Of a DNA stretch of 64,000 nt, positions 1 through 64,000 are shown piece after piece. The notes under the pieces are model-generated. The model was not told the origin of the DNA and did not search any database. It saw only the letters and a program-made list of their open reading frames with translations. Made by a program: the position numbers and the translations under genes. Numbering within the stretch: position 1 is the stretch's first letter; every line of letters begins with the position of its first letter. Source of the DNA: Duganella sp. Root336D2 (GTDB lineage: Bacteria > Pseudomonadota > Gammaproteobacteria > Burkholderiales > Burkholderiaceae_D); NCBI RefSeq assembly GCF_001425005.1, contig NZ_LMDB01000022.1, forward strand, positions 311,264 through 375,263, written 5' to 3'.

Positions 1-446
1 CTGAACCAGTCGTTGCCGACCTTGAACTGCACGCTGCGGCCGTCGGCCGAATACTGCGGCGCGGAAGCGTTGGCGGTGCCGCGGCTGATCTGCAGCAGGG
101 CGCCGGATTTCAGGTCGCGTTCGAACACGTCGCCGTTGCGCAGCACGATGGCGCGGGTGCGCTCACGGTTGAACACCATGTTCGGGCTGTCCTGGTTGGA
201 CAGCTCGGAGTCCGCCACCAGGCGCGGTTTGTCGCCGGCCAGGAAGGTATCGCGCAGCGAGGAACCGATGCGCTTTTGTTTATAGAAGATCTGCTTGCCG
301 TCCCAGCTCCACCACGCAGCTTCGACCGGCGTGCCGATCCAGTCCGGGTGGGACATGGCCTGGTCGAGGGTGATAGGGGTTGGGGCTGTGGCAAACGCGG
401 GGGCTGCCAGCAGGGCAGCCAGCATGGGAAGTGCAAGTCGTCGCAT
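1..446 (-). CDS. S9-family (DPP IV/prolyl oligopeptidase-like) peptidase, N-terminus only
   Basis: The gene runs off the left edge of the window, so only the first 148 residues or so are visible. It begins at the ATG complementary to 444-446 with a signal peptide (MRRLALPMLAALLAAPAFA) and continues without a stop. The mature part has WSWDG, FNRER and SADGRSV stretches, typical blades of the DPP4/TolB-like beta-propeller that precedes the alpha/beta-hydrolase domain in secreted S9 peptidases. The catalytic domain lies outside the window, so activity cannot be judged. It is divergent from the S41 peptidase gene. The family call is by resemblance and moderately sure. Confidence 0.6.
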   Translation of the reverse strand, partial: MRRLALPMLAALLAAPAFATAPTPITLDQAMSHPDWIGTPVEAAWWSWDGKQIFYKQKRIGSSLRDTFLAGDKPRLVADSELSNQDSPNMVFNRERTRAIVLRNGDVFERDLKSGALLQISRGTANASAPQYSADGRSVQFKVGNDWF

Positions 447-588
447 GGTCTCTGATGGGAAATGTAGAACTTCGAGGAAGGATTCTAACAGTCGTCCCCT
501 CTACGAAAAGTATCAGGCTTGTAACAGGGTAGCGTCTGCGCCGCCGGGCCTCTAGAATGACGGGCATTCAGCTTATTCAGGAGACAAA

Positions 589-1929
589 ATGGCAAAAAGC
601 CATGTAGCGGCGCTGGTCCTGGCCTTGGTGGCCTCCGGTGCGATGGCGCAGCAACAGCCTGCCATGCAGTGGGAGACCGAGGCGCTTGCCGGGTCTTATA
701 AAGAAAACATCAGTGAGGATGAAAAGATCGCCGGCCTGTCCAAATTGTGGTCGGAGGTGAAATACAATTTCGTCGATACCGCCACACTGGAAAAGCTGGA
801 CTGGGACAGGCTGTACCTGGAAACCCTGCCGCGCGTACGTGCCGCGCGCGGCACCGAAGAGTATTACCGCGTTCTGATGGAAATGGTGGCGAAGCTGAAA
901 GACGGTCATACCAACGTCATGCCGCCAAATGAGCTGTCGGACCGGATGGGCGGCCTGCCGCTGCTGGTCACACGCCCGATCGAGGGCCGCGTCATCGTGA
1001 CCGAGGTACTGGACCCCGGCCTGCGCGCCAAGGGCATCATGCCCGGCCTGGAAGTGGTGGCCGTGGATGGGGCCGAAGTGAAGACTTACGCTGCCCGTGA
1101 AATCACCCCGTATGTGAGTGCCTCCACACCGCAGGACGAAGCCCTGCGCACGTTCGGCACACAGTTCCTGCGCGGCGCAGTTGGCTCCGCGGCGCGCGTG
1201 ACCTTCCGCGATGCCGCCGGCAAGCAGTTCGAGCAGCAAGTTGCCCGCGTCGGCCGCGATGCCCGCAAGGCCGCGACGGTCAATTCACCGTCGTTTGAAT
1301 TCAGCATATTGCAGGGCGACGTGGCCTACGTTTCGCTCAATAGCTTTGATGACAATAGTGCGGCGGATGCCTGGCTGGCCGCCTTCGACGAAATCGCCAA
1401 GTCTTCGGCGCTGGTGATCGATGTGCGCCGCAATGGCGGCGGCAATTCGGATGTGGGCTACAAAATCCTGTCCACACTGGACGACAAGGCTTTCCTGACC
1501 AGCCGCTGGGCCACCCGCGAGTACAAGCCAACCTGGCGTGCCTGGGAGAAGGAGCAGCCGATGTACGCCGAAGCGCCGGACGCGATTCAACCCGACGCGC
1601 AGCGGCAGTACAAGAAACCAGTGCTGGTATTGACCAGTGCTGCCACCTTCTCGGCGGCGGAGGATTTTGCAGTCGCCTTTGACGTCATGCAGCGCGGCAC
1701 CCTGGTGGGCGAGGCGACCGGCGGCAGCACCGGCCAGCCGCTGTTCATCAAACTGCCGGGCGGCGGCAGCGCGCGCATCTGCACCAAGCAGGATACCTAT
1801 CCGGACGGCCGGGCATTCGTCGGCGTCGGTGTACAGCCGCAGCACCTGGTCAAGCAGACCGTTGAGGGCGTTCGGGCGGGCCGCGACGAGGTGCTGGAAG
1901 CAGCCCTCGCTTCACTGCAGCCGAAATAA
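589..1929 (+). CDS. S41-family (C-terminal-processing-like) serine peptidase
   Basis: A secreted peptidase of 446 residues. A signal peptide ends near MAQQQ (residue 21), followed by a helical N-terminal segment, a PDZ-like region at about 115-200, and the S41 catalytic core at about 230-430. The stretch SAATFSAAEDF places the likely nucleophile at Ser355, and GEATGGSTGQP is the conserved glycine-rich loop. AGGAG just upstream serves as the ribosome binding site. It is a single-gene unit closed by a strong terminator hairpin. It probably degrades misfolded or foreign peptides in the periplasm or outside; the exact substrate cannot be read. Confidence 0.85.
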   Translation: MAKSHVAALVLALVASGAMAQQQPAMQWETEALAGSYKENISEDEKIAGLSKLWSEVKYNFVDTATLEKLDWDRLYLETLPRVRAARGTEEYYRVLMEMVAKLKDGHTNVMPPNELSDRMGGLPLLVTRPIEGRVIVTEVLDPGLRAKGIMPGLEVVAVDGAEVKTYAAREITPYVSASTPQDEALRTFGTQFLRGAVGSAARVTFRDAAGKQFEQQVARVGRDARKAATVNSPSFEFSILQGDVAYVSLNSFDDNSAADAWLAAFDEIAKSSALVIDVRRNGGGNSDVGYKILSTLDDKAFLTSRWATREYKPTWRAWEKEQPMYAEAPDAIQPDAQRQYKKPVLVLTSAATFSAAEDFAVAFDVMQRGTLVGEATGGSTGQPLFIKLPGGGSARICTKQDTYPDGRAFVGVGVQPQHLVKQTVEGVRAGRDEVLEAALASLQPK

Positions 1930-1932
1930 AAA

Positions 1933-1966
1933 AAAGCCGCCGGACCAGGTCCGGCGGCTTTCTTTG
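1933..1966. terminator. Bidirectional intrinsic terminator between S41 peptidase and outer-membrane protein
   Basis: A perfect 13-bp inverted repeat (AAAGCCGCCGGAC / GTCCGGCGGCTTT, arms 1933-1945 and 1949-1961) has a 3-nt loop. It is followed by a T-rich tract on the plus strand and a longer T run on the minus strand. It lies between convergent genes and can stop both. Confidence 0.9.
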
Positions 1967-1978
1967 CAAAGCAAAAGC

Positions 1979-2461
1979 TTAGAAGTGGTAAGCCACGCCC
2001 AGGCTGATGATCGATGCGTCGCTGGCAGGCTTCTGCCATTCAACGCGTGCGCTCACTTCTTTGGTGATCGCGTAGTTCAGGCCGATGCCGAACAGGGCGC
2101 GGTTCAGGTGGTCTTTGCCGCCGTCGCCTTTGAATTCGGCGCGGCCGTAGCCCAGACGGCCGTACACAGCCAGCTGGTCAGCTACTGGCATGGAAGCCAG
2201 CACGGAAGCGCTGATGTGGGTGCCCTTGACTTTTTCGGTGCCGAACACGTCGAAGTCGCCCAGCTTGCGGTAGGTACCTTCGATAGCGAAGGTCTCGTCG
2301 ATCTTGTAGCCAGCGAACAAGCCGAAGCCGGTTTCGGTGGACAGGTCGTCGATCTTGGTCGAAGCTACATCGGCGCCGACGTAGAAATTGGTTGGCTCAG
2401 CTGCGGAAGCGGCGAAGGAGGTAGCGGCCAGCAGAGCGGCTGCGGTGATTTGCTTGATCAT
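1979..2461 (-). CDS. Small outer-membrane beta-barrel protein (OmpA/porin-like fold)
   Basis: A protein of 160 residues with a clear signal peptide (cleavage after FAASAAE) followed by alternating amphipathic strands: FYVGADV, GFGLFAGYKI, AIEGTYRKLGDF, LAVYGRLGYGRAEF, ALFGIGLNYAI, SARVEWQK, SLGVAYHF. It ends in phenylalanine, the usual signal for the BAM complex. The size fits a barrel of about eight strands, as in OmpA-like or OmpX-like proteins. No ligand or enzyme motif is seen. It could be structural or an adhesin; the specific role is unknown. Confidence 0.75.
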   Translation of the reverse strand: MIKQITAAALLAATSFAASAAEPTNFYVGADVASTKIDDLSTETGFGLFAGYKIDETFAIEGTYRKLGDFDVFGTEKVKGTHISASVLASMPVADQLAVYGRLGYGRAEFKGDGGKDHLNRALFGIGLNYAITKEVSARVEWQKPASDASIISLGVAYHF

Positions 2462-2552
2462 TGTTAAGTATTCCTATTTCTAGTTAGGTTGCCTGCTCTT
2501 GATACAAGGCAACATACCATTCTAACAATCTTAATTGGGTATTGCAAGTCCA

Positions 2553-2568
2553 CTGTGCGTTCGTACAG
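2553..2568. promoter_or_regulatory. LexA (SOS) box upstream of polB
   Basis: The sequence CTGTGCGTTCGTACAG matches the LexA consensus CTGT-N8-ACAG. It abuts the -10 element of polB and so would occlude RNA polymerase. polB (dinA) of E. coli is a classical LexA target, so position and identity of the gene agree. Confidence 0.85.
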
Positions 2569-2574
2569 TATAAT
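2569..2574 (+). promoter_or_regulatory. -10 element (TATAAT) of a probably leaderless polB promoter
   Basis: A perfect TATAAT ends six bases before the preferred polB ATG (2581). Transcription would therefore start at or very near the A of the ATG. No Shine-Dalgarno sequence is present in the short gap. The -35 region is poor (TTGCAA lies 21 bp upstream). Confidence 0.6.
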
Positions 2575-2580
2575 TTCGGC

Positions 2581-4896
2581 ATGCCTGGTTTTATCCTCAC
2601 CCGCGCCTGGCGCGATGCCCGCGATGGGACGGAAATCGAGTTCTGGCTCGCGACCGACGACGGTCCCCGCAAAATATTGCTCACAGCACAAGCTTCGGTG
2701 GCTTTCGCCGAGGCTGCTTTGCGCGACACCATTGCAATCCTGGTGGCCGGCATGCCGGGCATCGACGTGCGTGAAGTTGCGCTGAAGACATTCCAGCACG
2801 AACCCGTGGTCGGCATCTACGCCAGCCATTACAAGCAGTTGCTGGCGCTGGAGCGCAAGCTGGGCGAGCGCGGCATCCGCCTGTACGAGGCGGACATCAA
2901 GCCGCCGGAGCGCTACCTGATGGAGCGCTTCATCACCGCCGGCGTTGAATTCGAAGGCGGCAAGCTGCGGCCGGCGCCGGAGTATCGCCCGCGCCTGCGC
3001 ATGGTGTCGCTGGATATCGAAACCAGCGCATTTGGCGACCTGTATTCGATCGCACTGGAAGGTTGCGGCCAGCGCCAGGTCTATATGCTGGGCGAGCAGC
3101 CGGACGTTGCGCCTGAAGTAGACTTCTCCCTCGAATACTGCCCGACGCCGCGCCGCGTGATCGAAAAGCTCAATGAATGGTTCCGCGCGCACGACCCGGA
3201 CGCCATTATCGGCTGGAGCGTGGTGCAGTTCGACCTGCAAACGTTGCAAAAGAACGCCGAGAAGTACAAGGTGCCGCTGCTGCTCGGCCGTGAAGGCCGC
3301 CCGGTTGAATGGCGTACCCACCAGGCGCGCGACGGCTATGTGTTCGCCACCATCCCGGGCCGCATTGCCATCGACGGCATCGAGGCCCTGCGCGCCGCTT
3401 CCTGGACCTTCCCGTCCTTCAGCCTGGAGAACGTGTCGCAAGCCTTGCTGGGGGAGGGCAAGGATATCGGCAGCGATTACGACAAGATGGCCGAAATCGA
3501 GCGCCGCTTCCGCGAGGACAAGCCTGCCCTGGCCACGTACAACCTGAAAGACTGCGAACTGGTCACGCGTATTTTCGAGAAGACGCGCGTGATGGACTTC
3601 ATCCTTGAGCGTTCCCACGTGACGGGATTGGTGCCCGACCATATGGGCGGTTCGATTGCCGCCTTCAGCCACCAGTACCTGCCGCGCATGCACCGCGAAG
3701 GCTATGTGGCGCCGAATGTGGGCGAGATTCCGGCCGTTGCCTCACCCGGCGGCTTCGTGATGGATTCGCGTCCAGGCCTGTACGACTCGGTCGTGGTGCT
3801 GGACTTCAAAAGCCTGTACCCGTCCATCATCCGTTCCTTCCTGGTCGATCCGGTGGGCATGGTCGAAGCCGAGGCGGAGGCGGAAGCAGGCGGCGACCCG
3901 GTGCCTGGCATGCGCGGCGCCCAGTTTTCGCGCGCGCACCACTGCCTGCCCGCCATTACCACCCAACTCTGGCAGGGCCGCGATAGAGCGAAGCGCGAAA
4001 AGAACGACGCGCTGTCGACGGCGCTCAAGTTGCTGATGAATTCCTTCGTCGGCGTGCTCGGCTCAACCGACTGCCGCTTTTACCATCCTCAGCTCATTTC
4101 CTCGGTCACGCTGCGCGGCCATGAGTTGCTCAAGCTTACGCGCGAGCTGGTGGAAAAGGAAGGCTACGAAGCGATCTATGGCGATACCGATTCCATTTTC
4201 ATCTGGCTCAAGCGCCCGCATGAAACGGAGGAGGCGCTGGCCATTGCGCGCGCGCTGGTCGCCAAAATTAACAAATGGTGGACCGAGCGCCTGCGCAAGA
4301 AGTACAAGCTGGAATGCCACCTGGAGATCGAGTTCGATACCTATTACCAGAAGTTTTTCATGCCGACCATTCGCGGTACGGACATGGGCAGCAAGAAGCG
4401 CTACGCTGGCCTGACCAGCGACGGCGATATCATCTACCGCGGCCTGGAAGTCGCGCGCAGCGACTGGACCCCGCTGGCGCAGCAATTCCAGCAAGGCCTG
4501 TTTGCCCGGATCTTCCGCAATGAGCCTTACCAGGACTTTGTACGCGACTATGCGCGCAACACCTTGTCCGGTGCGAACGACGAACTGCTGGTGTATCGCA
4601 AGCGCCTGCGTCATCGCCTGGACGAATACCAGGTGAATGTACCGCCGCAGGTGCGTGCCGCGCGCCTGGCCGATGAATTCAATAAGGCGCAAGGGCGCCC
4701 GCTGCGCTACCAGAATGGCGGCCGGATCAGCTACGTGATCACCACCAGCGGCCCGGAGCCGCTGGAAGTGCAGCGCTCACCGATCGATTACCAGCACTAT
4801 CTCGACAAGCAATTGCAGCCGATCGCCGATGCGATCCTGCTGCCGCTGCATGACAGCTTCACTGCCTTGACCACGACGCAGCAGGCACTGTTCTAG
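2581..4896 (+). CDS. polB: DNA polymerase II (family B)
   Basis: SOS-inducible family B replicative/translesion polymerase, 771 residues. The ATG at 2581 is chosen because the product then begins MPGFILTRAWRD like E. coli Pol II; an in-frame TTG at 2542 would precede the promoter. The N-terminal domain is followed by the 3'-5' exonuclease with Exo I DIET (Asp145, Glu147), polymerase motif A DFKSLYPSII (Asp408), motif B KLLMNSFVGVLGS, and motif C YGDTDS (Asp535, Asp537), all intact. The C-terminus QQALF resembles a beta-clamp binding peptide. It is preceded by a LexA box and overlaps the convergent receptor gene by 4 bp. Confidence 0.97.
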   Translation: MPGFILTRAWRDARDGTEIEFWLATDDGPRKILLTAQASVAFAEAALRDTIAILVAGMPGIDVREVALKTFQHEPVVGIYASHYKQLLALERKLGERGIRLYEADIKPPERYLMERFITAGVEFEGGKLRPAPEYRPRLRMVSLDIETSAFGDLYSIALEGCGQRQVYMLGEQPDVAPEVDFSLEYCPTPRRVIEKLNEWFRAHDPDAIIGWSVVQFDLQTLQKNAEKYKVPLLLGREGRPVEWRTHQARDGYVFATIPGRIAIDGIEALRAASWTFPSFSLENVSQALLGEGKDIGSDYDKMAEIERRFREDKPALATYNLKDCELVTRIFEKTRVMDFILERSHVTGLVPDHMGGSIAAFSHQYLPRMHREGYVAPNVGEIPAVASPGGFVMDSRPGLYDSVVVLDFKSLYPSIIRSFLVDPVGMVEAEAEAEAGGDPVPGMRGAQFSRAHHCLPAITTQLWQGRDRAKREKNDALSTALKLLMNSFVGVLGSTDCRFYHPQLISSVTLRGHELLKLTRELVEKEGYEAIYGDTDSIFIWLKRPHETEEALAIARALVAKINKWWTERLRKKYKLECHLEIEFDTYYQKFFMPTIRGTDMGSKKRYAGLTSDGDIIYRGLEVARSDWTPLAQQFQQGLFARIFRNEPYQDFVRDYARNTLSGANDELLVYRKRLRHRLDEYQVNVPPQVRAARLADEFNKAQGRPLRYQNGGRISYVITTSGPEPLEVQRSPIDYQHYLDKQLQPIADAILLPLHDSFTALTTTQQALF

Positions 4897-7646
4897 GGCG
4901 CAGGCGTATAGCGCAGGCCAAACCAGTAGAGCGTCGGGATCGAATGGCTGTCTTTCAGCACCTTGCCGGCTGCGCCGACCGTGCTGGTAAGGCGCTCGCC
5001 GGTCAGGTTCTGCGCCTGCGCCAGCAGGGTAAGGCCTGGCTGGAGTCTATAGCTGGCTTGCAGGTCGACCTGGTGGCGGGGCGCCCAATACAGGTCTTGC
5101 CACTCGATGTCCGGCACCACCGCACGCAAGGCCTGGCCCTGCCGGTTATAGGCGGCGCGCAATTCCAGTGCCCCATTGCCGTAGAAAATCGACAGGTTGC
5201 GCGTCTGGCCGGGTTGGCCTGTCAGGTGACCAATGGTGCGGGTGCGCTTATCGGACTTCAGCACTTCCATGCGGCCTTTGAGCAGGGTCCAGTTGGCGCT
5301 GAAGCCAAAGTCGCGCGCGGCAGGGTGCAGCCACGCCAGCGAATTCACTACCGCGCTGATTTCCAGTCCCTTGATCGAGGCCGACGCGGCGTTGACCGGC
5401 TTCGTTACGACAGCATTCGCATAGCTGACGCCTTCGTAGGTGTAGCCCAGCGAGGAGGCGTTGAAGATTTCGTCCTTGATGTCCTTGTTGAAAACGGTGG
5501 CAGACAGCAGGCCGCCAGCCTGCGGCGGCAGCTTCCAGTTGACGCCAAGATCGGTATTGGTGGACAGGCGCGGCTTGATGTCGGGATTGCCGGCCGTGAC
5601 GGTGACGCCAGTGGCGTTGGCATTCCCGCGCTCACCAGGGTTCGCGAAGTCGATCGAACTGCGCGCCGCATACGAGTCGTAAGCAGGGCGGCCGATGCTT
5701 TGGCTGGCGCCCATTCTCACATCGAGCGATGGCGACCACTGGTAGCTGGCCAGCGCAGAGGGCAGGGCGAAGTGGTAGCGCGACCCGGTGGGCAGGTCCG
5801 TCCATGCACCTGCGACGCGCGCACGGCCGATCGTAGACTGGCGAGTGGAATCCAGGTGCACGCCGAACCGGGTCTTCCAGGCGTTGGCAGCATAGCCAAG
5901 CATGCCGTAGGCGCCGGCAATGCGTTCCGTATGTTCGTAATTGTCCTGGTTGCCCAGGGCGGTCTGGTCCACCGCATTCAGGCCCCCTGCGGCGCGCAGC
6001 GTGTCGACATAAGCGGCTGCGCGCTGCGGATCGATCGTCAACATGTCCAGGCCGGACTGGTTGTATATCAGCCCCGGCCCGACTGGTCCGAGCACGTCGG
6101 ACAGCGTGCCTTGTTTTGCACCGGTATTAGGGGAAAACTGTGTGCGTGAAAGGCTGTAGGAGGATGCATCGCGCGTGAAGCTGGTGCCGACGGCATAGCC
6201 CCAGCCCGGGCCGTCGCCGTTGTGGCGGAAGTCCAGGCGCAGGTACTTGATGTCGTTGCCGGCATTGCGGTGAAAACCGGAATCCGGGCGGTAGTAATTG
6301 AGCCTGTAGTTTTCCAGCTTGTAGTAGGCGGCCGGTGAAATATTAAAGGAGTGATCGAGCGATTCCGTGTTGTAGTCAATCGCGTAATCCGGAGTCGGGG
6401 TGGGCGAGGTATCACCGGTTCCCGGCGGGCTGTTGCGGCTGCCGGTCGAGTATTTGATCATCAGGATGGGCTCGCGGTAGGACGCACGCGAAGCGCCGGC
6501 ACGCAGGCTTGCCACTTGTTGTGCTGCGGTTTCCCAATCCAGTCCGGTTTGCAGCAAGCTGGTGGCAGTGGTGGCTTGCTGCCGCGTGTAACCAACTTCA
6601 ACGTCGCCTGCTGGATAGCGGCCCGAGGTGGCGGCCTGGCCCAGTACTTTCGCGCGGTTGCGCGGATCGATGATGAGCTCATTGCGTTCCATATCGTCAC
6701 GCGATACGAAGCGCCCGCCGGTCGCGAAGCCGCGCAGTGTGCCGGAGAACTTTGCTTCCAGCTTGGCGGCAAGGCCGTATTGCTCGCGGCGATTCTCCGA
6801 ATACCAGTATTTGTCCTGCTGCGGCACGGCAAAGCCGTTGCCCTGGTTTGCCCCGCCCTGCAGGACGCCAGCCGCATTGTAGAAGCTCTCGCTGGTGCTG
6901 TCGGTGGTCATGTGGGCGTTGGCGCTGCTGGCTGTCGCCTGGTAACTGGCCGCTATTACCAGGCCAAACTGCCGCTGCGGGCCGAACGTAGTACTGGCGG
7001 TACCCGCCAGGCGTTGTCCGATGCGGTCGTGGCGGTGCGGACCGGCGGCATCGTTTGGCTTCCCCAGGGCTGCTTCCACGGACAGGAAGTCGCTGCCGCC
7101 AAGTGCGAAGGCGCTGCGCGTCCGCACGTCGATGGCGCCGCCGATGCCGTGTGCGTCCTGGTCGGGCAGGAAGGTTTTCGATACCAGCATTGCGCCGATC
7201 ATCGACGAAGGCAGCAGGTTAAGGCGCGCGCCGCGGCTGGCGGAGCCATTGCCGTTGGCGACGCCGGGCGAAGCGACCGGGATGCCGTCGATCGTGACCG
7301 GGTTATAGGCCGCGCCCAGGCCGCGAATGACTGGTGCGGCGGCTGTATCGCGCGGCCGTTCGTTGTCAAGCACCGGCAGCAAGGCTACGCCGGGCAGGCG
7401 GCGCAGGACATCGAGCGCAGTCAGGTCGGGCAAGGATTGTACGTCGCCTGCGCCTGCCACATCGGCAATGCCGGTGTAAGCAAGTTTGGCGGCAACGGCA
7501 TCCTGCCGCGGGTCGCTGGCGCCGCTGACGATGACTTCCGGGATTGGTGGCTCCTCGGCGGCACGGGCCTGCCCGTGGAAGGCAAGCGTATTGAGGACGG
7601 CGACGGCGATGCCGGCCAAACGGTATTGGTCTTTTACTTCATGCAT
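4893..7646 (-). CDS. TonB-dependent outer-membrane receptor
   Basis: A receptor of 917 residues. Residues 1-30 form a signal peptide ending ...GQARAAEE. The TonB box-like EVIVSG is followed by the plug domain (LDVLRRLPGVALLP, VIRGLGAAYNPVTIDGIPV), then a large barrel ending in FGLRYTP. It would import a large substrate across the outer membrane with TonB-ExbBD energy; the substrate is not evident and no hydrolase lies beside it. It starts 15 bp after a small membrane protein gene on the same strand, which suggests co-transcription. The usual terminal aromatic residue is replaced by a short APAP-like tail (RYTPAP). Confidence 0.9.
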   Translation of the reverse strand: MHEVKDQYRLAGIAVAVLNTLAFHGQARAAEEPPIPEVIVSGASDPRQDAVAAKLAYTGIADVAGAGDVQSLPDLTALDVLRRLPGVALLPVLDNERPRDTAAAPVIRGLGAAYNPVTIDGIPVASPGVANGNGSASRGARLNLLPSSMIGAMLVSKTFLPDQDAHGIGGAIDVRTRSAFALGGSDFLSVEAALGKPNDAAGPHRHDRIGQRLAGTASTTFGPQRQFGLVIAASYQATASSANAHMTTDSTSESFYNAAGVLQGGANQGNGFAVPQQDKYWYSENRREQYGLAAKLEAKFSGTLRGFATGGRFVSRDDMERNELIIDPRNRAKVLGQAATSGRYPAGDVEVGYTRQQATTATSLLQTGLDWETAAQQVASLRAGASRASYREPILMIKYSTGSRNSPPGTGDTSPTPTPDYAIDYNTESLDHSFNISPAAYYKLENYRLNYYRPDSGFHRNAGNDIKYLRLDFRHNGDGPGWGYAVGTSFTRDASSYSLSRTQFSPNTGAKQGTLSDVLGPVGPGLIYNQSGLDMLTIDPQRAAAYVDTLRAAGGLNAVDQTALGNQDNYEHTERIAGAYGMLGYAANAWKTRFGVHLDSTRQSTIGRARVAGAWTDLPTGSRYHFALPSALASYQWSPSLDVRMGASQSIGRPAYDSYAARSSIDFANPGERGNANATGVTVTAGNPDIKPRLSTNTDLGVNWKLPPQAGGLLSATVFNKDIKDEIFNASSLGYTYEGVSYANAVVTKPVNAASASIKGLEISAVVNSLAWLHPAARDFGFSANWTLLKGRMEVLKSDKRTRTIGHLTGQPGQTRNLSIFYGNGALELRAAYNRQGQALRAVVPDIEWQDLYWAPRHQVDLQASYRLQPGLTLLAQAQNLTGERLTSTVGAAGKVLKDSHSIPTLYWFGLRYTPAP

Positions 7647-7661
7647 GTGAAATCAGGGGTG

Positions 7662-8204
7662 CTAATCACGCGGCGTGGAGAGCCGCATTACCCACTTTGT
7701 GAAAAATAGCAGGATCACCGTGCCCGCCAGGTCGCCAAGCCCCATGACGGCAAAGCTGCCCAGTAATTGGCCGCGCCCCTCGTATAAGGCAAACCAGATG
7801 TGATGAAGCAAGGGACTGGCCAGTGAATAGGCGACGGCACAGACCAGCATCTGCCAGGCAGCCAGGTTGGCCAGCGAGCCTTGCAGGTCGAGCCAGCGCC
7901 TGGCGCCAAGGTAGACAAGATAGGGCGCTGCACTGGCAAGGATGCCTCCGGCAAAGGCGCGCACCGGTTCGTGCGGGAACAGGACGAGGAAGCAGTAAAG
8001 CCAGGAAACCGCCAGCAGGCCGATTGCACCTGCTTCGGCAAAAAGCAGGGTGGCCAGCAAGCGCACGCCGGCGGGCAGGTAGATCCAGTTGATACCTTCG
8101 GCGAACTCCAGCTTCTTGAACAGGAGTTCATTGATCAGCAAGGCAGCGCCAAACATCACCATCGTCGCAAAGATCATGGAAAGGTTCTGGCGGATGCTTG
8201 TCAT
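7662..8204 (-). CDS. Integral membrane protein of unknown function (MASE-like helices)
   Basis: A protein of 180 residues with five or six hydrophobic helices and almost no soluble part. The run INWIYLPAGVRLLATLLF recalls the membrane-sensor regions (MASE1 type) of bacterial signalling proteins, but no GGDEF, EAL or kinase output domain follows. It lies immediately upstream of the TonB-dependent receptor (15-bp gap) and downstream of another small membrane protein, on one strand. It may be a stand-alone sensor or an accessory to the receptor. The function is not recognised. Confidence 0.6.
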   Translation of the reverse strand: MTSIRQNLSMIFATMVMFGAALLINELLFKKLEFAEGINWIYLPAGVRLLATLLFAEAGAIGLLAVSWLYCFLVLFPHEPVRAFAGGILASAAPYLVYLGARRWLDLQGSLANLAAWQMLVCAVAYSLASPLLHHIWFALYEGRGQLLGSFAVMGLGDLAGTVILLFFTKWVMRLSTPRD

Positions 8205-8246
8205 GCTAGTCGTTTGTCGTGGACGAATCCCCAGATCTTAACACCT

Positions 8247-8534
8247 TCAGCGCCCGGCAAATGGTGTGCCGAACACACCGACGGCCAGTTCCATCCAGAC
8301 TGCCAGCAATCCGATACCAAGCGCAATTGCCAGTACTGCTTTCTGCACCCTGTTGTCCATGCGGTTTGCCAGAAGCACGTAACTGCCGCCGCTGACCACA
8401 AGCAGCATCCCCGCTGCAAGGAAGTCAAACCAATCCCATCGCACTTCGTCAGTGAACTGCATTGCAATCAAAGGGACGAGCAATATCGTCGCGGCGCCAA
8501 GGCCGACACAGGCCATTTTTTTGGGGATTGCCAT
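8247..8534 (-). CDS. Small three-helix membrane protein, unknown function
   Basis: A protein of 95 residues with a positively charged N-terminus (MAIPKK) and three predicted transmembrane helices (about 8-24, 36-53, 63-85). An AGGAGAGG ribosome binding site precedes the ATG. It is the first gene of a possible three-gene unit with the next membrane protein and the receptor. No conserved motif is recognised. Confidence 0.6.
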   Translation of the reverse strand: MAIPKKMACVGLGAATILLVPLIAMQFTDEVRWDWFDFLAAGMLLVVSGGSYVLLANRMDNRVQKAVLAIALGIGLLAVWMELAVGVFGTPFAGR

Positions 8535-8596
8535 GGTCCTCTCCTGTTCCGGGTGAAGATGTTACTTTATCCGTCCATTGTGAAGCTTGGATGCAC

Positions 8597-9499
8597 TCAG
8601 TGTGAAGTCTTCGGCCCATGGGCCAGCGCGCAGGATGCGACGCCGCCCACCAGCAGTAATATTGCCATTACCTCGACGATGGCTGGCCAGCGCTCTTCCC
8701 ATAAAAATCCGTAAAGGGCGGCAAACAAGGTTTCGAAGACGATCATCTGGCCGGTCAGGGTGAGCGGCAAGGCGCGGCTGGCGTAGTTCCAGAAGCCGTT
8801 GCCGGTGATCGAGCAAAGAAGGGCGACACTGGTCACTACCGCAGCGAAGTACAGCCATTCGGGCGTGCTGTGTTGCGGCGCTCCGCATGACAGCGCCGGT
8901 ACCGCCAAAAGCAACGCTTCGGCGCCGGTGACCAGGCCGGTAAGCATACTCCATTCATGCGCTGTGACGGCCTTGAGGCGGGCCAGCCATCGGCTGTTGC
9001 CGACTGCATAGGCGGTCCAGGAGGCGAGGGCGCCGCTCGCATACAGCACGCCCGCGAGCGAGCCGGATTGCATGTGTTGCCAGCTTATGCAAAACAGGCC
9101 GGCGCTACTGAGGACAATTGACGGCAGCAGGCGTGGCAAAGGAATGGCGCCGGCATCGCGGCTGCCGACCAGGGTTATTACCACCGGCAGCAAGCCGATC
9201 ACGATAGATGCCGTGGCGATGCCACCGGTCTGCACCGCCTTTGCCAGGAAAAAGTAGTACATGATGTTGCCGGTAAAACTGAGCCAGGCCAGCGCCTTCC
9301 ATTCGCGCCACGCCAGCATGGCGAACAGGCGGCGCCAGGAGCGCGCAACCAGGATGGCGGCGATCAGACCATATGCCAGGTAGCGGCCTGCAGAGAGCTG
9401 GATCGGCGTGAAGCCGCGCGTCAGCTCAGGTGCGAGGAATACCAGTCCCCAGAATGCGCCGGCGATGATGCCGGCAATAATACCAAGTGAAATATTCAA
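8597..9499 (-). CDS. EamA/DMT-superfamily transporter
   Basis: Drug/metabolite-type transporter of about 300 residues, ten hydrophobic helices in two EamA repeats (about 5-140 and 150-290). The preferred start is the TTG at 9499-9497 because GGGAGGTGG lies just upstream and the product then begins directly with the first helix (NISLGIIAGIIAGAFWG). An ATG at 9523 adds eight residues but has no good ribosome binding site. The substrate is unknown; members export amino acids, sugars or metabolites. It follows the AraC-type regulator gene on the same strand, which may control it. Confidence 0.85.
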   Translation of the reverse strand: MNISLGIIAGIIAGAFWGLVFLAPELTRGFTPIQLSAGRYLAYGLIAAILVARSWRRLFAMLAWREWKALAWLSFTGNIMYYFFLAKAVQTGGIATASIVIGLLPVVITLVGSRDAGAIPLPRLLPSIVLSSAGLFCISWQHMQSGSLAGVLYASGALASWTAYAVGNSRWLARLKAVTAHEWSMLTGLVTGAEALLLAVPALSCGAPQHSTPEWLYFAAVVTSVALLCSITGNGFWNYASRALPLTLTGQMIVFETLFAALYGFLWEERWPAIVEVMAILLLVGGVASCALAHGPKTSH

Positions 9500-9558
9500 C
9501 GTCCACCTCCCAAATAGGGACATGGTGGATGCTGCGCGCCGTAAGGTCTTGGCGCAGC

Positions 9559-10323
9559 CTACTGTATTTTTGTGCCAGGCTCCTGTCCCCGGCGGCGATA
9601 GGCCGCCGGCGTGGTGCCCAGCTGGATGCGCATGGCGCGGGTGAGGGCGCTCTGGTCCCCGAAGCCGGTACACTGGGCGACATCGGCAATCGGCTGGCAG
9701 GTATGGCGCAGCAGTTCGCAGGCGCGATTGAGGCGCCGCGAGAGAAGCCAGGCACGTGGGCTTGTATTCAGCTCGTCCTGGAACAGCGCATGCAGGCGGC
9801 TCACGCTCATGCGCGCAAACTGCGCCATCGATTCCGTCGTCCAGGGCAATGCGGGATTGGCTTCCGCATGTGCCAGCAGGGCGGCCAGGCGCGATTGCGG
9901 GCGTGGCTGCTCCAGCATGAGGGCGTCCAGCAGCAGCGGCAGCCAGCCCTGGAGCAGCGATGGCGGTGCCGCGCGGCCAGCGATTGAAAGGTGCATGAAT
10001 TCGACCAGCTTGCGCGCAGCAGGGCTGATGTCGGTGAAGGGCCTATCGGCAATGCGTTCCCAGACCGGGTGGCCTATTGCAGCCTGGTCGACGTCCACGA
10101 CCAGCGAGTGGTTTTCAACGATGCTGTGCTGCGCATGCCATGCGCCCGCCACGACCACCGCGCCTTTCAAGGGATTAAGCCTGTCGCCCTTGCCCTCAAT
10201 GTCGAGCTGCACTTCGCCGGACAGCGGCAACACCAGCTGGGCGAAGGTGTGCTGGTCCGCCGCCCATCGCTCGCTGTAGCTGCGGATGTCGATGTCGACC
10301 AAAGTGGGATGGGTGATAGGCAC
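9559..10323 (-). CDS. AraC-family transcriptional regulator
   Basis: A regulator of 254 residues. The N-terminal cupin-like sensor region includes LVLPLSGEVQLDIEGKG and VVAGAWHAQHSI. The C-terminus has two helix-turn-helix motifs (SMAQFARMSVSRLHALFQDEL and IADVAQCTGFGDQSALTRAMR), ending in the TPAAYRRR signature. The GTG at 10323 is chosen; longer versions would run into the divergent CBM9-like gene. It sits at the edge of the mannoside locus and shares a control region with the divergent gene at 10457, so it may regulate that gene, the receptor, or the transporter downstream of itself. Confidence 0.85.
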   Translation of the reverse strand: MPITHPTLVDIDIRSYSERWAADQHTFAQLVLPLSGEVQLDIEGKGDRLNPLKGAVVVAGAWHAQHSIVENHSLVVDVDQAAIGHPVWERIADRPFTDISPAARKLVEFMHLSIAGRAAPPSLLQGWLPLLLDALMLEQPRPQSRLAALLAHAEANPALPWTTESMAQFARMSVSRLHALFQDELNTSPRAWLLSRRLNRACELLRHTCQPIADVAQCTGFGDQSALTRAMRIQLGTTPAAYRRRGQEPGTKIQ

Positions 10324-10355
10324 GGTAGAAGCTGTGGTGCGGGATGGAGGCCACA

Positions 10356-10376
10356 GTTTACTAAAGTTCACTAAAT
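10356..10376. promoter_or_regulatory. Putative operator, copy 1 (GTTTACT-N7-ACTAAAT)
   Basis: GTTTACT at 10356 and ACTAAAT at 10370 are separated by 7 bp. The same bases can be read as two direct 10-bp repeats, GTTTACTAAA and GTTCACTAAA. The block is flanked by a GGCCAC (10349) / GTGGCC (10378) inverted pair. It lies between the divergent AraC gene and CBM9-like gene. The architecture recurs at 11276 and 17301. Confidence 0.5.
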
Positions 10377-10456
10377 AGTGGCCGAATTTCGCGAGGCCGG
10401 TTGAACAGGTCCTGTCTCCTTGATATAAGTTTTGAACATCCAGGGAGGGTATGTCG

Positions 10457-11221
10457 ATGAAGGCATTTGCATTCGTAACAGGGGCCATGCTGGCTGGCTG
10501 CATTCCCGCCGCGGCACAAGACTCCGCACCGCTCGCCTATGAATGCCAGCGGGCTGCGGGGGCCATCCGTATCGACGGAAAGCTGGACGACCCGGCATGG
10601 CAGGACGCGCCGTGGACCGCCGATTTCGTCGACATCGAGGGCGGCAGCAAGCCACGGCCTAAATTCCGCACGCGCGTAAAAATGCTGTGGGACGACCAAT
10701 ACCTCTACATCGCTGCCGAACTGGAGGAACCCGAAGTGACGGCCACGCGGACCCGGCGCGATTCCGTGATCTTCAAGGACAATGATTTCGAGGTCTTCAT
10801 CAAGCCGCTGCCGGACACCAAAAGCTATTACGAATTCGAGATCAATGCCTTCAACACCGGCTGGGACCTGTTCCTGCCCAAACCCTACAACGAAGACGGC
10901 CAGCCGGATAATAGCTGGGACATCGAGGGCCTGCAGACCGCCATCGCGGTACAGGGAAGCTTGAACCAGCCCGGCGACAAGGACCGCGGCTGGACGGTGG
11001 AAATCGCCTACCCCCTGAACGCCTTCGCCTCGCGCCAGGCCGTCCCGCATCCCAGGCAGGGCAGCACCTGGCGCATCAACTTCAGCCGCGTCGAATGGAC
11101 CGCCGGCCAGCCGAAGGAAGACAACTGGGTGTGGTCGCCGCAAGGCCTGATCGACATGCACGTGCCAGGCCGCTGGGGTTACCTGCATTTCTCCGAAAAT
11201 ACTTCCACACTAAACAAATAG
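10457..11221 (+). CDS. Secreted carbohydrate-binding family 9-like protein
   Basis: A protein of 254 residues. It starts with a signal sequence whose LAGC (Cys14) is a good lipobox, so it may be an outer-membrane lipoprotein; cleavage after PAAAQ is the alternative. The body matches CBM9-like domains: IRIDGKLDDPAWQDAPW, VKMLWDDQYLYIAAELEEP, NDFEVFIKP, YYEFEINAFNTGWDL, RGWTVEIAYPLNAF, WRINFSRVEW. The ATG at 10457 fits GGGAGG at 10443-10448 better than the ATG at 10451. It probably binds reducing ends or loose glycan at the surface. It is first in the plus-strand carbohydrate locus and is followed by the receptor. Confidence 0.85.
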   Translation: MKAFAFVTGAMLAGCIPAAAQDSAPLAYECQRAAGAIRIDGKLDDPAWQDAPWTADFVDIEGGSKPRPKFRTRVKMLWDDQYLYIAAELEEPEVTATRTRRDSVIFKDNDFEVFIKPLPDTKSYYEFEINAFNTGWDLFLPKPYNEDGQPDNSWDIEGLQTAIAVQGSLNQPGDKDRGWTVEIAYPLNAFASRQAVPHPRQGSTWRINFSRVEWTAGQPKEDNWVWSPQGLIDMHVPGRWGYLHFSENTSTLNK

Positions 11222-11275
11222 CGGCACGTGCCACTACAGGGCGGAAAGCCACTGTCGCAAATCCGCTGCACTCTT

Positions 11276-11296
11276 GTTTACTAATCAAAACTAAAC
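11276..11296. promoter_or_regulatory. Putative operator, copy 2 (GTTTACT-N7-ACTAAAC)
   Basis: GTTTACT and ACTAAAC arms with a 7-bp spacer lie in the 250-bp region upstream of the receptor gene at 11472. A further half-site, GTTTAGTAAA, lies at 11398-11407. The rest of the 11222-11471 gap holds no gene. A TATAAA at about 11435 and AGGAG at 11461 are plausible promoter and ribosome-binding elements. Confidence 0.5.
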
Positions 11297-11471
11297 TTCA
11301 TTCAAACATTGAAAGTTTGTTGAAGTGTCATGGCCTCCTTTGTAAGAATTCTCCTGAGTGGACGCGATCCCATCGATGTGCAAACGGCATCGTCGCCGTT
11401 TAGTAAATCGATGATTCGAGGCTTGCTACCGCGATATAAAGCCCTAAAACGGGCATAACCAGGAGACACGC

Positions 11472-14400
11472 ATGACGTTCAACACCCATCTCGCTTCACG
11501 GCAGCGCGGCTGCCGCGCTACGCCCATCGCCATGGCGGTGAGCGTGGCACTGCTTTCCCTTGCAAGCGCCCAGGCGCAAACCGCGTCCACCGACCCGAAT
11601 ACCGTGGTCGTCACCGGTTACCGCTATGCGATCGAGAAGAGCCTCGACCAGAAGCGCGACGCCAATTCGATCGTGGAAGTGATCACCGCCGAAGATATCG
11701 GCAAATTCCCGGACAAGAACGTGGCGGATGCGCTGCAGCGCGTACCGGGCGTGGTGGTGACCCGCAGCGGCGGCGAGGGCAAGAACGTCAGCGTGCGCGG
11801 CCTGTCGTCGGAACTGACCCTGACCCAGTTGAACGGCAACTACATCGCCACTGCCGAATCCAATGGCGATCCATCGCGTTCGTTCAACTACACGATGCTG
11901 CCGTCGAACATGCTGTCCAGCGCAGAGCTGTTCAAGACTCCGGAAGCGCGCATCGACGAAGGCGGCGTTGGCGGCACCGTAATCCTGCATACCCGCCGTC
12001 CACTGGAAGTGAAATCGGGCTCCGGCTTCGTTTCAGCGGATGGCACCTGGGCCGATACCACAAAGAAGACCGACGGCCAGTTCTCCGGCCAGTATGCCTG
12101 GCACGATGAGGACAACCGTTTTGGCATCCTGGTCGGCCTGACCAGGCAGAAGCGCACCACCCGCACCATGGGCGCCAGCACCGAGAACTGGCAGTGGTAT
12201 GGCGACGATTACGATGCCCATCCGGCCACCGACGTCAATGGCAAGCCATCGGAGCTGAGTTCCTACTGGTGGGGCCAGTCGGGCTTCTACGACCAGGGCG
12301 GCAAGTACTACACCAACTTCATGATGCCGACTTCGGTCAACCTGAACGTGAAGAGCGAGGAGCGGGAACGCAAGGGCGGCCAGATGACCCTGCAATTCAA
12401 GCCGGTGCGCAACCTGACGCTGACAGCCAACTACTTCCGCTTCAACCTGTCGCAGAACTCGCAGACCAATATCCTGAAAGTCCCTGAGTGGAACCTGGCG
12501 CGCTACAACGGCGACGGCAACTGGCCGGGCGGCCGCATGCTCGACGGCCTGACCTTCGACCGCAGCGGCACCCTGGTGACCGGCGCCCAGTACAGCGCCC
12601 ATGCCGGCAAGGCCTACTACTGCAGCGAAGCGCAAGCCGCGGCAGCCGGCAAGCAGCCTGGCGGCTGGGGGCCGGATGATTGCACCATCCCGACGCCGCA
12701 GATCACCGGCAGCTACAACCAGGAAAAATCGCTGTCGCAGACCGCCGACTTTGAAGCCGAATGGCGCGGCCAGTCGCTGGACGGCATCTTCAAGTTCGGC
12801 CGCACCTGGGCCAGCGGCGGACCGAAAATGCAGATGACGATGCCGATCAAACCGCGCGTGCAGAATGCCGACGGCAGCTGGACCCTCGGCAACTACGCAA
12901 GCTCCTGGAACACGGTCGGCACGCCGGCCATGGTGTTCTCGCCGGAGCTGATGGCCAACCTGGGAAAAGGCATCGGTGAGATCGACCTCGGTTCCACCTC
13001 GTCGTCATGGACCAGGAACAGCACCCAGCAGAAGTATGCCCAGGCCGACATGACATGGCGCACCGAGAGCACCTGGCTCGACTCGCTGCAATTCGGCGCC
13101 AAATACCGTGATGGCGGCACCCACCGCGCCACCGGCAACAACTACTGGGTTTGCAAAGGCGCCGACCCGTCCGACTACGACAAGCGCTACCAGGCAGGCT
13201 GCGATCCGACCGCGAACAAATTCCTGCCGCAGTTCCTGTACGGCGGTTCGCTGGGCAACCTGGCAGGCGGTATCAATGCCAGCGCCTTCCCGGCGATCAA
13301 TTACCCGGCCTACATCTCCTTCCTGAACCAGTCGTACGGGACGATGCAGACTCGTAACGAAGATAATTTCGTCTACAACGTCGACGAGAAGATCAGCTCG
13401 GCCTACCTGCAGGCTAACGTGAAGACCGAGCGCCTGCGCGGCAACGTCGGCATGCGCTTTGTGCGCACCAGGCAGCATGCCGATTCGACCGACCAGGTGG
13501 AGAGCTACAACGACTACTTCTTCAACGGCGCCAATGGCAGCCCGGCACCGTGCCTGGCAGGCGGCCTGCCGGCTGCGGGCGCACCAGCGGGCTCGGGTTG
13601 CACCAGTGGCTTCACCCGCCTGCCTGACAGCATTGCACGCGATTCGTCGTTCGTGGTCAGCTCGCTCGATCGCAGCTACAACGACGTGCTGCCAAGCTTC
13701 AACCTGGCGTATGAGCTGACCAAGGACCTGCTGCTGCGCGCGGCGGCATCCAAGGTAATCTCCCGTCCAAGCTACAACGACATCGCTTCGCCAGGCGGCC
13801 TGCAGTACTACAGCCAGGAATACGTCAATGACCGTCGCCTGATCGGCGGCGGCGACCAGCAAGGCTGGTTCGGCGCCGGCAGCAACAAGCAGCTCGAGCC
13901 GTACAAGGCCAAGCAGTTCGACCTGGGCCTGGAGTGGTATTTCCATCGCGGCTCCGTGCTCGGCATCGACTTGTTCCGCAAGAATGTCAGCAACTTCGCC
14001 GTTCCCGTGGTGCGCGACGTGACCATGAACGTGGGTGGGCAGAACGTGATCGTGCAACGCTACTCGACCAGCGCCGGCGGCCGTGACGGCGTATCGAAGG
14101 GCGTTGAGCTGTACGCGCAGCATACGCTGGACATGGGCCTCGGCTTCCAGTTCAACTACACCTACAACAAGACCAACCAGGCGGATATCACGATGGCGGA
14201 CGGCACCAAGATCGGCGAATCCCCGCTGGTCGGCAGCGCCAAAAACCAGATGAACCTGACAGTGTTCTACGAAACCGACAAGTTCCTGGCGCGCGCTTCG
14301 TACAACCGTCGCGGCGAAGTGGTGGATGGACTGGTCAACGGCCTGAACGTGTATGAGGAGCCGTATTACCAGGTCGACTTGAACGTGGCCTACAACATCA

Positions 14401-14546
14401 CCAAGGAGCTGAGCCTGACTGCTTCGGTGCTGAACCTGACCAAGGAGGAAACGCGCTCCCACCTGGGCAACGACACCAAGGATCGCTTCTACTCCAATGG
14501 CTATGCCGGCCGCATTGCCTACTTTGGCTTGAACTACAAGTTCTGA
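11472..14546 (+). CDS. TonB-dependent receptor of the carbohydrate (TonB-Xanth-Caul) type
   Basis: Outer-membrane receptor of 1024 residues with an extended N-terminus, a signal peptide ending ...ASAQAQ, the TonB-box-like VVVTGYR, and the plug (SIVEVITAEDIGKFPDKNVADALQRVPGV, NVSVRGLSSELTLTQLNG). The barrel ends IAYFGLNYKF with the terminal phenylalanine. The FPDKNVADALQRVPGV run is characteristic of receptors linked to polysaccharide loci in Xanthomonas and Caulobacter. AGGAG precedes the ATG. It is placed between the CBM9-like protein and the beta-mannosidase, so it most likely imports mannose-containing oligosaccharides. A terminator follows. Confidence 0.95.
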   Translation: MTFNTHLASRQRGCRATPIAMAVSVALLSLASAQAQTASTDPNTVVVTGYRYAIEKSLDQKRDANSIVEVITAEDIGKFPDKNVADALQRVPGVVVTRSGGEGKNVSVRGLSSELTLTQLNGNYIATAESNGDPSRSFNYTMLPSNMLSSAELFKTPEARIDEGGVGGTVILHTRRPLEVKSGSGFVSADGTWADTTKKTDGQFSGQYAWHDEDNRFGILVGLTRQKRTTRTMGASTENWQWYGDDYDAHPATDVNGKPSELSSYWWGQSGFYDQGGKYYTNFMMPTSVNLNVKSEERERKGGQMTLQFKPVRNLTLTANYFRFNLSQNSQTNILKVPEWNLARYNGDGNWPGGRMLDGLTFDRSGTLVTGAQYSAHAGKAYYCSEAQAAAAGKQPGGWGPDDCTIPTPQITGSYNQEKSLSQTADFEAEWRGQSLDGIFKFGRTWASGGPKMQMTMPIKPRVQNADGSWTLGNYASSWNTVGTPAMVFSPELMANLGKGIGEIDLGSTSSSWTRNSTQQKYAQADMTWRTESTWLDSLQFGAKYRDGGTHRATGNNYWVCKGADPSDYDKRYQAGCDPTANKFLPQFLYGGSLGNLAGGINASAFPAINYPAYISFLNQSYGTMQTRNEDNFVYNVDEKISSAYLQANVKTERLRGNVGMRFVRTRQHADSTDQVESYNDYFFNGANGSPAPCLAGGLPAAGAPAGSGCTSGFTRLPDSIARDSSFVVSSLDRSYNDVLPSFNLAYELTKDLLLRAAASKVISRPSYNDIASPGGLQYYSQEYVNDRRLIGGGDQQGWFGAGSNKQLEPYKAKQFDLGLEWYFHRGSVLGIDLFRKNVSNFAVPVVRDVTMNVGGQNVIVQRYSTSAGGRDGVSKGVELYAQHTLDMGLGFQFNYTYNKTNQADITMADGTKIGESPLVGSAKNQMNLTVFYETDKFLARASYNRRGEVVDGLVNGLNVYEEPYYQVDLNVAYNITKELSLTASVLNLTKEETRSHLGNDTKDRFYSNGYAGRIAYFGLNYKF

Positions 14547-14559
14547 TGCTTCCCTCCTT

Positions 14560-14592
14560 CCTCCCCGCGCTTCGCGGCAGGGGAGGTTTTTT
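14560..14592 (+). terminator. Intrinsic terminator after the TonB-dependent receptor
   Basis: CCTCCCC (14560) pairs with GGGGAGG (14580-14586) around a GC-rich loop, followed by six T. It separates receptor transcription from the GH2 gene. Confidence 0.85.
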
Positions 14593-14660
14593 CCTGTTTT
14601 GGGTGCCGCAATGAACCAGCACAACCGAATCAGCAAGCTTGCAATCGTTGGCGCGATGCC

Positions 14661-17309
14661 ATGAGCACGCACCTGTACTGGCGCTCCCTGGCGGCCCTGC
14701 TGCTGGGCCTCTGCCTTACGGTGGTGGCAGCGGTCGCGTCGGCGGCTACGCCGGTCCGCACCGTCATCGGCGATAGCTGGAGCTTCCGCCTCCTGCCCGG
14801 CAACACGCAGCTCGCCGCGCATCCCGAAGCCTTGCCTTGGCATTCTGCAAAGGTGCCGGGAACGGTGCACAGCGACCTGTTCGCCCGCAAGCTGATCCCT
14901 GATCCGTACGTCGGCGCCCCGGAGGCCGGTTTGCAATGGATCGGCCTCGCCGATTGGGAGTACCGCACGCATTTCGATGCGTTGAAGCAGGCGGCGCGCA
15001 GTGACCTCGTGTTCGAGGGCCTCGATACCTTCGCCGAGGTCTGGCTGAATGGCGAGAAGCTGTTCGATGCCGACAATACCTTCCGCACCTGGCGCATTCC
15101 CGTGCAGGGCAGGCTGCGCGCAAAAGGCAATGAGCTGCGTGTGATTTTGCGCTCACCGATTACAAGGCTGCTGCCGGCTGTTCGAGCCATGCCGCGCAAG
15201 CTGGCGGGAAACTATCCTTCCCCCTTTGGCGATGAGCCGCCCGATGCGATGACCGGCAACTTCGTGCGCAAGCCCGGCTATCACTACGGCTGGGATTGGG
15301 GCCCGCGCTACGTTACTGCGGGCATATGGAAGCCGGTCGTGCTGGAAAGCTGGGATGCGGCGCGCATCGATAACCTGCAGCTGCGGCAGGATCACGTTAA
15401 TGAAGCGCGTGCCGATATTGCGGCAGTCGTTTCTGTCGATGCGGTGCGCGATGGCGCGTTTCAACTGCGCTTGTGGCAAACCGCGCCCGGCGGCAAGCGC
15501 TCGCTGGCGGCCTTACGCCGCGTCGGGCTACGCGCAGGTGGCAACCGCATTGAACTGCCGCTGCGCATCGACCGCCCGCAGCGCTGGTTCCCTAACGGCT
15601 ACGGCGCACAGCCCTTGTATCGCTTCGAGGTTGAAGTCAGCGATGGCAAGGCCGCCATTGCCAAAGCCAGCGCCCGCACCGGCTTGCGCAGCATCGCCTT
15701 ACGCCGCGAGCCGGATGACAAGGGCAGGAGCTTCTATTTCGAAGTCAACGGTATTCCAGTATTCGCCAAAGGCGCGAACAGTATTCCGTTCGATATGTTC
15801 CAGCCGCGCGTGAGCAAGGGGCAGTTGCGCCGCGTGCTTCAGTCAGCACGCGACGCCAACATGAATTTCCTGCGCAGTTGGGGCGGCGGATATTACGAGA
15901 GCGAAGACTTCTTCGATCTCGCCGATGAACTGGGGCTGATGGTATGGCAGGATTTCATGTTCGGCGGCGGCATGCCGCCGGCATATGACGACACCTTTCG
16001 CGCCAACGTGCTCGCGGAAGCCCGTGACAACGTGCGCCGGCTGCGTAACCATCCGAGTCTCGCACTTTGGTGCGGCAACAACGAGGAAGAAATCGCCTGG
16101 AAGTACTGGGGCCCCGGCAAGGAAATGATGGCAGCCGATCCCGCCTTCGCCAGCAAAGTCTGGAACGGTTACGTGCAGCTTTTCGGCACCGGCCTGCGCA
16201 AGGTCGTGGCAGAAGAGGGTGGCGGTATCGCCTACTGGGCCAGTTCGCCCAGCGACGACCTGGCCGAGGTGGCAAACACGCCGGCCAGCGGCGATATGCA
16301 CTATTGGGAAGTGTGGGGCAACCCGGCGCACCCGCCTTCGAAGTACCTGGAGATCACGCCGCGCTTCATGTCCGAGTACGGCCTGCAGGCGTGGCCGGTG
16401 CAGCGCACGATTGACGCCTTCGCCAGTCGCGGCGAGCAGGGTATTGCCTCGCCAGTCATCGAGGCGCACCAGAAATTCCTGGCCGGGAAGGGTAATGAAC
16501 GGCTGATGAAGTACGTGAACTACGAGTTTGGCGAACCGAAGGACTTTGCCAGCTTCGTCTATCTTGGCCAGGCGGCGCAGGCGGAAGGCATCGAGCTGGC
16601 GGCGCTGCACCACCGCGCCAGCCGGCCATACACAATGGGCACGCTGTATTGGCAGCTTAATGATGTCTGGCCAGGCGCCTCGTGGTCGAGCGTGGATTGG
16701 TTCGGGCGCTGGAAGGCGCTGCATTTCCACGCGCGCCGTTTCTACGCCCCGGTTGCCGTAGCCGCGCTGCGCAGCGCCGAAGGCAGGACTTCCATCAGCC
16801 TGCTCAATGACCGCACGCACGCCGTGCGCGGCGAATTACGCCTGCGGCTCATGACGCTTGATGGCACGCCGCTGCGTGAGGAGCGCAAACCGGTTGAACT
16901 GGCACCGTTGTCGGCGACGAAGCTGGCCAGCTATACCGACCTGGAATTGCTGGGTGATGCGGACCCTGCGTCAACAGTCGCCGTATTCGACCTGCAGGCG
17001 GAGGGCGAGCCCGCCTCGCGCCGAGTGGTGTACTTCAAGGCCGCGAAGGACATGGGCTGGCCCGATCCTGGCCTGAAGGCGGAGCTGCGCCGCGACGGAA
17101 GCGGCTTCACGCTTGAGCTGCGTGCCGCGAACCTCACGCGCGCCCTGTGGATCGACTTCGGCGACGCGGACGCCGAGATTGCCGATAACGCAATGACGCT
17201 GCTGCCCGGCGAACCGGTGGCCTTGCATATCGCGTCCAAAGCCAGCCTCCCGGCGCTGCGCAAGTCCTTGCGCCTGCGCTCATTGGCTGGCGAGGTGCGT
17301 GTTTACTAA
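14661..17309 (+). CDS. Glycoside hydrolase family 2 beta-mannosidase
   Basis: Secreted exo-beta-mannosidase of 882 residues. A signal peptide ends near VASAATP. The N-terminal sugar-binding jelly roll includes YHYGWDWGPRYVTAG, typical of mannosidase-type GH2. Then follow the immunoglobulin-like domain and the TIM barrel, with WCGNNEEE giving acid/base Glu475 and FMSEYG giving nucleophile Glu572. It would release terminal beta-linked mannose, as in the Man-beta-1,4-GlcNAc core of N-glycans or in mannan oligosaccharides. No clear Shine-Dalgarno precedes the ATG. The stop codon lies inside the operator-like repeat at 17301. Confidence 0.9.
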   Translation: MSTHLYWRSLAALLLGLCLTVVAAVASAATPVRTVIGDSWSFRLLPGNTQLAAHPEALPWHSAKVPGTVHSDLFARKLIPDPYVGAPEAGLQWIGLADWEYRTHFDALKQAARSDLVFEGLDTFAEVWLNGEKLFDADNTFRTWRIPVQGRLRAKGNELRVILRSPITRLLPAVRAMPRKLAGNYPSPFGDEPPDAMTGNFVRKPGYHYGWDWGPRYVTAGIWKPVVLESWDAARIDNLQLRQDHVNEARADIAAVVSVDAVRDGAFQLRLWQTAPGGKRSLAALRRVGLRAGGNRIELPLRIDRPQRWFPNGYGAQPLYRFEVEVSDGKAAIAKASARTGLRSIALRREPDDKGRSFYFEVNGIPVFAKGANSIPFDMFQPRVSKGQLRRVLQSARDANMNFLRSWGGGYYESEDFFDLADELGLMVWQDFMFGGGMPPAYDDTFRANVLAEARDNVRRLRNHPSLALWCGNNEEEIAWKYWGPGKEMMAADPAFASKVWNGYVQLFGTGLRKVVAEEGGGIAYWASSPSDDLAEVANTPASGDMHYWEVWGNPAHPPSKYLEITPRFMSEYGLQAWPVQRTIDAFASRGEQGIASPVIEAHQKFLAGKGNERLMKYVNYEFGEPKDFASFVYLGQAAQAEGIELAALHHRASRPYTMGTLYWQLNDVWPGASWSSVDWFGRWKALHFHARRFYAPVAVAALRSAEGRTSISLLNDRTHAVRGELRLRLMTLDGTPLREERKPVELAPLSATKLASYTDLELLGDADPASTVAVFDLQAEGEPASRRVVYFKAAKDMGWPDPGLKAELRRDGSGFTLELRAANLTRALWIDFGDADAEIADNAMTLLPGEPVALHIASKASLPALRKSLRLRSLAGEVRVY

Positions 17310-17321
17310 AACAAGCTAAAA
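17301..17321. promoter_or_regulatory. Putative operator, copy 3 (GTTTACT-N7-GCTAAAA)
   Basis: Same 21-bp layout as the sites at 10356 and 11276. The CTAAA cores are again 10 bp apart (17306 and 17316). It overlaps the last codons and the stop of the GH2 gene and lies 24 bp upstream of the -35 of the lacI promoter, a plausible autoregulatory site. Confidence 0.45.
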
Positions 17322-17344
17322 GATCTAATTTTTTACTGCTCTTG

Positions 17345-17374
17345 TTGACGCCTGCAAAAGGCGGCTGATATAAA
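17345..17374 (+). promoter_or_regulatory. Sigma-70-type promoter of the lacI-led operon
   Basis: TTGACG (17345-17350) and TATAAA (17369-17374) are separated by 18 bp, in the 192-bp gap before the LacI regulator. It would drive lacI, the AGE isomerase, kinase, GH92, permease and GH31 genes. Confidence 0.65.
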
Positions 17375-17501
17375 ACTTACCCATGTGCAGGCGCCCAAAC
17401 CGGCACACGCCAGGCACCTGGAAGCGCTCAAAGAGGCGTTTATTAAACTGAACATTGGAGACTCCCTTCATGCACTTGAACTCCCGCCAGGAGGTGCAGC
17501 C

Positions 17502-18488
17502 GTGAGCCAGGTCACTTTGCGCGACATCGCCGAAGCCACCGGGCTATCGATTGGCACGGTCTCGCGTGCGCTGAAGAACCAGGCCGGCATGACCGAGGTG
17601 ACCCGCAACCAGGTGCGCCAGGCCGCCGAGAAAATGGGCTATGACTTCGGACAGCTCAAGAAAGGGCGCATTCGCCGGATCGCCTTCCTGTTGCATAGCC
17701 AGCACAATACGCTGGCATCGAGCCAGTTCTATTCCCCGGTGCTGCATGGCGCCGAGGCGGCTTGCCGGCGCGAGGGCATTGCGCTGTCTTTTATCGCAGT
17801 GGGACCGGCCGAACCGGTGCAGGGCCTGATCCGCGTGCACCAGCCGGATGCCATCCTGTGCGCAGGCTTCTTCGAGCCGGAAGTACTGGCGGCCTTGCAG
17901 CAATCCGGCAAGCCCATCGTGCTGGTGGACATGCACCGCCGCGGTTTCACCTCGATCAATCCGGACAATGTGCGCGGCGGCTACCTGGCCACCCAGCATT
18001 TGCTGCGCTGCGGCCGCAAGCGCATCGCCATGATGTCAGGCTCACTGGCCCACTACAGCATCCAGCAGCGCAATCGCGGTTTCCGCCAGGCGCTATTCGA
18101 TGCCAAGGTGTTTGCCGACCCGGACCTGGAAGTCATTGTTCCCACCATGGGCGAGGGCGACGAAGCCGTGGTGGAAGCCATGCGCAGCCTGCTCGGCCTT
18201 CCAAAACGGCCGGACGCGCTGTTCTGCTACAACGACAGCACGGCGCTGATCGCCATGAAGCATTGCCTGAACGAGGGCATGAAGATCCCGCATGACATCG
18301 CAATCGTCGGCTTCGACGATATCAGCAGCGCGGCCGCCGCCATCCCCCCGCTCAGCACCATCCACGTCGACAAGGAAGACCTGGGACGGGCGGGGATCGA
18401 ACTGCTGCTGCAAAGACCGGAAGAAGCCCCCTCCCAGATAACCATGCCAGTCGAATTGATCGTGCGCGAAAGCAGTTGCGACGACTAG
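17502..18488 (+). CDS. LacI-family transcriptional repressor
   Basis: A regulator of 328 residues starting at the GTG at 17502, preceded by AGGAGGTG at ideal spacing. The upstream in-frame sequence from 17385 looks untranslated. The N-terminus VTLRDIAEATGLSIGTVSRALKN is the LacI helix-turn-helix. The remainder is a periplasmic-binding-protein-like sugar-sensing domain with the closing signature IAIVGFDDISSAA and the PPLSTIHVDKEDLGRAG tail. It is first gene of the catabolic operon, so it most likely represses the locus until mannose or a mannoside binds. Confidence 0.93.
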   Translation: MSQVTLRDIAEATGLSIGTVSRALKNQAGMTEVTRNQVRQAAEKMGYDFGQLKKGRIRRIAFLLHSQHNTLASSQFYSPVLHGAEAACRREGIALSFIAVGPAEPVQGLIRVHQPDAILCAGFFEPEVLAALQQSGKPIVLVDMHRRGFTSINPDNVRGGYLATQHLLRCGRKRIAMMSGSLAHYSIQQRNRGFRQALFDAKVFADPDLEVIVPTMGEGDEAVVEAMRSLLGLPKRPDALFCYNDSTALIAMKHCLNEGMKIPHDIAIVGFDDISSAAAAIPPLSTIHVDKEDLGRAGIELLLQRPEEAPSQITMPVELIVRESSCDD

Positions 18489-18507
18489 CGTACCCACCAG
18501 GACCAAC

Positions 18508-19722
18508 ATGACCACACTCCCGAATTTCCGCGACCCGGATGTCCTGCTCGACCACGCGCGCCACACCATGCGCTTCTATCATCCGCGCGCAATCGATCCG
18601 GCCGGCGGCCTGTATCACTACTTCAAGGACGACGGCACCGTCTACGATGCGCAGCACCGGCACCTGGTCAGCAGCACGCGCTTCGTGTTCACCTATGCCA
18701 TGGCTTACCGCCATTTCCATGATCCGGCCTATTTGGAAGGCGCACGCCATGCGCTGCGCTTCCTGCGCGAAGTGCACCGCGAGCCAGGCGGTAGCGGCTA
18801 TGCCTGGATGCTGGATGGGCGCGAGGTGGAGGATGGTACCCAGCACGCCTACGGCCAGGCGTTCGTGCTGCTCGCCTATTCGCACGCCACGATGGCGGGC
18901 ATCGAAGAGGCGCGCGCATGGATCGGCGAGACCTTCGAACTGATGGAAAAGCACTTCTGGGACGAGCAGGCAGGCCTGTACGCCGACGAGGCGACCCGCG
19001 ACTGGAGCGTGCTTTCGAGCTACCGCGGCCAGAACGCCAATATGCACGCCTGCGAAGCGCTGCTGGCAGCGCACCAGGCAACCGGCGAGCGGCGCTACCT
19101 GGAACGCGCCTACACCGTGGCCTACAACATCACCCAGCGCCAGGCGTCCCGCTGCGGCGGTTTGATCTGGGAGCACTACGACGCCGACTGGCAGCCGGAC
19201 TGGCGCTTCAATATCGACGATCCGGAAAACCTGTTCCGCCCATGGGGCTACCAGCCGGGCCATTTCACCGAATGGGCCAAGCTGCTGCTGCAACTGGAAG
19301 CGCGCGGCAGTGTGCTGAACAAGGACCTGGGCTGGCTGATGCCGACCGCGGAGCGCTTGTTCCATGCTGCAACAGGCAAGGGTTGGGATGCCGAACATGG
19401 TGGCCTGTGCTATTCGCTGGCACCAGGCCTGACGGTATGCGATCCGCACAAGTATTTCTGGGTGCAGGCCGAGAGCACTGCGGCCGCCGCCATGCTGGCC
19501 AAACGCACCGGCAGCGCCGAATACTGGGATTGGTATGAGCGCCTGTGGGCCTATAGCTGGACCCACTTCGTCGACCACGAACACGGTGCCTGGTACCGTA
19601 TCCTGTCCGGCGACAACCGCAAGCTGAGCGACGAGAAGAGCCCGGCTGGCAAGGTGGACTACCACACCATGGGCGCCTGCTACGACATCGTGGCTGTGCT
19701 GGGGGCCGCCGACCATGCATGA
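18508..19722 (+). CDS. AGE-family sugar isomerase (mannose isomerase-like)
   Basis: N-acylglucosamine 2-epimerase superfamily enzyme of 404 residues, an all-helical (alpha/alpha)6 barrel. Conserved pieces are STRFVFTYAMAYR, DGTQHAYGQAFVLLAYS, SYRGQNANMHACEALLAA, RPWGYQPGHFTEWAKLLLQ, and KYFWVQAESTAAAAML, with several histidines suited to cis-enediol chemistry. In this setting, next to a sugar kinase and mannosidases, conversion of free mannose to fructose is the best reading. A true N-acylglucosamine 2-epimerase or cellobiose 2-epimerase is less likely. It overlaps the kinase gene by 8 bp. Confidence 0.87.
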   Translation: MTTLPNFRDPDVLLDHARHTMRFYHPRAIDPAGGLYHYFKDDGTVYDAQHRHLVSSTRFVFTYAMAYRHFHDPAYLEGARHALRFLREVHREPGGSGYAWMLDGREVEDGTQHAYGQAFVLLAYSHATMAGIEEARAWIGETFELMEKHFWDEQAGLYADEATRDWSVLSSYRGQNANMHACEALLAAHQATGERRYLERAYTVAYNITQRQASRCGGLIWEHYDADWQPDWRFNIDDPENLFRPWGYQPGHFTEWAKLLLQLEARGSVLNKDLGWLMPTAERLFHAATGKGWDAEHGGLCYSLAPGLTVCDPHKYFWVQAESTAAAAMLAKRTGSAEYWDWYERLWAYSWTHFVDHEHGAWYRILSGDNRKLSDEKSPAGKVDYHTMGACYDIVAVLGAADHA

Positions 19723-20638
19723 CGCACCGTTGATGCTGTGCGCCGGGGAGGCGCTGACCGATATGATTCACCAGGGCGACGAGCGCTGGGTGAGCCGCGT
19801 TGGCGGCTCGGTATGGAATGTGGCGCGCGCGCTGGCCGTTCTGGGCGAACGCACTGCCTTCGCAGGCGCCATCAGCCGCGATCGGTTCGGCGATGCGCTG
19901 TGGGCCGCCAGCGAAGCCGTCGGCCTCGACCTGCGCCTGCTGCAGCGCGTTGAACGCTCACCGCTGCTGGCAATCGTGGAACAGGGCGAGCCGCCGCGCT
20001 ACTTCTTTATCGGCGACGACAGCGCCGACCTGCATTTCGATCCGGCGACGCTGCCGGAATACTGGTCGCGCGACCTGCGCTGGGCGCATTTCGGCGGCAT
20101 CAGCCTGGCGCGCGAGCCACTGGCATCGAACCTGGTGGCGCTGGCTGAAAAACTGAAAGGGCAGGGCGTGGCCATCAGCTACGACCCGAACTACCGCAAC
20201 CTGATGGATGAGCGCTATGCGCCGACCCTGCGCAGCATGGCGGAGCTGGCCGACGTGATCAAGGTTTCCGACGACGATTTGCGTGGACTGTTCCCCGGCG
20301 TCGCGCTGGATGCAGCGCTGCAGCAGCTGCGCGCCGCCGCGCCTTCCGCATTCTGCCTGCTGACACGCGGCGGCCAGGGCGCAAGCCTGTTTCATGGCGA
20401 GCAGCACGTAGATGCACGTGCGCCGGCAGTCGCGGTAGTCGATACGGTCGGCGCAGGCGACGCCAGCGTGGCCGGCCTGCTGCATAGTTTCGCACGCCAT
20501 CCGGGGCGTTCGCTGCAGTCCCACCTGCATGCTGCGCTGGCTGCCGGATCCGCCGCCTGCCAGCAATCCGGCGCCACCCCGCCGCCGCCTGCCGCCATGC
20601 AGCAGCTATTCAAATTACTGGAAGGAACGTCAGCGTAA
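19715..20638 (+). CDS. PfkB-family carbohydrate kinase (probable fructokinase)
   Basis: Ribokinase/PfkB-type kinase of 307 residues. The N-terminus has LCAGEALTDMI and GGSVWNVARALAVLG, and the C-terminal signature DTVGAGDAS holds catalytic Asp249. Following the isomerase by overlap, it would phosphorylate the fructose made from mannose to fructose-6-phosphate. Stop and start of the next gene share TAATG, indicating translational coupling. The sugar specificity is inferred from context. Confidence 0.87.
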   Translation: MHDAPLMLCAGEALTDMIHQGDERWVSRVGGSVWNVARALAVLGERTAFAGAISRDRFGDALWAASEAVGLDLRLLQRVERSPLLAIVEQGEPPRYFFIGDDSADLHFDPATLPEYWSRDLRWAHFGGISLAREPLASNLVALAEKLKGQGVAISYDPNYRNLMDERYAPTLRSMAELADVIKVSDDDLRGLFPGVALDAALQQLRAAAPSAFCLLTRGGQGASLFHGEQHVDARAPAVAVVDTVGAGDASVAGLLHSFARHPGRSLQSHLHAALAAGSAACQQSGATPPPPAAMQQLFKLLEGTSA

Positions 20639-23040
20639 TGAAAGCAATCCGGTTTACATTTTGCTCTGTCTTGCTGGCGGCATTCGCGCTGCCGCTTGCC
20701 GCAGCACCGGCCGATATGCCGGTCAATACCTTCATCGGCACCCAGGATGAGGGCAATACCTTCCCCGGCGCCTCGGCACCCTTCGGCATGATCCAGGTCA
20801 GCCCGACCGGCGAGCATTATGCCGGCTGGCATTACAGCGGCGCGCGCATTCGCGGCTTTGGCCATTCCTTCCTGTCCGGCGCCGGTTGCTGGGAGCAGGG
20901 GGGCCAGCTTTCGGTGCTGCCGGTCACCGGCAGCATCGGACCTGGCGGTGACTTCGACACCAAGAAGGCAGAGAGCTTCAACAACAAGCGCTACGGCGCA
21001 AACTACAGCCACGATGGCGAGATTGGCCAGGCCGGCTACTACAAGGTGCAGCTCACCAGCTATGGCGGCATTACCGCCGAAGCCACCGCACTGACCCGCG
21101 CGGCTGCCGAGCGCTATACCTTTGCTGCCGGCACCGCCAGCGGCCATGTGCTGCTCAACCTGGGCCAGGCCAACGAACGCCATTCCGTGGTCGGCAGCGA
21201 GTTGCGCGTGCTGGATGACCGCAGTGTCGAAGGCAAGATCGTCACCAAAAGCTTCTGCGGCGGCGCCCAATATACGACCTGGTTCCGCATTGTGTTTGAC
21301 CAGCCTTTCGTCGCTAGCGGCATTTGGGATGACCGCGGCGGCTGGCCGGGAGTGAAAGGCCCGAGCCAGCAAGGCGACAGCCGCCCACATGGTGCCTGGC
21401 TGACTTTCGACCTCAAGGGCGGGCAAGCCGTGACAGCAGTCAGCGCTATTTCGCACGTCGATGCCGAAGGCGCGCGCATCAACCTGAAGGCCGAAGGCAT
21501 GGCGGCTGGCAAGCCGCTCACTTTCGACGCAATGCGGGCGCAAGCGCGGGCAGCGTGGCAGAAGGAACTGGGCAGCGTACGCATCGAGGGCGGCAGCAGC
21601 GATGACCGTACCGTGTTCTACACCGCCTTATACCACGCGCTGCTGCAGCCCCTGACCGGCAGCGATGCCGACGGCCGTTATCGCGGCTATGACGATGCAC
21701 TGCATAGCGCCAAAGACTGGACCTATTACGAATTCTTCTCGCTGTGGGACACCTACCGTGCGCAGAACCAGCTGCTAGCCTTGCTGCGCCCGCAGCGCTC
21801 GCGCGATATCGCCAATTCGGTCCTCAAGATCCGCGAGCAGGGCGGCTGGCTGCCGCGCTGGGGCTACGCCAATTTCGACAGCAACGTGATGACCGGCGAT
21901 CCGGTCACTCCGTTCCTGGTCGACCTGTGGCGCTTTGGCGCGCTGAAGGGGCGTGAACGCGAAGCCTACACCGCGCTGCGCGAGAACGCCTTTGGCGTGC
22001 CGCCTTCGCGCATTCGCGCTGAAGGCCGCGCCGGCAATCCAAATTACCTGAGCCAGGGCTTCGTCCAGTATGACCGCGGCTTTGTCGCCAAGGGCATGGA
22101 CATCGACCCGCACCACGGCGCTTCGGCAACGCTGGAGTATGCGCTGGCCGACAGCTCGCTGGCGGTCATGGCCAAGGCGCTTGGACAGGCAAAGGATGCC
22201 CAGGTACTGGAGCAGCGCGCCCTCAACTGGCGTAAGGTATGGGATCGGTCGGTGATTGACGCCCCGACCGGGCAGCGCGGTTTCCCGCGTCCACGCGTAT
22301 TGGACGGTAGCTGGTTCACCGACCTGAATGGCAGCTACGACCCGCGCGCCGACCGCGGATTCCATGAAGGTACGGCCTGGCAGTACCAATGGCTGGTGCC
22401 GCAGGATGTTCCTGGCCTGGTGGCCGCCATGGGCGGCCAGGCCAAGGCGCTGCAGCGCCTCGACCAGTTCTTCGATTACGACGCGGTGCGGGCCGACCCT
22501 GAGGCTGTGCGCAAGTCGTGGGTGGTGGGCGCCTACAGCTACTACAGCCAGTTCCGCTACAACCCGAACAACGAACCGGACCTGCACGCACCGTGGATGT
22601 ACACCCTGATGGGACAGCCGTGGAAAACCACCACTGTGCTGCGCGCGGCGGAAACCCTGTTCGGCAACGGTCCAAGCGGCGTTACCGGCAATGACGACCT
22701 GGGCACGATGTCGGCCTGGTACCTGTTCAGCGCACTGGGCCTGTACCCGGATACACCGGGCAGCGGCCGCTTCCTGCTGCACGCGCCGCGCTTTTCCCGC
22801 GCCGAGATCGACCTGCCGCAAGGCCGCACGCTGCGTATCGAAGCGCCGCAGGCCAAGCCGGGTGAGCGCCGCTTCGTGCAATCGGTGCAATGGGGCGGCC
22901 GCCCGCTGTCGCGCGTGTGGCTGGATTGGGAACAACTGCAAGGTGCTGGTACCCTGTCGTTCAAGCTTGCGCCGCAGCCTGAAACGGCTGGCTGGGGCAC
23001 GCGTGGCCGCGACCTGCCGCGCTCACCAGCCGGCATGTAA
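20638..23040 (+). CDS. Glycoside hydrolase family 92 alpha-mannosidase
   Basis: Secreted calcium-dependent exo-alpha-mannosidase of 800 residues with a signal peptide ending [10 protein letters not shown]92 landmarks are [32 protein letters not shown], the [10 protein letters not shown] run with the probable general acid Glu577, and [18 protein letters not shown] with the probable base Asp686/687. Family members remove alpha-1,2-, 1,3-, 1,4- or 1,6-linked mannose from high-mannose N-glycans and fungal mannan; the linkage cannot be told here. It is coupled to the kinase upstream and to the permease downstream. Confidence 0.93.
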
Positions 23041-23063
23041 ACATAAAAATTGAGGAGACAATC

Positions 23064-24329
23064 ATGGCATCCATGGCACCGAACACCACGCCCGCTGCGG
23101 CCCCACAAACGGCGGGCGGCGCACAGAACGGAACAAACACCAGCGCGCTGGTGATCGTCACACTGCTGTTCTTCATGTGGGGCTTGATTACCTCGTTGAA
23201 CGACGTGCTGATTCCGCACCTGAAGGCGATCTACACGCTGTCGTACTTCCAGGCGATGCTGGTGCAGCTCTGCTTCTTCGGCGCCTACTTCATCGTGTCG
23301 CTGCCGGCGGGTGTCCTGATCCGCCGCATCGGCTACCAGAAGGGCGCTGTCACCGGCCTGCTGATTGCCGCTGGCGGATGCGTGCTGTTCTATCCGGCGT
23401 CTTTCGGCGGCTACGGCCTGTTCCTGCTGGCGTTCTTCGTGCTGGCATCGGGAATCACCGTGCTGCAGGTAGCGGCTAATCCCTATGTCACCGTGCTTGG
23501 CCCGCCGCGCACCGCGTCCAGCCGCCTGAACCTGACGCAGGCCTTCAATTCCCTCGGCACCACCATCGGCCCTTCCGTAGGCGGGGTGCTGATCCTGTCG
23601 ACCGGCGCCGCAGCAGTGGGCGCCGCGGCGAATGCCGCCACCGTGCGCGGCCCTTACCTGGCGCTGGCCGGTGCGCTGGCATTGCTGGCGGTGCTGTTCC
23701 TGGTCGCCAAGTTGCCGCAGATCGCCGACAGCGAAGACCAGTCGCTGGCGGGTGAGGGCCACGGTTCGGCCTGGGCCCACCGCCATCTGGTATTGGGCGC
23801 AATCGGTATTTTCCTGTACGTCGGCGCTGAGGTCAGCATCGGCAGCTTCCTGATCAACTTCCTCGGCGAATCGCATATAGCGGGGCTGGCCCATGCCGAT
23901 GCGGCACACTACGTCAGCATCTATTGGGGGGGCGCCATGGTCGGCCGCTTCATCGGCTTCGTGGTAATGCGCGTGGCCAGTCCTGGCAAAACCCTGGCCG
24001 TCAATTCGCTGGTGGCGATCGGCCTCGTGCTGGCGGCAACCTTCGGCAAGGGCAGCGTAGCAATGTGGGCCATTCTGGCCGTCGGTCTGTGCAACTCGAT
24101 CATGTTCCCGACTATTTTCAGCATGGCCCTGCACGGCCTGGGCAAGTACACCGGCCAGGGTTCGGGTATCCTGTGCATGGCGATTGTCGGCGGCGCGCTG
24201 GTGCCGTTCGCACAAGGTGCGCTGGCCGATACCATCGGTGTGCAGGCATCGTTCATGCTGCCAGCCGCTTGCTATGCCTTTATCCTTTACTTTGGCGCGA
24301 AGTATTCGTCCATGTATGCGACGCAATAG
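23064..24329 (+). CDS. Sugar MFS permease (FucP/GluP family)
   Basis: Twelve-helix inner-membrane sugar:proton symporter of 421 residues. [31 protein letters not shown] is the first-helix signature of the fucose/glucose-galactose transporter group (quoted here in part: [18 protein letters not shown]). Further marks are [16 protein letters not shown] and [19 protein letters not shown] precedes the ATG at 23064. In this operon it should bring mannose or another released monosaccharide into the cytoplasm for the isomerase and kinase. Confidence 0.9.
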
Positions 24330-26736
24330 TGTGTTGGCGATGGTTGCCCTGTGTGCAGCCGGCGCGCTGCACGCGGAAACCATGGACCGCATGGTGCTGT
24401 CGCGCGGAGGCGTGGTGCTTGAAGTATCCGCGCCAGCCAGCGGCATTATGCGCATCCGCATGGGGCGCGGGACATTGCCGGAAGATGCTTCATGGGCGGT
24501 GCCCGCAGCTGCACGCAGGACCCGTCTTCCGCTGAACGTTACGCGCGGCAGCGATGTGCTGCAGTTGAGCGCTGCGCATATCGGCGCCCGCATAGACATG
24601 CGTACGCTGCGAGTGGATGTACTGGACGGCGTCGGCAAGCTGCTGTTGGCCGACCTTGCCGGCCGCTCCGCATTGTCTGGAGAAGGCGGCTTCCGCATGC
24701 GCGGCCGCATGAGCGGCGACGACCACGTCTTCGGCTTGGGCGACAAGACTGGCACCTTCGACCGCAAGGGCGGTGCCTACACCATGTGGAACTCGGACAC
24801 TTACAAGTTCACGCAGGCGACCGATCCACTGTACAAGACGATTCCATTCTTCATGACGGTGAGCGACCGTGGCCAGGCTTACGGGCTGTTCCTGGACAAT
24901 ACCTGGCGTACCACCTTTGACTTCGGCAAGACCGAACGCGGCATGCTGTCGATCAGCGGCGAGGGCGGCCCGGTCGATTACTACGTGATGGCCGGCCCCG
25001 CACCGAAAGACGTGCTGCAGCAATACGCACGCTTGACCGGCACGCCGCCGCTGATGCCGCAATGGGCGCTGGGCTTCCAGCAATCCAAGTGGAGTTACAA
25101 GACCGACGCCGAAGTGCGCGCAATCGCACAGCGCCTGCGCAGCGAACGCATGCCGTCAGACGTGGTCTACATGGACATCGATTACCAGGACCGTTCGCGG
25201 CCCTTCACCGTTAACGGCGCAACCTTCCCCGATATGCGCAAGCTTGCCACCGACTTGCGCGGGCAGGGTATCCGCCTGGTGCTGATTACGGACCCGCATG
25301 TCGCCAATGCACCTGGCCAGGGTTATGCCGCCTACGACGGCGGCGCCGCACGCGACCTGTTCCTGAAACTGCCGGGAGGCCAATACTACTCTGGCGATGT
25401 GTGGCCCGGAGCCGCGGTATTCCCCGATTTCAGCCGCGTCCAGGCCCGCCGCTGGTGGGGCGACCTGTATGCGGGTTTTGTTGGCGATGGTGTGGCTGGC
25501 TTCTGGAACGACATGAATGAGCCGTCGATCTTCAACGTGCCAAGCAAAACCATGCCGCTCGATGTCGTGCACCGGATCGAGAGCGACGACTTTGCACCAC
25601 GCAGCACTTCCCACGCCGAAATGCATAACGTCTACGGCCAGCTCAACTCGCGCGCCACTTATGAAGGCCTGGCTCGGCTGCAGCCGGACGTACGCCCCTT
25701 TGTGCTGACCCGCGCCACCTATGCGGGCGGCCAGCGCTACGCCGCGACGTGGACCGGCGATAACGTCTCGAGCTGGCAGCACCTCAAGACGGGCATGCAG
25801 CAGCTGGTCAATCTTGGCCTGAGCGGCTTTTCCTGGGTTGGCAATGACGTTGGCGGCTACGCGGGCGAGCCCCCCTCGCCGGAGCTGCTGACGCGCTGGT
25901 TCCAGCTTGGCGCCTTCATGCCGCTGTTCCGCGCCCATGCGGAAACCGGCCGGCCCGACCAGGAACCATGGGTGGGCGACGCCGTGCAAGTCGAAATCCG
26001 ACGCCGCTTCATCTCCGAGCGTTACCGGTTGCTGCCGTACCTGTATGCCACTGCAGAAGAGAACAGCCGCAGCGGCATTCCCTTGCTGCGGCCAGTCTTC
26101 CTCAATTTTCCTTCAGTGCTGGCAAATGGCGACCGGCTTGGCGGTTCGGAGGACCAGTTCATGGTGGGCGGCGATTTGCTGCTGGCACCATCGCCGACGC
26201 TGGAGTCGCCGGGCGATTACAACGTTGAACTTCCTGGCAAGGACTGGTACGACTACTGGACTGGGCGGCGCCTGGATGGCAAGAGCCAAACGGTCAAACC
26301 GGATATCGCCCAGTTGCCGGTCTATGTGCGACCGGGCGCGATCATCCCGAAGCAGCCGCTGGTCCAGAGCACCGCCTTCGTGCCGGAAGGGCGGCTGGAA
26401 CTGCATGTCTATCCCGGCGCGGACTGCCATGGCGACCTTTATGCCGACGATGGCATCAGCATGGCTTACCAGCGCGGCAGCTTCCTGCGCCAACACATTC
26501 GCTGTGAGGAGTCGCAATCCGGCCTGAAAATACTGTTCGAACAGCGCGAGGGAAGCTGGAGGCCGTGGTGGAGCGGGGTGGAACTCTATATTCATGGATG
26601 GGAATCCGACGCACCACCAGAAGTTCACGCCTTTGGCGCCGCAGTAGCGGCATCGGTAGACCGTGCGCAGAAAGCAGCCTTGATCCAGGTCCCAGACATG
26701 GTCAATGGGTCGGTCGAGATCAGCCGATCAAGATAA
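24316..26736 (+). CDS. Glycoside hydrolase family 31 alpha-glucosidase
   Basis: Secreted GH31 enzyme of 806 residues. The ATG at 24316, inside the last 14 bp of the permease gene, yields the signal peptide [21 protein letters not shown]; longer readings start within permease coding sequence. The N-terminal beta-sandwich is followed by the barrel with YMDIDYQD, nucleophile Asp399 in [10 protein letters not shown], acid/base Asp482 in [10 protein letters not shown], and the usual beta-domains. It cuts terminal alpha-glucose (or alpha-xylose or similar). In a mannoside locus it may act like glucosidase II on glucose-capped high-mannose glycans. It overlaps the convergent RING gene by 9 bp. Confidence 0.92.
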
Positions 26737-29304
26737 AAAATCACTCGCGGAGATTGTGCCGGTCATTGCTCCGGGCTTCAATACATACGCCGATGCATCG
26801 GGCGGCAGGGACATGTCACCGTTGAACAAGGCTGCCATGACTGGACCACTCTGCCGAATAGCTAATTTTTCCGCTATGGCACCGTCGCCGTCTCGCAAGC
26901 GTTTCAGGAATTGAAGGCTCGACTCTCCTGCAGCACGCTCGATGACGATATTCCCTTTCCCGCGAATGAGGACGCGCTGCGCCCGTGCCGCAGCATGGAG
27001 CACGGCGAGGTCGAACATATTTGCTCGCACACCGCTGGCAAAATAGCCGATCATCGTCGGGCAGATACTGGTAATTGCGGTGTTGGAGGTGGCCACGTTA
27101 TTGAACTCGAGCTTCCCGCGCGAGTAGACATCCAGCCAGTGCAGCGATTTCGACTCCAGGTCTATCGCCATTGGCATAAAGATGCCGTCTGCACCCTGCA
27201 GATTGAACTTCATTTCGACCGTGCGTGGATCGAAATGCTGGCCCTGGGTATCGCTACGCAGCATCATGCCGATAAAGGCATGCTCCAGTTGCTCGAAAGC
27301 CTGGCCGGAGTAATTGTTCACAACCGTCACGGCATAGCGGATGCCATGTTTTTCCGCCATGGCGCAATCCAGGTCGATGAACTCCGACGCGCCATTGGGG
27401 AAGGGCGCACTGGTTAGATCGCCGGAGCTGACGGCAATCTGCCCAAACGCACCCTGGAGTACGCGCTGGTAATAGGAGCACGTTCCAACGTGCTGCCACT
27501 GCGCGTCATAGAACCCGATCGACAGATCCAGGTCTGTGTCGAAGTGCGCTTTCTCCGGTTCGCACCAGTGAAGGAATAGTCGTATGGTCTTTTCCGGAGC
27601 GATATCGATGGTCGAGCCGCGCGACAGCTGAATTGCCGCTCGCGAAGCGGTCCGTTCGTTGAACGGCACCATGAAGGTTTTCAGCGCCGAGTCGATGATG
27701 AAATCGCCGATGGCCGGCTTGCTTTCAAAGCGCGCAAGCAGTGCCCGATCGACGATCGCAACGCTGCGCTTGATTGTTTCCAGCGCAAGAACGGGCCGCT
27801 TGTCACGTGCAAATATGCCGTTGACGACGGAGCCTTTCGGCCAGTAAACGCGTGACTTGGCTTGCACACCACGCGTCGGCAGCAAGGCGAGAAGCGTCAG
27901 GAGGACCGGCGTTGAAAACTTTGGCGCGCAGCGCTCAAAGCCTGCCAGCAGGCCTTCGACAGCAACGTCATCGTCGCCCGCAATGCGGAGTGCATGGTCG
28001 AACCGTCTCGCCAGTTCGCCAGGGCGCTGCAACAGCAAGGCTGTCATGCTGGCGGCATCATTGAGACTGATGGCCGCTTCCAGTTTGCCGTAATACGTCA
28101 GCCAGGCTGGTGCACGGCTGCCATCCGGCGCTTTGCGCCGCACAATCTCGAAAGCCCGCGCAACGTTTGGAAAACGCTGCTTGTATTCGGCTGGATGCAG
28201 GAACTCGCCGAGCCAGACCCAATATGAACGATGGCGCAGCATGTCGTCGATCATCGATGCCGGGATGAGGCTTTCCATGAACTCCAGCAAGGCTCGCCTG
28301 AGCGGACGGCCAAGCTTTGCCATCTTGAAGCGGTAGATTTCCACCGGCAGCTTGAGCGACGCGACCCTATCGTAGTAGCTATGCGCATACAGTTCGCTAA
28401 ATTGCTTCTTCTTCCTGGCTGCCTCGACGGTGAACTCGCGTAGGACTGTTTGCGGCAGTAATCCTGGATCTGCCCCGGAATAGCAGGCGATTAAACGCAG
28501 TACATCGGTTGCGGTGTTCATGTAGGGTGCTGCGGCCGGCAGGGTAATGGCAGGATCGCAATGACGCAGCAGCGTGCCGAAAACATGCGCTATGTTCTCG
28601 CGCACCGGAATGGTGGCCGGGAGCGAGGCCAGGATTGACGGGCCGTATTCGGTGACGATATCCGACAAGTCCGCCACGTCCACCGGCGACATGGCCTGCG
28701 TACGCTGGCAAAAGCTGACGAACAATTCGCGCACCACCTGCTCGGCGGACGTGCCAAGGTCCAGCAACTTGAGTGTGACGTTCTCAGTTGGCGTGCCCCT
28801 GATCGGCGCAGGCTTGAAGAAGGCGGAATGACGGTCGACCTGCCGTTCGCAGATGGGGCAAGCCGAGTAGTTGCTGCCGTCAAAGCACTGGTCGCATACC
28901 ACGTGCATGCATGGATTGAGCACGTGTGTGGTCCCCGTCAGCCCGCAATGCAGGCAAGGCTGGCCTTCCGCTTGCATGAAATGGGACAGCACCCGTTGCC
29001 GCCACAAGCCGTGGGTATCCGCCGGAACGTCGTCGGGAAAGCTGCGGTAAAGCGGCACGTGGGTCCGGTGTCCACCCAGCTGTTCCGCCAATACGCTCCA
29101 GGCCTGCGCTTGCAGCACGGTCAAAGCTTCGCTGGAAATTGTCTGCAGGCGATGGCGCAAACGCGTGGAAATCGCATATCCCAGCTTCTCGAGATTGATC
29201 TCGAAAGCTTCGATGAAATTGCCGGGAAGGGACGCAGTGCCTGCTTCAATAAACAGCAAGCCTTGCCTGCGCAGGAGGATAGCGTGGGAGGCAGTGAAGG
29301 TCAT
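26728..29304 (-). CDS. Large RING-finger and TerD-like domain protein (MXAN_6230/SCO0854-like)
   Basis: A soluble protein of 858 residues. Residues 117-152 form a C3HC4 RING-type zinc site: Cys117, Cys120, Cys132, His134, Cys137, Cys140, Cys149, Cys152, with the typical CPIC second half. A long, mostly helical middle (about 180-550) has no recognised motif. Residues about 559-690 (SRGSTIDIA, TDLDLSIGFYD, SGDLTSAPFPNGASEFIDL, YSGQAFEQLEHAFIGMM) match the TerD stress-protein fold pattern of DLDLS-type acidic and glycine motifs. Similar RING proteins are known from Myxococcus and Streptomyces; their biochemical role is not established. It is single-gene, with tRNA-Pro just upstream. There is no visible E2 or ubiquitin-like partner, nor other ter genes. 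Confidence 0.8.
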   Translation of the reverse strand: MTFTASHAILLRRQGLLFIEAGTASLPGNFIEAFEINLEKLGYAISTRLRHRLQTISSEALTVLQAQAWSVLAEQLGGHRTHVPLYRSFPDDVPADTHGLWRQRVLSHFMQAEGQPCLHCGLTGTTHVLNPCMHVVCDQCFDGSNYSACPICERQVDRHSAFFKPAPIRGTPTENVTLKLLDLGTSAEQVVRELFVSFCQRTQAMSPVDVADLSDIVTEYGPSILASLPATIPVRENIAHVFGTLLRHCDPAITLPAAAPYMNTATDVLRLIACYSGADPGLLPQTVLREFTVEAARKKKQFSELYAHSYYDRVASLKLPVEIYRFKMAKLGRPLRRALLEFMESLIPASMIDDMLRHRSYWVWLGEFLHPAEYKQRFPNVARAFEIVRRKAPDGSRAPAWLTYYGKLEAAISLNDAASMTALLLQRPGELARRFDHALRIAGDDDVAVEGLLAGFERCAPKFSTPVLLTLLALLPTRGVQAKSRVYWPKGSVVNGIFARDKRPVLALETIKRSVAIVDRALLARFESKPAIGDFIIDSALKTFMVPFNERTASRAAIQLSRGSTIDIAPEKTIRLFLHWCEPEKAHFDTDLDLSIGFYDAQWQHVGTCSYYQRVLQGAFGQIAVSSGDLTSAPFPNGASEFIDLDCAMAEKHGIRYAVTVVNNYSGQAFEQLEHAFIGMMLRSDTQGQHFDPRTVEMKFNLQGADGIFMPMAIDLESKSLHWLDVYSRGKLEFNNVATSNTAITSICPTMIGYFASGVRANMFDLAVLHAAARAQRVLIRGKGNIVIERAAGESSLQFLKRLRDGDGAIAEKLAIRQSGPVMAALFNGDMSLPPDASAYVLKPGAMTGTISASDFLS

Positions 29305-29455
29305 GGAATTCGGGGAGAAGGGAAGCGGACGAACTGAATCGGAAGTTAGAAGGAAGCCCGTCCTGAGCCTTCTCGGCCAGGATCGTAATATATTTGCAAT
29401 TGGGGAGCAAGGGGGAAATACGGTCAGCGGCCAGGGGCTGAAGGGAAGGATTCCG

Positions 29456-29532
29456 TGGTCGGGGTGAGAGGATTCGAACCTCCGGCCTCTACGTCCCGAA
29501 CGTAGCGCTCTACCGGGCTAAGCTACACCCCG
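29456..29532 (-). tRNA. tRNA-Pro (CGG)
   Basis: On the minus strand the sequence begins CGGGGTGTAGCTTAGCCCGG and folds as a full cloverleaf. The anticodon stem CTACG/CGTAG encloses loop TTCGGGA, giving anticodon CGG (proline). The T loop GGTTCGAATCC and acceptor CGGGGTG/CACCCCG are intact, and CCA is encoded. Total 77 nt. Confidence 0.97.
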
Positions 29533-29624
29533 ACGGTGTGAATTAATTTTACCCATAATTTTGTGGATTTATCAACACCTTTGCAGATGCTATAGTGCGG
29601 CTTTGGATTAACTTCATTTGCATC

Positions 29625-29972
29625 ATGGGAATCACCATTTATCACAATAACGCCTGCAGTAATTCGCGTGGCGCGCTGGCGCTGATCCGCGAGGCGGGCA
29701 TTGAACCGGAAATCGTCGAATACCTGAAGGCGCCGCCATCGCGCGAAGTCCTGGTTGACCTGATCGCGCGTGCCGGACTGACGGCGCGTGGCGCCATGCG
29801 CAGCAAGGGCGAGCTGTATGACCAGCTTGGCCTCGGCGATGCATCGCTGTCGGATGATAAGCTGGTCGACGCCATGATGGCGCATCCGGAGCTGATCAAC
29901 CGTCCCTTCGTGGTGACGGAGAAGGGCGTGCGCCTGTGCCGCCCGCCGGAAATGGTCAAAGAGATCCTCTAA
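29625..29972 (+). CDS. arsC: ArsC-family (glutaredoxin-dependent arsenate reductase-like) protein
   Basis: A thioredoxin-fold protein of 115 residues. ITIYHNNACSNSRGAL carries the single catalytic Cys (about residue 11) in the ArsC-type NxxCxxSR loop, and EIVEYLKAPPSREVLVDLI and INRPFVVTEKGVRLCRP are typical of the family. The ATG at 29625 gives this length; an earlier start adds a non-conserved leader. No arsR, acr3 or arsB gene is nearby, so it may be an orphan reductase or a Spx/ArsC-type thiol protein rather than part of arsenic resistance. It is followed without a gap by the next gene. Confidence 0.88.
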   Translation: MGITIYHNNACSNSRGALALIREAGIEPEIVEYLKAPPSREVLVDLIARAGLTARGAMRSKGELYDQLGLGDASLSDDKLVDAMMAHPELINRPFVVTEKGVRLCRPPEMVKEIL

Positions 29973-30782
29973 GTGCGCAAGGCCTTCGCTACCACTTTGC
30001 TTGCACTGGCTGCCAGCGCCCATGCCGATACCTCGGAATGCGAGATCCACAAGCTGGCCACCTTCCCGTTCCCGCATCGACCGACGGCGGAGCAGGCCGC
30101 AGCGCTGAAGGATTGCGACGCGGACAAGCTGTATTACGGCATCGGCGTGCACTTCGACTATGTGAGGGCACGTCACTGTGCATTCGCGACGGACAGGCAG
30201 GACGTGCTGATGATGTTGTACGCGAACGGCTTGGGCGCACCGCGTAATTACGCAGTGGCAAAAATGGCTGCCTGCCTTTCCGAACCTGCCGAGATCGAAG
30301 CGCGCCTGGCCAGGCTGGCCCGTATGCAGACCGGTAAGGAAGGCCCGTCGCCGAAAATCGATATGTGCGATGGCGCGGCAAACAGCCACTTGCAGTCGCG
30401 TTGTGCGGCGATCCAGCTGCAACTGGCCGACCAGGACCGCAATGGACGCATTGACACCATCTCGGCGCGCTGGCGCGATACCGAGAAGACCGCGCTGCTG
30501 TCGGTGCGGCGCCATGCGGTGGACCCGGCGCAAATTGAGGAAATCCTGATCTCGTTGCAGGACTTCGAGGCAGGCAAGCTGCCGTCTTTCTCAGTGGAGG
30601 ATGCCGCCGCAGTCGAGCGTGAAATGAGCCAGATGAAAATAGCGCCGGACAAACAGCGAAGCTGGCTCGCCTACCGCGATGCATGGCTGGGACTGGGCAA
30701 GCTGCGCTACCCTTCGATTCCACCGCATGCATGGAAGGCCTACTTCGCCAAACGGCGCCTCGCCTCGACCAAGTCGCAATAA
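29973..30782 (+). CDS. Secreted Sel1-like/LprI-like protein of unknown function
   Basis: A protein of 269 residues starting with GTG directly after the ArsC stop codon. A signal peptide ends ASAHADTS. The segment VLMMLYANGLGAPRNYAVAKMAAC resembles one Sel1-type repeat (quoted in part: YANGLGAPRNYAVAKMAAC), and the paired cysteines and LADQDRNGRID pattern recall lysozyme-inhibitor LprI-like proteins. The C-terminal part is charged and has no motif. It is probably periplasmic and co-transcribed with arsC. The function is not recognised. Confidence 0.65.
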   Translation: MRKAFATTLLALAASAHADTSECEIHKLATFPFPHRPTAEQAAALKDCDADKLYYGIGVHFDYVRARHCAFATDRQDVLMMLYANGLGAPRNYAVAKMAACLSEPAEIEARLARLARMQTGKEGPSPKIDMCDGAANSHLQSRCAAIQLQLADQDRNGRIDTISARWRDTEKTALLSVRRHAVDPAQIEEILISLQDFEAGKLPSFSVEDAAAVEREMSQMKIAPDKQRSWLAYRDAWLGLGKLRYPSIPPHAWKAYFAKRRLASTKSQ

Positions 30783-30788
30783 GAAAAA

Positions 30789-30815
30789 AAGGCGCCGATT
30801 TCGGCGCCTTATTCA
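30789..30815. terminator. Intrinsic terminator between convergent genes (mainly for ispB)
   Basis: AAGGCGCCGA (30789-30798) pairs perfectly with TCGGCGCCTT (30801-30810). The minus-strand reading is followed by seven T, fitting the end of ispB; the plus-strand reading has only a weak T tract. Confidence 0.85.
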
Positions 30816-31766
30816 TTAGTGGCTGCGGTCCACCGAGAAGCGGGCCAGCTGCAGTAAGGACTGCTTGTAGACGCCGTCCGGCATGCTGGCAATGGCATCG
30901 ATGGCGCGCTGCGCGGCCACTTCGGCGGCGCGGCGGGTGTAATCCAGTGCGCCGCTGTTGGTAATGGCGGCCAGGATAGTGTCGAAGTGCTGCTCGTCGC
31001 CGTTTTCGATGCAGGAACGAACCAGGGCGCGCTGTTCTTCGGTGCCGTTTTCCATCAGCCAGATCAGCGGCAGGGTAGGCTTGCCTTCGCGCAGGTCGTC
31101 GCCCACGTTCTTGCCGATTTCTTCCGCATCGCCGGCGTAATCCAGTACGTCGTCGATCAGCTGGAAGGCGGTGCCCAGCGAGCGGCCGTATTCGCCGGCA
31201 GCGGCGATATCGGTGTCGGACGCACCGGCTACCAGTGCACCAAGTTCCGCTGCCGCTTCGAACAGCTTGGCAGTCTTGGAACGGATCACCTGCAGGTAGC
31301 TTTCCTCGCTCACGTCCGGGTCGTGCATATTCAGCAGCTGCAGCACTTCGCCTTCTGCGATCACATTGGTCGCATCGGACAAAATCTGCATCACGCGCAT
31401 GGAATCCAGCGACACCATCATCTGGAAAGCGCGCGAATACAGGAAGTCGCCCACCAGCACCGAAGCGGCATTGCCGAACAGCGCATTGGCAGTCTGGCGG
31501 CCGCGGCGCATTGACGATTCGTCAACAACGTCATCGTGCAGCAGGGTCGCGGTGTGGATGAACTCCACCACGGCGGCCAGTTCATGGTGGCCGACGCCTT
31601 TATAGCTATAGGCATTCGCTACCAGCAGGACCAGGACTGGTCGGATACGCTTGCCGCCCGCGCTGATGATATATTCAGCAATCTGGTTGACCAGCGCCAC
31701 TTCCGAGTGAAGGCGCTGGCGGATCACCGAATTGACCGCGTCCATATCGGCGGCAATGGTGCTCAT
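30816..31766 (-). CDS. ispB: Polyprenyl (octaprenyl) diphosphate synthase
   Basis: Trans-isoprenyl diphosphate synthase of 316 residues making the side chain of ubiquinone. GGKRIRPVLVLL, the first aspartate-rich motif LLHDDVVDESSMRRG, and the second QLIDDVLDYAGD are intact. The ATG at 31764-31766 (MSTIAADMD) is chosen because it matches the family length. It is divergent from rplU-rpmA, the usual arrangement of ispB in proteobacteria. Confidence 0.95.
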   Translation of the reverse strand: MSTIAADMDAVNSVIRQRLHSEVALVNQIAEYIISAGGKRIRPVLVLLVANAYSYKGVGHHELAAVVEFIHTATLLHDDVVDESSMRRGRQTANALFGNAASVLVGDFLYSRAFQMMVSLDSMRVMQILSDATNVIAEGEVLQLLNMHDPDVSEESYLQVIRSKTAKLFEAAAELGALVAGASDTDIAAAGEYGRSLGTAFQLIDDVLDYAGDAEEIGKNVGDDLREGKPTLPLIWLMENGTEEQRALVRSCIENGDEQHFDTILAAITNSGALDYTRRAAEVAAQRAIDAIASMPDGVYKQSLLQLARFSVDRSH

Positions 31767-31884
31767 GATGTTGTTCTGGGCGTTGTTCGACAAGGCAAAC
31801 CTACTGGTAAGGTTGGTAAGAGTGCCGCGATTATACGTTACTCGTTGCCCACATACCACGTGGCCCGCCCGCCGACAATACCTT

Positions 31885-31913
31885 TTGACCGGTTTCCCGA
31901 AACTATGTATAAT
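31885..31913 (+). promoter_or_regulatory. Strong sigma-70 promoter of rplU-rpmA
   Basis: TTGACC (31885-31890), a 17-bp spacer, and TATAAT (31908-31913). The start site would leave a leader of about 75 nt before rplU. Confidence 0.85.
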
Positions 31914-31994
31914 CAGCGGTTCCCCGGCTTTCGCCTTGTTGTTTTTGGGCGTCGAGCAAGGGAGACTTATTAACAATCCAAGAGGTTTCCAATC

Positions 31995-32306
31995 ATGTAC
32001 GCGGTCATAAAAACCGGTGGCAAACAATACAAAGTTGCTGCTGGCGAAAAAATTAAAGTAGAACAGTTGCCGGCTGACATTGGTTCCGAAATCACTATCG
32101 ACCAGGTCCTCGCCGTTGGCGCGGGTGACAGCATCAAGTTTGGTGCTCCACTGGTTGCAGGTGCATCGGTTCTGGTGAAAGTAGTCGCACAAGGTCGTCA
32201 CGACAAGGTCCGTATCTTCAAGATGCGCCGTCGTAAGCACTACCAGAAGCGTCAAGGCCATCGCCAAAACTTCACCGAAATCCAAATCGTTTCGATCAAC
32301 GGCTAA
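31995..32306 (+). CDS. rplU: 50S ribosomal protein L21
   Basis: A protein of 103 residues, full length for L21. [20 protein letters not shown] and the C-terminal [21 protein letters not shown] are signature segments that bind 23S rRNA. It is first gene of the rplU-rpmA operon under a consensus-like promoter. Confidence 0.99.
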
Positions 32307-32349
32307 TCGCTGTTCATCAAGACTCACCGAGCTATCAAGGAGTAACTAA

Positions 32350-32610
32350 ATGGCACACAAAAAAGGCGGCGGTACTACCCGCAACGGTCGCGACTCTGAA
32401 TCAAAACGCCTTGGCGTTAAAGTGTACGGCGGCCAGACCATCAATGCTGGTGGCATCATCATCCGTCAACGCGGCACCCCAGTGTCCGCTGGCGAAGGCG
32501 TAGGCACCGGTAAGGACCACACCCTGTTCGCACTGGTGGACGGCGTTGTGAAGTTCGTGACCAAGGGTCCGGACAGCAAGAAGTACGTTACCGTCATCGC
32601 TGCTGCTTAA
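32350..32610 (+). CDS. rpmA: 50S ribosomal protein L27
   Basis: A protein of 86 residues, full length. The flexible N-terminus [16 protein letters not shown] reaches the peptidyl transferase centre, and the body [18 protein letters not shown] is typical. AAGGAG precedes the ATG. It is co-transcribed with rplU. Confidence 0.99.
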
Positions 32611-32653
32611 TCAGCGACGAATACTGGTACAGTAAGGCGCAAGCCTGCTCTCC

Positions 32654-32684
32654 AAAAGGCTCTGCCAGTGGTAGGGCCTTTTTT
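32654..32684 (+). terminator. Intrinsic terminator after rpmA
   Basis: AAAAGGC (32654-32660) pairs with GCCTTTT, with an inner CTGCC/GGTAG stem and an AGT loop, followed by a run of T. Confidence 0.8.
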
Positions 32685-32694
32685 AGTTTTCAAG

Positions 32695-32790
32695 GTGGTC
32701 ACCTGACGTCCCCTCCGCCATAAAGGCCGGAGATTCCTGCTGCCAGCGTCGCATGTCCGCGACGGAGAATGATCTAGTTCATTCTCATAT
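32695..32790 (-). mobile_element. Possible relic of an IS200/IS605-type right end
   Basis: On the minus strand GGAATCTCCGGCCTTTATGG and then CGGAGGGGACGTCA follow the layout of IS200/IS605 (tnpB-side) ends: GGAATC, a CC-rich stem, a GGGGA-GTCA exit. CTCCGCC pairs with GGCCGGAG with one bulge. A second perfect hairpin lies at 32765-32786. No tnpA or tnpB coding sequence survives. The call rests on pattern resemblance only. Confidence 0.35.
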
Positions 32791-32896
32791 TCCAGGTCTT
32801 GCGATACCTTTCGGCCTTGCGTTGTGAATGTGCCCAATGCGAGCAGAACTGCGGGTTTGTGCGCTAGCATAAGGCAGTAGGCCAATTAGAATTTAG

Positions 32897-34135
<1,239 letters not shown>

Positions 34136-34161
34136 AATCGAGACAACCTCTTATCTTTGCC

Positions 34162-34182
34162 GCCCCTGCCAACCGCAGGGGC
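34162..34182. other. GC-rich hairpin between obgE and proB
   Basis: GCCCCTGC and GCAGGGGC arms around CAACC. No T tract follows, so it is more likely an attenuating or mRNA-stabilising stem than a terminator. Confidence 0.4.
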
Positions 34183-34272
34183 GCGCATTGTCTGCGGCAA
34201 GCCGGCATCACCCCGCCCGGCGCATCACCAGAAGTTTCACCACCTTTTGTTTGATCAGACTTTTGCCGTCCT

Positions 34273-35391
34273 ATGAATTCGCTTATCCAGAACTCCACCC
34301 GCATTATTATCAAAGTGGGCTCCTCGCTCGTCACCAATGACGGCCGCGGGCTCGATCATGCCGCTATTGCCCGCTGGGCCGCACAGATTTCCGCCCTGCG
34401 TGCGATGGGCAAGGAAGTTGTGCTGGTCAGCTCCGGCGCCGTAGCTGAAGGCATGCTGCGCCTGGGCTTCGACAAGCGACCGACGGACATACACGAACTC
34501 CAGGCATGCGCCGCCGTGGGCCAGATGGGCCTCGCGCAGATCTATGAAACCAGCTTCCGTGAGCACAGCATCGGCACCGCCCAGGTGCTGCTGACGCACG
34601 CCGACCTGGCGGACCGTGAACGCTACCTGAACGCGCGCTCCACGCTGACCACCTTGCTGCGCCTGGGCGTGGTCCCGATCATCAACGAGAACGACACGGT
34701 CGTCACCGACGAAATCAAGTTCGGCGACAACGACACCCTGGGCGCACTGGTGGCCAACCTGATCGAAGCCGACGCGCTGATCATCCTGACCGATCAGCGC
34801 GGCCTGTTCAGCGCCGATCCGCGCAAGGATCCGGCGGCGTACCTGATCACGCACGGCCGCGCCGGCGATCCGGCGCTGGAAGCGATGGCCGGCGGCGCCG
34901 GTTCCTCGCTGGGGCGCGGCGGTATGCTGACCAAGATCCTGGCCGCCAAGCGCGCCGCGAAATCGGGTGCACACACCGTAATCGCCTTCGGCCGTGAGAA
35001 CGACGTGCTGACCCGCCTGGCGGCCGGCGAAAGCATCGGCACCGAACTGTCCGCGCAAACCGGCCACCTGACGGCGCGTAAGCAATGGATGGCGGACCAC
35101 CTGCACACCGCGGGCCAGGTCGTACTGGATGCGGGTGCGGTGCAAAAGCTGGTGAAAGAGGGCAAATCGCTATTGCCGATCGGCGTGATCGAAGTGCACG
35201 GCGAGTTCGGCCGTGGCGCGGTCATCACCTGCGTCGGCGAAGACGGCCACGCGATAGCGCGCGGCATCAGCAACTACACCAGCGCCGAAACGCGCCGCAT
35301 CAAGCGCAAGCCATCCGCCGAAATCGAAGCCATCCTTGGCTACGTCGAAGGCCACGAGCTGATCCACCGCGACAATATGGTCCTACTGTAG
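34273..35391 (+). CDS. proB: Glutamate 5-kinase
   Basis: First enzyme of proline synthesis, 372 residues. The amino-acid kinase domain begins [17 protein letters not shown] and includes [17 protein letters not shown] and [14 protein letters not shown]. The C-terminal PUA domain (about 280-372) includes [10 protein letters not shown] and [11 protein letters not shown]. obgE-proB order is common in betaproteobacteria. proA is not present in the window. Confidence 0.98.
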
Positions 35392-35393
35392 AA

Positions 35394-35435
35394 CTCGTGT
35401 CACACCATGGGGTCACACCCCAGGTGTGACACGAG
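35394..35435. repeat. REP-like palindrome unit 1 after proB
   Basis: A nested perfect palindrome: outer arms CTCGTGTCACACC (35394-35406) and GGTGTGACACGAG (35423-35435), inner arms TGGGGT and ACCCCA around CAC, with a single extra A. It begins two bases after the proB stop codon. Confidence 0.85.
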
Positions 35436-35457
35436 CGCAGCCGTTAAATGCACGAGT

Positions 35458-35497
35458 CCGTGTCACAGTTAGGGTGTGACCCCAAGGTGTGACACGG
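35458..35497. repeat. REP-like palindrome unit 2, inverted relative to unit 1
   Basis: Outer arms CCGTGTCACA (35458) and TGTGACACGG (35488-35497) enclose GGGTGTGACCCC. Read on the opposite strand it matches unit 1, so the two form an inverted pair like a BIME. It ends three bases before the nth stop codon, so it may also terminate transcription from both convergent genes. Confidence 0.8.
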
Positions 35498-35499
35498 GC

Positions 35500-36147
35500 T
35501 CAGGCGTCGGCGGGGGCGGGGGTCTTGCCTTTGAATTCGCACAGGTCGGCGATGATGCAGTTCCAGCACTTGGGCTTGCGCGCTACGCAGGTGTAGCGGC
35601 CATGAAGGATCAGCCAGTGGTGCGCGTCCATCAGGAATTCCTTCGGCACGAACTTCATCAGCTTCTGTTCGACGATATCCACGTTCTTGCCCGGCGCGAT
35701 GCCGGTGCGGTTGGAGACGCGGAAAATATGCGTGTCCACTGCCATTGCGATTTGCCGGAAGGCGGTATTCAGTACTACGTTTGCCGTCTTGCGGCCCACG
35801 CCCGGTAATTGCTCCAGTTCCTCGCGCGTCTGCGGTACTTCCCCGCCATACTGCTCCACCAGGATCTGGCAGGTCGCGATGACGTTCTTGGCCTTGGTCT
35901 TGTACAGGCCAATGGTGCGGATGTATTCCGTCAGTTCTTCGAGGCCCAGATCCAGGATCGCTTGCGGCGTGTTCGCCACCGGATACAGCTTGCGCGTGGC
36001 CTTGTTCACGCCGACGTCGGTCGCTTGCGCCGACAGCAGCACGGCGATCAGCAGCTCGAACGGGGTAGTGTATTCCAGTTCAGTCTCGGGATTTGGATTG
36101 GCCTCGCGCAGGCGAGTGAAGATTTCTAGTCGTTTTGCTGGATTCAT
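35500..36147 (-). CDS. nth: Endonuclease III
   Basis: Base-excision DNA glycosylase/AP lyase of 215 residues. It has the helix-hairpin-helix [17 protein letters not shown] with catalytic Lys, the following [11 protein letters not shown] aspartate segment, and the C-terminal [4Fe-4S] cluster ligands in [17 protein letters not shown]. It overlaps rsxB by 4 bp (ATGA), a translationally coupled pair found in other betaproteobacteria. Confidence 0.97.
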
Positions 36148-36821
36148 TTACTTTGGTCGCCCTCGCCACGTTTGCGGGCACGCTCCATGGCGGCGGCAAT
36201 GATCTGGCGCTTGCGCTCCTTCTCTGCCGCCTCGGCATCGTTTTCAGGATTGAGTCGCTCCACCGCGGCGGCCTTGGAATGTGCTTTGGCGGCCAGGCGC
36301 GCATCGTTCTCCTCGCGTTCGCGGATCAGGCGCGCCAAACGGAAGTCGTGGCGGTCGCGCGCTTCGTCGGCTTGCGGCTGCGTCCAGGCATCCCAGCCGG
36401 TGGTCTCGGTCACCGGGTACATGACGATGCAATCGACAGGGCAGGCCGGCACGCACAGGTCGCAGCCGGTGCAGTCCTCCGGAATGATGGTATGCATCTG
36501 CTTGGCCGCACCCATGATCGCGTCGACCGGGCAGGCCTGGATGCACAGCGTGCAGCCGATGCATAGCGATTCGTCGATGAAGGCCACCGCGCGCGGGCGT
36601 TCGAAGCCGTTGACGGGATTCAGCGGAATGACCGGGCGACCTGTAACGCTGGACAAGCGGCGGATGCCTTGCGCGCCGCCGGGCGGGCATTGGTTGATGT
36701 TCGCTTCGCCGGACGCAATCGCTTCCGCATACGGTCGGCAGCCCTTGTAGCTGCACTTTGTGCATTGGGTTTGCGGCAGCACGTCCTCGATGCGGTCGGC
36801 CAGGGTCTTCGGATCAGTCAC
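36144..36821 (-). CDS. rsxB: RnfB/RsxB-like electron-transport ferredoxin
   Basis: Iron-sulfur protein of 225 residues. The N-terminal [16 protein letters not shown] with CPPGG is the four-Cys RnfB cluster. Two ferredoxin clusters follow, [16 protein letters not shown] and [16 protein letters not shown]. The charged C-terminal tail is not conserved. The N-terminal membrane helix of canonical RnfB is absent, and no rnfACDGE genes are present, so it is a soluble stand-alone form. Coupling with nth suggests electron supply to the Fe-S glycosylase or to redox sensing, but this is inference. Confidence 0.9.
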
Positions 36822-36936
36822 GGTCTGAGGCGATACGATAAAGCGCTATTATCCAATATCTGCGCGGCCTTTGCGGAAGTTGCTTTATGTCAACCTCCGT
36901 GGGATCATTACTCCTCTTTACATTAGGCGGGGAACC

Positions 36937-37713
36937 ATGCGTGTTGTGCAGGTGATCGGTTGGGGGCTGGGCTTGCTGCTTGGGTGGCAAGGCTGCGCCG
37001 CTGCTGGTTCTTCAGTGCGGCTCGCATCGGACGAATGGCCGCCGTTTGTATCGGCCTCCTTGCCCGATAATGGCGTTTCCGGCGCCTATGCACTGGCAGT
37101 CTTTGCGCGCCTCGGAAGTGTCGCCACCATCGATTTTTATCCCTGGAAGCGCACCCTTGAGGTGGGCATGAACGACTCGCGCTACGCCGGCTTGCTGGCG
37201 GTCTGGCGCACGCCGCAGCGCGAAACACAATGCCACTTCTCTACGCCGATCGGTACCACTTCGAACGTGCTGGCGTATTTGAAGGAGTCGCCGCTGATCG
37301 CCTCCACCATGCGCGACCTGCGAGATGCCAGCATCGGCATTGTGGCCGGATATTCGAACGGCGAAGAGTTCGACGGGCTGCTGCGGCGCGGCTTGCTGCA
37401 CGTGCAGGAGGGTGTCAACGACGAGACCAATCTGCGCAAGCTCCTGAGCAAGCGCTTTGATGCGATGGTGATCGAAAAACGCGTGCTGCGCCATCTGCTC
37501 GCCAGCCCGCGCTTCACGCGCGCCGAGCGCGAACGCATCGCCTTTTCGGACAACCTGTTCCATGAACGCACCGTCCACATCTGCTTCCAGCGTACCCCCG
37601 CCGGCCTGGCGCAGCAGCGCGCCTTCAACGAGGCCGCCCGCGATATCGACCTCCCCAAATTTGAACGCGACTACCTGCGCCGCCTCGACACCGACCGTCC
37701 AACCGTCAATTAA
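36937..37713 (+). CDS. Periplasmic substrate-binding protein, PBP type 3 (amino-acid-like)
   Basis: A protein of 258 residues with a signal sequence ending near GCAAAGSS. The mature part has VRLASDEWPPFVSASLPDNG and FYPWKRTLEVGMNDSRYAGL, typical of the transporter-substrate-binding (SBP_bac_3) fold in Massilia-like genomes. The ATG at 36937, after AGGCGGGG, is preferred to one 66 bp upstream. No ABC permease or ATPase gene lies beside it, so it may be a sensor or orphan binding protein. The ligand is unknown. Confidence 0.75.
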   Translation: MRVVQVIGWGLGLLLGWQGCAAAGSSVRLASDEWPPFVSASLPDNGVSGAYALAVFARLGSVATIDFYPWKRTLEVGMNDSRYAGLLAVWRTPQRETQCHFSTPIGTTSNVLAYLKESPLIASTMRDLRDASIGIVAGYSNGEEFDGLLRRGLLHVQEGVNDETNLRKLLSKRFDAMVIEKRVLRHLLASPRFTRAERERIAFSDNLFHERTVHICFQRTPAGLAQQRAFNEAARDIDLPKFERDYLRRLDTDRPTVN

Positions 37714-37790
37714 GCAATAAGGCTATACGAAACTATTCGTTGGCGATGCCGGCTGCCGCACTTACTCTGGCGCCTTCGACGGAGGAATCC

Positions 37791-38058
37791 ATGACTGATG
37801 CTGTTGACCGCCACTGGGCGGAAGTGTTGTCGCCGCGCCGGCGCAATTACGAGCGATTCAAGGTGGAATTGGGCGACTGGAACCTGGAGCCGCGCGGCCT
37901 GCACGTCACTCCATCCTCATCTTTTTTATGCGCTCTGGGTCAATCGCTCGCAGCCCGTGAACGGCTATGGCATCAAGAAGCCCGGACAGGGCGAGCCGCG
38001 TGTTGAACAGATTTTCCCGAACACGCGGCCGAGCATGGCGATCGAAAAGACTTCCTAG
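37791..38058 (+). pseudogene. Small unknown gene interrupted by a +1 frameshift at a T6 run
   Basis: A strong GGAGG lies 5 bp before the ATG at 37791. The frame reads MTDAVDRHWAEVLSPRRRNY and continues to GLHVTPSSSF, then becomes unlikely. Skipping one base at the run of six T (37921-37926) puts the sequence into a frame that reads YALWVNRSQPVNGYGIKK and continues to MAIEKTS and a stop at 38058. The restored product would have 88 residues. The family is not recognised. Causes could be a real mutation, a sequencing error in the homopolymer, or programmed frameshifting. Its end overlaps the convergent transporter gene by 4 bp. Confidence 0.6.
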
Positions 38059-38471
38059 GCCTTGCGCCGTTCGGCGAGTTCGAAGATTGCCATCCCCGCC
38101 AGCATGGCGATGAAGAAGATCCATGGCTTGCCGCCGCCGGTTGCAAGCGAGGTGATTACCGGGCCAGGACAGTAACCGGCCAACCCCCATCCGATGCCGA
38201 ATGCGAGGCTCCCCAATACGAGACGGCGATCGATATCGCGCGCAGTCGGCAGGCTGATCGGCGCGCCGAGGATGGCGCGGGTGCGTTTGCCTGCGATGCG
38301 GAAGGAGACGGTGCCGACCAGCAGCGCCCCCACCATGACGAATGCCATCGCGGGATCCCATTTACCGAATATGTCGAGGAAGCCCAGCACCTTGGCCGGA
38401 TTGGTCATACCCGAAACGACCAGGCCCAGGCCGAAAATCAGTCCGGCCAGCAAAGAGGCGAGTGTGCTCAT
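38055..38471 (-). CDS. YeeE/YedE-type membrane protein, second half (DUF6691-like)
   Basis: A protein of 138 residues with four hydrophobic helices. [21 protein letters not shown] and [13 protein letters not shown] are the conserved YeeE/YedE segments, with the cysteine in GYCPGP likely handling sulfane sulfur or thiosulfate during transport. It overlaps the preceding half gene by 4 bp (ATGA); the two together equal one full YeeE-type transporter. It is the last gene of the BigR-type operon. Confidence 0.85.
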
Positions 38472-38899
38472 AGCAGGCCCCGCACCACAGCGACGGTCGC
38501 AAAACCCGCTGCCATGAAGGTAAGGGTGGCGGCCAGGGAGCGCGGCGAGAAGCGCGACAGCCCGCAGATGCCATGGCCGCTGGTACAGCCGGAGGCGTAG
38601 CGCGTGCCCACGCCAACCATCAAGCCGGCGACCACCAGGGTGCCGATGCTGGCATCAACTTGCGCTGCCGGCAGTACGGTGAAAGCGCCGTAGAGCAGGG
38701 GCGCGGCCACCATGCCGGCCAGGAAAGCGATGCGCCAGCCTGCGTCGCCGCCGGAATCGGGCTGGCGCGTGAAGGCCTTGCCAAGCAGCCCGCCGACGAT
38801 GCCGCTGATGCCGGCAATTCGTCCGTTGAGCAACAAGAGCATGGCCGCACCCAGGCCGATCATGATGCCGCCTAAGAGCGGCGCGTAGTAAGTACTCAT
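38468..38899 (-). CDS. YeeE/YedE-type membrane protein, first half
   Basis: A protein of 143 residues with four or five helices. [24 protein letters not shown] and [30 protein letters not shown] carry the conserved Cys residues of sulfur-transporting YeeE/YedE proteins (cores quoted: [20 protein letters not shown]). The ATG at 38899 follows the repressor gene by 4 bp, with its ribosome binding site inside the end of that gene. It likely imports thiosulfate or sulfide-derived sulfur together with the next gene. Confidence 0.87.
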
Positions 38900-38903
38900 C
38901 TCC

Positions 38904-39209
38904 CTACTCCTTTGGACAGTAAAGTTTGTACAGCACCTGCAGCACCGCCATCGCCTCTGCACTGGCGATGCTATAAAAGATCTGTTTGCCTTCACGCCGC
39001 GTAGCGACCAGTTCAGCGTTGCGCAGCACGGTCAATTGCTGCGACAGGGTGGGCTGGGCGACGCCGGTTGCAGCTTCCAGCTCGCCCACGGAATGTTCGC
39101 CGTCGACCAGTTGGCAAAGCAGCAGCAGGCGGTCCTGGTTGGACAGGGATTTCAACAGCCCGGACGCGCGGCCGGCAGCGGCCTGCAAGGCAACAGGATT
39201 AATTTTCAT
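38904..39209 (-). CDS. ArsR-family sulfur-responsive repressor (BigR/SqrR-like)
   Basis: Winged-helix repressor of 101 residues, starting at the ATG complementary to 39207-39209. The HTH is [28 protein letters not shown]. Two cysteines, Cys32 ([11 protein letters not shown]) and Cys98 (LYKLYCPKE), are 66 residues apart, the same spacing as the redox pair of BigR. Persulfide or polysulfide linkage of these would release DNA. It heads an operon with the two YeeE/YedE halves. The start region is AT-rich with an imperfect TATA/TATA dyad that may be its operator. Confidence 0.88.
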
Positions 39210-39285
39210 ATTATATAAAAACGTATATTGTTTGCCGTAATAAAAGCCGGGCACGCGGACCCGGCCGGCTGAAGGGCTGGAGCCC

Positions 39286-40521
39286 TCAGCCGTGTTTTTT
39301 AATGAACGATGAGATACGCGGGCAAACCATCTCGCGCCAGCGGCGGCCGGAGAAGATGCCGTAGTGGCCGGCGCCCGGTACCACGAAGTCTTCCTGCATA
39401 TTGGCCGGAATGCCGGAGCACAGGTCGTGTGCGGCCTGCGTCTGGCCGGCGCCGGAAATATCATCCAGTTCGCCTTCCACGGTCAACAGCGCCACGTTCT
39501 TGATATCCTGCGGACGCACAAACACGCCGTCCACTTCCCAGGTGCCTTGCGGCAGGCTGAAGTCCTGGAACACCGTCTTGATCGTGTCGAGGTAGTACTC
39601 GGCCGGCATGTCCAGCACTGCGTTGTATTCGTCGTAGAACTTGCGGTGCGATTCCGCCGGCTCGTCGTCGCCGCGCACCAGGTGCATGTAGAACTCGCGG
39701 TGCGACTGGGCGTGGCGCCCAGGGTTCATGGCGATAAAGCCGGCGTGCTGCAGGAAGCCTGGGTACACCTTGCGGCCAAAGCCCGGATAGTTAGGCGGCA
39801 CCGCATAAATCACGGTGTTTTCGAACCAGGAAAACTTCTTTTCCACTGCCAGGTTGTTGACTTGGGTCGGCGACTTGCGCGGATCGATCGGGCCGCCCAT
39901 CATCGTCATGGTCTTCGGCAGTTTCGGATCCTTGGCGCTGGCCATCAGGGATATCGCCGCCATCACCGGGACTGTCGGCTGGCAGACGGAAATCACGTGC
40001 AGGTCAGGGCCGAGCAGGCGGATGAATTCCTGCACATACCGCACATAGTCGTCCAGGTGGAACGGGCCGGCCGACAGCGGCACCAGGCGCGCGTCGATCC
40101 AGTCGGTGATGTAGACGTCATGTTCGGACAACAGGGACTGTACGGTGTCGCGCAGCAGCGTCGCATGGTGGCCGGACAGCGGCGCTACCAGCAGCACGGT
40201 CGGCTGCTTGAGGGCCTTGAACTCCTTTTCGCTCAAATCCTTGCGGAAGTGCAGCAGCTTGCAGAAGGGTTTGTTTTCGACAATGCGTTCGTCGATATGG
40301 ACTTGCTTGCCATTGACCACAGCCTGCTCGATGCCGAATTCCGGCTTCTCGTATTCCTTGCCCAGGCGGTACATCAATTCGTAGCCCGCGGCGATACGCT
40401 GCGAGAACGGCGTGTGGGCGAAAGGCGAAACAGGATTGGTGAACAGCTTGGACGAGGCTTCAGCCCACTGCATCAATGGGTGCAGGAGAGAGCGTTGCAT
40501 TTCGTGCAATTGGTAAAGCAT
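39286..40521 (-). CDS. phaZ: Intracellular polyhydroxyalkanoate depolymerase
   Basis: Alpha/beta-hydrolase of 411 residues that mobilises PHB granules in the cytoplasm. The ATG at 40521 (MLYQLHEMQRSLLHPLMQW) is the usual family start. VISVCQPTVPVMAA places a cysteine (Cys180) in the lipase-box position, the hallmark of intracellular PhaZ of the Ralstonia type. VAPLSGHHATLLRDT and PGAGHYGIFSGRRWR (His base) are also conserved. A PHA granule-region protein lies at 44.1 kb. Confidence 0.95.
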   Translation of the reverse strand: MLYQLHEMQRSLLHPLMQWAEASSKLFTNPVSPFAHTPFSQRIAAGYELMYRLGKEYEKPEFGIEQAVVNGKQVHIDERIVENKPFCKLLHFRKDLSEKEFKALKQPTVLLVAPLSGHHATLLRDTVQSLLSEHDVYITDWIDARLVPLSAGPFHLDDYVRYVQEFIRLLGPDLHVISVCQPTVPVMAAISLMASAKDPKLPKTMTMMGGPIDPRKSPTQVNNLAVEKKFSWFENTVIYAVPPNYPGFGRKVYPGFLQHAGFIAMNPGRHAQSHREFYMHLVRGDDEPAESHRKFYDEYNAVLDMPAEYYLDTIKTVFQDFSLPQGTWEVDGVFVRPQDIKNVALLTVEGELDDISGAGQTQAAHDLCSGIPANMQEDFVVPGAGHYGIFSGRRWREMVCPRISSFIKKHG

Positions 40522-40673
40522 AGTATGTCCCGCTGAAAATTGTGGCAATGCGCAAAGATGATTCAATTATAGGCCATTTATACATGACCTACAGCATTCC
40601 GCAGTACCTCCCAGAAAGTACATGAGCAAGGGCTAAGACCTTATGATTCCAACATAATACGAGCTTGAAAATA

Positions 40674-40701
40674 AAAAAAGCAGCGTTTCCGCTGCTTTTT
40701 T
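40674..40701 (-). terminator. Intrinsic terminator after ferredoxin reductase gene
   Basis: AAAAAAGCAGCG and CGCTGCTTTTTT form a 12-bp perfect stem around TTTC. On the minus strand it follows the reductase stop by about 29 bp. Confidence 0.88.
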
Positions 40702-40729
40702 GTAGGATGCGTCCGAGGAATCAGTCGGA

Positions 40730-41797
40730 TCAGTCGAACACCGGGGTTTCGACGCCCAGCACCTTGTGGAGTTTTGGCGACGTGGTGGTGTATTGCATAT
40801 GGATCTTCTTGTCCGGGAAGATATATGGTGCAGCGCCGAAAGCGGCCAGTGCGGCCTCGTGGAAGCCCGACAGGATCAGCTTTTTCTTGCCTGGGTAGGT
40901 GTTGATGTCGCCCACGGCGAAGATGCCTGGCACATTGGTTTCGAACTTCTCGGTCGAGACCACTTTCAGCTGTTTGCGCTCGATATCCAGGCCCCACTCG
41001 GCGATCGGGCCCAGTTTTGGCGACAGGCCGTAGAACACCAGCAGCATGTCCAGCGGCACGCGGCGGGTCACGCCGTCGGCGCCGGTCACGCGCAGTTCGG
41101 ACAGTTTGTCATCCCTGGTTTCGATGCCCGACACCTGGCCGACGATCAGCTGCATCTCGTATTCGTCGCACAGCTGCTTCATCTTGGCCACGGAGGCTGG
41201 CGCAGCGCGGAAGTCGTCACGGCGGTGCAGCAGTACCACGGATTCGGCTTTGCCGACGAAGTTCAGCGCCCAGTCCAGCGCGGAGTCGCCGCCGCCGCAG
41301 ATCACCAGGTTCTTGCCTTCGAACTGGGCCGGGTTTTTGACGCGGTAGAACAGCTGCGAGCCTTCGAAGGCTTCGATGCCGTCAACCTTCATGGTGCGCG
41401 GCTGGAACGAGCCCACGCCGGCTGCGATGAAGATGGTCTTGGTGATGAGCTTGGTGCCCAGCGAGGTCTCGACGTCGAAACGGCCGTCTTCGCGCTTTTG
41501 CACGACGGTCACTTCCTGGCCCAGGTGGTAGGTCGCGCCGAACGGCTCGATCTGCTTCAGCAGGCCGTCGGTCAGTTCCTGCCCGGTGCACGATGGAATG
41601 GCTGGAATGTCGTAGATCGGCTTGTCCGGGTACAGTTCCACGCACTGGCCGCCAACGGCGCTGAGCGAGTCGATCACGTGGGCTTTGATCTCCAGCAGGC
41701 CGAGTTCGAAGACCTGGAACAGGCCGACTGGGCCGGCGCCGATGATGACTGCATCGGTCTCGTGGAGACCGCCTGGTGGGGTGCTGACGACATTCAT
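40730..41797 (-). CDS. Ferredoxin/flavodoxin-NADP reductase, thioredoxin-reductase-like
   Basis: FAD enzyme of 355 residues. [19 protein letters not shown] binds [20 protein letters not shown] binds NAD(P)H, and [22 protein letters not shown] closes the FAD site. There is no CxxC disulfide at the thioredoxin-reductase position, so it is a type-2 ferredoxin reductase. The ATG at 41797 is preferred; two upstream in-frame ATGs add up to 11 residues. It lies 81 bp after fdxA on the same strand, which supports the ferredoxin partner. Confidence 0.92.
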
Positions 41798-41878
41798 AAC
41801 GATTCTCATTCCATCTGAATAAGCGAACACCGCGTCAGGCGCGGTGTTGCACGGTGAATAACAGGCTGCTGGAAGCGA

Positions 41879-42202
41879 TTAACGCTTCAGCAAGTGGGCC
41901 TTTTCCTTGACGTCCTTGAACTGCTCGGCTTCCGGCAGGGCAGGCTTGGTCTTGGTGATCGAAGGCCAGTTGCGCGACAAGTCGGCATTGATCTTGATGT
42001 ATTGCTGCTGGTCGGACGGCACGTCTTCTTCGGCGAAGATGGCGTTGACCGGGCATTCGGCCACGCACACGGCGCAGTCGATGCACTCGTCCGGGTCAAT
42101 GGTCAGGAAGTTCGGGCCTTCGCGGAAGCAATCTACCGGGCAAACATCGACGCAGTCGGTATAGCGGCAGGCGATGCAGGATTCGGTGACAACGTGGGTC
42201 AT
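41879..42202 (-). CDS. fdxA: Seven-iron ferredoxin FdxA
   Basis: Ferredoxin of 107 residues. [18 protein letters not shown] holds the 3Fe-4S and part of the 4Fe-4S ligands, and [16 protein letters not shown] holds the second set. The long C-terminal extension is typical of proteobacterial FdxA. It likely passes electrons with the reductase encoded next to it. Confidence 0.96.
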
Positions 42203-42253
42203 AACAGTCCTATCTATATTGAAGCGCTGGAGAAAAGCTCAGCAAAGCACTGT

Positions 42254-42282
42254 ATTTTAAGGCAATCCGCTATTTCTCACAA
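42254..42282 (-). promoter_or_regulatory. Probable promoter of fdxA
   Basis: On the minus strand TTGTGA (42282-42277) and TAAAAT (42259-42254) are 17 bp apart, about 50 bp before the fdxA start. Confidence 0.5.
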
Positions 42283-42342
42283 TTCGGGCTTAGATACAAT
42301 CTAAATAAGCAAATTCGTGGCGTGCCTCTAACAGTCTTGCTT

Positions 42343-42621
42343 TCAAGCAGTAGAACGGATCAAATCGAGCAGATTTTGCCAGGGCGGACCGCCGGTCTCG
42401 ACAAAGCTTAAGCTATGTCGTCGACGGCCGTCATCGGCTGTGATAGTCCATTGCCCCAAATCAGCGCCAATCGGGGGCGAAAAATTTTCCGCGGAGGTGA
42501 AAAAACCACTGGAGGCGAGGGCCGCCTCCAGCGCGGGACCGGCCGGGCTTATCTCCGTGTCAACTTCAAAGTGCTGGCTGAGGCCGGCAAAGCCGCCCCC
42601 GCCCGACGCGCTGATCTTCAT
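42343..42621 (-). CDS. Emfourin-like metalloprotease inhibitor
   Basis: A small protein of 92 residues. The N-terminal MKISASGGGGFAGLSQHFEVD has the GGFAG core of protealysin inhibitors (emfourin, M4in family), and the end SFVETGGPPWQNLLDLIR fits the C-terminal helix. It overlaps the upstream peptidase gene by 4 bp (ATGA), so inhibitor and enzyme are made together, as in the protealysin operon of Serratia. It most likely blocks the peptidase inside the cell. The family call is from motif and context. Confidence 0.8.
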   Translation of the reverse strand: MKISASGGGGFAGLSQHFEVDTEISPAGPALEAALASSGFFTSAENFSPPIGADLGQWTITADDGRRRHSLSFVETGGPPWQNLLDLIRSTA

Positions 42622-44027
42622 TTTTCAGTGACTACCTCCCCGTGACGGCTACTGTAATTCTTGCACCAGGCGGCCAAAGCCTGGCGCTCGGCATCGAGTA
42701 CGCTTTCCAGGTCGAAATATTCGGCATGGTTCATGGTGCCGCAGCAGGCGCGGCGGTCCTGGCGCGCGTCGGGCGCATCTTCCACCATTGCCGGCAGTTC
42801 CAGGTTTTGCGGCTGGTCCTCGGTCAGCGGCAGCGGCGATACCACCACTTCGCGCAGGGCGAAGCGGTTGCGGATGAAGTTGGCATAGTCGACCGGTTTG
42901 CCGTCTTCCGCTGCGATACGCAGCATCTGGTTTACCACATCGGCGTATTTGGCGTTGGAGTCGGGGGCAGCAACCAGCGAACGCAGCACCAGGCTGCATA
43001 GATAGCCGGCAACGCTGTGCAGCACTGCGGCATCGTCGCGCAAGCCCGGGGCGCGCTCGAAGCCGAAGATGTCGGCCAGGATGTCATAGATGGCGCCGGT
43101 AAACACCTGCGAGATGGCATGGACCTCGTTGCCCGTCTCCGACAGCTTGAGGTCGTTGTCGGCATTGCGCAAGCCGTTCGGTCGGCCGAGCGCCAGGCCG
43201 AACTGCTCCGCCATATCCGCCAGGAAGGTCTTGTCGTGCAGGTCGGCCTTGGTTTGCGCGATCACCGCTTCCACCTGGTCGAGCTGGGACAGGGCCAGGA
43301 AAATCGCGGTCAGGTCGCCAAACGATTCGTGCAGGCCGCCCGTTTGCGGCGGCGCGCTGTTCAGGATCCACTTCGGTTTCAGCCCGTCCAGCACGGCGTG
43401 GCCGGTCTCGTGCGACACGATATCGAAGGAGCGGCAGGTAAACACGCGGCCGCTTGATCCGGTCGGCACGAAGTCGCCGAACTTCAGGGCGCGGTCGTTG
43501 CGGCTGTAGTAGGCGTTCATCACATTCGGCAAGCCGTGCGGGAAGACTTCCAGTGGGTCGGTGTTGTGGCTGCTGTTCCAGGCCCAGGGCAGGGGGGCGT
43601 TTTGCTCGGCGCGCGACAGTACGCGCTGGTACATGGTCAGGGTCGAGCGCACCACGGCAAACGCGTGCACTGCGTCGAACTGGTCGGTGTCCGGCGCCAT
43701 GATGAAGTCGCCGAAGGCATTCGGGCTGACCGGCGCAATGCCGGGCTGGCCGTAAGTGACGCGGGCATCGCGCGGGCCTTCCAGGATCACGCCGGGCAGG
43801 AAAATCTTGCGGGTGCCGAGTTCGTTCACGGACGGATCCTGTTTCCAGATCAGCACCCGCGCACCGGCGGGCGGCGCAGCGGCGGGACGCGTGGGCAACG
43901 CGGTATCTTTCAGGCGTGGCAGGCTGGGCTGCTGTAGCAGTTGCGCCGACTTGCGGTGCGCGCGGTACAGGGCGGATGGCGTCGGCACAAAGCTGACAGG
44001 CAAAGTCATGCACATATTCTCATCCAT
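42618..44027 (-). CDS. M4-like zinc metallopeptidase
   Basis: A protein of 469 residues without an obvious signal peptide. HETGH at 206-210 (in FDIVSHETGHAVLDGL) is the zinc motif, and Glu234 in GGLHESFGDL is the likely third ligand, 24 residues on; thermolysin-type M4 enzymes use a longer conserved helix with ESxxD. FVPTGSSGRVFTCRSFDIVSH and NEVHAISQVFTGAIYDILADI resemble M4 segments. The N-terminal 70 residues are proline/alanine-rich and lack the PPL-type propeptide motif of protealysin. The ATG at 44027 has GGGAG at good spacing. The coupled emfourin gene supports protease function. Confidence 0.8.
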   Translation of the reverse strand: MDENMCMTLPVSFVPTPSALYRAHRKSAQLLQQPSLPRLKDTALPTRPAAAPPAGARVLIWKQDPSVNELGTRKIFLPGVILEGPRDARVTYGQPGIAPVSPNAFGDFIMAPDTDQFDAVHAFAVVRSTLTMYQRVLSRAEQNAPLPWAWNSSHNTDPLEVFPHGLPNVMNAYYSRNDRALKFGDFVPTGSSGRVFTCRSFDIVSHETGHAVLDGLKPKWILNSAPPQTGGLHESFGDLTAIFLALSQLDQVEAVIAQTKADLHDKTFLADMAEQFGLALGRPNGLRNADNDLKLSETGNEVHAISQVFTGAIYDILADIFGFERAPGLRDDAAVLHSVAGYLCSLVLRSLVAAPDSNAKYADVVNQMLRIAAEDGKPVDYANFIRNRFALREVVVSPLPLTEDQPQNLELPAMVEDAPDARQDRRACCGTMNHAEYFDLESVLDAERQALAAWCKNYSSRHGEVVTEK

Positions 44028-44148
44028 GATCACTCTCCCAAGGGCGGTTGAATGACCATGGTTACCCTGTCGGCGGCGCTGCCCTTTGATCCAGCACAAA
44101 GGTGTGTGCGTTAAAATAGCGCCTTTTGTGCTTTTTGATTAGCAGAGT

Positions 44149-44430
44149 ATGGCCGATATCAACATCACCCAAGCCCACAGCCTGGAACCTGCGCAAGCGC
44201 GCGCAGCAGCAGAACAAGTCGCACAACGTATTGCCAAGGAATTCGACCTGGCCTGCCAATGGCATGGCGATACCCTGAAATTCGGCCGCAGCGGCGTGGA
44301 AGGCACGCTGACACTGGCCGAGAGCGCCGCCCACATGAATATCAAGCTCGGCTTCCTGATGGGCGCCTTCAAGAGCGCCATCGAAGGTAAGGTTGCCGAG
44401 AAGATGCGTTCGGTATTCGCTTCGGCTTAA
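44149..44430 (+). CDS. PHA granule-region (polyhydroxyalkanoic acid system) protein
   Basis: A protein of 93 residues. MADINITQAHSLEPAQARAAAE and LKFGRSGVEGTLTLAESAAHMNIKLGFLMG fit the PHA_gran_rgn family (cores: HSLEPAQARAAAE, IKLGFLMGAF). Members are found near PHA genes and are thought to act at granules; the biochemical role is not settled. It is a single gene that overlaps the convergent small gene by 4 bp. It is linked in function to phaZ four kilobases away. Confidence 0.85.
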   Translation: MADINITQAHSLEPAQARAAAEQVAQRIAKEFDLACQWHGDTLKFGRSGVEGTLTLAESAAHMNIKLGFLMGAFKSAIEGKVAEKMRSVFASA

Positions 44431-44696
44431 GCAGTCCCGGTGGGATCGCCCACCGTTTCGTTCAGTGCCACCGCAGCGCGCACCAGTTCCAGTACGGTTG
44501 CGCGCTCGAGTTGCGTTTCCCTTCGCAGTGCCAGTGGGCGTAACTCATATTTGCCGCCGCCGGTCATGCGCGGCTCAAGATGCAGCAAACGCTTGCCGCG
44601 CCAGAATCCAAATAGCACGCGTTCCTTTTCCGCGCGGATCAACAGTACTGGCCCGTTCGAAAAGTAGACCAGGTGCGTCCATTTGATGCGCCGCAT
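44427..44696 (-). CDS. Small protein resembling the C-terminal half of DUF1801 proteins
   Basis: A protein of 89 residues. VYFSNGPVLLIRAEKERVLFGFWRGKRL followed by a GKYELRPLALR strand and a helix VLELVRAAVALNETVGDP resembles the second half of DUF1801/YdhG-type domains (cores: VLFGFWRGKRL, ELVRAAVALN). It starts 3 bp after the acetyltransferase stop and is probably co-transcribed. It may be a shortened domain. The function is unknown. Confidence 0.55.
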   Translation of the reverse strand: MRRIKWTHLVYFSNGPVLLIRAEKERVLFGFWRGKRLLHLEPRMTGGGKYELRPLALRRETQLERATVLELVRAAVALNETVGDPTGTA

Positions 44697-44699
44697 TCT

Positions 44700-45620
44700 T
44701 CATGACTGATCCGCCTCAAGGAATCGGTGCAACACGTATGCGTCGACCAGCCCCTGTTCGCCGTGTCGGAACGCTTGCGGTAAGGTGCCGGCGATACTGA
44801 AGCCCAGCTTGCGATACAAGGCCACCGCCGGCGCATTCGTGCTGACGACGTAATTGAACTGCATCGCCAGGAAGCCTTCGCGCCGCGCCTGCGCCAGGCT
44901 GTGCTCGACCAGCGCGCGGCCAATGCCTTTACCTTGCGCCTGCGTGGCGACGGCGTAAGTCGCGCTGGCGACGTGTGCACCGTGGTCGGGATAGATTGCG
45001 CCCATCTTGTACATGCCGAGGATCCGCTCGCCCGCGCAGGCAACGTAAGCCGGGTGGCTGCTGAACCAGTGTAGCTGGAAGGTGGATTTCTCGAACCCGG
45101 CGCCGAATGGGAAGGAATCGCCGCCAGACAGCAGCGGCTGGAAGATGGCCCACATGGCATCAAGGTCGCCCGCCTCCGCGCGGCGGATCGTCGTTCCACG
45201 CGCAAGACGGTAGTGGACGTTGCCGTCATCCCCTGCTTCCCCGCGCTGCCAGCCCAGGGCCTGGTAGAGGCGATCGGCGCGGGTGCCGGCAGCGGTGGAA
45301 AGGCTTACCGCGTGCGCGCCGCTGGCGAAGAGCCAGTCGGCCGCGAGCTGCAAAAGGCGCTTGCCTGCGCCCAGCCCCTCATGCGCCGGATCGACGAACA
45401 GCGCCCAGATTGAACTGTCGTCACGCGCTGCGTAAGAGAATCCGATGACGATGCCATCGCGCTCGCACACCCAGCCCCGGCCCAGGCGCTCAAGGTAATC
45501 CTCATACATCTGTTGCGTAATGCGTGCCGGATTGGACAGCGCATTTTCGCGCACGGCCAGCCTGATTGCGCCCATGGCGGGGATATCGGCAGTCGTCGCG
45601 CGGCGGAATTGAAGTGTCAT
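44700..45620 (-). CDS. Tandem GNAT-family N-acetyltransferase
   Basis: A protein of 306 residues with two GNAT folds. Domain 1 (about 1-145) has IWALFVDPAHEGLGAGKRLLQLA and LYQALGWQRG. Domain 2 (about 148-306) has ASATYAVATQAQGKGIGRALVEHSL and ALYRKLGFSIAGTLPQAFRH (acetyl-CoA loops QGKGIGRAL and EGLGAGKRL). The ATG at 45620 (MTLQFRRATTADI) is the usual GNAT start. The acceptor is unknown. It precedes the small DUF1801-like gene. Confidence 0.88.
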   Translation of the reverse strand: MTLQFRRATTADIPAMGAIRLAVRENALSNPARITQQMYEDYLERLGRGWVCERDGIVIGFSYAARDDSSIWALFVDPAHEGLGAGKRLLQLAADWLFASGAHAVSLSTAAGTRADRLYQALGWQRGEAGDDGNVHYRLARGTTIRRAEAGDLDAMWAIFQPLLSGGDSFPFGAGFEKSTFQLHWFSSHPAYVACAGERILGMYKMGAIYPDHGAHVASATYAVATQAQGKGIGRALVEHSLAQARREGFLAMQFNYVVSTNAPAVALYRKLGFSIAGTLPQAFRHGEQGLVDAYVLHRFLEADQS

Positions 45621-45725
45621 GCGTTGGCGTCGGATTATAAAAAGCGCAACTCTAGCATGCCTGCTGGAAGCGGTGGCTAGCCCGCGCGCCACCGGGCAGG
45701 CGCAGGCCGTCGTGGCGGGAAAAAA

Positions 45726-46244
45726 TCAGGCCAGGCGCAGCGATGCCGTCCTCTTCAGCATGGTCTTGACGATGATCTTGTGCAGCGGTGCGACCGGCAG
45801 CATGTACAGGCGCCCCAGCCAGTTATGGATATGGACTACGGTGGTGACGCTGACCGCACCTTGCGGCGCTTTGCAGACGGACAGCACCACGTCCAGGTGC
45901 TTGTCCGAGTCGCCCAGCAGCACTTCGTCCGGCGACAGGTAAAGCAGGGAGAAGATGCCAACACGGTCGCCGACGCGATACCCAGTAAGCGGTTTAGCGG
46001 TGCGCAAAGCGCCCAGGTGGCCCAGGTTTTTCAGGCCGACCAGGCCGGCCAGCCGGTTACGTACTGCCATGAGCCGGTTCACCCAGCCAGGTGTCTGGCC
46101 TACAACCTGCAGATAAAGCTCCAGCGCGCAGATGTCGGCGTCCGGTGCCGCGATCTGGTAGCAGTCATGGAAATAAGCACCCGGCAGGAGCAGGCTGGCC
46201 TGGCTGCCGGCCGGCGCCGCGCCTGAAGTGACTGCACCGTGCAT
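45726..46244 (-). CDS. DUF2867-family protein
   Basis: A protein of 172 residues. LLPGAYFHDCYQI, DRVGIFSLLYLSPDEVLLGDSDKHLDVVLSVCK and VVHIHNWLGRLYMLPVAPLHKIIVK fit DUF2867 (cores: YFHDCYQI, LLGDSDKHLDVVLSV, YMLPVAPLHKIIV). The family has no firm function; it resembles polyketide-cyclase-like lipid- or small-molecule-binding folds. The ATG at 46244 overlaps the stop of the upstream membrane gene (TGATG), so the two are coupled. Confidence 0.8.
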   Translation of the reverse strand: MHGAVTSGAAPAGSQASLLLPGAYFHDCYQIAAPDADICALELYLQVVGQTPGWVNRLMAVRNRLAGLVGLKNLGHLGALRTAKPLTGYRVGDRVGIFSLLYLSPDEVLLGDSDKHLDVVLSVCKAPQGAVSVTTVVHIHNWLGRLYMLPVAPLHKIIVKTMLKRTASLRLA

Positions 46245-46582
46245 CACTTGCGCAGCAGCGCCCACAAGGAATAGCCGCCAACGACCGTGCCGACCGGAAC
46301 ATTGAACAGGGCGAAAATGCTGAAGATGATCAGCGGTGTGCGAGCGGCGCGCGATCCATTCAAGTATGCGATGGCGGAGCCGATTTGCAGCAGGCAAAGC
46401 GCAACCAGTACGCCAAAAATGATGCTGCCCGCACCCATGATGAATTCAACGACATTTGGGGCATTGCGGACGATTTCCGCCAAAGCGCGGAAGAAGACGG
46501 CCATGCATGCCAATAACAGCAAAGAGAGGAAGCCGAGGACGATGTGGACGATCGCGGCGATTTTGGAGTGGTTATCCAGCAT
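46244..46582 (-). CDS. Small four-helix membrane protein, unknown function
   Basis: A protein of 112 residues with hydrophobic helices at about 8-32, 45-70, and 83-108 and a short polar start. No motif is recognised. It is coupled with the DUF2867 gene by a TGATG junction, which suggests a joint role at the membrane. Confidence 0.65.
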   Translation of the reverse strand: MLDNHSKIAAIVHIVLGFLSLLLLACMAVFFRALAEIVRNAPNVVEFIMGAGSIIFGVLVALCLLQIGSAIAYLNGSRAARTPLIIFSIFALFNVPVGTVVGGYSLWALLRK

Positions 46583-46663
46583 TTGACTATTATTTATTTT
46601 GCAAATGCTGCAGTGTGCAGCGCCGCGCCGGTTTTGACAAGCGCAGCGCCGGAAGCGGGAAGA

Positions 46664-46915
46664 TTACTTCAGGCTTTCGATCAGGTCGATGTACTGCTGC
46701 TTGGCGTCGTCCTGGCTGGTGCCGGCCAGCGCTGCCCATGCGTCGAACTTGGCGCGGTTGACGAAATCAGTCATGCCTGGACGCTCGCCGGTAGCATCGC
46801 CTGCCGAGCCTTGCTTGAACAGGGCGTAGATCTTCAGCAGCGTCATATTGTCTGGGCGTTCCGGCAGGTTCTTGGAATCGGCCATCGCTTGGTCAAACTG
46901 TTCTTGCAGGCTCAT
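46664..46915 (-). CDS. Acyl-CoA-binding protein
   Basis: A protein of 83 residues, four-helix ACBP fold. SLQEQFDQAMADSKNLPERP, MTLLKIYALFKQGSAGDATGERPG and FDAWAALAGTSQDDAKQQYI contain the conserved Tyr, Lys and Trp that hold the CoA head (cores: LKIYALFKQGSAGDA, FDAWAAL). The ATG at 46915 is the family start. It buffers long-chain acyl-CoA in the cytoplasm and may connect to PHA and lipid metabolism. Confidence 0.95.
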   Translation of the reverse strand: MSLQEQFDQAMADSKNLPERPDNMTLLKIYALFKQGSAGDATGERPGMTDFVNRAKFDAWAALAGTSQDDAKQQYIDLIESLK

Positions 46916-47001
46916 GGTTTTACCTTTGGATAGTGGGGTGTGTGAAGCGCCATCATACAAAAGAAAACTTGCCCTGCCTTAGAGTATAGGCTCCAAATTC
47001 G

Positions 47002-47915
47002 CTACTCCTGCGTCACCACGGTTGGCAGGGACCAGGCGCCATCGGGGGCAATCATCCGGCACATGCCAGTCGTGGATGCCGCGATGAGCTGGAATTGCTT
47101 GCCGTTCCAGCCTCTGGTTTTGAACTCCCAGCAGTCACCGCGACCACGTCCCTTGTGAAGCTCTCGGATCTTGCCTGCGGCATAGTCGGCGGCGGTGGTG
47201 GTCACCAGCACAGGCCGGAATGGCGGCTTGTCGCTGACCACCCAGTAACCGGCTCCGGCGTTGTAGGCCGCTATCCAGCAGCGCATGGATACCAGCATTT
47301 TGGTGGAGGAGAGCCGGACCGCTCTGAGCGCACTCAGCTTCTCGTCTTCAAACAGTTCTTCGCATTCATCCGGCTTCGCGCTGGCGCGCAGTGCCGCAAC
47401 CAGGGGCTTGCGGCGCTGCGAGATGAAGCGGCCATCGGCATCTTCAGGAAGACCGCTGCGGCGCCTGTATCCGATACTACTCCCCATAGCTCGTTTTCCC
47501 GGAGCAGTTCGACGGCGGCATGGTCCGGCAAAGCGTCCAGTAGCGCCGCAACCTGCGCCTGCGAAAGCTCGGCCACCATCGTTTCCTTGACAAATTCCAG
47601 CGATCCCGCTGCCGTGTCGTTGATCCAGAGTTCGAGCTTGAATTTTGCCGGCAAGCGTTCCTTCGCGTCATTCATGTCAGCATGGGCGAGCATGAACTGT
47701 CCGTTGACTTGCTGGCTGGCGCCAGCTTGCCTGGTCAGAAGAACGGAGGCCGAGAGGCCGTCAATGCGGTCGCCACCGTATCCGGCTGCGCGGCAGGTGC
47801 CGGTGTTGTCGCAGGCCAGCTCCCATTCCTTGTGTGCGAAGTACAGTCCGGACGGGCTGAAAGCGATGGCGTACAGCGGCAGCAGCGCCGTGGCGAGGGC
47901 AAAAATCAGGCGCAT
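47002..47915 (-). pseudogene. DUF1176-family secreted protein split by a frameshift
   Basis: The first part (47915 down to about 47445) reads a signal peptide MRLIFALATALLPLYAIA, then FSPSG, FAHKEWELACDNTGTCRAAG and VVSDTGAAAVFLK, the normal DUF1176 course. Just after FLK the frame closes on nonsense, while the next frame continues DADGRFISQRRKPLVAAL to a natural end at 47002 with CWEFKTRGWNGKQFQLI. Adding one base near 47440-47446 restores about 304 residues. It may be a true pseudogene or an indel error. The intact family is periplasmic and uncharacterised. Confidence 0.8.
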
Positions 47916-47957
47916 CGATTTTCCTGTAGTTGGTGCGGTGTGCGCCGCACAATAAAA

Positions 47958-48005
47958 AACGGCGGTTCAAGACAAGCCATTTTTGGCCAGCCTTGAACCG
48001 CCGTT
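47958..48005 (-). terminator. Intrinsic terminator after the HU gene
   Basis: AACGGCGGTTCAAG (47958-47971) pairs with CTTGAACCGCCGTT (47992-48005). On the minus strand a run of T follows. Confidence 0.85.
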
Positions 48006-48025
48006 CTGGCGGTAAGCCCGAAGAA

Positions 48026-48313
48026 TTACTTCTTCTTGGTTGGGTTCACAGCGGCTTTCAGGGTCGCGCCAGCCGAGAACTTAGGGGTCTTGGATGCAGC
48101 GATCTTGATCGCTTCGCCGGTTGCCGGGTTGCGGCCTTTGCGCGCTGCGCGCTTGGCGACGGAGAAGGTGCCGAAACCGGTGATGCCAACGGTGTCGCCC
48201 TTTTTCAGACGCTCGGTAACGATCGCGATCAGGGTGTTAATTGCTTCGTTAGCAGCTGCGCCGGACATTTCGGTACGCTTCGCAAATTCTGCAATCAGTT
48301 CGCCTTTTTTCAT
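48026..48313 (-). CDS. HU-family DNA-binding protein
   Basis: Nucleoid protein of 95 residues. MKKGELIAEFAKRTEMSGAAA and the DNA-arm region GFGTFSVAKRAARKGRNPATGEAIKI (core GRNPATGE) are diagnostic of HU/IHF. It ends in a basic AAVNPTKKK tail. GGAGGTAG precedes the ATG. It carries its own terminator, as a single-gene unit. Confidence 0.96.
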   Translation of the reverse strand: MKKGELIAEFAKRTEMSGAAANEAINTLIAIVTERLKKGDTVGITGFGTFSVAKRAARKGRNPATGEAIKIAASKTPKFSAGATLKAAVNPTKKK

Positions 48314-48485
48314 TACTACCTCCTTGGTTAATGGAGCGCGCAGATTAGCACATTAATTGAAAAAAGTGTGTACCGTTTTTGAAGAAGCCCATATAGTGAC
48401 TGGCTCGCCACGAAATACGGGACGGATTCTGGCGAAAACCTCAGCTAGTTTAAGCTTTTTCGCCGCCCCGCCCCGGCTTGGTGCA

Positions 48486-49391
48486 TCATTGTGCGGAGCC
48501 TTCAACTGCGGTGTTTCTGCCGGCTTGAGCGTTGAAACCGGCGTTGACACTTGCGTTGGCGGAAGCGCTTTTCGGCGACTGCTGCGGTGCGGATTGGCTG
48601 CTGCCGCCGCCATTGCCACCGCTGCTGCGGGGGGCTTTGCTGGCATTGGCGGAACTGTTCGCCGAGCTGTTTGCCGAGGCGTTTGCCTGGCGGTCGGCGC
48701 TGCGCACCAGGTTTGCACCCAAGCCGGACGAAGTGCTTCCACTGCCTGAAGCGGAACCGGATTTTCCGCCGTCCGAAGTAACGCCTGGCGCGCTGTTTGC
48801 CGCGCTGTCGGCGCTGCCGCTGACGGCGCCGGCATTGCGTGCAGCCTGGGCGCCGAGGGAATGAGCGCCTGCCGCTCCGCCTGCCAGTCCGCCAACCAGT
48901 CCATTCGCACTACCGCTGGCCGCGCCATTCGAATTGCCGCTGGCATTGCTGCCTGCTGCGCTATTCGAGGCTTGGTTGGCGGCGCCATTTGCGGCACCGT
49001 CAGCGTTGCCGCCGGCCGCGCCGGCATTGCGCGCGAGGTTGCCGGCCAGGTTGGCAGTGCCGTTCGCTGCGCCGCTGGCATCCAGGCCGCGCCGGGCAGC
49101 GTTGTTTGCCGCCGAATCGGCAGCAGCTGTGCGAGAGGCGTTGGCAGCGGCACTGCCCGCCGCATTGCCCGCGATATCCGCACCAGCACGGCCGCCGCGC
49201 ATGGTACTGCCGGCGATATCGCCGGTCATTCCGCCGCGCATTGAACCCATGCCGCCACCGAAAGCACCACCGATGCCGCCGCCGATATTTCCGCCAAGCG
49301 CGCCGCCGAGAGGGCCGGCGTGGGCGATGGATGCGGCGCTGGCGGCAGCGATAAAGGCAGCGCGGATGAGGGTTGCGATGTTGGTTTTCAT
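48486..49391 (-). CDS. Secreted low-complexity Gly/Ala/Asn/Ser-rich protein
   Basis: A protein of 301 residues. The ATG at 49391 starts a signal peptide (MKTNIATLIRAAFIAAASAA) ending SIAHAG. The mature part begins with a glycine repeat (GGALGGNIGGGIGGAFGGG) and then consists of imperfect A-N-A/S-A-N units through to the end, with almost no aromatic or sulfur residues. It is likely disordered or a fibrous/surface material. A 110-bp gap separates it from the subtilisin gene on the same strand. No enzyme motif; the role is unknown. Confidence 0.65.
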   Translation of the reverse strand: MKTNIATLIRAAFIAAASAASIAHAGPLGGALGGNIGGGIGGAFGGGMGSMRGGMTGDIAGSTMRGGRAGADIAGNAAGSAAANASRTAAADSAANNAARRGLDASGAANGTANLAGNLARNAGAAGGNADGAANGAANQASNSAAGSNASGNSNGAASGSANGLVGGLAGGAAGAHSLGAQAARNAGAVSGSADSAANSAPGVTSDGGKSGSASGSGSTSSGLGANLVRSADRQANASANSSANSSANASKAPRSSGGNGGGSSQSAPQQSPKSASANASVNAGFNAQAGRNTAVEGSAQ

Positions 49392-49498
49392 ATCAGTTCT
49401 CCTTGGTCTGGCTGCGGGAAATCCGCCGCTTACATACAGAGAACGAACCAGGTTCGGGATTTCTTCCATTCATCCGAAAAAAAATTCAAAAAACTTTT

Positions 49499-50839
49499 TC
49501 AGCGGAAGGCGGAAGGGGGAGTGCGCAGGTTTTCGCCGACCACGCCGCGGCCGGTGCCGTCGCCGGCTGCGCTGGCGCCGGCTGCCAAGGCAGCCAGCGC
49601 GCTGGCCGCTTGCGCCGGGGAGGGGGAAGGCAGGCGCGGCGCCAGCAGCGCCGCCACCAGCGGCGCGGCGAAACTGGTTCCGCGCACCAGCTTGTATGGC
49701 GGAGTGCCGATAGCGGCGGCCGCCATCTGGCTGCCCGGCGCCGCAAACATCACTTGCGGACCGCGCGCAGCCTCCGGCAGCGGATGCCGTTTCGGGTCAA
49801 TCCCCGTGACGCCTACCACGCCGGGGTAGCTGGCCGGATAAAGAGGAGGAGCGGCCGGGCCGTCGTTGCCCACGGCCGCCACCAACAGGTGGCCGCGTGC
49901 CACCATTGCCTGCACCACGCGGCCCAGCATCTGGTTGGGCGGGCCGACCAGGCTGATATTGATGACGCCGACCTGTTCTTTCGCCAGCCAGGCCAGCGCC
50001 TGCACGATCTGGCTTGCCGAGCCGCCGCTCGGCTGGTCGCAATAGATATCTGCGGCATACAGCTTGGCGCTCGGCGCCGCGCCCCTGAACCTTTCGGACT
50101 TGCCGATCATCAGGGCGCCAACCGCCGTGCCATGGGCAGCCGGGTGCGTCGCGCCGTCGCAGCCCCAGCGCACGATACGGGAGTTTTCGAACACCTCGTG
50201 GCGGTCATCGATGCCGCTGTCGACCAGCCCCACGCGTACGTCGCCGCCGCCAGTCTCCATCCGCGCCGCGCCAGGCGGGGACAGGGCCGATGTGCCGCCC
50301 GCCGCATCGGCACCTGTATACACATGGTTGAAATCGTAGCTGCCGCCAGGATCGGCAGCGCGCAGCATGGCCAGCGCATCCGCCGTAGCGACACCATCCG
50401 GCACCCGCAACGTCACCAGCGACTGCCCGAGCTGCGGCATATCCTGCCGGCCGGCCACCGTCATCCCGGCGGCGGCGGCGGCCGCAAGTCCGGCGCCGGA
50501 TGGCGACCACGCCAGGATCTCCCTGCGCACGATCGGGAATCCGGCAGGGTCCGGCTCCAGCAGGGCTGGATGCCGCTGCAACAATTCGCGCACATTCAGC
50601 GACCGAAGCTGGTCCGGCGCCACCTTGCGCGGCAGTTCGGTGGAATCCAGCAGCTTCTCGCGCAGGCGATCGCGCAAGCCGTTGTCGCCCAGGCGTGGCG
50701 ACAGGCCGCCCGGCAACTGCGGCAATCCCGGCCGGCCGATTTGCGCTGCCGCCTGTCCTGCGCCAGCCAGTAAACCGAGGGCCAGCAGCAGGCAGCGGCA
50801 TGTACGCAACAGGGAATAAGTCGGGCGCAAGGTTGGCAT
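49499..50839 (-). CDS. Subtilisin-like S8 serine peptidase
   Basis: Secreted protease of 446 residues. A signal peptide ends GQAAAQ. A propeptide region (about 34-195) includes a VTLRVPDGVATADALAML segment like fervidolysin/inhibitor-type prodomains. The catalytic triad is Asp207 (GLVDSGID), His236 (AAHGTAVGAL) and Ser389 (RGTSFAAPLVAA), with oxyanion Asn325. The middle of the catalytic domain is compact. It is divergent from an ECF sigma/anti-sigma pair, which may control it. Confidence 0.92.
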   Translation of the reverse strand: MPTLRPTYSLLRTCRCLLLALGLLAGAGQAAAQIGRPGLPQLPGGLSPRLGDNGLRDRLREKLLDSTELPRKVAPDQLRSLNVRELLQRHPALLEPDPAGFPIVRREILAWSPSGAGLAAAAAAGMTVAGRQDMPQLGQSLVTLRVPDGVATADALAMLRAADPGGSYDFNHVYTGADAAGGTSALSPPGAARMETGGGDVRVGLVDSGIDDRHEVFENSRIVRWGCDGATHPAAHGTAVGALMIGKSERFRGAAPSAKLYAADIYCDQPSGGSASQIVQALAWLAKEQVGVINISLVGPPNQMLGRVVQAMVARGHLLVAAVGNDGPAAPPLYPASYPGVVGVTGIDPKRHPLPEAARGPQVMFAAPGSQMAAAAIGTPPYKLVRGTSFAAPLVAALLAPRLPSPSPAQAASALAALAAGASAAGDGTGRGVVGENLRTPPSAFR

Positions 50840-50928
50840 GGTCGGATGATAATATAGGCTAACGGTATCTATTCTGTATTAACGATGGAGAGAGGGAAGA
50901 AAATCCCCGCCCCGTTCGTTATCTTCAT

Positions 50929-51432
50929 ATGATGGACAACGATAGCTCCCTGCACGAGGAAATCGCCACACTGTTGCCGCGGCTGCGGCGTTTCGCCCGT
51001 ACCCTGGCCTGGCACCGCGAAGATGCCGACGACCTGGTCCAGCTCTCCGTGGAGCGCGCGATCGTGCACAGCAGCTCTTACCAGCCGGGAACCCGCCTGG
51101 ATAGCTGGTTGTTCCGCATTATTAAAAATGCCTGGATTGACGAAGTGCGCTCCCGTACCCGCCGCAGCGAGCTGTTTGCGCCGGAGGAGGAGGGTGAGCA
51201 CGTAGGGGACGATTATGCCGAAGCTCACCAGCAGCGGATGGCGGTGCAAAAGGCTGTCAGCCTGCTGAGCGAGGAACACCGGCTGGTGGTCGGCCTGGTG
51301 CTGGTGGAAGGCCTGCCATATAAAGAGGCAGCTGAAGTGCTGGAAATCCCGGTCGGCACCCTGACCAGCCGCCTGGCGCGCGCCCGCACGGCGTTGCAAG
51401 AAATGTTATCGGAACAAGCGAGGACGGTATGA
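50929..51432 (+). CDS. ECF-type RNA polymerase sigma factor
   Basis: A sigma factor of 167 residues with region 2 (RFARTLAWHREDADDLVQLSVERA and SWLFRIIKNAWIDEVRSR) and region 4 (EEHRLVVGLVLVEGLPYKEAAEVLEIPVGTLTSRLARAR; cores: DADDLVQ, YKEAAEVLEIPVGT). It overlaps the anti-sigma gene by 4 bp. Targets are unknown; the divergent subtilisin gene 89 bp away is a natural candidate. Confidence 0.93.
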   Translation: MMDNDSSLHEEIATLLPRLRRFARTLAWHREDADDLVQLSVERAIVHSSSYQPGTRLDSWLFRIIKNAWIDEVRSRTRRSELFAPEEEGEHVGDDYAEAHQQRMAVQKAVSLLSEEHRLVVGLVLVEGLPYKEAAEVLEIPVGTLTSRLARARTALQEMLSEQARTV

Positions 51433-52187
51433 AGAGTTTTTCCGACGAGACCTTGATGGCTTATGCCGACGGTGAACTGGATGAGGTGACCCGCCGTGCG
51501 GTGGAAGACGCCATGCGCAAGGATGCCGCGCTGGCGCGCCGCGTGGCCCAGCACAAAGCCATGCGCAACGACGTCTTTGCCGCTTTTGCCCCGGTGGCGG
51601 AGGAGGCGGTGCCGCCAAGGCTGGCGCAGCCGCTGCGCCAGGCTACGGTGGTCAGCCTGGATTCCGTGCGTGCCCGGCGCGAGGCGGAGCAGCAGGCCGC
51701 GCGCAAGGCCAGCCGCGGCCGGCGCTGGTCCTGGCCGGAATGGGGCGCGTTAGCGGCGATGCTGATGGTGGGCGTGATGGCTGGCCACTATGGCGTCGGC
51801 ATGCTGCCGCTCGACCGCAGCGAAACGATCGCCAGCCGCGATGGCGTGCTGGTGGCGCAAGGCCGCCTGGCGACGGCGCTGGACCAGCAGTTGGCCGGCA
51901 GCGGCGGCCCGGTGCGCATCGGCACCAGCTTCCTGGCGCAGGATAACAGCTACTGCCGCAGCTTCACCACCGCGCAGGAAATGTCGGGCCTGGCCTGCAA
52001 GCAGGGCGGCGCATGGAAGGTGCAACTGGCGGTGCAAAGCCAGGGTAAGTCACAGCAGGGGGAATACCGGCAGGCGGCGGCGGATATGCCGACGCAGGTG
52101 TTGGATGCGATCGACCAGCGAATCGCCGGCCAGGCGCTGGACGCGAAAGCGGAGCAGGAGGCCGTGCAGCGCAAATGGCAGCGCTAG
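51429..52187 (+). CDS. Transmembrane anti-sigma factor
   Basis: A protein of 252 residues. The N-terminal cytoplasmic part SDETLMAYADGELDEVTRRAVE resembles the anti-sigma domain but lacks the H-x3-C-x2-C zinc ligands of ZAS proteins. One transmembrane helix lies at about 104-124 (WGALAAMLMVGVMAGHYGVG). The periplasmic C-terminus has two cysteines (about 176 and 189) that could form a disulfide. Its coupling with the sigma gene indicates it holds that sigma factor until an envelope signal is received. Confidence 0.85.
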   Translation: MKSFSDETLMAYADGELDEVTRRAVEDAMRKDAALARRVAQHKAMRNDVFAAFAPVAEEAVPPRLAQPLRQATVVSLDSVRARREAEQQAARKASRGRRWSWPEWGALAAMLMVGVMAGHYGVGMLPLDRSETIASRDGVLVAQGRLATALDQQLAGSGGPVRIGTSFLAQDNSYCRSFTTAQEMSGLACKQGGAWKVQLAVQSQGKSQQGEYRQAAADMPTQVLDAIDQRIAGQALDAKAEQEAVQRKWQR

Positions 52188-52206
52188 GCCTCCGCCCGGG
52201 GGCTGA

Positions 52207-52563
52207 TTAAACGCCCAGCAGTTCCACGTCGAAGATCAGGGTGGCGTTGGGCGGAATCACGCCGCCGGCGCCGCGCGAGCCATAGCCCAGTTCAGCAGGG
52301 ATGATCAGCTGGCGGGTGCCGCCTACTTTCATGCCTTGCACGCCTTCATCCCAGCCGCGGATCACCATGCCTGCGCCCAGGGCGAACTCGAACGGATCGT
52401 TACGGTCCTTGGAGGAATCGAATTTCGGGCCTTTGCTGCCGTCGTCGTTGCGCAGCCAGCCGGTGTAGTGAACAGTGACGTTCTGGCCGGCTTTGGCTTC
52501 GGCGCCATCGCCAACGTTGATGTCGTCGTATTGCAGGCCGGATGCGTTAGTGATGATAGTCAT
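52207..52563 (-). CDS. FKBP-type peptidyl-prolyl cis-trans isomerase
   Basis: A protein of 118 residues, one FKBP domain without a signal peptide. VTVHYTGWL, FEFALGAGMVIRGWDEGVQGMKVGGTRQLIIPAELGYG and IPPNATLIFDVELL are the conserved strands and active-site aromatic residues (cores: VIRGWDEGVQGM, LGYGSRGAGGVIPPN). It is likely a cytoplasmic folding helper. It is convergent with the anti-sigma gene. Confidence 0.95.
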   Translation of the reverse strand: MTIITNASGLQYDDINVGDGAEAKAGQNVTVHYTGWLRNDDGSKGPKFDSSKDRNDPFEFALGAGMVIRGWDEGVQGMKVGGTRQLIIPAELGYGSRGAGGVIPPNATLIFDVELLGV

Positions 52564-52704
52564 GTGGATTCCTTAGAAATGTGGGGCTTAGGCCGCGATT
52601 GTAGTGCATTCACGGCCGATACCCATTAAATGTTGTCGGCAATAACTTAATACAAGACGTTTGACCGTAAAATACTGGTTGGCTTAACCAATAAGCGAGT
52701 TTTC

Positions 52705-53673
52705 ATGTTCCGCAGTATCCGTAGCGCAGCAGTTTCATTAGCTTTGCTGGCAGGCGTGCAGCCTGTCCAGGCAAACGTTGTCGTCGTGCTCAATTCGCGC
52801 GATGCCACGGTCCAGTTGCTGGACCAGGTAAGCTACAAGAGCCTGCAAACCTTCCCGGTGGGGAAAGAGCCCCACCACTTGATGGCCACCCCCGATAACA
52901 AGTCGCTGATCGTCGCCAGCGCCGTGGGCAACGAGCTGGTATTCCTGGATCCGGTGACCGGCCAGGTGCAGCGCCACGTCAAGGATATCCTCGACCCTTA
53001 CCAGATCGGCTTTTCGCCGGACCAGAAGTGGTTCGTGGCGACTTCGCTGCGCCTGCACCGGCTTGACATCTACTCCTACAACGGCAAGGAAATGACGCTG
53101 GCCAAGCGCATTCCGCTGCCCAAGCTGCCCAGCCACGTGGCTTTCGACGCCAGGAGCAGCACCGTCTTTGTCACCCAGCAGGGCAGCGACCAGGTCAGCG
53201 CGATCGACCTGAAGACGCAGAACGTGCTGTGGACCATCCCGGTCGGCAAGCTGCCGGCGGGTATCGCCATGACGCCGGACGACAAATACCTGCTGGTCGG
53301 GATCATGGGCAGCGACTACGTCGAGGTGATCGATTGGCGCACCCGCCAGACCGTCAAGCGCATCAAGGCCGGCGCCGGCACCCACAACTTCCGCGCCCTG
53401 GGCGATGGGCGCTACACCTATGTGTCGAACCGGGTCTCCAACACCATCAATATCATCGACCAGAAGACCCTGGAAAACGTCGGCACCATCGATGTGCCCG
53501 GCGGGCCGGATTGCATGGAAATCACCGCCGACCGCAAATACATGTGGACCACGCTGCGCTGGATCAAGAAAGTGGCAGTGATCGACCTGCAGCAGAAAAA
53601 GGTCGTCAAGATGATCCCGGTCGGCCGTTCGCCGCACGGCGTCTTCTTCGCCAACTCTTCCGCGAGGATGTAA
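52705..53673 (+). CDS. YncE-like periplasmic beta-propeller protein
   Basis: A protein of 322 residues with a signal peptide ending GVQPVQAN. It has repeats of about 40 residues with VVLNSRDATVQLLD, GKEPHHLMATPDNKSLIVAS, GKLPAGIAMTPDDKYLLVG, and GRSPHGVFF, the YVTN/YncE seven-blade pattern. It shares TAATG with the following deacetylase gene. It may bind a cell-wall or polymer ligand. Homologues are often metal or PQQ-system linked, which is not seen here. Confidence 0.85.
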   Translation: MFRSIRSAAVSLALLAGVQPVQANVVVVLNSRDATVQLLDQVSYKSLQTFPVGKEPHHLMATPDNKSLIVASAVGNELVFLDPVTGQVQRHVKDILDPYQIGFSPDQKWFVATSLRLHRLDIYSYNGKEMTLAKRIPLPKLPSHVAFDARSSTVFVTQQGSDQVSAIDLKTQNVLWTIPVGKLPAGIAMTPDDKYLLVGIMGSDYVEVIDWRTRQTVKRIKAGAGTHNFRALGDGRYTYVSNRVSNTINIIDQKTLENVGTIDVPGGPDCMEITADRKYMWTTLRWIKKVAVIDLQQKKVVKMIPVGRSPHGVFFANSSARM

Positions 53674-54437
53674 TGCGCTGGCAGGCTTGCGTGCTGGGAC
53701 TGGCCGCTGCGGCGGCCGGCGGCGCGTCGGCGGGCCCGCAATGCCGCGCGACCGTCTACCTGACCTTTGACACCGGCAGCCAGTCGCAGGCCGAGCTGAT
53801 CGCCTCCGTCCTGGCGCGGCAAAACGTCAAGGCCACCTTCTTCCTGGCGAACGAAAAGACCGTCAAGGGCGATTACAGCCTGGACCCGTCCTGGCAAGCC
53901 TATTGGCGCGCCCGCGTAGCCGAGGGACACGCTTTCGGCAGCCACACCTTCGATCATACTTACTACGTGCGCGATGCCGCCAACGGCAAGATCACGGTCA
54001 AGCCGCAATTCGGCGCCCACGCCGGCAAGTCGCAGGACTGGACATCGCAGCAGTATTGCGAGGAGCTGCGCCGCGTCGACCAGCGCTTCCACGAACTGAC
54101 CGGCAAGGCGCTGGACCCGTTCTGGCGCGCCCCCGGCGGCAAGACCAGCGCACGCACGCTGGCGGCCGGCAAATCATGCGGCTACCAGCATGCGGCATGG
54201 GCCATGCCGGCCGGCTTCTCGGGCGACGAGCTGCCGGTGGAGCGCGCCTCCAACGCGCAATTGCTGCAGCGCGCGCTGGACGGCCTGCGCGACGGCGACA
54301 TCTTCGTGGCCCACATGGGCATCTGGTCGCGCAAGGACCCCTGGGCGCCGGCCAACCTGGAACCGCTGATTGAAGGCCTCAAGCAGAAAGGCTTCTGCTT
54401 CGCCACCCTGAGAGAACACCCGGATTACCGCAAATGA
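53673..54437 (+). CDS. Secreted polysaccharide deacetylase (NodB domain)
   Basis: A protein of 254 residues with a signal peptide ending GGASAGPQ. NodB motif 1 is YLTFDTG (metal-binding and base Asp), motif 2 SHTFDH (two His), motif 3 FWRAPGGKTS, and HMGIWSRKD near the end supplies the late His. The ATG at 53673 overlaps the propeller gene's stop. It removes N-acetyl groups from a polysaccharide such as peptidoglycan or a chitin-like polymer; the substrate is not shown. Confidence 0.9.
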   Translation: MRWQACVLGLAAAAAGGASAGPQCRATVYLTFDTGSQSQAELIASVLARQNVKATFFLANEKTVKGDYSLDPSWQAYWRARVAEGHAFGSHTFDHTYYVRDAANGKITVKPQFGAHAGKSQDWTSQQYCEELRRVDQRFHELTGKALDPFWRAPGGKTSARTLAAGKSCGYQHAAWAMPAGFSGDELPVERASNAQLLQRALDGLRDGDIFVAHMGIWSRKDPWAPANLEPLIEGLKQKGFCFATLREHPDYRK

Positions 54438-55399
54438 TTCAATTTTTCCTGGACCTGCTGGGCCAAGCCCAGGGCTGGCTGTTTGAAAACGCCATCCAGC
54501 CGGCCATCTACTTCAGCGGCATGGGCGACATCACCGAAGAAGCCTTCGAGGGCACCGAATGGCTGCTGATCGGGCTGGCCGAGCTGCTGCTGATCTTCCT
54601 GGTGCTGCGCCCGCTGGAGGCGGCCATCCCGGTGCACCAGTTCAGCGACAGGCGCGCGCGCTGGAATGACTTCATCTATACCGTGCTGCAGCGTATCGGC
54701 CTGATCCCGCTGCTGCTGTTCTTCACGCTCGACCCGCTGATGGACGCCATCGCCGGCGCCCTGCACATGGAAGGCGTGCAGCCCTTCAACCTGGAAAACC
54801 TGGTCACCAATATGCACCCGCTGGCCAGCTTCGCCATCTACCTGCTGGTGCTGGACTTTGCCGATTACTGGTTCCACCGCGCCCAGCACAAATTCAACTG
54901 GTGGTGGGGCCTGCATAGCCTGCACCATAGCCAGCAGAACATGAACCTGTGGAGCGACGACCGCAACCACCTGCTGGACGACCTGCTGCGCGACATCGTG
55001 ATGGCGGTGCTGGCGCTGGCCATCGGCGTGCCGCCAAGCCAGTACGTGCTCCTCGTATCGCTGTCCCGTATCGTGCAAAGCCTGCAACACGCCAATGTTC
55101 GTATACACTTCGGCCGCATCGGCGAACGGCTGCTGGTGTCGCCGCGCTACCACCGCATGCACCACGCGATTGGCATCGGCCATGAATCGAAAGGGCAGGG
55201 CACGCTGGGCGGTTGCAATTTCGCCGTGCTGTTCCCGATTTGGGACATTATTTTCCGCACTGCTAACTTCACGCCGCGCTTCGAAGCGACCGGCGTGCGC
55301 GACCAGTTGGCGGGCCGCGACTACGGCCGCGGCTTTTGGGCCCAGCAATGGCTTGGCCTGAAACGGATGTTTGAATATTTGAGAAAGAAACCGAGTTAA
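54434..55399 (+). CDS. Sterol desaturase/fatty-acid hydroxylase family membrane protein
   Basis: Di-iron membrane enzyme of 321 residues. Histidine boxes are HRAQHK, HSLHHSQQ and HRMHHAIG, with several hydrophobic helices before and between. Such enzymes hydroxylate lipids (for example fatty acids or ornithine lipid chains). It overlaps the deacetylase gene by 4 bp, so it belongs to the same operon. Confidence 0.9.
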   Translation: MIQFFLDLLGQAQGWLFENAIQPAIYFSGMGDITEEAFEGTEWLLIGLAELLLIFLVLRPLEAAIPVHQFSDRRARWNDFIYTVLQRIGLIPLLLFFTLDPLMDAIAGALHMEGVQPFNLENLVTNMHPLASFAIYLLVLDFADYWFHRAQHKFNWWWGLHSLHHSQQNMNLWSDDRNHLLDDLLRDIVMAVLALAIGVPPSQYVLLVSLSRIVQSLQHANVRIHFGRIGERLLVSPRYHRMHHAIGIGHESKGQGTLGGCNFAVLFPIWDIIFRTANFTPRFEATGVRDQLAGRDYGRGFWAQQWLGLKRMFEYLRKKPS

Positions 55400-55402
55400 T
55401 TA

Positions 55403-56230
55403 ATGCGCGCAGTTATCAACGCTTACGGCAGGGCCCTGCTGTCCCAGTTCCACGGCAAGATTTTATTGCTGAGTATTGTTCCTTTCATTTTGTCAGTCGC
55501 ACTGTGGGCGCTGCTGCTGGGGTTTGGCCTGCAGCCGCTGCTGGACTGGCTGCACGGCTACTACGTTGGATTCGAGGTCTACCGCGTCACCAGCGACTGG
55601 CTGCAATCGATCGGCCTGGATGGCTTGCGCAACGTCCTGGTGCCACTGTTTGCGCTGCTCCTGCTGCTGCCCTTGATGATCGTGACGGCCATGACTTTCA
55701 TCGGCGTGGCAGCCATGCCCTTCGTCGTGCGCCACGTCGGCGGCCGCCATTTCCCGCAGCTGGAGAAAAAGCAGGGCGGCTCCATCCTGGGCGGCGTGCT
55801 CAAGGCCTTCGGCGCTTTCGGCATTTTCGTGGTGGCATGGCTGTGCATCCTGCCGATGTATGTCTTCCCGCCGCTGGCGGGCCTGGCTACCGTGCTGCTG
55901 TGGGGCTGGCTCACCAGCCGCGTCATGAGTTATGACGCGCTGGCCGACTACGCCAGTGCGGAAGAATTGTCCAAGCTGCAGCGCGAACACCGCTGGCAGC
56001 TGATGTCGATCGGCGTGGTGTCCGGCCTGGCGGGTTCGCTGCCGGCCCTGGTGTGGGTAGGCGGCGCCGCTGCGGCGATTGCCTTCTTCCCTATCCTGCT
56101 GGCGGCATCGATCTGGGTCTACGTCGTGATTTTCATCTTCACCGGCCTGTGGTTTGAGTATTATTGCCTGCAAGCGCTGGCGCAATTGCGCCATGCTCCA
56201 TTTGAGGAAAGCCTATGCGAATCGGATTGA
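55403..56230 (+). CDS. EI24/CysZ-like integral membrane protein
   Basis: A protein of 275 residues with several long hydrophobic segments (about 20-45, 75-105, 135-170, 205-255). The order of helices and VMSYDALADYASAEE resemble EI24-domain proteins (core MSYDALADY), the group that includes the sulfate transporter CysZ. The substrate is uncertain. It starts 3 bp after the hydroxylase stop and overlaps the next gene by 16 bp. Confidence 0.8.
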   Translation: MRAVINAYGRALLSQFHGKILLLSIVPFILSVALWALLLGFGLQPLLDWLHGYYVGFEVYRVTSDWLQSIGLDGLRNVLVPLFALLLLLPLMIVTAMTFIGVAAMPFVVRHVGGRHFPQLEKKQGGSILGGVLKAFGAFGIFVVAWLCILPMYVFPPLAGLATVLLWGWLTSRVMSYDALADYASAEELSKLQREHRWQLMSIGVVSGLAGSLPALVWVGGAAAAIAFFPILLAASIWVYVVIFIFTGLWFEYYCLQALAQLRHAPFEESLCESD

Positions 56231-57000
56231 TCATCATTGGCGACGAAATCCTGTCCGGCAAGCGGACCGACCAGCATTTCCCCAAAGTGGTGCAGCTGCT
56301 GGCGGAACGCGGCCTGCAACTGTCATGGGCGGAGTTCGTCGGCGATGACCGCGAGCGCATCACCGCCACGCTGAAACGCACTTTCGCCAGCGGCGATATC
56401 GTGTTCTCCTGCGGCGGCATCGGCGCCACGCCGGACGACCATACGCGGCAGTGCGCCGCTGCCGCGCTGGGCGTACCGCTGCTGCTGCATGAGGGCGCGA
56501 AGGACAGCATCCAGCAGCGCGTGCGCCAGGTGGCGGAAGAAAAAGGCGAAGTTGCCGACCTCGCTTCGGCGGAAAACCTGCAGCGCCTGCAGATGGCCGA
56601 ATTCCCGCAAGGTGCGGCGCTTATTCCAAATCCGTATAACAACGTGGCTGGATTCGCGCACGGCACGCATTACTTCGTGCCCGGCTTCCCGGTGATGGCG
56701 TGGCCGATGATCGAATGGGTACTCGACACGCATTACGCCGACCTGTTCAATCGTGAGGCCCGTGCTGAGCAATCGGTGTTAGTGTACGAAGCAGCGGAAG
56801 CAGCACTTACTCCGCTGATGCTGGCCCTGGAAGCAGCCTGGCCGCGCATCAAGGTCTTCAGCCTGCCAAGTGTGGGCGATGCCAAGACCCGGCGCCATAT
56901 CGAGCTTGGTGTGAAAGGCGATCCGCCCCAATGCGAGGCTGCATTTATCCAAATGTGCCGTGAGCTCGATGCCCTGAAAGTGGAGTACGCGAAGCCCTGA
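56215..57000 (+). CDS. MoCF-domain (CinA N-terminal-like) protein
   Basis: A protein of 261 residues. GLIIIGDEILSGKRTDQHFP and VFSCGGIGATPDDHTRQCAA are the molybdopterin-binding (MoCF) signature of CinA/YfaY-type proteins; the nicotinamide-deamidase domain of full CinA is missing. It may be a pyrophosphatase acting on nucleotide-like metabolites, as in CinA N-terminal domains. It is last in the operon and is followed by a strong terminator. Confidence 0.88.
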   Translation: MRIGLIIIGDEILSGKRTDQHFPKVVQLLAERGLQLSWAEFVGDDRERITATLKRTFASGDIVFSCGGIGATPDDHTRQCAAAALGVPLLLHEGAKDSIQQRVRQVAEEKGEVADLASAENLQRLQMAEFPQGAALIPNPYNNVAGFAHGTHYFVPGFPVMAWPMIEWVLDTHYADLFNREARAEQSVLVYEAAEAALTPLMLALEAAWPRIKVFSLPSVGDAKTRRHIELGVKGDPPQCEAAFIQMCRELDALKVEYAKP

Positions 57001-57312
57001 ATCCACAGTGTGAAAAGGGTGTTAACTGCTCTTGCAACGGCGCTCACAAAAGGTGTGAAGCGCCGTTGTTTTTTTGCGAAACTGATACGCGAAGTTTAAA
57101 TATTTTGCGAGTTGCCCCGTGCAGTGCGCGCCGATGTGGTGCAATGGTAATCAAGCAGAAATACTCTGCGTGTACTGTCCGGTTTGAACACTATGTTAAG
57201 CAATCGTCGTTTTCGCCGGCCCCGAGTTGTCGTCCGAGCGGTGCGCAAGATGCGCGCCGGTGCGGCAGCGATTGGATACGGCGGCAACAGGCGGCGTTTG
57301 CGCTCGGTACCT
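57001..57312. other. Gap before the penicillin-binding protein gene
   Basis: A 312-bp stretch. It holds the terminator of the upstream operon (57035-57075) and then an in-frame arginine-rich extension of the next gene (from TTG 57184 or ATG 57193) that lacks conservation signs and a ribosome binding site. No other gene is seen. Confidence 0.6.
57035..57075 (+). terminator. Intrinsic terminator after the MoCF-domain gene
   Basis: CAACGGCGCT plus CACA pairs with TGTG plus AGCGCCGTTG (one bulged A) around AAAGG, followed by eight T. Confidence 0.9.
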
Positions 57313-60300
57313 ATGCCTTCCCAACAAGATCACGAATCAAGCTCCTTCGAACCACACGAACCAACCGAGACAGCACCACCGCCTCCATCCGAACCCAAAA
57401 AGGGTTCACGTCTGCGCAATGCGTTCATTGTGCTGGTACTGGTGCTGCTGACGGTGGCCGGCGTCTGGGGCTATCACGAGACCCGCACCTCGACGATGCA
57501 GGCGAAGGTGTTCACCGACCTGGTCGGCAAGCTGACCTACAAGGTGGAGCCGGGGCCGAGCAAGTCGATCCGCTTTCCGCACGACAGCCCATACGATGAG
57601 CGCCTTGGCTACGCCAACCTGCCGGACTACCTGGACAAGCTGAAAGCACGCGACTACGAGGTCACCTCGCAGGCCCGCTTCTCGCCGAAAATGGTGGAGC
57701 TGAGCGACATGGGCGTGTTCGCGACTTATCATGAAAAAACCCGTACCGGCCTGTCGATTCTCGATTGCCGCGAGCAGCCGCTGTTCACCGCCAGCTATCC
57801 GGAGCGTATTTACGGCAGCTTCGAGCAGGCGCCGAACGCGCTGGTGCAAAGCCTGCTGTTCATCGAGAACCGCGAACTGCTGGACAACAAGTATCCGAAG
57901 CGCAATCCGGCTGTTGAATGGGACCGGCTGTCCAAGGCCATCCTGGAAAAGTCGATGAGCGCCGTGGGCGCCGGCGGCCACCGCGCTGCGGGCGGCTCGA
58001 CGCTGGCGACCCAGATCGAGAAATACCGCCATTCACCGGAAGGGCGCACCGGTTCGATGAAGGACAAGCTGCAGCAAATGGTGTCGGCTTCGCTGCGCGC
58101 CTACCAGCAGGGCGAAGATACCACCAAGGTACGGCGCCAGATTGTGCTCGACTACCTCAATACGGTACCGCTGTCGGCCAAGCCCGGCTACGGTGAAGTG
58201 AACGGCGTGGGCGACGGCATGTGGGTCTGGTACGGCCGCGAATTCGATGAAGTGTCGCGCCTGTTGGGCGGCAAGATGGACCAGCCGGGCAGCCCGCTGG
58301 CCTTCAAGGAAGCGCTGTCGCTGCTGATTGCACAGCGCCGCCCGAGCTACTACCTGGGCGAAGGCGATGAGGACCTGGAAGTACTGGCCAACAGCCACCT
58401 GCGCCTGCTGGCGAGCGCCGGCATCATCACGGCGCAGCTGCGCGACGCTGCGCTGAAGGAGAAGCTGCATCCGGCCAAGGGCAGCGGCGTGCAGGCGGCG
58501 CCGCCGATGACGTATGTGACCAAGAAAGCCTCGAACGCGGTGCGCGTGCACTTGGCCAACCTGCTGGGCGACAACCGCATGTACAACCTGGACCGCCTCG
58601 ACCTGTCGGTGAACACCACGCTCGATGCTGAGACCCAGAAGACCGTGACCGCCATGCTGCGCCAATTGCGCGAGCCGGAAACCGCGGTGCAGGCCGGCCT
58701 GACCGGCAAGGGCATGCTGGGCAACGGCGACCCGGCCAATGTGGTGTACAGCTTCACGCTGCTGGAGCGCGGCGAGCACGCCAACTACCTGCGCGTGCAG
58801 ACCGACAACTACGACCAGCCGCTGGACATCAACGAAGGCGCCAAGCTGGACCTGGGTTCCACCGCCAAGCTGCGCACCCTGGTGACGTACATGGACATCG
58901 TCGACCAGCTGCACAAGAAGTATGGCCAGATGGACGCGGCGCAACTGAAGAAGGTCAACGTCGACCAGCGCGACCGCCTGACCACCTGGGGCATCGAATA
59001 CCTGGCCATGACGCCGATGGACAAGCGCGACTTGCCGGCCATGCTGCAGGCGGCGCTGGAGCGCAAGTATTCGGCCAATCCGGGGGAAGGTTTCTTTACC
59101 GGCGGCGGCCTGCATTACTTCGGCAACTTCAGCAAGGATGACGACTTCAAGATCATGACGGTGCGCGAGGCGCTGCGCCGTTCCACCAACCTGGTGTTCG
59201 TGCGCCTGATGCGCGATGTGGTCAAGTATTACTCCTTCCAGATGCCGGGTTCCTCGCAGACCCTGCTGACCGACTCCGACGATCCGCGCCGCGCGGCCTA
59301 CCTGGCGCGCTTCGCCGACAAGGAAGGCAAGGAATTCCTGTACCGCTTCTACGCCAAGTACAAAGGCAAGAAGACTTCGGAGCTGGACGCGATCCTGCTC
59401 GATACGATCCGCCCGACGCCGGTGCGCCTGGCGAATATCCACCGCACCGTGTATCCGAATGCGACGCTGGCGGAATTCGACAAGTTCGTGAACGACAACC
59501 TGAAGGTGCAGAACGATGTGCCGGAAGAGCGCCTGGCCAAGATGTACGAGCAGTACGCGATGGACAAGTGGAGCCTGGCCGACCGCGGCTACCTGGCTGC
59601 CGTGCACCCGCTGGAACTCTGGCTGGTGGCCTACCTGCACCAGAATGAAGGCGCTTCGCTGTCCGACGTGGTTGCCGCCAGCGAGAAGGAGCGCCAGGAG
59701 GTCTACCAGTGGCTGTTCAAGACCCATCACAAATACGCGCAGGACAAGCGCATTGCCGGCCTGCTGGAAATGGAGTCCTTCATGGGCATCCATCGCCAGT
59801 GGAAGAAGATGGGTTATCCGTTCGATTCGCTGGTGCCGTCGTATGCGACCACGCTGGGTGCTTCGGCCGACCGTCCTGCCGCGCTGGCCGAGATGATGGG
59901 CATTATCATCAACGGCGGCGTGCGCAAGACAACGCAGCGCATCGAGTCGCTGCATTTTGCGAAAGGTACGCCGTACGAAACCACGGTTGCGCGCAACAAG
60001 TCGTCTACCAATGAGCAGGTGCTGACGCCGGAAGTGGCGCGCGCGGTGGCGGATGCGATCCGCGAAGTGGTGTCGGACGGTACGGCGCGGCGCGTGAAGG
60101 CGGCGTTCGTGGGCTCGGATGGGCAGATCATTCCGGTGGGCGGCAAGACCGGTACCGGCGACCAGCGTTTTGACGTGTATGCGGCGGGCGGGCGCCTGAT
60201 CGAATCGCGTTATGTGAACCGTTCGGCGACCTTTGTGTTCAATATCGGCGAGCGCTTCTTCGGCTCGATGACGGCTTATGTCCATGGGCCGGAGTCGAAA

Positions 60301-60525
60301 AACTACGACTTCACTTCGGCGCTGCCGGTGCAGCTGCTGACGGTGCTGGCACCTTCGCTGATGCCGCTGATCGAACCGAATGCGCAGAAGGCGGCGCCGG
60401 TTGTGACGGCGATGGCGGCAAGCAATGCGCCGGGCGGAGTGCAGCCGGTGGCTACGGCTGCCTTGGCGGCTGCCACTGCGGCCGCATTTCCTGCCGCACC
60501 GCTGCGCGCCTGCGGCGCCCGCTAA
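57313..60525 (+). CDS. Class A penicillin-binding protein with a divergent transglycosylase domain
   Basis: A protein of 1070 residues from the ATG at 57313; starts at 57184/57193 would add a basic leader. One transmembrane helix lies at about 37-53. The GT51 domain has FIENREL (Glu185) where standard enzymes have EDxxFxxH, and GGSTLATQIEK as the second motif, so the glycosyltransferase is recognisable but altered. The transpeptidase part has STAK, STN and KTG motifs (GSTAKLRT, RRSTNLVF, GGKTGTGDQ). It ends in an alanine-rich tail whose stop codon lies within the 60.5-kb repeat. It builds or remodels peptidoglycan in the periplasm. Confidence 0.85.
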   Translation: MPSQQDHESSSFEPHEPTETAPPPPSEPKKGSRLRNAFIVLVLVLLTVAGVWGYHETRTSTMQAKVFTDLVGKLTYKVEPGPSKSIRFPHDSPYDERLGYANLPDYLDKLKARDYEVTSQARFSPKMVELSDMGVFATYHEKTRTGLSILDCREQPLFTASYPERIYGSFEQAPNALVQSLLFIENRELLDNKYPKRNPAVEWDRLSKAILEKSMSAVGAGGHRAAGGSTLATQIEKYRHSPEGRTGSMKDKLQQMVSASLRAYQQGEDTTKVRRQIVLDYLNTVPLSAKPGYGEVNGVGDGMWVWYGREFDEVSRLLGGKMDQPGSPLAFKEALSLLIAQRRPSYYLGEGDEDLEVLANSHLRLLASAGIITAQLRDAALKEKLHPAKGSGVQAAPPMTYVTKKASNAVRVHLANLLGDNRMYNLDRLDLSVNTTLDAETQKTVTAMLRQLREPETAVQAGLTGKGMLGNGDPANVVYSFTLLERGEHANYLRVQTDNYDQPLDINEGAKLDLGSTAKLRTLVTYMDIVDQLHKKYGQMDAAQLKKVNVDQRDRLTTWGIEYLAMTPMDKRDLPAMLQAALERKYSANPGEGFFTGGGLHYFGNFSKDDDFKIMTVREALRRSTNLVFVRLMRDVVKYYSFQMPGSSQTLLTDSDDPRRAAYLARFADKEGKEFLYRFYAKYKGKKTSELDAILLDTIRPTPVRLANIHRTVYPNATLAEFDKFVNDNLKVQNDVPEERLAKMYEQYAMDKWSLADRGYLAAVHPLELWLVAYLHQNEGASLSDVVAASEKERQEVYQWLFKTHHKYAQDKRIAGLLEMESFMGIHRQWKKMGYPFDSLVPSYATTLGASADRPAALAEMMGIIINGGVRKTTQRIESLHFAKGTPYETTVARNKSSTNEQVLTPEVARAVADAIREVVSDGTARRVKAAFVGSDGQIIPVGGKTGTGDQRFDVYAAGGRLIESRYVNRSATFVFNIGERFFGSMTAYVHGPESKNYDFTSALPVQLLTVLAPSLMPLIEPNAQKAAPVVTAMAASNAPGGVQPVATAALAAATAAAFPAAPLRACGAR

Positions 60526-60652
60526 ACCCGGTAAGCCCGGGTCAGACCCAAGGGTCTGACCCTGCCGAAAGTCAAAAACCTCAAACCCTGCCTGCGGCGG
60601 ATGCGCCGCACGGGTCAGACCCTTGGGTCTGACCCAGGTTTACCGGTTTACA
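60525..60652. repeat. REP/BIME-like inverted pair of 24-bp palindromes
   Basis: Each unit is GGGTCAGACCC + 2 bp + GGGTCTGACCC (60539-60562 with AA; 60612-60635 with TT); the second is the exact reverse complement of the first. Outside them AAACCCGGTAA and TTACCGGTTT also pair, so the whole 128 bp can fold as one structure. It begins at the penicillin-binding protein stop codon and ends just before the next ATG at 60661. Confidence 0.85.
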
Positions 60653-60660
60653 ATGCGCGC

Positions 60661-61959
60661 ATGAAACTCATCACCAAGTTCACCCGCATCAGCCTGCGCG
60701 ACCTGCTGGTCTCGTTCGCCCCCACCGTCCTGCTGATCGCCGGCGCCTGTGCGCTGGCCTACTGGATCATCGACCCCACCCCGCCGCGCGTGGTCAAGCT
60801 CGCCACCGGCCAGGAAAACAGCGCCTACGAAAACATCGGCAAGCGCTACGCGCAAGCGATGGCCAAGCACGGCATCAAAGTCGTCCTGCAGCCAAGCCAG
60901 GGCTCGCAGGAAAACCTGCAACGCCTGAATAAAGGCGAAACCGACATCGCCTTCGTGCAAAGCGGATCCACCAACGAAGCCGAAGCCGAGCGCACCGGCC
61001 TGGTCTCGCTGGGCAGCCTGTTCACCGAGCCGCTGTGGCTCTTCATGCGCGACAGGAAAGCCGTCACCAGCCTGACCCACCTGAAAGGCATGAAGGTCAA
61101 CCTCGGTCCCGAGGGCAGCGGCGTGCCGCGCCTGTTCCGCCAGGTATTGCAGATCAACGGCCTGCACGTCGGCGACATCAACGCCAGCGACCTGGAAAAC
61201 ACCCCCGCCACGGTGGAATTGCTGGAAGGCCGCATCGACGCCCTGGTGTTCGCCGCCGCCCCCGACGACCCGCTGATCCAGATGCTGCTGATGACGCCCG
61301 GGATCAAGCTGTTCAACTTCACCCAGGCCGAAGCCTATGCACGCCGCCTGCCGTACCTGACCCACGTCACCCTGCCGCGCGGGATCGTCGACTTGGGGCG
61401 CGACCTGCCGGCCCGCGACTACCACCTGATCGCGCCGACGGCGACCCTGGTGGCGCGCGAAGACTTGCATCCGGCCCTGGTCGACCTGTTCGTGCAGGCC
61501 GCCAGCAGCATCCACAGCGGGGCGGGCTGGTTCCAGCAGCAGGGCCAGTTCCCTTCGCCGCGCTATACCGAGATTCCGGTCGCGCATGAAGCGGCCAAGT
61601 TCTACAAGGACGGGCCGCCTTTCCTGCAACGCTATATGACCTTCTGGCTGGCCAACCTGTTCGACCGCCTGTGGGTGGTGCTGCTGGCCACCGGTGCCCT
61701 GATCCTGCCGCTGTCGAAAGTGGTGCCGCCGTTGTACGTGTGGCGCATCCGCTCGCGCGTCTACCGCTGGTACGGCCAGCTGCGCTCGGTGGAGCAGGGC
61801 GTCGATGAAGGCAAGCCGCGCGAAGAACTGCTGCACCGCCTGGACCAGATCGAAGAGCGGGTCAATCGCCTGACCGTGCCGCTGTCCTTTGCCGATGAGT
61901 TCTACGGCCTGCGCAACCACATCGAGTTTGTGCGCCAGAAGCTACGTACAAACACGTAA
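60661..61959 (+). CDS. TAXI-family TRAP-type solute-binding protein, membrane-anchored
   Basis: A protein of 432 residues. An N-terminal helix (about 18-38) is followed by VVKLATGQENSAYENIGKRYAQAM, the TAXI binding-protein opening (core ATGQENSAYENIGKRYA), with DIAFVQSG and LEGRIDALVFAAA. A second helix lies at about 338-358, and the end is coiled and cytoplasmic. No TRAP permease gene is beside it, so it may be a sensor or work with a distant permease. The ATG at 60661 is used; earlier in-frame sequence is inside the repeat. Confidence 0.85.
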   Translation: MKLITKFTRISLRDLLVSFAPTVLLIAGACALAYWIIDPTPPRVVKLATGQENSAYENIGKRYAQAMAKHGIKVVLQPSQGSQENLQRLNKGETDIAFVQSGSTNEAEAERTGLVSLGSLFTEPLWLFMRDRKAVTSLTHLKGMKVNLGPEGSGVPRLFRQVLQINGLHVGDINASDLENTPATVELLEGRIDALVFAAAPDDPLIQMLLMTPGIKLFNFTQAEAYARRLPYLTHVTLPRGIVDLGRDLPARDYHLIAPTATLVAREDLHPALVDLFVQAASSIHSGAGWFQQQGQFPSPRYTEIPVAHEAAKFYKDGPPFLQRYMTFWLANLFDRLWVVLLATGALILPLSKVVPPLYVWRIRSRVYRWYGQLRSVEQGVDEGKPREELLHRLDQIEERVNRLTVPLSFADEFYGLRNHIEFVRQKLRTNT

Positions 61960-62065
61960 AACAACTTGAAAGTGTTGTATCCGCGAGAACCTGAATTGAC
62001 AGTTGCTCATAGTTACCTCAAATATAAGCCGGGGAGTGAAACTGGTTTAACTACAAGGGGTAGCT

Positions 62066-64000
62066 ATGGCACCAAAAAAACAGGTTCTCGCAATCGCAGT
62101 TGCATCACTTTTCAGCAACGCCGCGTGGGCGCAGGAAGCGCCTGCCGGCGAAACCGCTACCGTGGTGGTGACCGGTACCCGGGTCTCCAACCGCACGGTA
62201 CTCGACACCACCGCACCGGTGGACGTCATCAGCGCCGACAGCATCAAGAACGCCGGTGTTCCGGAAATCACGCAGGCGCTGTCCGTGGCGCTGCCTTCGC
62301 TGAATTTCCCGCGTCCTGGACTGGCCGACGGTACCGACACCATCCGCCCCGCCACGCTGCGCGGACTGGCGCCTGACCAGACCCTGGTCCTGGTCAACTC
62401 CAAGCGCCGCCATACTTCCTCGCTGGTCAACCTGAACGGCACCATCGGCCGCGGTTCGGCGGCGGTGGACATGAACTCCATCCCGGCCGGTATCGTCAAA
62501 ACCATTGAAGTGCTGCGTGACGGCGCTTCCGCGCAATACGGTTCCGACGCAATTGCAGGCGTGATCAACGTACGCCTGCGTACCGACCGCACCGGTGGCG
62601 AGGCCAGTGTGAGCTATGGCCGCCGCGATACCGAATACAACTTCAATCCGGGCACGCCGCCAGCCGGCGCCACCTGGGGCGTGCAGGATTCGCGCAAGCG
62701 CAAGGACGGCAATACGCTGAACCTGAGCCTGTGGAAGGGCATGGAGCTGGGTGAAGACGGCTTCCTGGTGCTGGCACTGGAGCGCAAGCGCCAGCATCAC
62801 ACCGAGCGATCGGGCTGGGACGTGCGCCAGCAATATCCGCTGCTGAACGGCGCCTTCGACCCGCGCGAAGCGACGATCAATCGCTTCAACGCCTGGTACG
62901 GCGAGCCTGAGCTGACGCAGAACACCTTCTTCGCCAATGCCGGCTATAACCTGGCCGGCGGCGTCAAGCTGTATGGCTGGACCAGCTACCAGGACCGCGA
63001 TGCGCGCTCGGGCGGCTTCTTCCGCCGTGCGATCCAGGACAACAATACGATCCAGATTTATCCGGATGGCTTCCTGCCGATCATCGCGCCGGCGGTGGAA
63101 GACTTCAGCGCGGCCTTCGGCGCGACCTGGAGCGCCGGCGCGTGGGAGATGGATACCTCCCTCACCTACGGCGAAAACCGGATGGACTTCACCATCGAGA
63201 ACACGCTGAACCGTTCCCTTGGCCCGAGCTCCAAAACCGCCTTCGACGCGGGCGGCTTCAAGTACGACCAGCTCACCTTCAACCTGTCGGCCGTGCGCCA
63301 GTTCGAAGTGGGCCTGTCTTCGCCGCTCAACCTGGCAATTGGTGCGGAAGCGCGGCGTGAAGGCTACGCCCTGCATGCCGGCGAACCGGATTCCTGGCGC
63401 AATGGCGGCGTGCTGCTGCCGAACGGGCAGCCGACGGCGTCCGGCTCGCAGGTGTTCCCTGGCTTCCGTCCGAGCGACGAATCGGATGCCAACCGCAAAG
63501 CCTACTCGGTGTTTGCCGACGTGGAAGCGAACGTGACGGAGAACCTGCTGGCATCGGCCGCGGTGCGCGGTGAGCATTACTCCGACTTCGGCAACAACTG
63601 GTCGGGCAAGCTGGCGGCGCGCTACAACTTTTCGCCGTCGTTTGCCCTGCGCGGTTCGGCGCAGAACGGCTTCCGCGCGCCGTCGCCGCAACAGCAGTTC
63701 TTCACCTCCACGGCGACCAACTTCGTCGGCGGGGTACCGTTCGATATCACCACCTTCAAGCCGAGCGATCCGGCTGCGATCGCGTTGGGCGCCAAACCGC
63801 TCGATGCAGAGAAGTCGACCAACTTCTCGCTTGGCGCCGTCGGCAAGATGGGCAAGGCCAGCCTGACGGTGGATGCGTTCCAGATCAAGATCCGCGACCG
63901 CATCGTGCTGTCGGAGAACCTGCTGCAGACCAATGTGCGCGACTACCTGGCCTCGCAAGGCTTTATCGGCGTTGGCGGCGGACGCTTCTTCATCAACGGC
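62066..64000 (+). CDS. TonB-dependent receptor, C-terminus beyond the window
   Basis: An open frame of 645 codons from the ATG at 62066 (after AAGGGG) to the right edge without a stop. A signal peptide ends NAAWAQEA. TVVVTGTRVSNRTVLDTTAPVDVIS (core VVVTGTRVSNR) is the TonB-box and plug start, the plug has LRGLAPDQTLVLVN and DGASAQYGSDAIAGVINV, and barrel strands follow. The DGASAQYGSDAIAGV motif is common in iTevA-like and vitamin/siderophore/carbohydrate receptors. The substrate is unknown. A TTGACA at 61996 may be part of its promoter. Confidence 0.9.
   Translation, partial: MAPKKQVLAIAVASLFSNAAWAQEAPAGETATVVVTGTRVSNRTVLDTTAPVDVISADSIKNAGVPEITQALSVALPSLNFPRPGLADGTDTIRPATLRGLAPDQTLVLVNSKRRHTSSLVNLNGTIGRGSAAVDMNSIPAGIVKTIEVLRDGASAQYGSDAIAGVINVRLRTDRTGGEASVSYGRRDTEYNFNPGTPPAGATWGVQDSRKRKDGNTLNLSLWKGMELGEDGFLVLALERKRQHHTERSGWDVRQQYPLLNGAFDPREATINRFNAWYGEPELTQNTFFANAGYNLAGGVKLYGWTSYQDRDARSGGFFRRAIQDNNTIQIYPDGFLPIIAPAVEDFSAAFGATWSAGAWEMDTSLTYGENRMDFTIENTLNRSLGPSSKTAFDAGGFKYDQLTFNLSAVRQFEVGLSSPLNLAIGAEARREGYALHAGEPDSWRNGGVLLPNGQPTASGSQVFPGFRPSDESDANRKAYSVFADVEANVTENLLASAAVRGEHYSDFGNNWSGKLAARYNFSPSFALRGSAQNGFRAPSPQQQFFTSTATNFVGGVPFDITTFKPSDPAAIALGAKPLDAEKSTNFSLGAVGKMGKASLTVDAFQIKIRDRIVLSENLLQTNVRDYLASQGFIGVGGGRFFING

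What the first reader, a model, noticed from the sequence alone, without database searches (positions are those of the whole stretch)
26728..29304. Bacterial RING finger fused to a TerD-like stress domain
A full C3HC4 RING site (Cys117 to Cys152, all eight ligands present) in a single-copy bacterial protein, with a C-terminal TerD-like domain and a 370-residue helical middle of unknown nature. RING domains in free-living bacteria are uncommon, and here no ubiquitin, E1 or E2 relative is seen nearby. This is the best candidate in the window for a poorly described system, perhaps a membrane-damage or anti-invader response scaffold like other ter-linked proteins.
Basis: partly seen in the sequence, partly recalled or inferred. 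Interest (0 to 1): 0.7.

Follow-up and report, generated by a model that had tools for sequence, protein, structure and literature searches.

The report
Ro-like RING protein with Y-like RNA
The gene makes a protein built like the RNA-caretaker Ro60, with a TerD domain where Ro60 has another module and a RING finger added, and it comes with its own small structured RNA encoded right beside it, in bacteria and in phages, which makes RNA surveillance its likely job.

Summary
In detail: window 26728-29304(-) encodes an 858-aa protein with a complete C3HC4 RING and a TerD-fold C-terminus. It belongs to a catalogued family, NCBIfam NF041916. The "unknown helical middle" matches the TROVE ring of Ro60: modelled alone, its five best structural matches are all Ro60/TROVE. 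Sequence profiles and Foldseek alone do not show this.

Main new result: a ~64-nt covarying stem-loop RNA at window 29313-29376(-), 8 nt before the start codon. In 294 related genomes it occurs once each in 12, always just upstream of this gene, intact or decayed. A model finds it at 47 of 57 family loci, RING-less relatives and phages included, and at 0 of 20 control loci. In three myxococcal relatives its loop carries a tRNA-like module matching Rfam YrlA, a Y-RNA-like sRNA, below Rfam's cut-off.

Best reading: a Ro/Y-type ribonucleoprotein for RNA (probably tRNA) surveillance or repair, with TerD in place of vWA and a RING added in one clade. A membrane-damage or anti-invader scaffold is not supported. 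RNA binding and function are inferred.

The parts
26728..29304 (-). CDS, 858 aa, RING-TROVE-TerD protein (NF041916)
29313..29376 (-). ~64-nt structured RNA (Y-RNA-like stem-loop), ends 8 nt before the start codon
   Evidence: (covariation)
29077..29304 (-). N-terminal helical segment, residues 1-76
   Evidence: block means of pLDDT 82-90 for residues 1-70
28849..28956 (-). C3HC4 RING, residues 117-152
27664..28737 (-). TROVE-like HEAT-repeat ring, residues 190-547
27055..27606 (-). TerD-fold beta sandwich, residues 567-750
26731..27027 (-). C-terminal segment, residues 760-858; in the whole-chain comparison the Ro60 alignments run on to residue 832-858

Best explanation
The gene and the 64-nt RNA in front of it encode a Ro/Y-type ribonucleoprotein. 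The TROVE-like HEAT ring binds the stem of its own Y-like RNA (inferred). It probably captures misfolded or broken small RNAs, most likely tRNAs, to hold, sort or pass them to repair or decay enzymes (inferred by analogy with Ro60/Rsr). TerD takes the place that the vWA domain holds in Ro60; the RING is a clade-specific feature, likely a protein-interaction module rather than a standard ubiquitin ligase. Shown by computation: fold match, RNA with covariation, strict gene-RNA linkage, YrlA-like module in some relatives. Inferred: binding, substrates, purpose.
For: (1) Middle domain modelled alone: rows 1-5 of the VIA list are all Ro60/TROVE (2nvo Z 11.9, 9l5y Z 11.2 at rmsd 4.1, 9kop, 9nen, 1yvp; 273-292 residues aligned); the best unrelated row has Z 8.2 over 98 residues. 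Whole chain: Ro60/TROVE entries at rows 7, 8, 9, 11, 15, 17, 21, over 323-376 residues but at rmsd 15-19. (2) RNA: 20 sequences, 96.9% of cells paired, 35 cells changed on both sides, 0 of 500 shuffles as high for either. (3) Linkage: 12 of 294 genomes carry the RNA, one each, all beside the gene; 11 are among the 12 over the protein cut-off, the 12th protein carrier (G009) has its gene cut at a contig start, and the other RNA carrier (G181) holds two sub-cut-off gene fragments next to it. (4) Model R1, built from RING-clade copies only, finds the RNA beside 15 further distant loci at E<=0.1, RING-less bacteria and phages included; R2 adds 6 more loci; 55 of 58 hits lie within 700 nt and on the gene's strand; 0 hits in 17 TerD-only and 3 Rsr loci of 3-4 kb. 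(5) In L107, L108, L109 the loop carries a YrlA tRNA-like module, one match end to end 1-114. (6) Context: rtcR and a perfect sigma-54 site in Variovorax; phage copies near tRNAs.
Against: No sequence-level match to TROVE: no PF05731 hit, hhalign probability 0.1%, no Ro60 chain from the 28-sequence profile; Foldseek on the domain alone finds nothing significant (best E 0.037), and for helical repeats Z under about 13 can mean only a common arrangement (note). YrlA matches are 31-38 bits, under Rfam's cut-off of 69, and were seen only in RING-less relatives; one of those genomes (G385, L109) also has an ordinary Rsr on another contig. The window's RNA has no Rfam match and no tRNA-like module. 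10 of 57 loci gave no RNA hit, and the second copy of a tandem gene pair has none of its own. The sigma-54 site is in 1 of 57 loci. Three of nine phage relatives have no tRNA within about 8 kb.
Confidence: 0.75

Rival explanations
1. The stem-loop is only a cis-acting leader: the protein (or another factor) binds it to control translation of its own mRNA, and there is no free RNA partner.
For: In the window it ends 8 nt before the ATG, within what looks like the mRNA leader, with no terminator between; 42 of 55 close hits are upstream of the gene.
Against: 13 of 55 close hits lie downstream of the gene and 8 loci have two or three copies. In several loci (e.g. L005, L009, L010, L014) a terminator-like hairpin with a T run separates RNA and gene (by eye); runs of five or more T lie between them in 20 of 39 loci with an upstream hit, although in L007 and L016 the gap is too short for a terminator. 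YrlA, which it resembles in L107-L109, is typed 'Gene; sRNA' by Rfam. Both roles could hold in the window's clade.
Confidence: 0.15
2. The protein is a bacterial E3-type ligase whose RING marks proteins, with TROVE and TerD only as targeting parts.
For: Complete C3HC4 ligands; nearest solved relatives by profile are E3 RINGs such as BIRC7.
Against: 25 of 57 family rows lack the full ligand set, 5 of them keeping one zinc site, while the core persists; the residue after the last cysteine, where E3 RINGs usually carry a linchpin Arg/Lys (recalled), is E, N, H or G in 32 of 32 full RINGs. E1/E2/ubiquitin partners were not searched for.
Confidence: 0.05
3. A Ter-type stress or anti-invader scaffold.
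For: TerD fold; relatives on plasmids and phages; one Deinococcus relative lies near a DISARM drmD gene and another near a TerB gene.
Against: No stand-alone TerD in the genome, no PADLOC match, no neighbours shared beyond four close relatives; does not explain the RNA or the TROVE ring.
Confidence: 0.05

Closest known systems
Ro60 / bacterial Rsr with Y RNA (TROVE proteins; YrlA, Rfam RF02553)
   Same: TROVE-type HEAT ring by structure; dedicated structured RNA encoded next to the gene; tRNA-like YrlA module in three relatives; in one relative a nearby rtcR, whose product regulates the Salmonella rsr-yrlBA-rtcBA operon (PMC7790460, abstract and section list)
   Different: TerD instead of vWA; RING in one clade; no detectable sequence similarity; RNA stem with its own conserved motif (CUUCCUUCU) and, in the window's copy, no tRNA-like module
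NCBIfam NF041916 MXAN_6230/SCO0854 family RING protein; Pfam Prok-RING_4
   Same: The window protein is a member
   Different: The library outputs give only names. Pfam's text, as I recall it (no call shows it), already mentions TROVE-like repeats, TerD and possible RNA processing; I recall no RNA partner there
PHROG phrog_33734 (unknown function)
   Same: Matches residues 312-780 of the window protein at E 2.5e-60 and the RING-less phage relatives
   Different: Phage members lack the RING
Stand-alone TerD proteins (e.g. 2kxt, 3ibz)
   Same: Beta-sandwich fold over ~160 residues
   Different: Embedded in an 858-aa chain; no Pfam TerD score
Eukaryotic E3 RINGs (BIRC7 4auq and others)
   Same: C3HC4 ligand pattern
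   Different: E-values 0.0016 to 1.9 in the 60 of 78 rows shown; no Arg/Lys after the last Cys

Membership tests
NF041916 RING_SCO0854 | Score over curated cut-off 600 bits, full length | tested here: met
   959.1 bits, residues 7-855, profile 2-840 of 842
Prok-RING_4 (PF14447) | Score over gathering cut-off; eight ligands | tested here: met
   62.3 bits vs 27; ligands invariant in 15 of 15
TerD | TerD beta-sandwich fold | tested here: met
   Foldseek E 7e-5 to 8e-4 for five chains, four titled TerD or TerD-like; VIA Z 12.3-15.6
TerD | Pfam TerD sequence match | tested here: not met
   no PF02342 hit at E<=5
Ro60/Rsr (TROVE) | HEAT-repeat TROVE ring | tested here: met
   273-292 of 387 residues aligned to five Ro60/TROVE entries, Z 8.6-11.9, rmsd 4.1-6.5; Foldseek alone not significant
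Ro60/Rsr (TROVE) | Sequence match to PF05731 or TROVE profile | tested here: not met
   no Pfam hit; hhalign probability 0.1% against only three Rsr
Ro60/Rsr (TROVE) | C-terminal vWA domain | tested here: not met
   no vWA hit; TerD fold at that place
Ro60/Rsr (TROVE) | Y RNA partner encoded nearby | tested here: met
   structured RNA beside the gene; its Y-like nature rests on the YrlA module in L107-L109
Ro60/Rsr (TROVE) | Binds Y RNA and misfolded RNA | not testable with these tools
   needs pull-down or binding assay
YrlA (RF02553) | Score over gathering 69 bits | tested here: not met
   30.8-37.8 bits in L107-L109; window RNA no match
YrlA (RF02553) | tRNA-like module in the loop | tested here: not met
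   present in L107, L108, L109; absent in the window copy, whose loop between the inner arms is 19 nt
E3 ubiquitin ligase RING | Linchpin Arg/Lys after last Cys (recalled criterion) | tested here: not met
   E/N/H/G in 32 of 32 full RINGs
E3 ubiquitin ligase RING | E1, E2 and ubiquitin partners | not tested
   no search made
Known anti-phage systems (PADLOC) | Match to a PADLOC model | tested here: not met
   0 families at E<=1

The most novel reading that the evidence does not exclude
A separate class of Ro-type ribonucleoprotein, TROVE-TerD with its own Y-like RNA family, runs in bacteria and in large phages. Phages carry it near their tRNA genes to guard or repair tRNAs that hosts cleave; in one bacterial clade a RING, akin to one-zinc forms in other relatives (direction of change not shown), links the RNA-damage signal to protein partners. 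That would be a RING protein working in bacterial RNA surveillance.
Probability: 0.4. Interest if true: 0.9.

Novelty: new variant of a known kind. Interest (0 to 1): 0.82.

Why it matters
Ro60 and Y RNAs are known from animals and some bacteria. This would extend the class to a scattered set of bacteria (Oxalobacteraceae, Myxococcota, Streptomyces, Deinococcus, Vibrio, Niallia among the loci seen) and phages, with a different second domain and a RING, and would give a family known here only by name a testable partner and function. The minimal 64-nt RNA also offers a simple system to study how a Y-type RNA pairs with a TROVE ring.

Tried and rejected
Transcription with tRNA-Pro: the window gene starts 152 nt after tRNA-Pro(cgg), but the nearest relative (L003) has its tRNA-Pro 2,053 nt away and L004 has none within 8 kb; the ~115 nt before the gene, not the tRNA, are conserved in the four loci compared. 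Rejected as a functional link for this locus.

RtcR control of the whole family: a perfect -24/-12 site occurs only in Variovorax, 1 of 57 loci. AAA+ regulators near L104 and L113 matched RtcR only over the AAA+ part; the L104 one is a response regulator. RtcB co-occurrence: 12 of 12 protein carriers against 106 of 282 others, but within the window's genus only 4 of 4 against 11 of 22, and kinship was not corrected; weak.

Conserved gene neighbours: in 20 loci, no cluster shared by three or more loci beyond the four close relatives L009, L010, L011, L014 (my gene calling was poor for L076). Pfam on 19 neighbour proteins of four RING-less loci: nothing shared. Sequence proof of TROVE failed. 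Structure search of the domain by Foldseek alone: no significant hit. IMG/VR scans with A1 and with a phage protein gave no relatives. In the whole-chain VIA list two entries not titled TerD, 9a6r_B and 7jtk_A, also score Z 15.8 and 14.2 over the TerD region; not followed. Phage tRNA test: Fisher p 0.0046 over 6 lineages, 4 of 6 within 5 kb; the tRNA list was cut, WXIN (its tRNAs unlisted) and a 16-kb fragment were left out, RpAliso left out as kin of RcXuper. XacN1 and SCTP-2 are about 60 and 57 kb from the nearest listed tRNA.

Full report
Observation. The ORF at 26728-29304(-) encodes 858 aa and belongs to NCBIfam NF041916, 'MXAN_6230/SCO0854 family RING domain-containing protein', at 959 bits against a cut-off of 600. 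Pfam gives Prok-RING_4 at 62.3 bits and nothing else over its cut-off. The eight RING ligands are invariant in 15 of 15 relatives. The genome has one copy, no stand-alone TerD and no PF05731 TROVE protein. The family is sporadic: 12 of 294 genomes of the window's family and 6 of 188 of one myxococcal phylum sample reach the cut-off. Its nearest named kin are Duganella and Massilia.

Domains. An AlphaFold model from a 15-sequence alignment (mean pLDDT 77.6; RING region under 50) matches TerD structures over residues ~567-750. The middle, residues 170-556, was modelled alone (pLDDT 83.8). Among 946 chains re-aligned by VIA, ranks 1-5 are all Ro60/TROVE entries, including Deinococcus Rsr 2nvo (Z 11.9, rmsd 4.8, 278 aligned) and the Ro60 of Thermus phage phiLo 9l5y (Z 11.2, rmsd 4.1, 278 aligned); the first unrelated row has Z 8.2 over 98 residues. 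Ro60 itself is a vWFA domain plus a TROVE domain of toroid HEAT repeats (PMC11277228, passages). Against the match: Foldseek on the same model has no significant hit, hhalign with three Rsr proteins gives 0.1%, and a 28-sequence family profile finds no Ro60 chain. I therefore call the fold TROVE-like with good but not complete confidence. As I recall Pfam's text for Prok-RING_4 (from no call), TROVE-like repeats, a TerD domain and an RNA-processing role were already suggested; the 2011 paper that I take to be its source is not held.

The RING and its history. On 57 family rows (three of them, L081, L086 and L097, lacked their N-terminus there; L081 and L086 show no RING in full length), 32 have all eight ligands, and 5 (Variovorax, Vibrio, one Deinococcus, Hymenobacter, phage SCTP-2) keep only ligands 3, 4, 7 and 8. 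In a cross-brace RING these four form one complete zinc site (recalled), so the pattern supports a true RING. The other 20 rows, eight phages and twelve bacterial loci, lack it or are too changed to read (two Deinococcus rows keep some cysteines). A tree of 52 rows made without the RING columns puts the 29 full-RING rows on one side of one branch (SH-aLRT 94, quick search; five rows were dropped: L017, L097, L106, L121, L122; several long branches). The residue after the last Cys is never Arg or Lys in 32 of 32 full RINGs, which argues against a standard E3.

The RNA. The ~115 nt before the gene are strongly conserved in three near relatives, and the same stem-loop recurs in other Oxalobacteraceae and in Myxococcota. 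It has an outer stem of 7 pairs, an internal loop, an inner stem of 9 pairs and a motif CTTCCTTCT that starts in the inner stem and runs into the loop. On 20 sequences 96.9% of cells pair, with 35 cells changed on both sides (shuffled mean 9.0; 0 of 500 shuffles as high); 7 of 16 pairs change on both sides (6 of 500 shuffles as high); slid controls pair 42-54%. The window copy is 29313-29376(-), 8 nt before the ATG. No Rfam family matches it at gathering level, and at E<=10 only two chance-level hits appear.

Linkage. Model R1 (built from the 20 RING-clade copies) was run on 294 family genomes: 12 have it at E<=0.01, one copy each, and all 12 lie next to the gene. Eleven belong to the 12 genomes over the protein cut-off; the twelfth of those (G009) has its gene at the very start of a contig; the remaining RNA carrier, G181, has two fragments of the gene, the first about 195 nt downstream. 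Several of these copies or near-copies were seeds, so the weight lies in the absence elsewhere; the scan used strict filters. On 57 family loci (two met twice: L003 = L122, L011 = L121) R1 found, at E<=0.1, 15 distant loci not used to build it (L074, L075, L076, L077, L078, L080, L090, L093, L094, L104, L105, L107, L112, L115, L116), all within 500 nt of the gene (in L105 the RNA overlaps the start as I called it, which is probably too early). Model R2, built from 42 hits, has 96.0% of cells paired and 164 two-sided cells (that alignment was fitted to the structure), and adds L081, L082, L084, L096, L108 and L109 at E<=0.01. In all 47 of 57 loci have it; 55 of 58 hits at E<=0.1 lie within 700 nt and on the gene's strand, 42 upstream and 13 downstream, with two or three copies in 8 loci. 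The three others are the tandem-pair locus, met twice as L011 and L121, where it precedes the first copy, and a second hit in L108 3.3 kb away. The ten without a hit are L079, L083, L085, L086, L091, L092, L095, L097, L106 (gene at contig edge) and L110; L079 has a weak R1 hit (E 5.6) upstream of its gene. The 20 control loci (17 TerD-only, 3 Rsr, 3-4 kb each) have none.

What the RNA is. In the myxococcal RING-less relatives L107, L108 and L109 the loop is enlarged and matches the tRNA-like module of Rfam YrlA, 'Y RNA-like' (best E 9.3e-5, 37.8 bits; L108 matches the model end to end, 1-114), at places R2 marks. All are under Rfam's cut-off of 69 bits. L107 also shows a tRNA match over its cut-off, spread over two copies. 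The genome of L109 also has an ordinary Rsr, on another contig. Another multi-copy member, in the megaphage L080, has no Rfam match. The simplest reading is a Y-type RNA whose protein-binding stem is particular to this family and whose tRNA-like module is optional, absent from the window copy.

Context. Phage relatives: 9 distinct records in the phage collection. Six have tRNA genes within about 8 kb, and three of those (RcXuper, RpAliso, the gut phage fragment) also have a tmRNA near the gene. In six independent lineages together the gene lies nearer to tRNAs than random placement (Fisher p 0.0046; limits under Tried and rejected). Weasels2 also has RtcB 3 kb away; a Vibrio and a Mycolicibacterium plasmid relative have an RNA ligase gene within 10 kb. 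A Variovorax relative has rtcR three small genes away in divergent orientation and a perfect sigma-54 site before its start. RtcR is activated by tRNA fragments and regulates an RNA repair operon, named rsr-yrlBA-rtcBA in a section heading (PMC7790460, abstract and section list). ROT/TROVE proteins in jumbo phages are described as part of an RNA-repair platform with a tRNA-like partner, and TerD as a possible sensor of a nucleotide-type signal (PMC7824862, passages). These are supporting hints, not proof for the window locus.

Mechanism and limits. Likely: ring binds Y-like RNA, and RNA or RING partners gate or route damaged RNAs. The first step is supported by fold and strict linkage; substrate, routing and the roles of TerD and RING are inferred. 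Ro60 membership is not claimed, since the vWA domain and sequence match are missing. Papers: searches for MXAN_6230 and SCO0854 gave 0 papers; TerD with TROVE (6 papers), Prok-RING (2) and related terms (others showed only the top of longer lists) gave titles and abstract starts in which I saw no work on this family.

Noticed in passing
window 29456-29532(-): tRNA-Pro(cgg) ends 152 nt before the gene, same strand; this spacing is not kept in near relatives.
   Followed up: yes
L011 5398-7974 and 7989-10580; G138:C118:148826-153978 (the same locus): Tandem pair of diverged family genes with one RNA, upstream of the first copy.
   Followed up: partly
G181:C77:83241-84371: A decayed family gene in two sub-cut-off fragments still has its RNA in front.
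   Followed up: no
L079 3216-3632, L081 2875-3181, L084 808-1108: Phage tmRNA genes (permuted-type match best in L081) lie near the TROVE-TerD gene.
   Followed up: no
L092 16975-18711(+): A Mov34/MPN/PAD-1 gene about 6 kb from the Hymenobacter relative; possibly ubiquitin-related.
   Followed up: no
L074 16937-20061(-); L096 12554-15935(-): vWA plus AAA/MoxR ATPase gene pairs near two relatives.
   Followed up: no
L108 5536-5640(-): A second YrlA-like / R2 hit 3.3 kb from the gene, perhaps a free Y-like RNA copy.
   Followed up: no
L113 10805-10878(-): ARAGORN calls a tRNA-Pro inside the 5' part of the family gene, probably false.
   Followed up: no
G235:C1:4820130-4821254 and 4836190-4838763: In one genome an RtcB gene lies about 15 kb from the family gene.
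   Followed up: no
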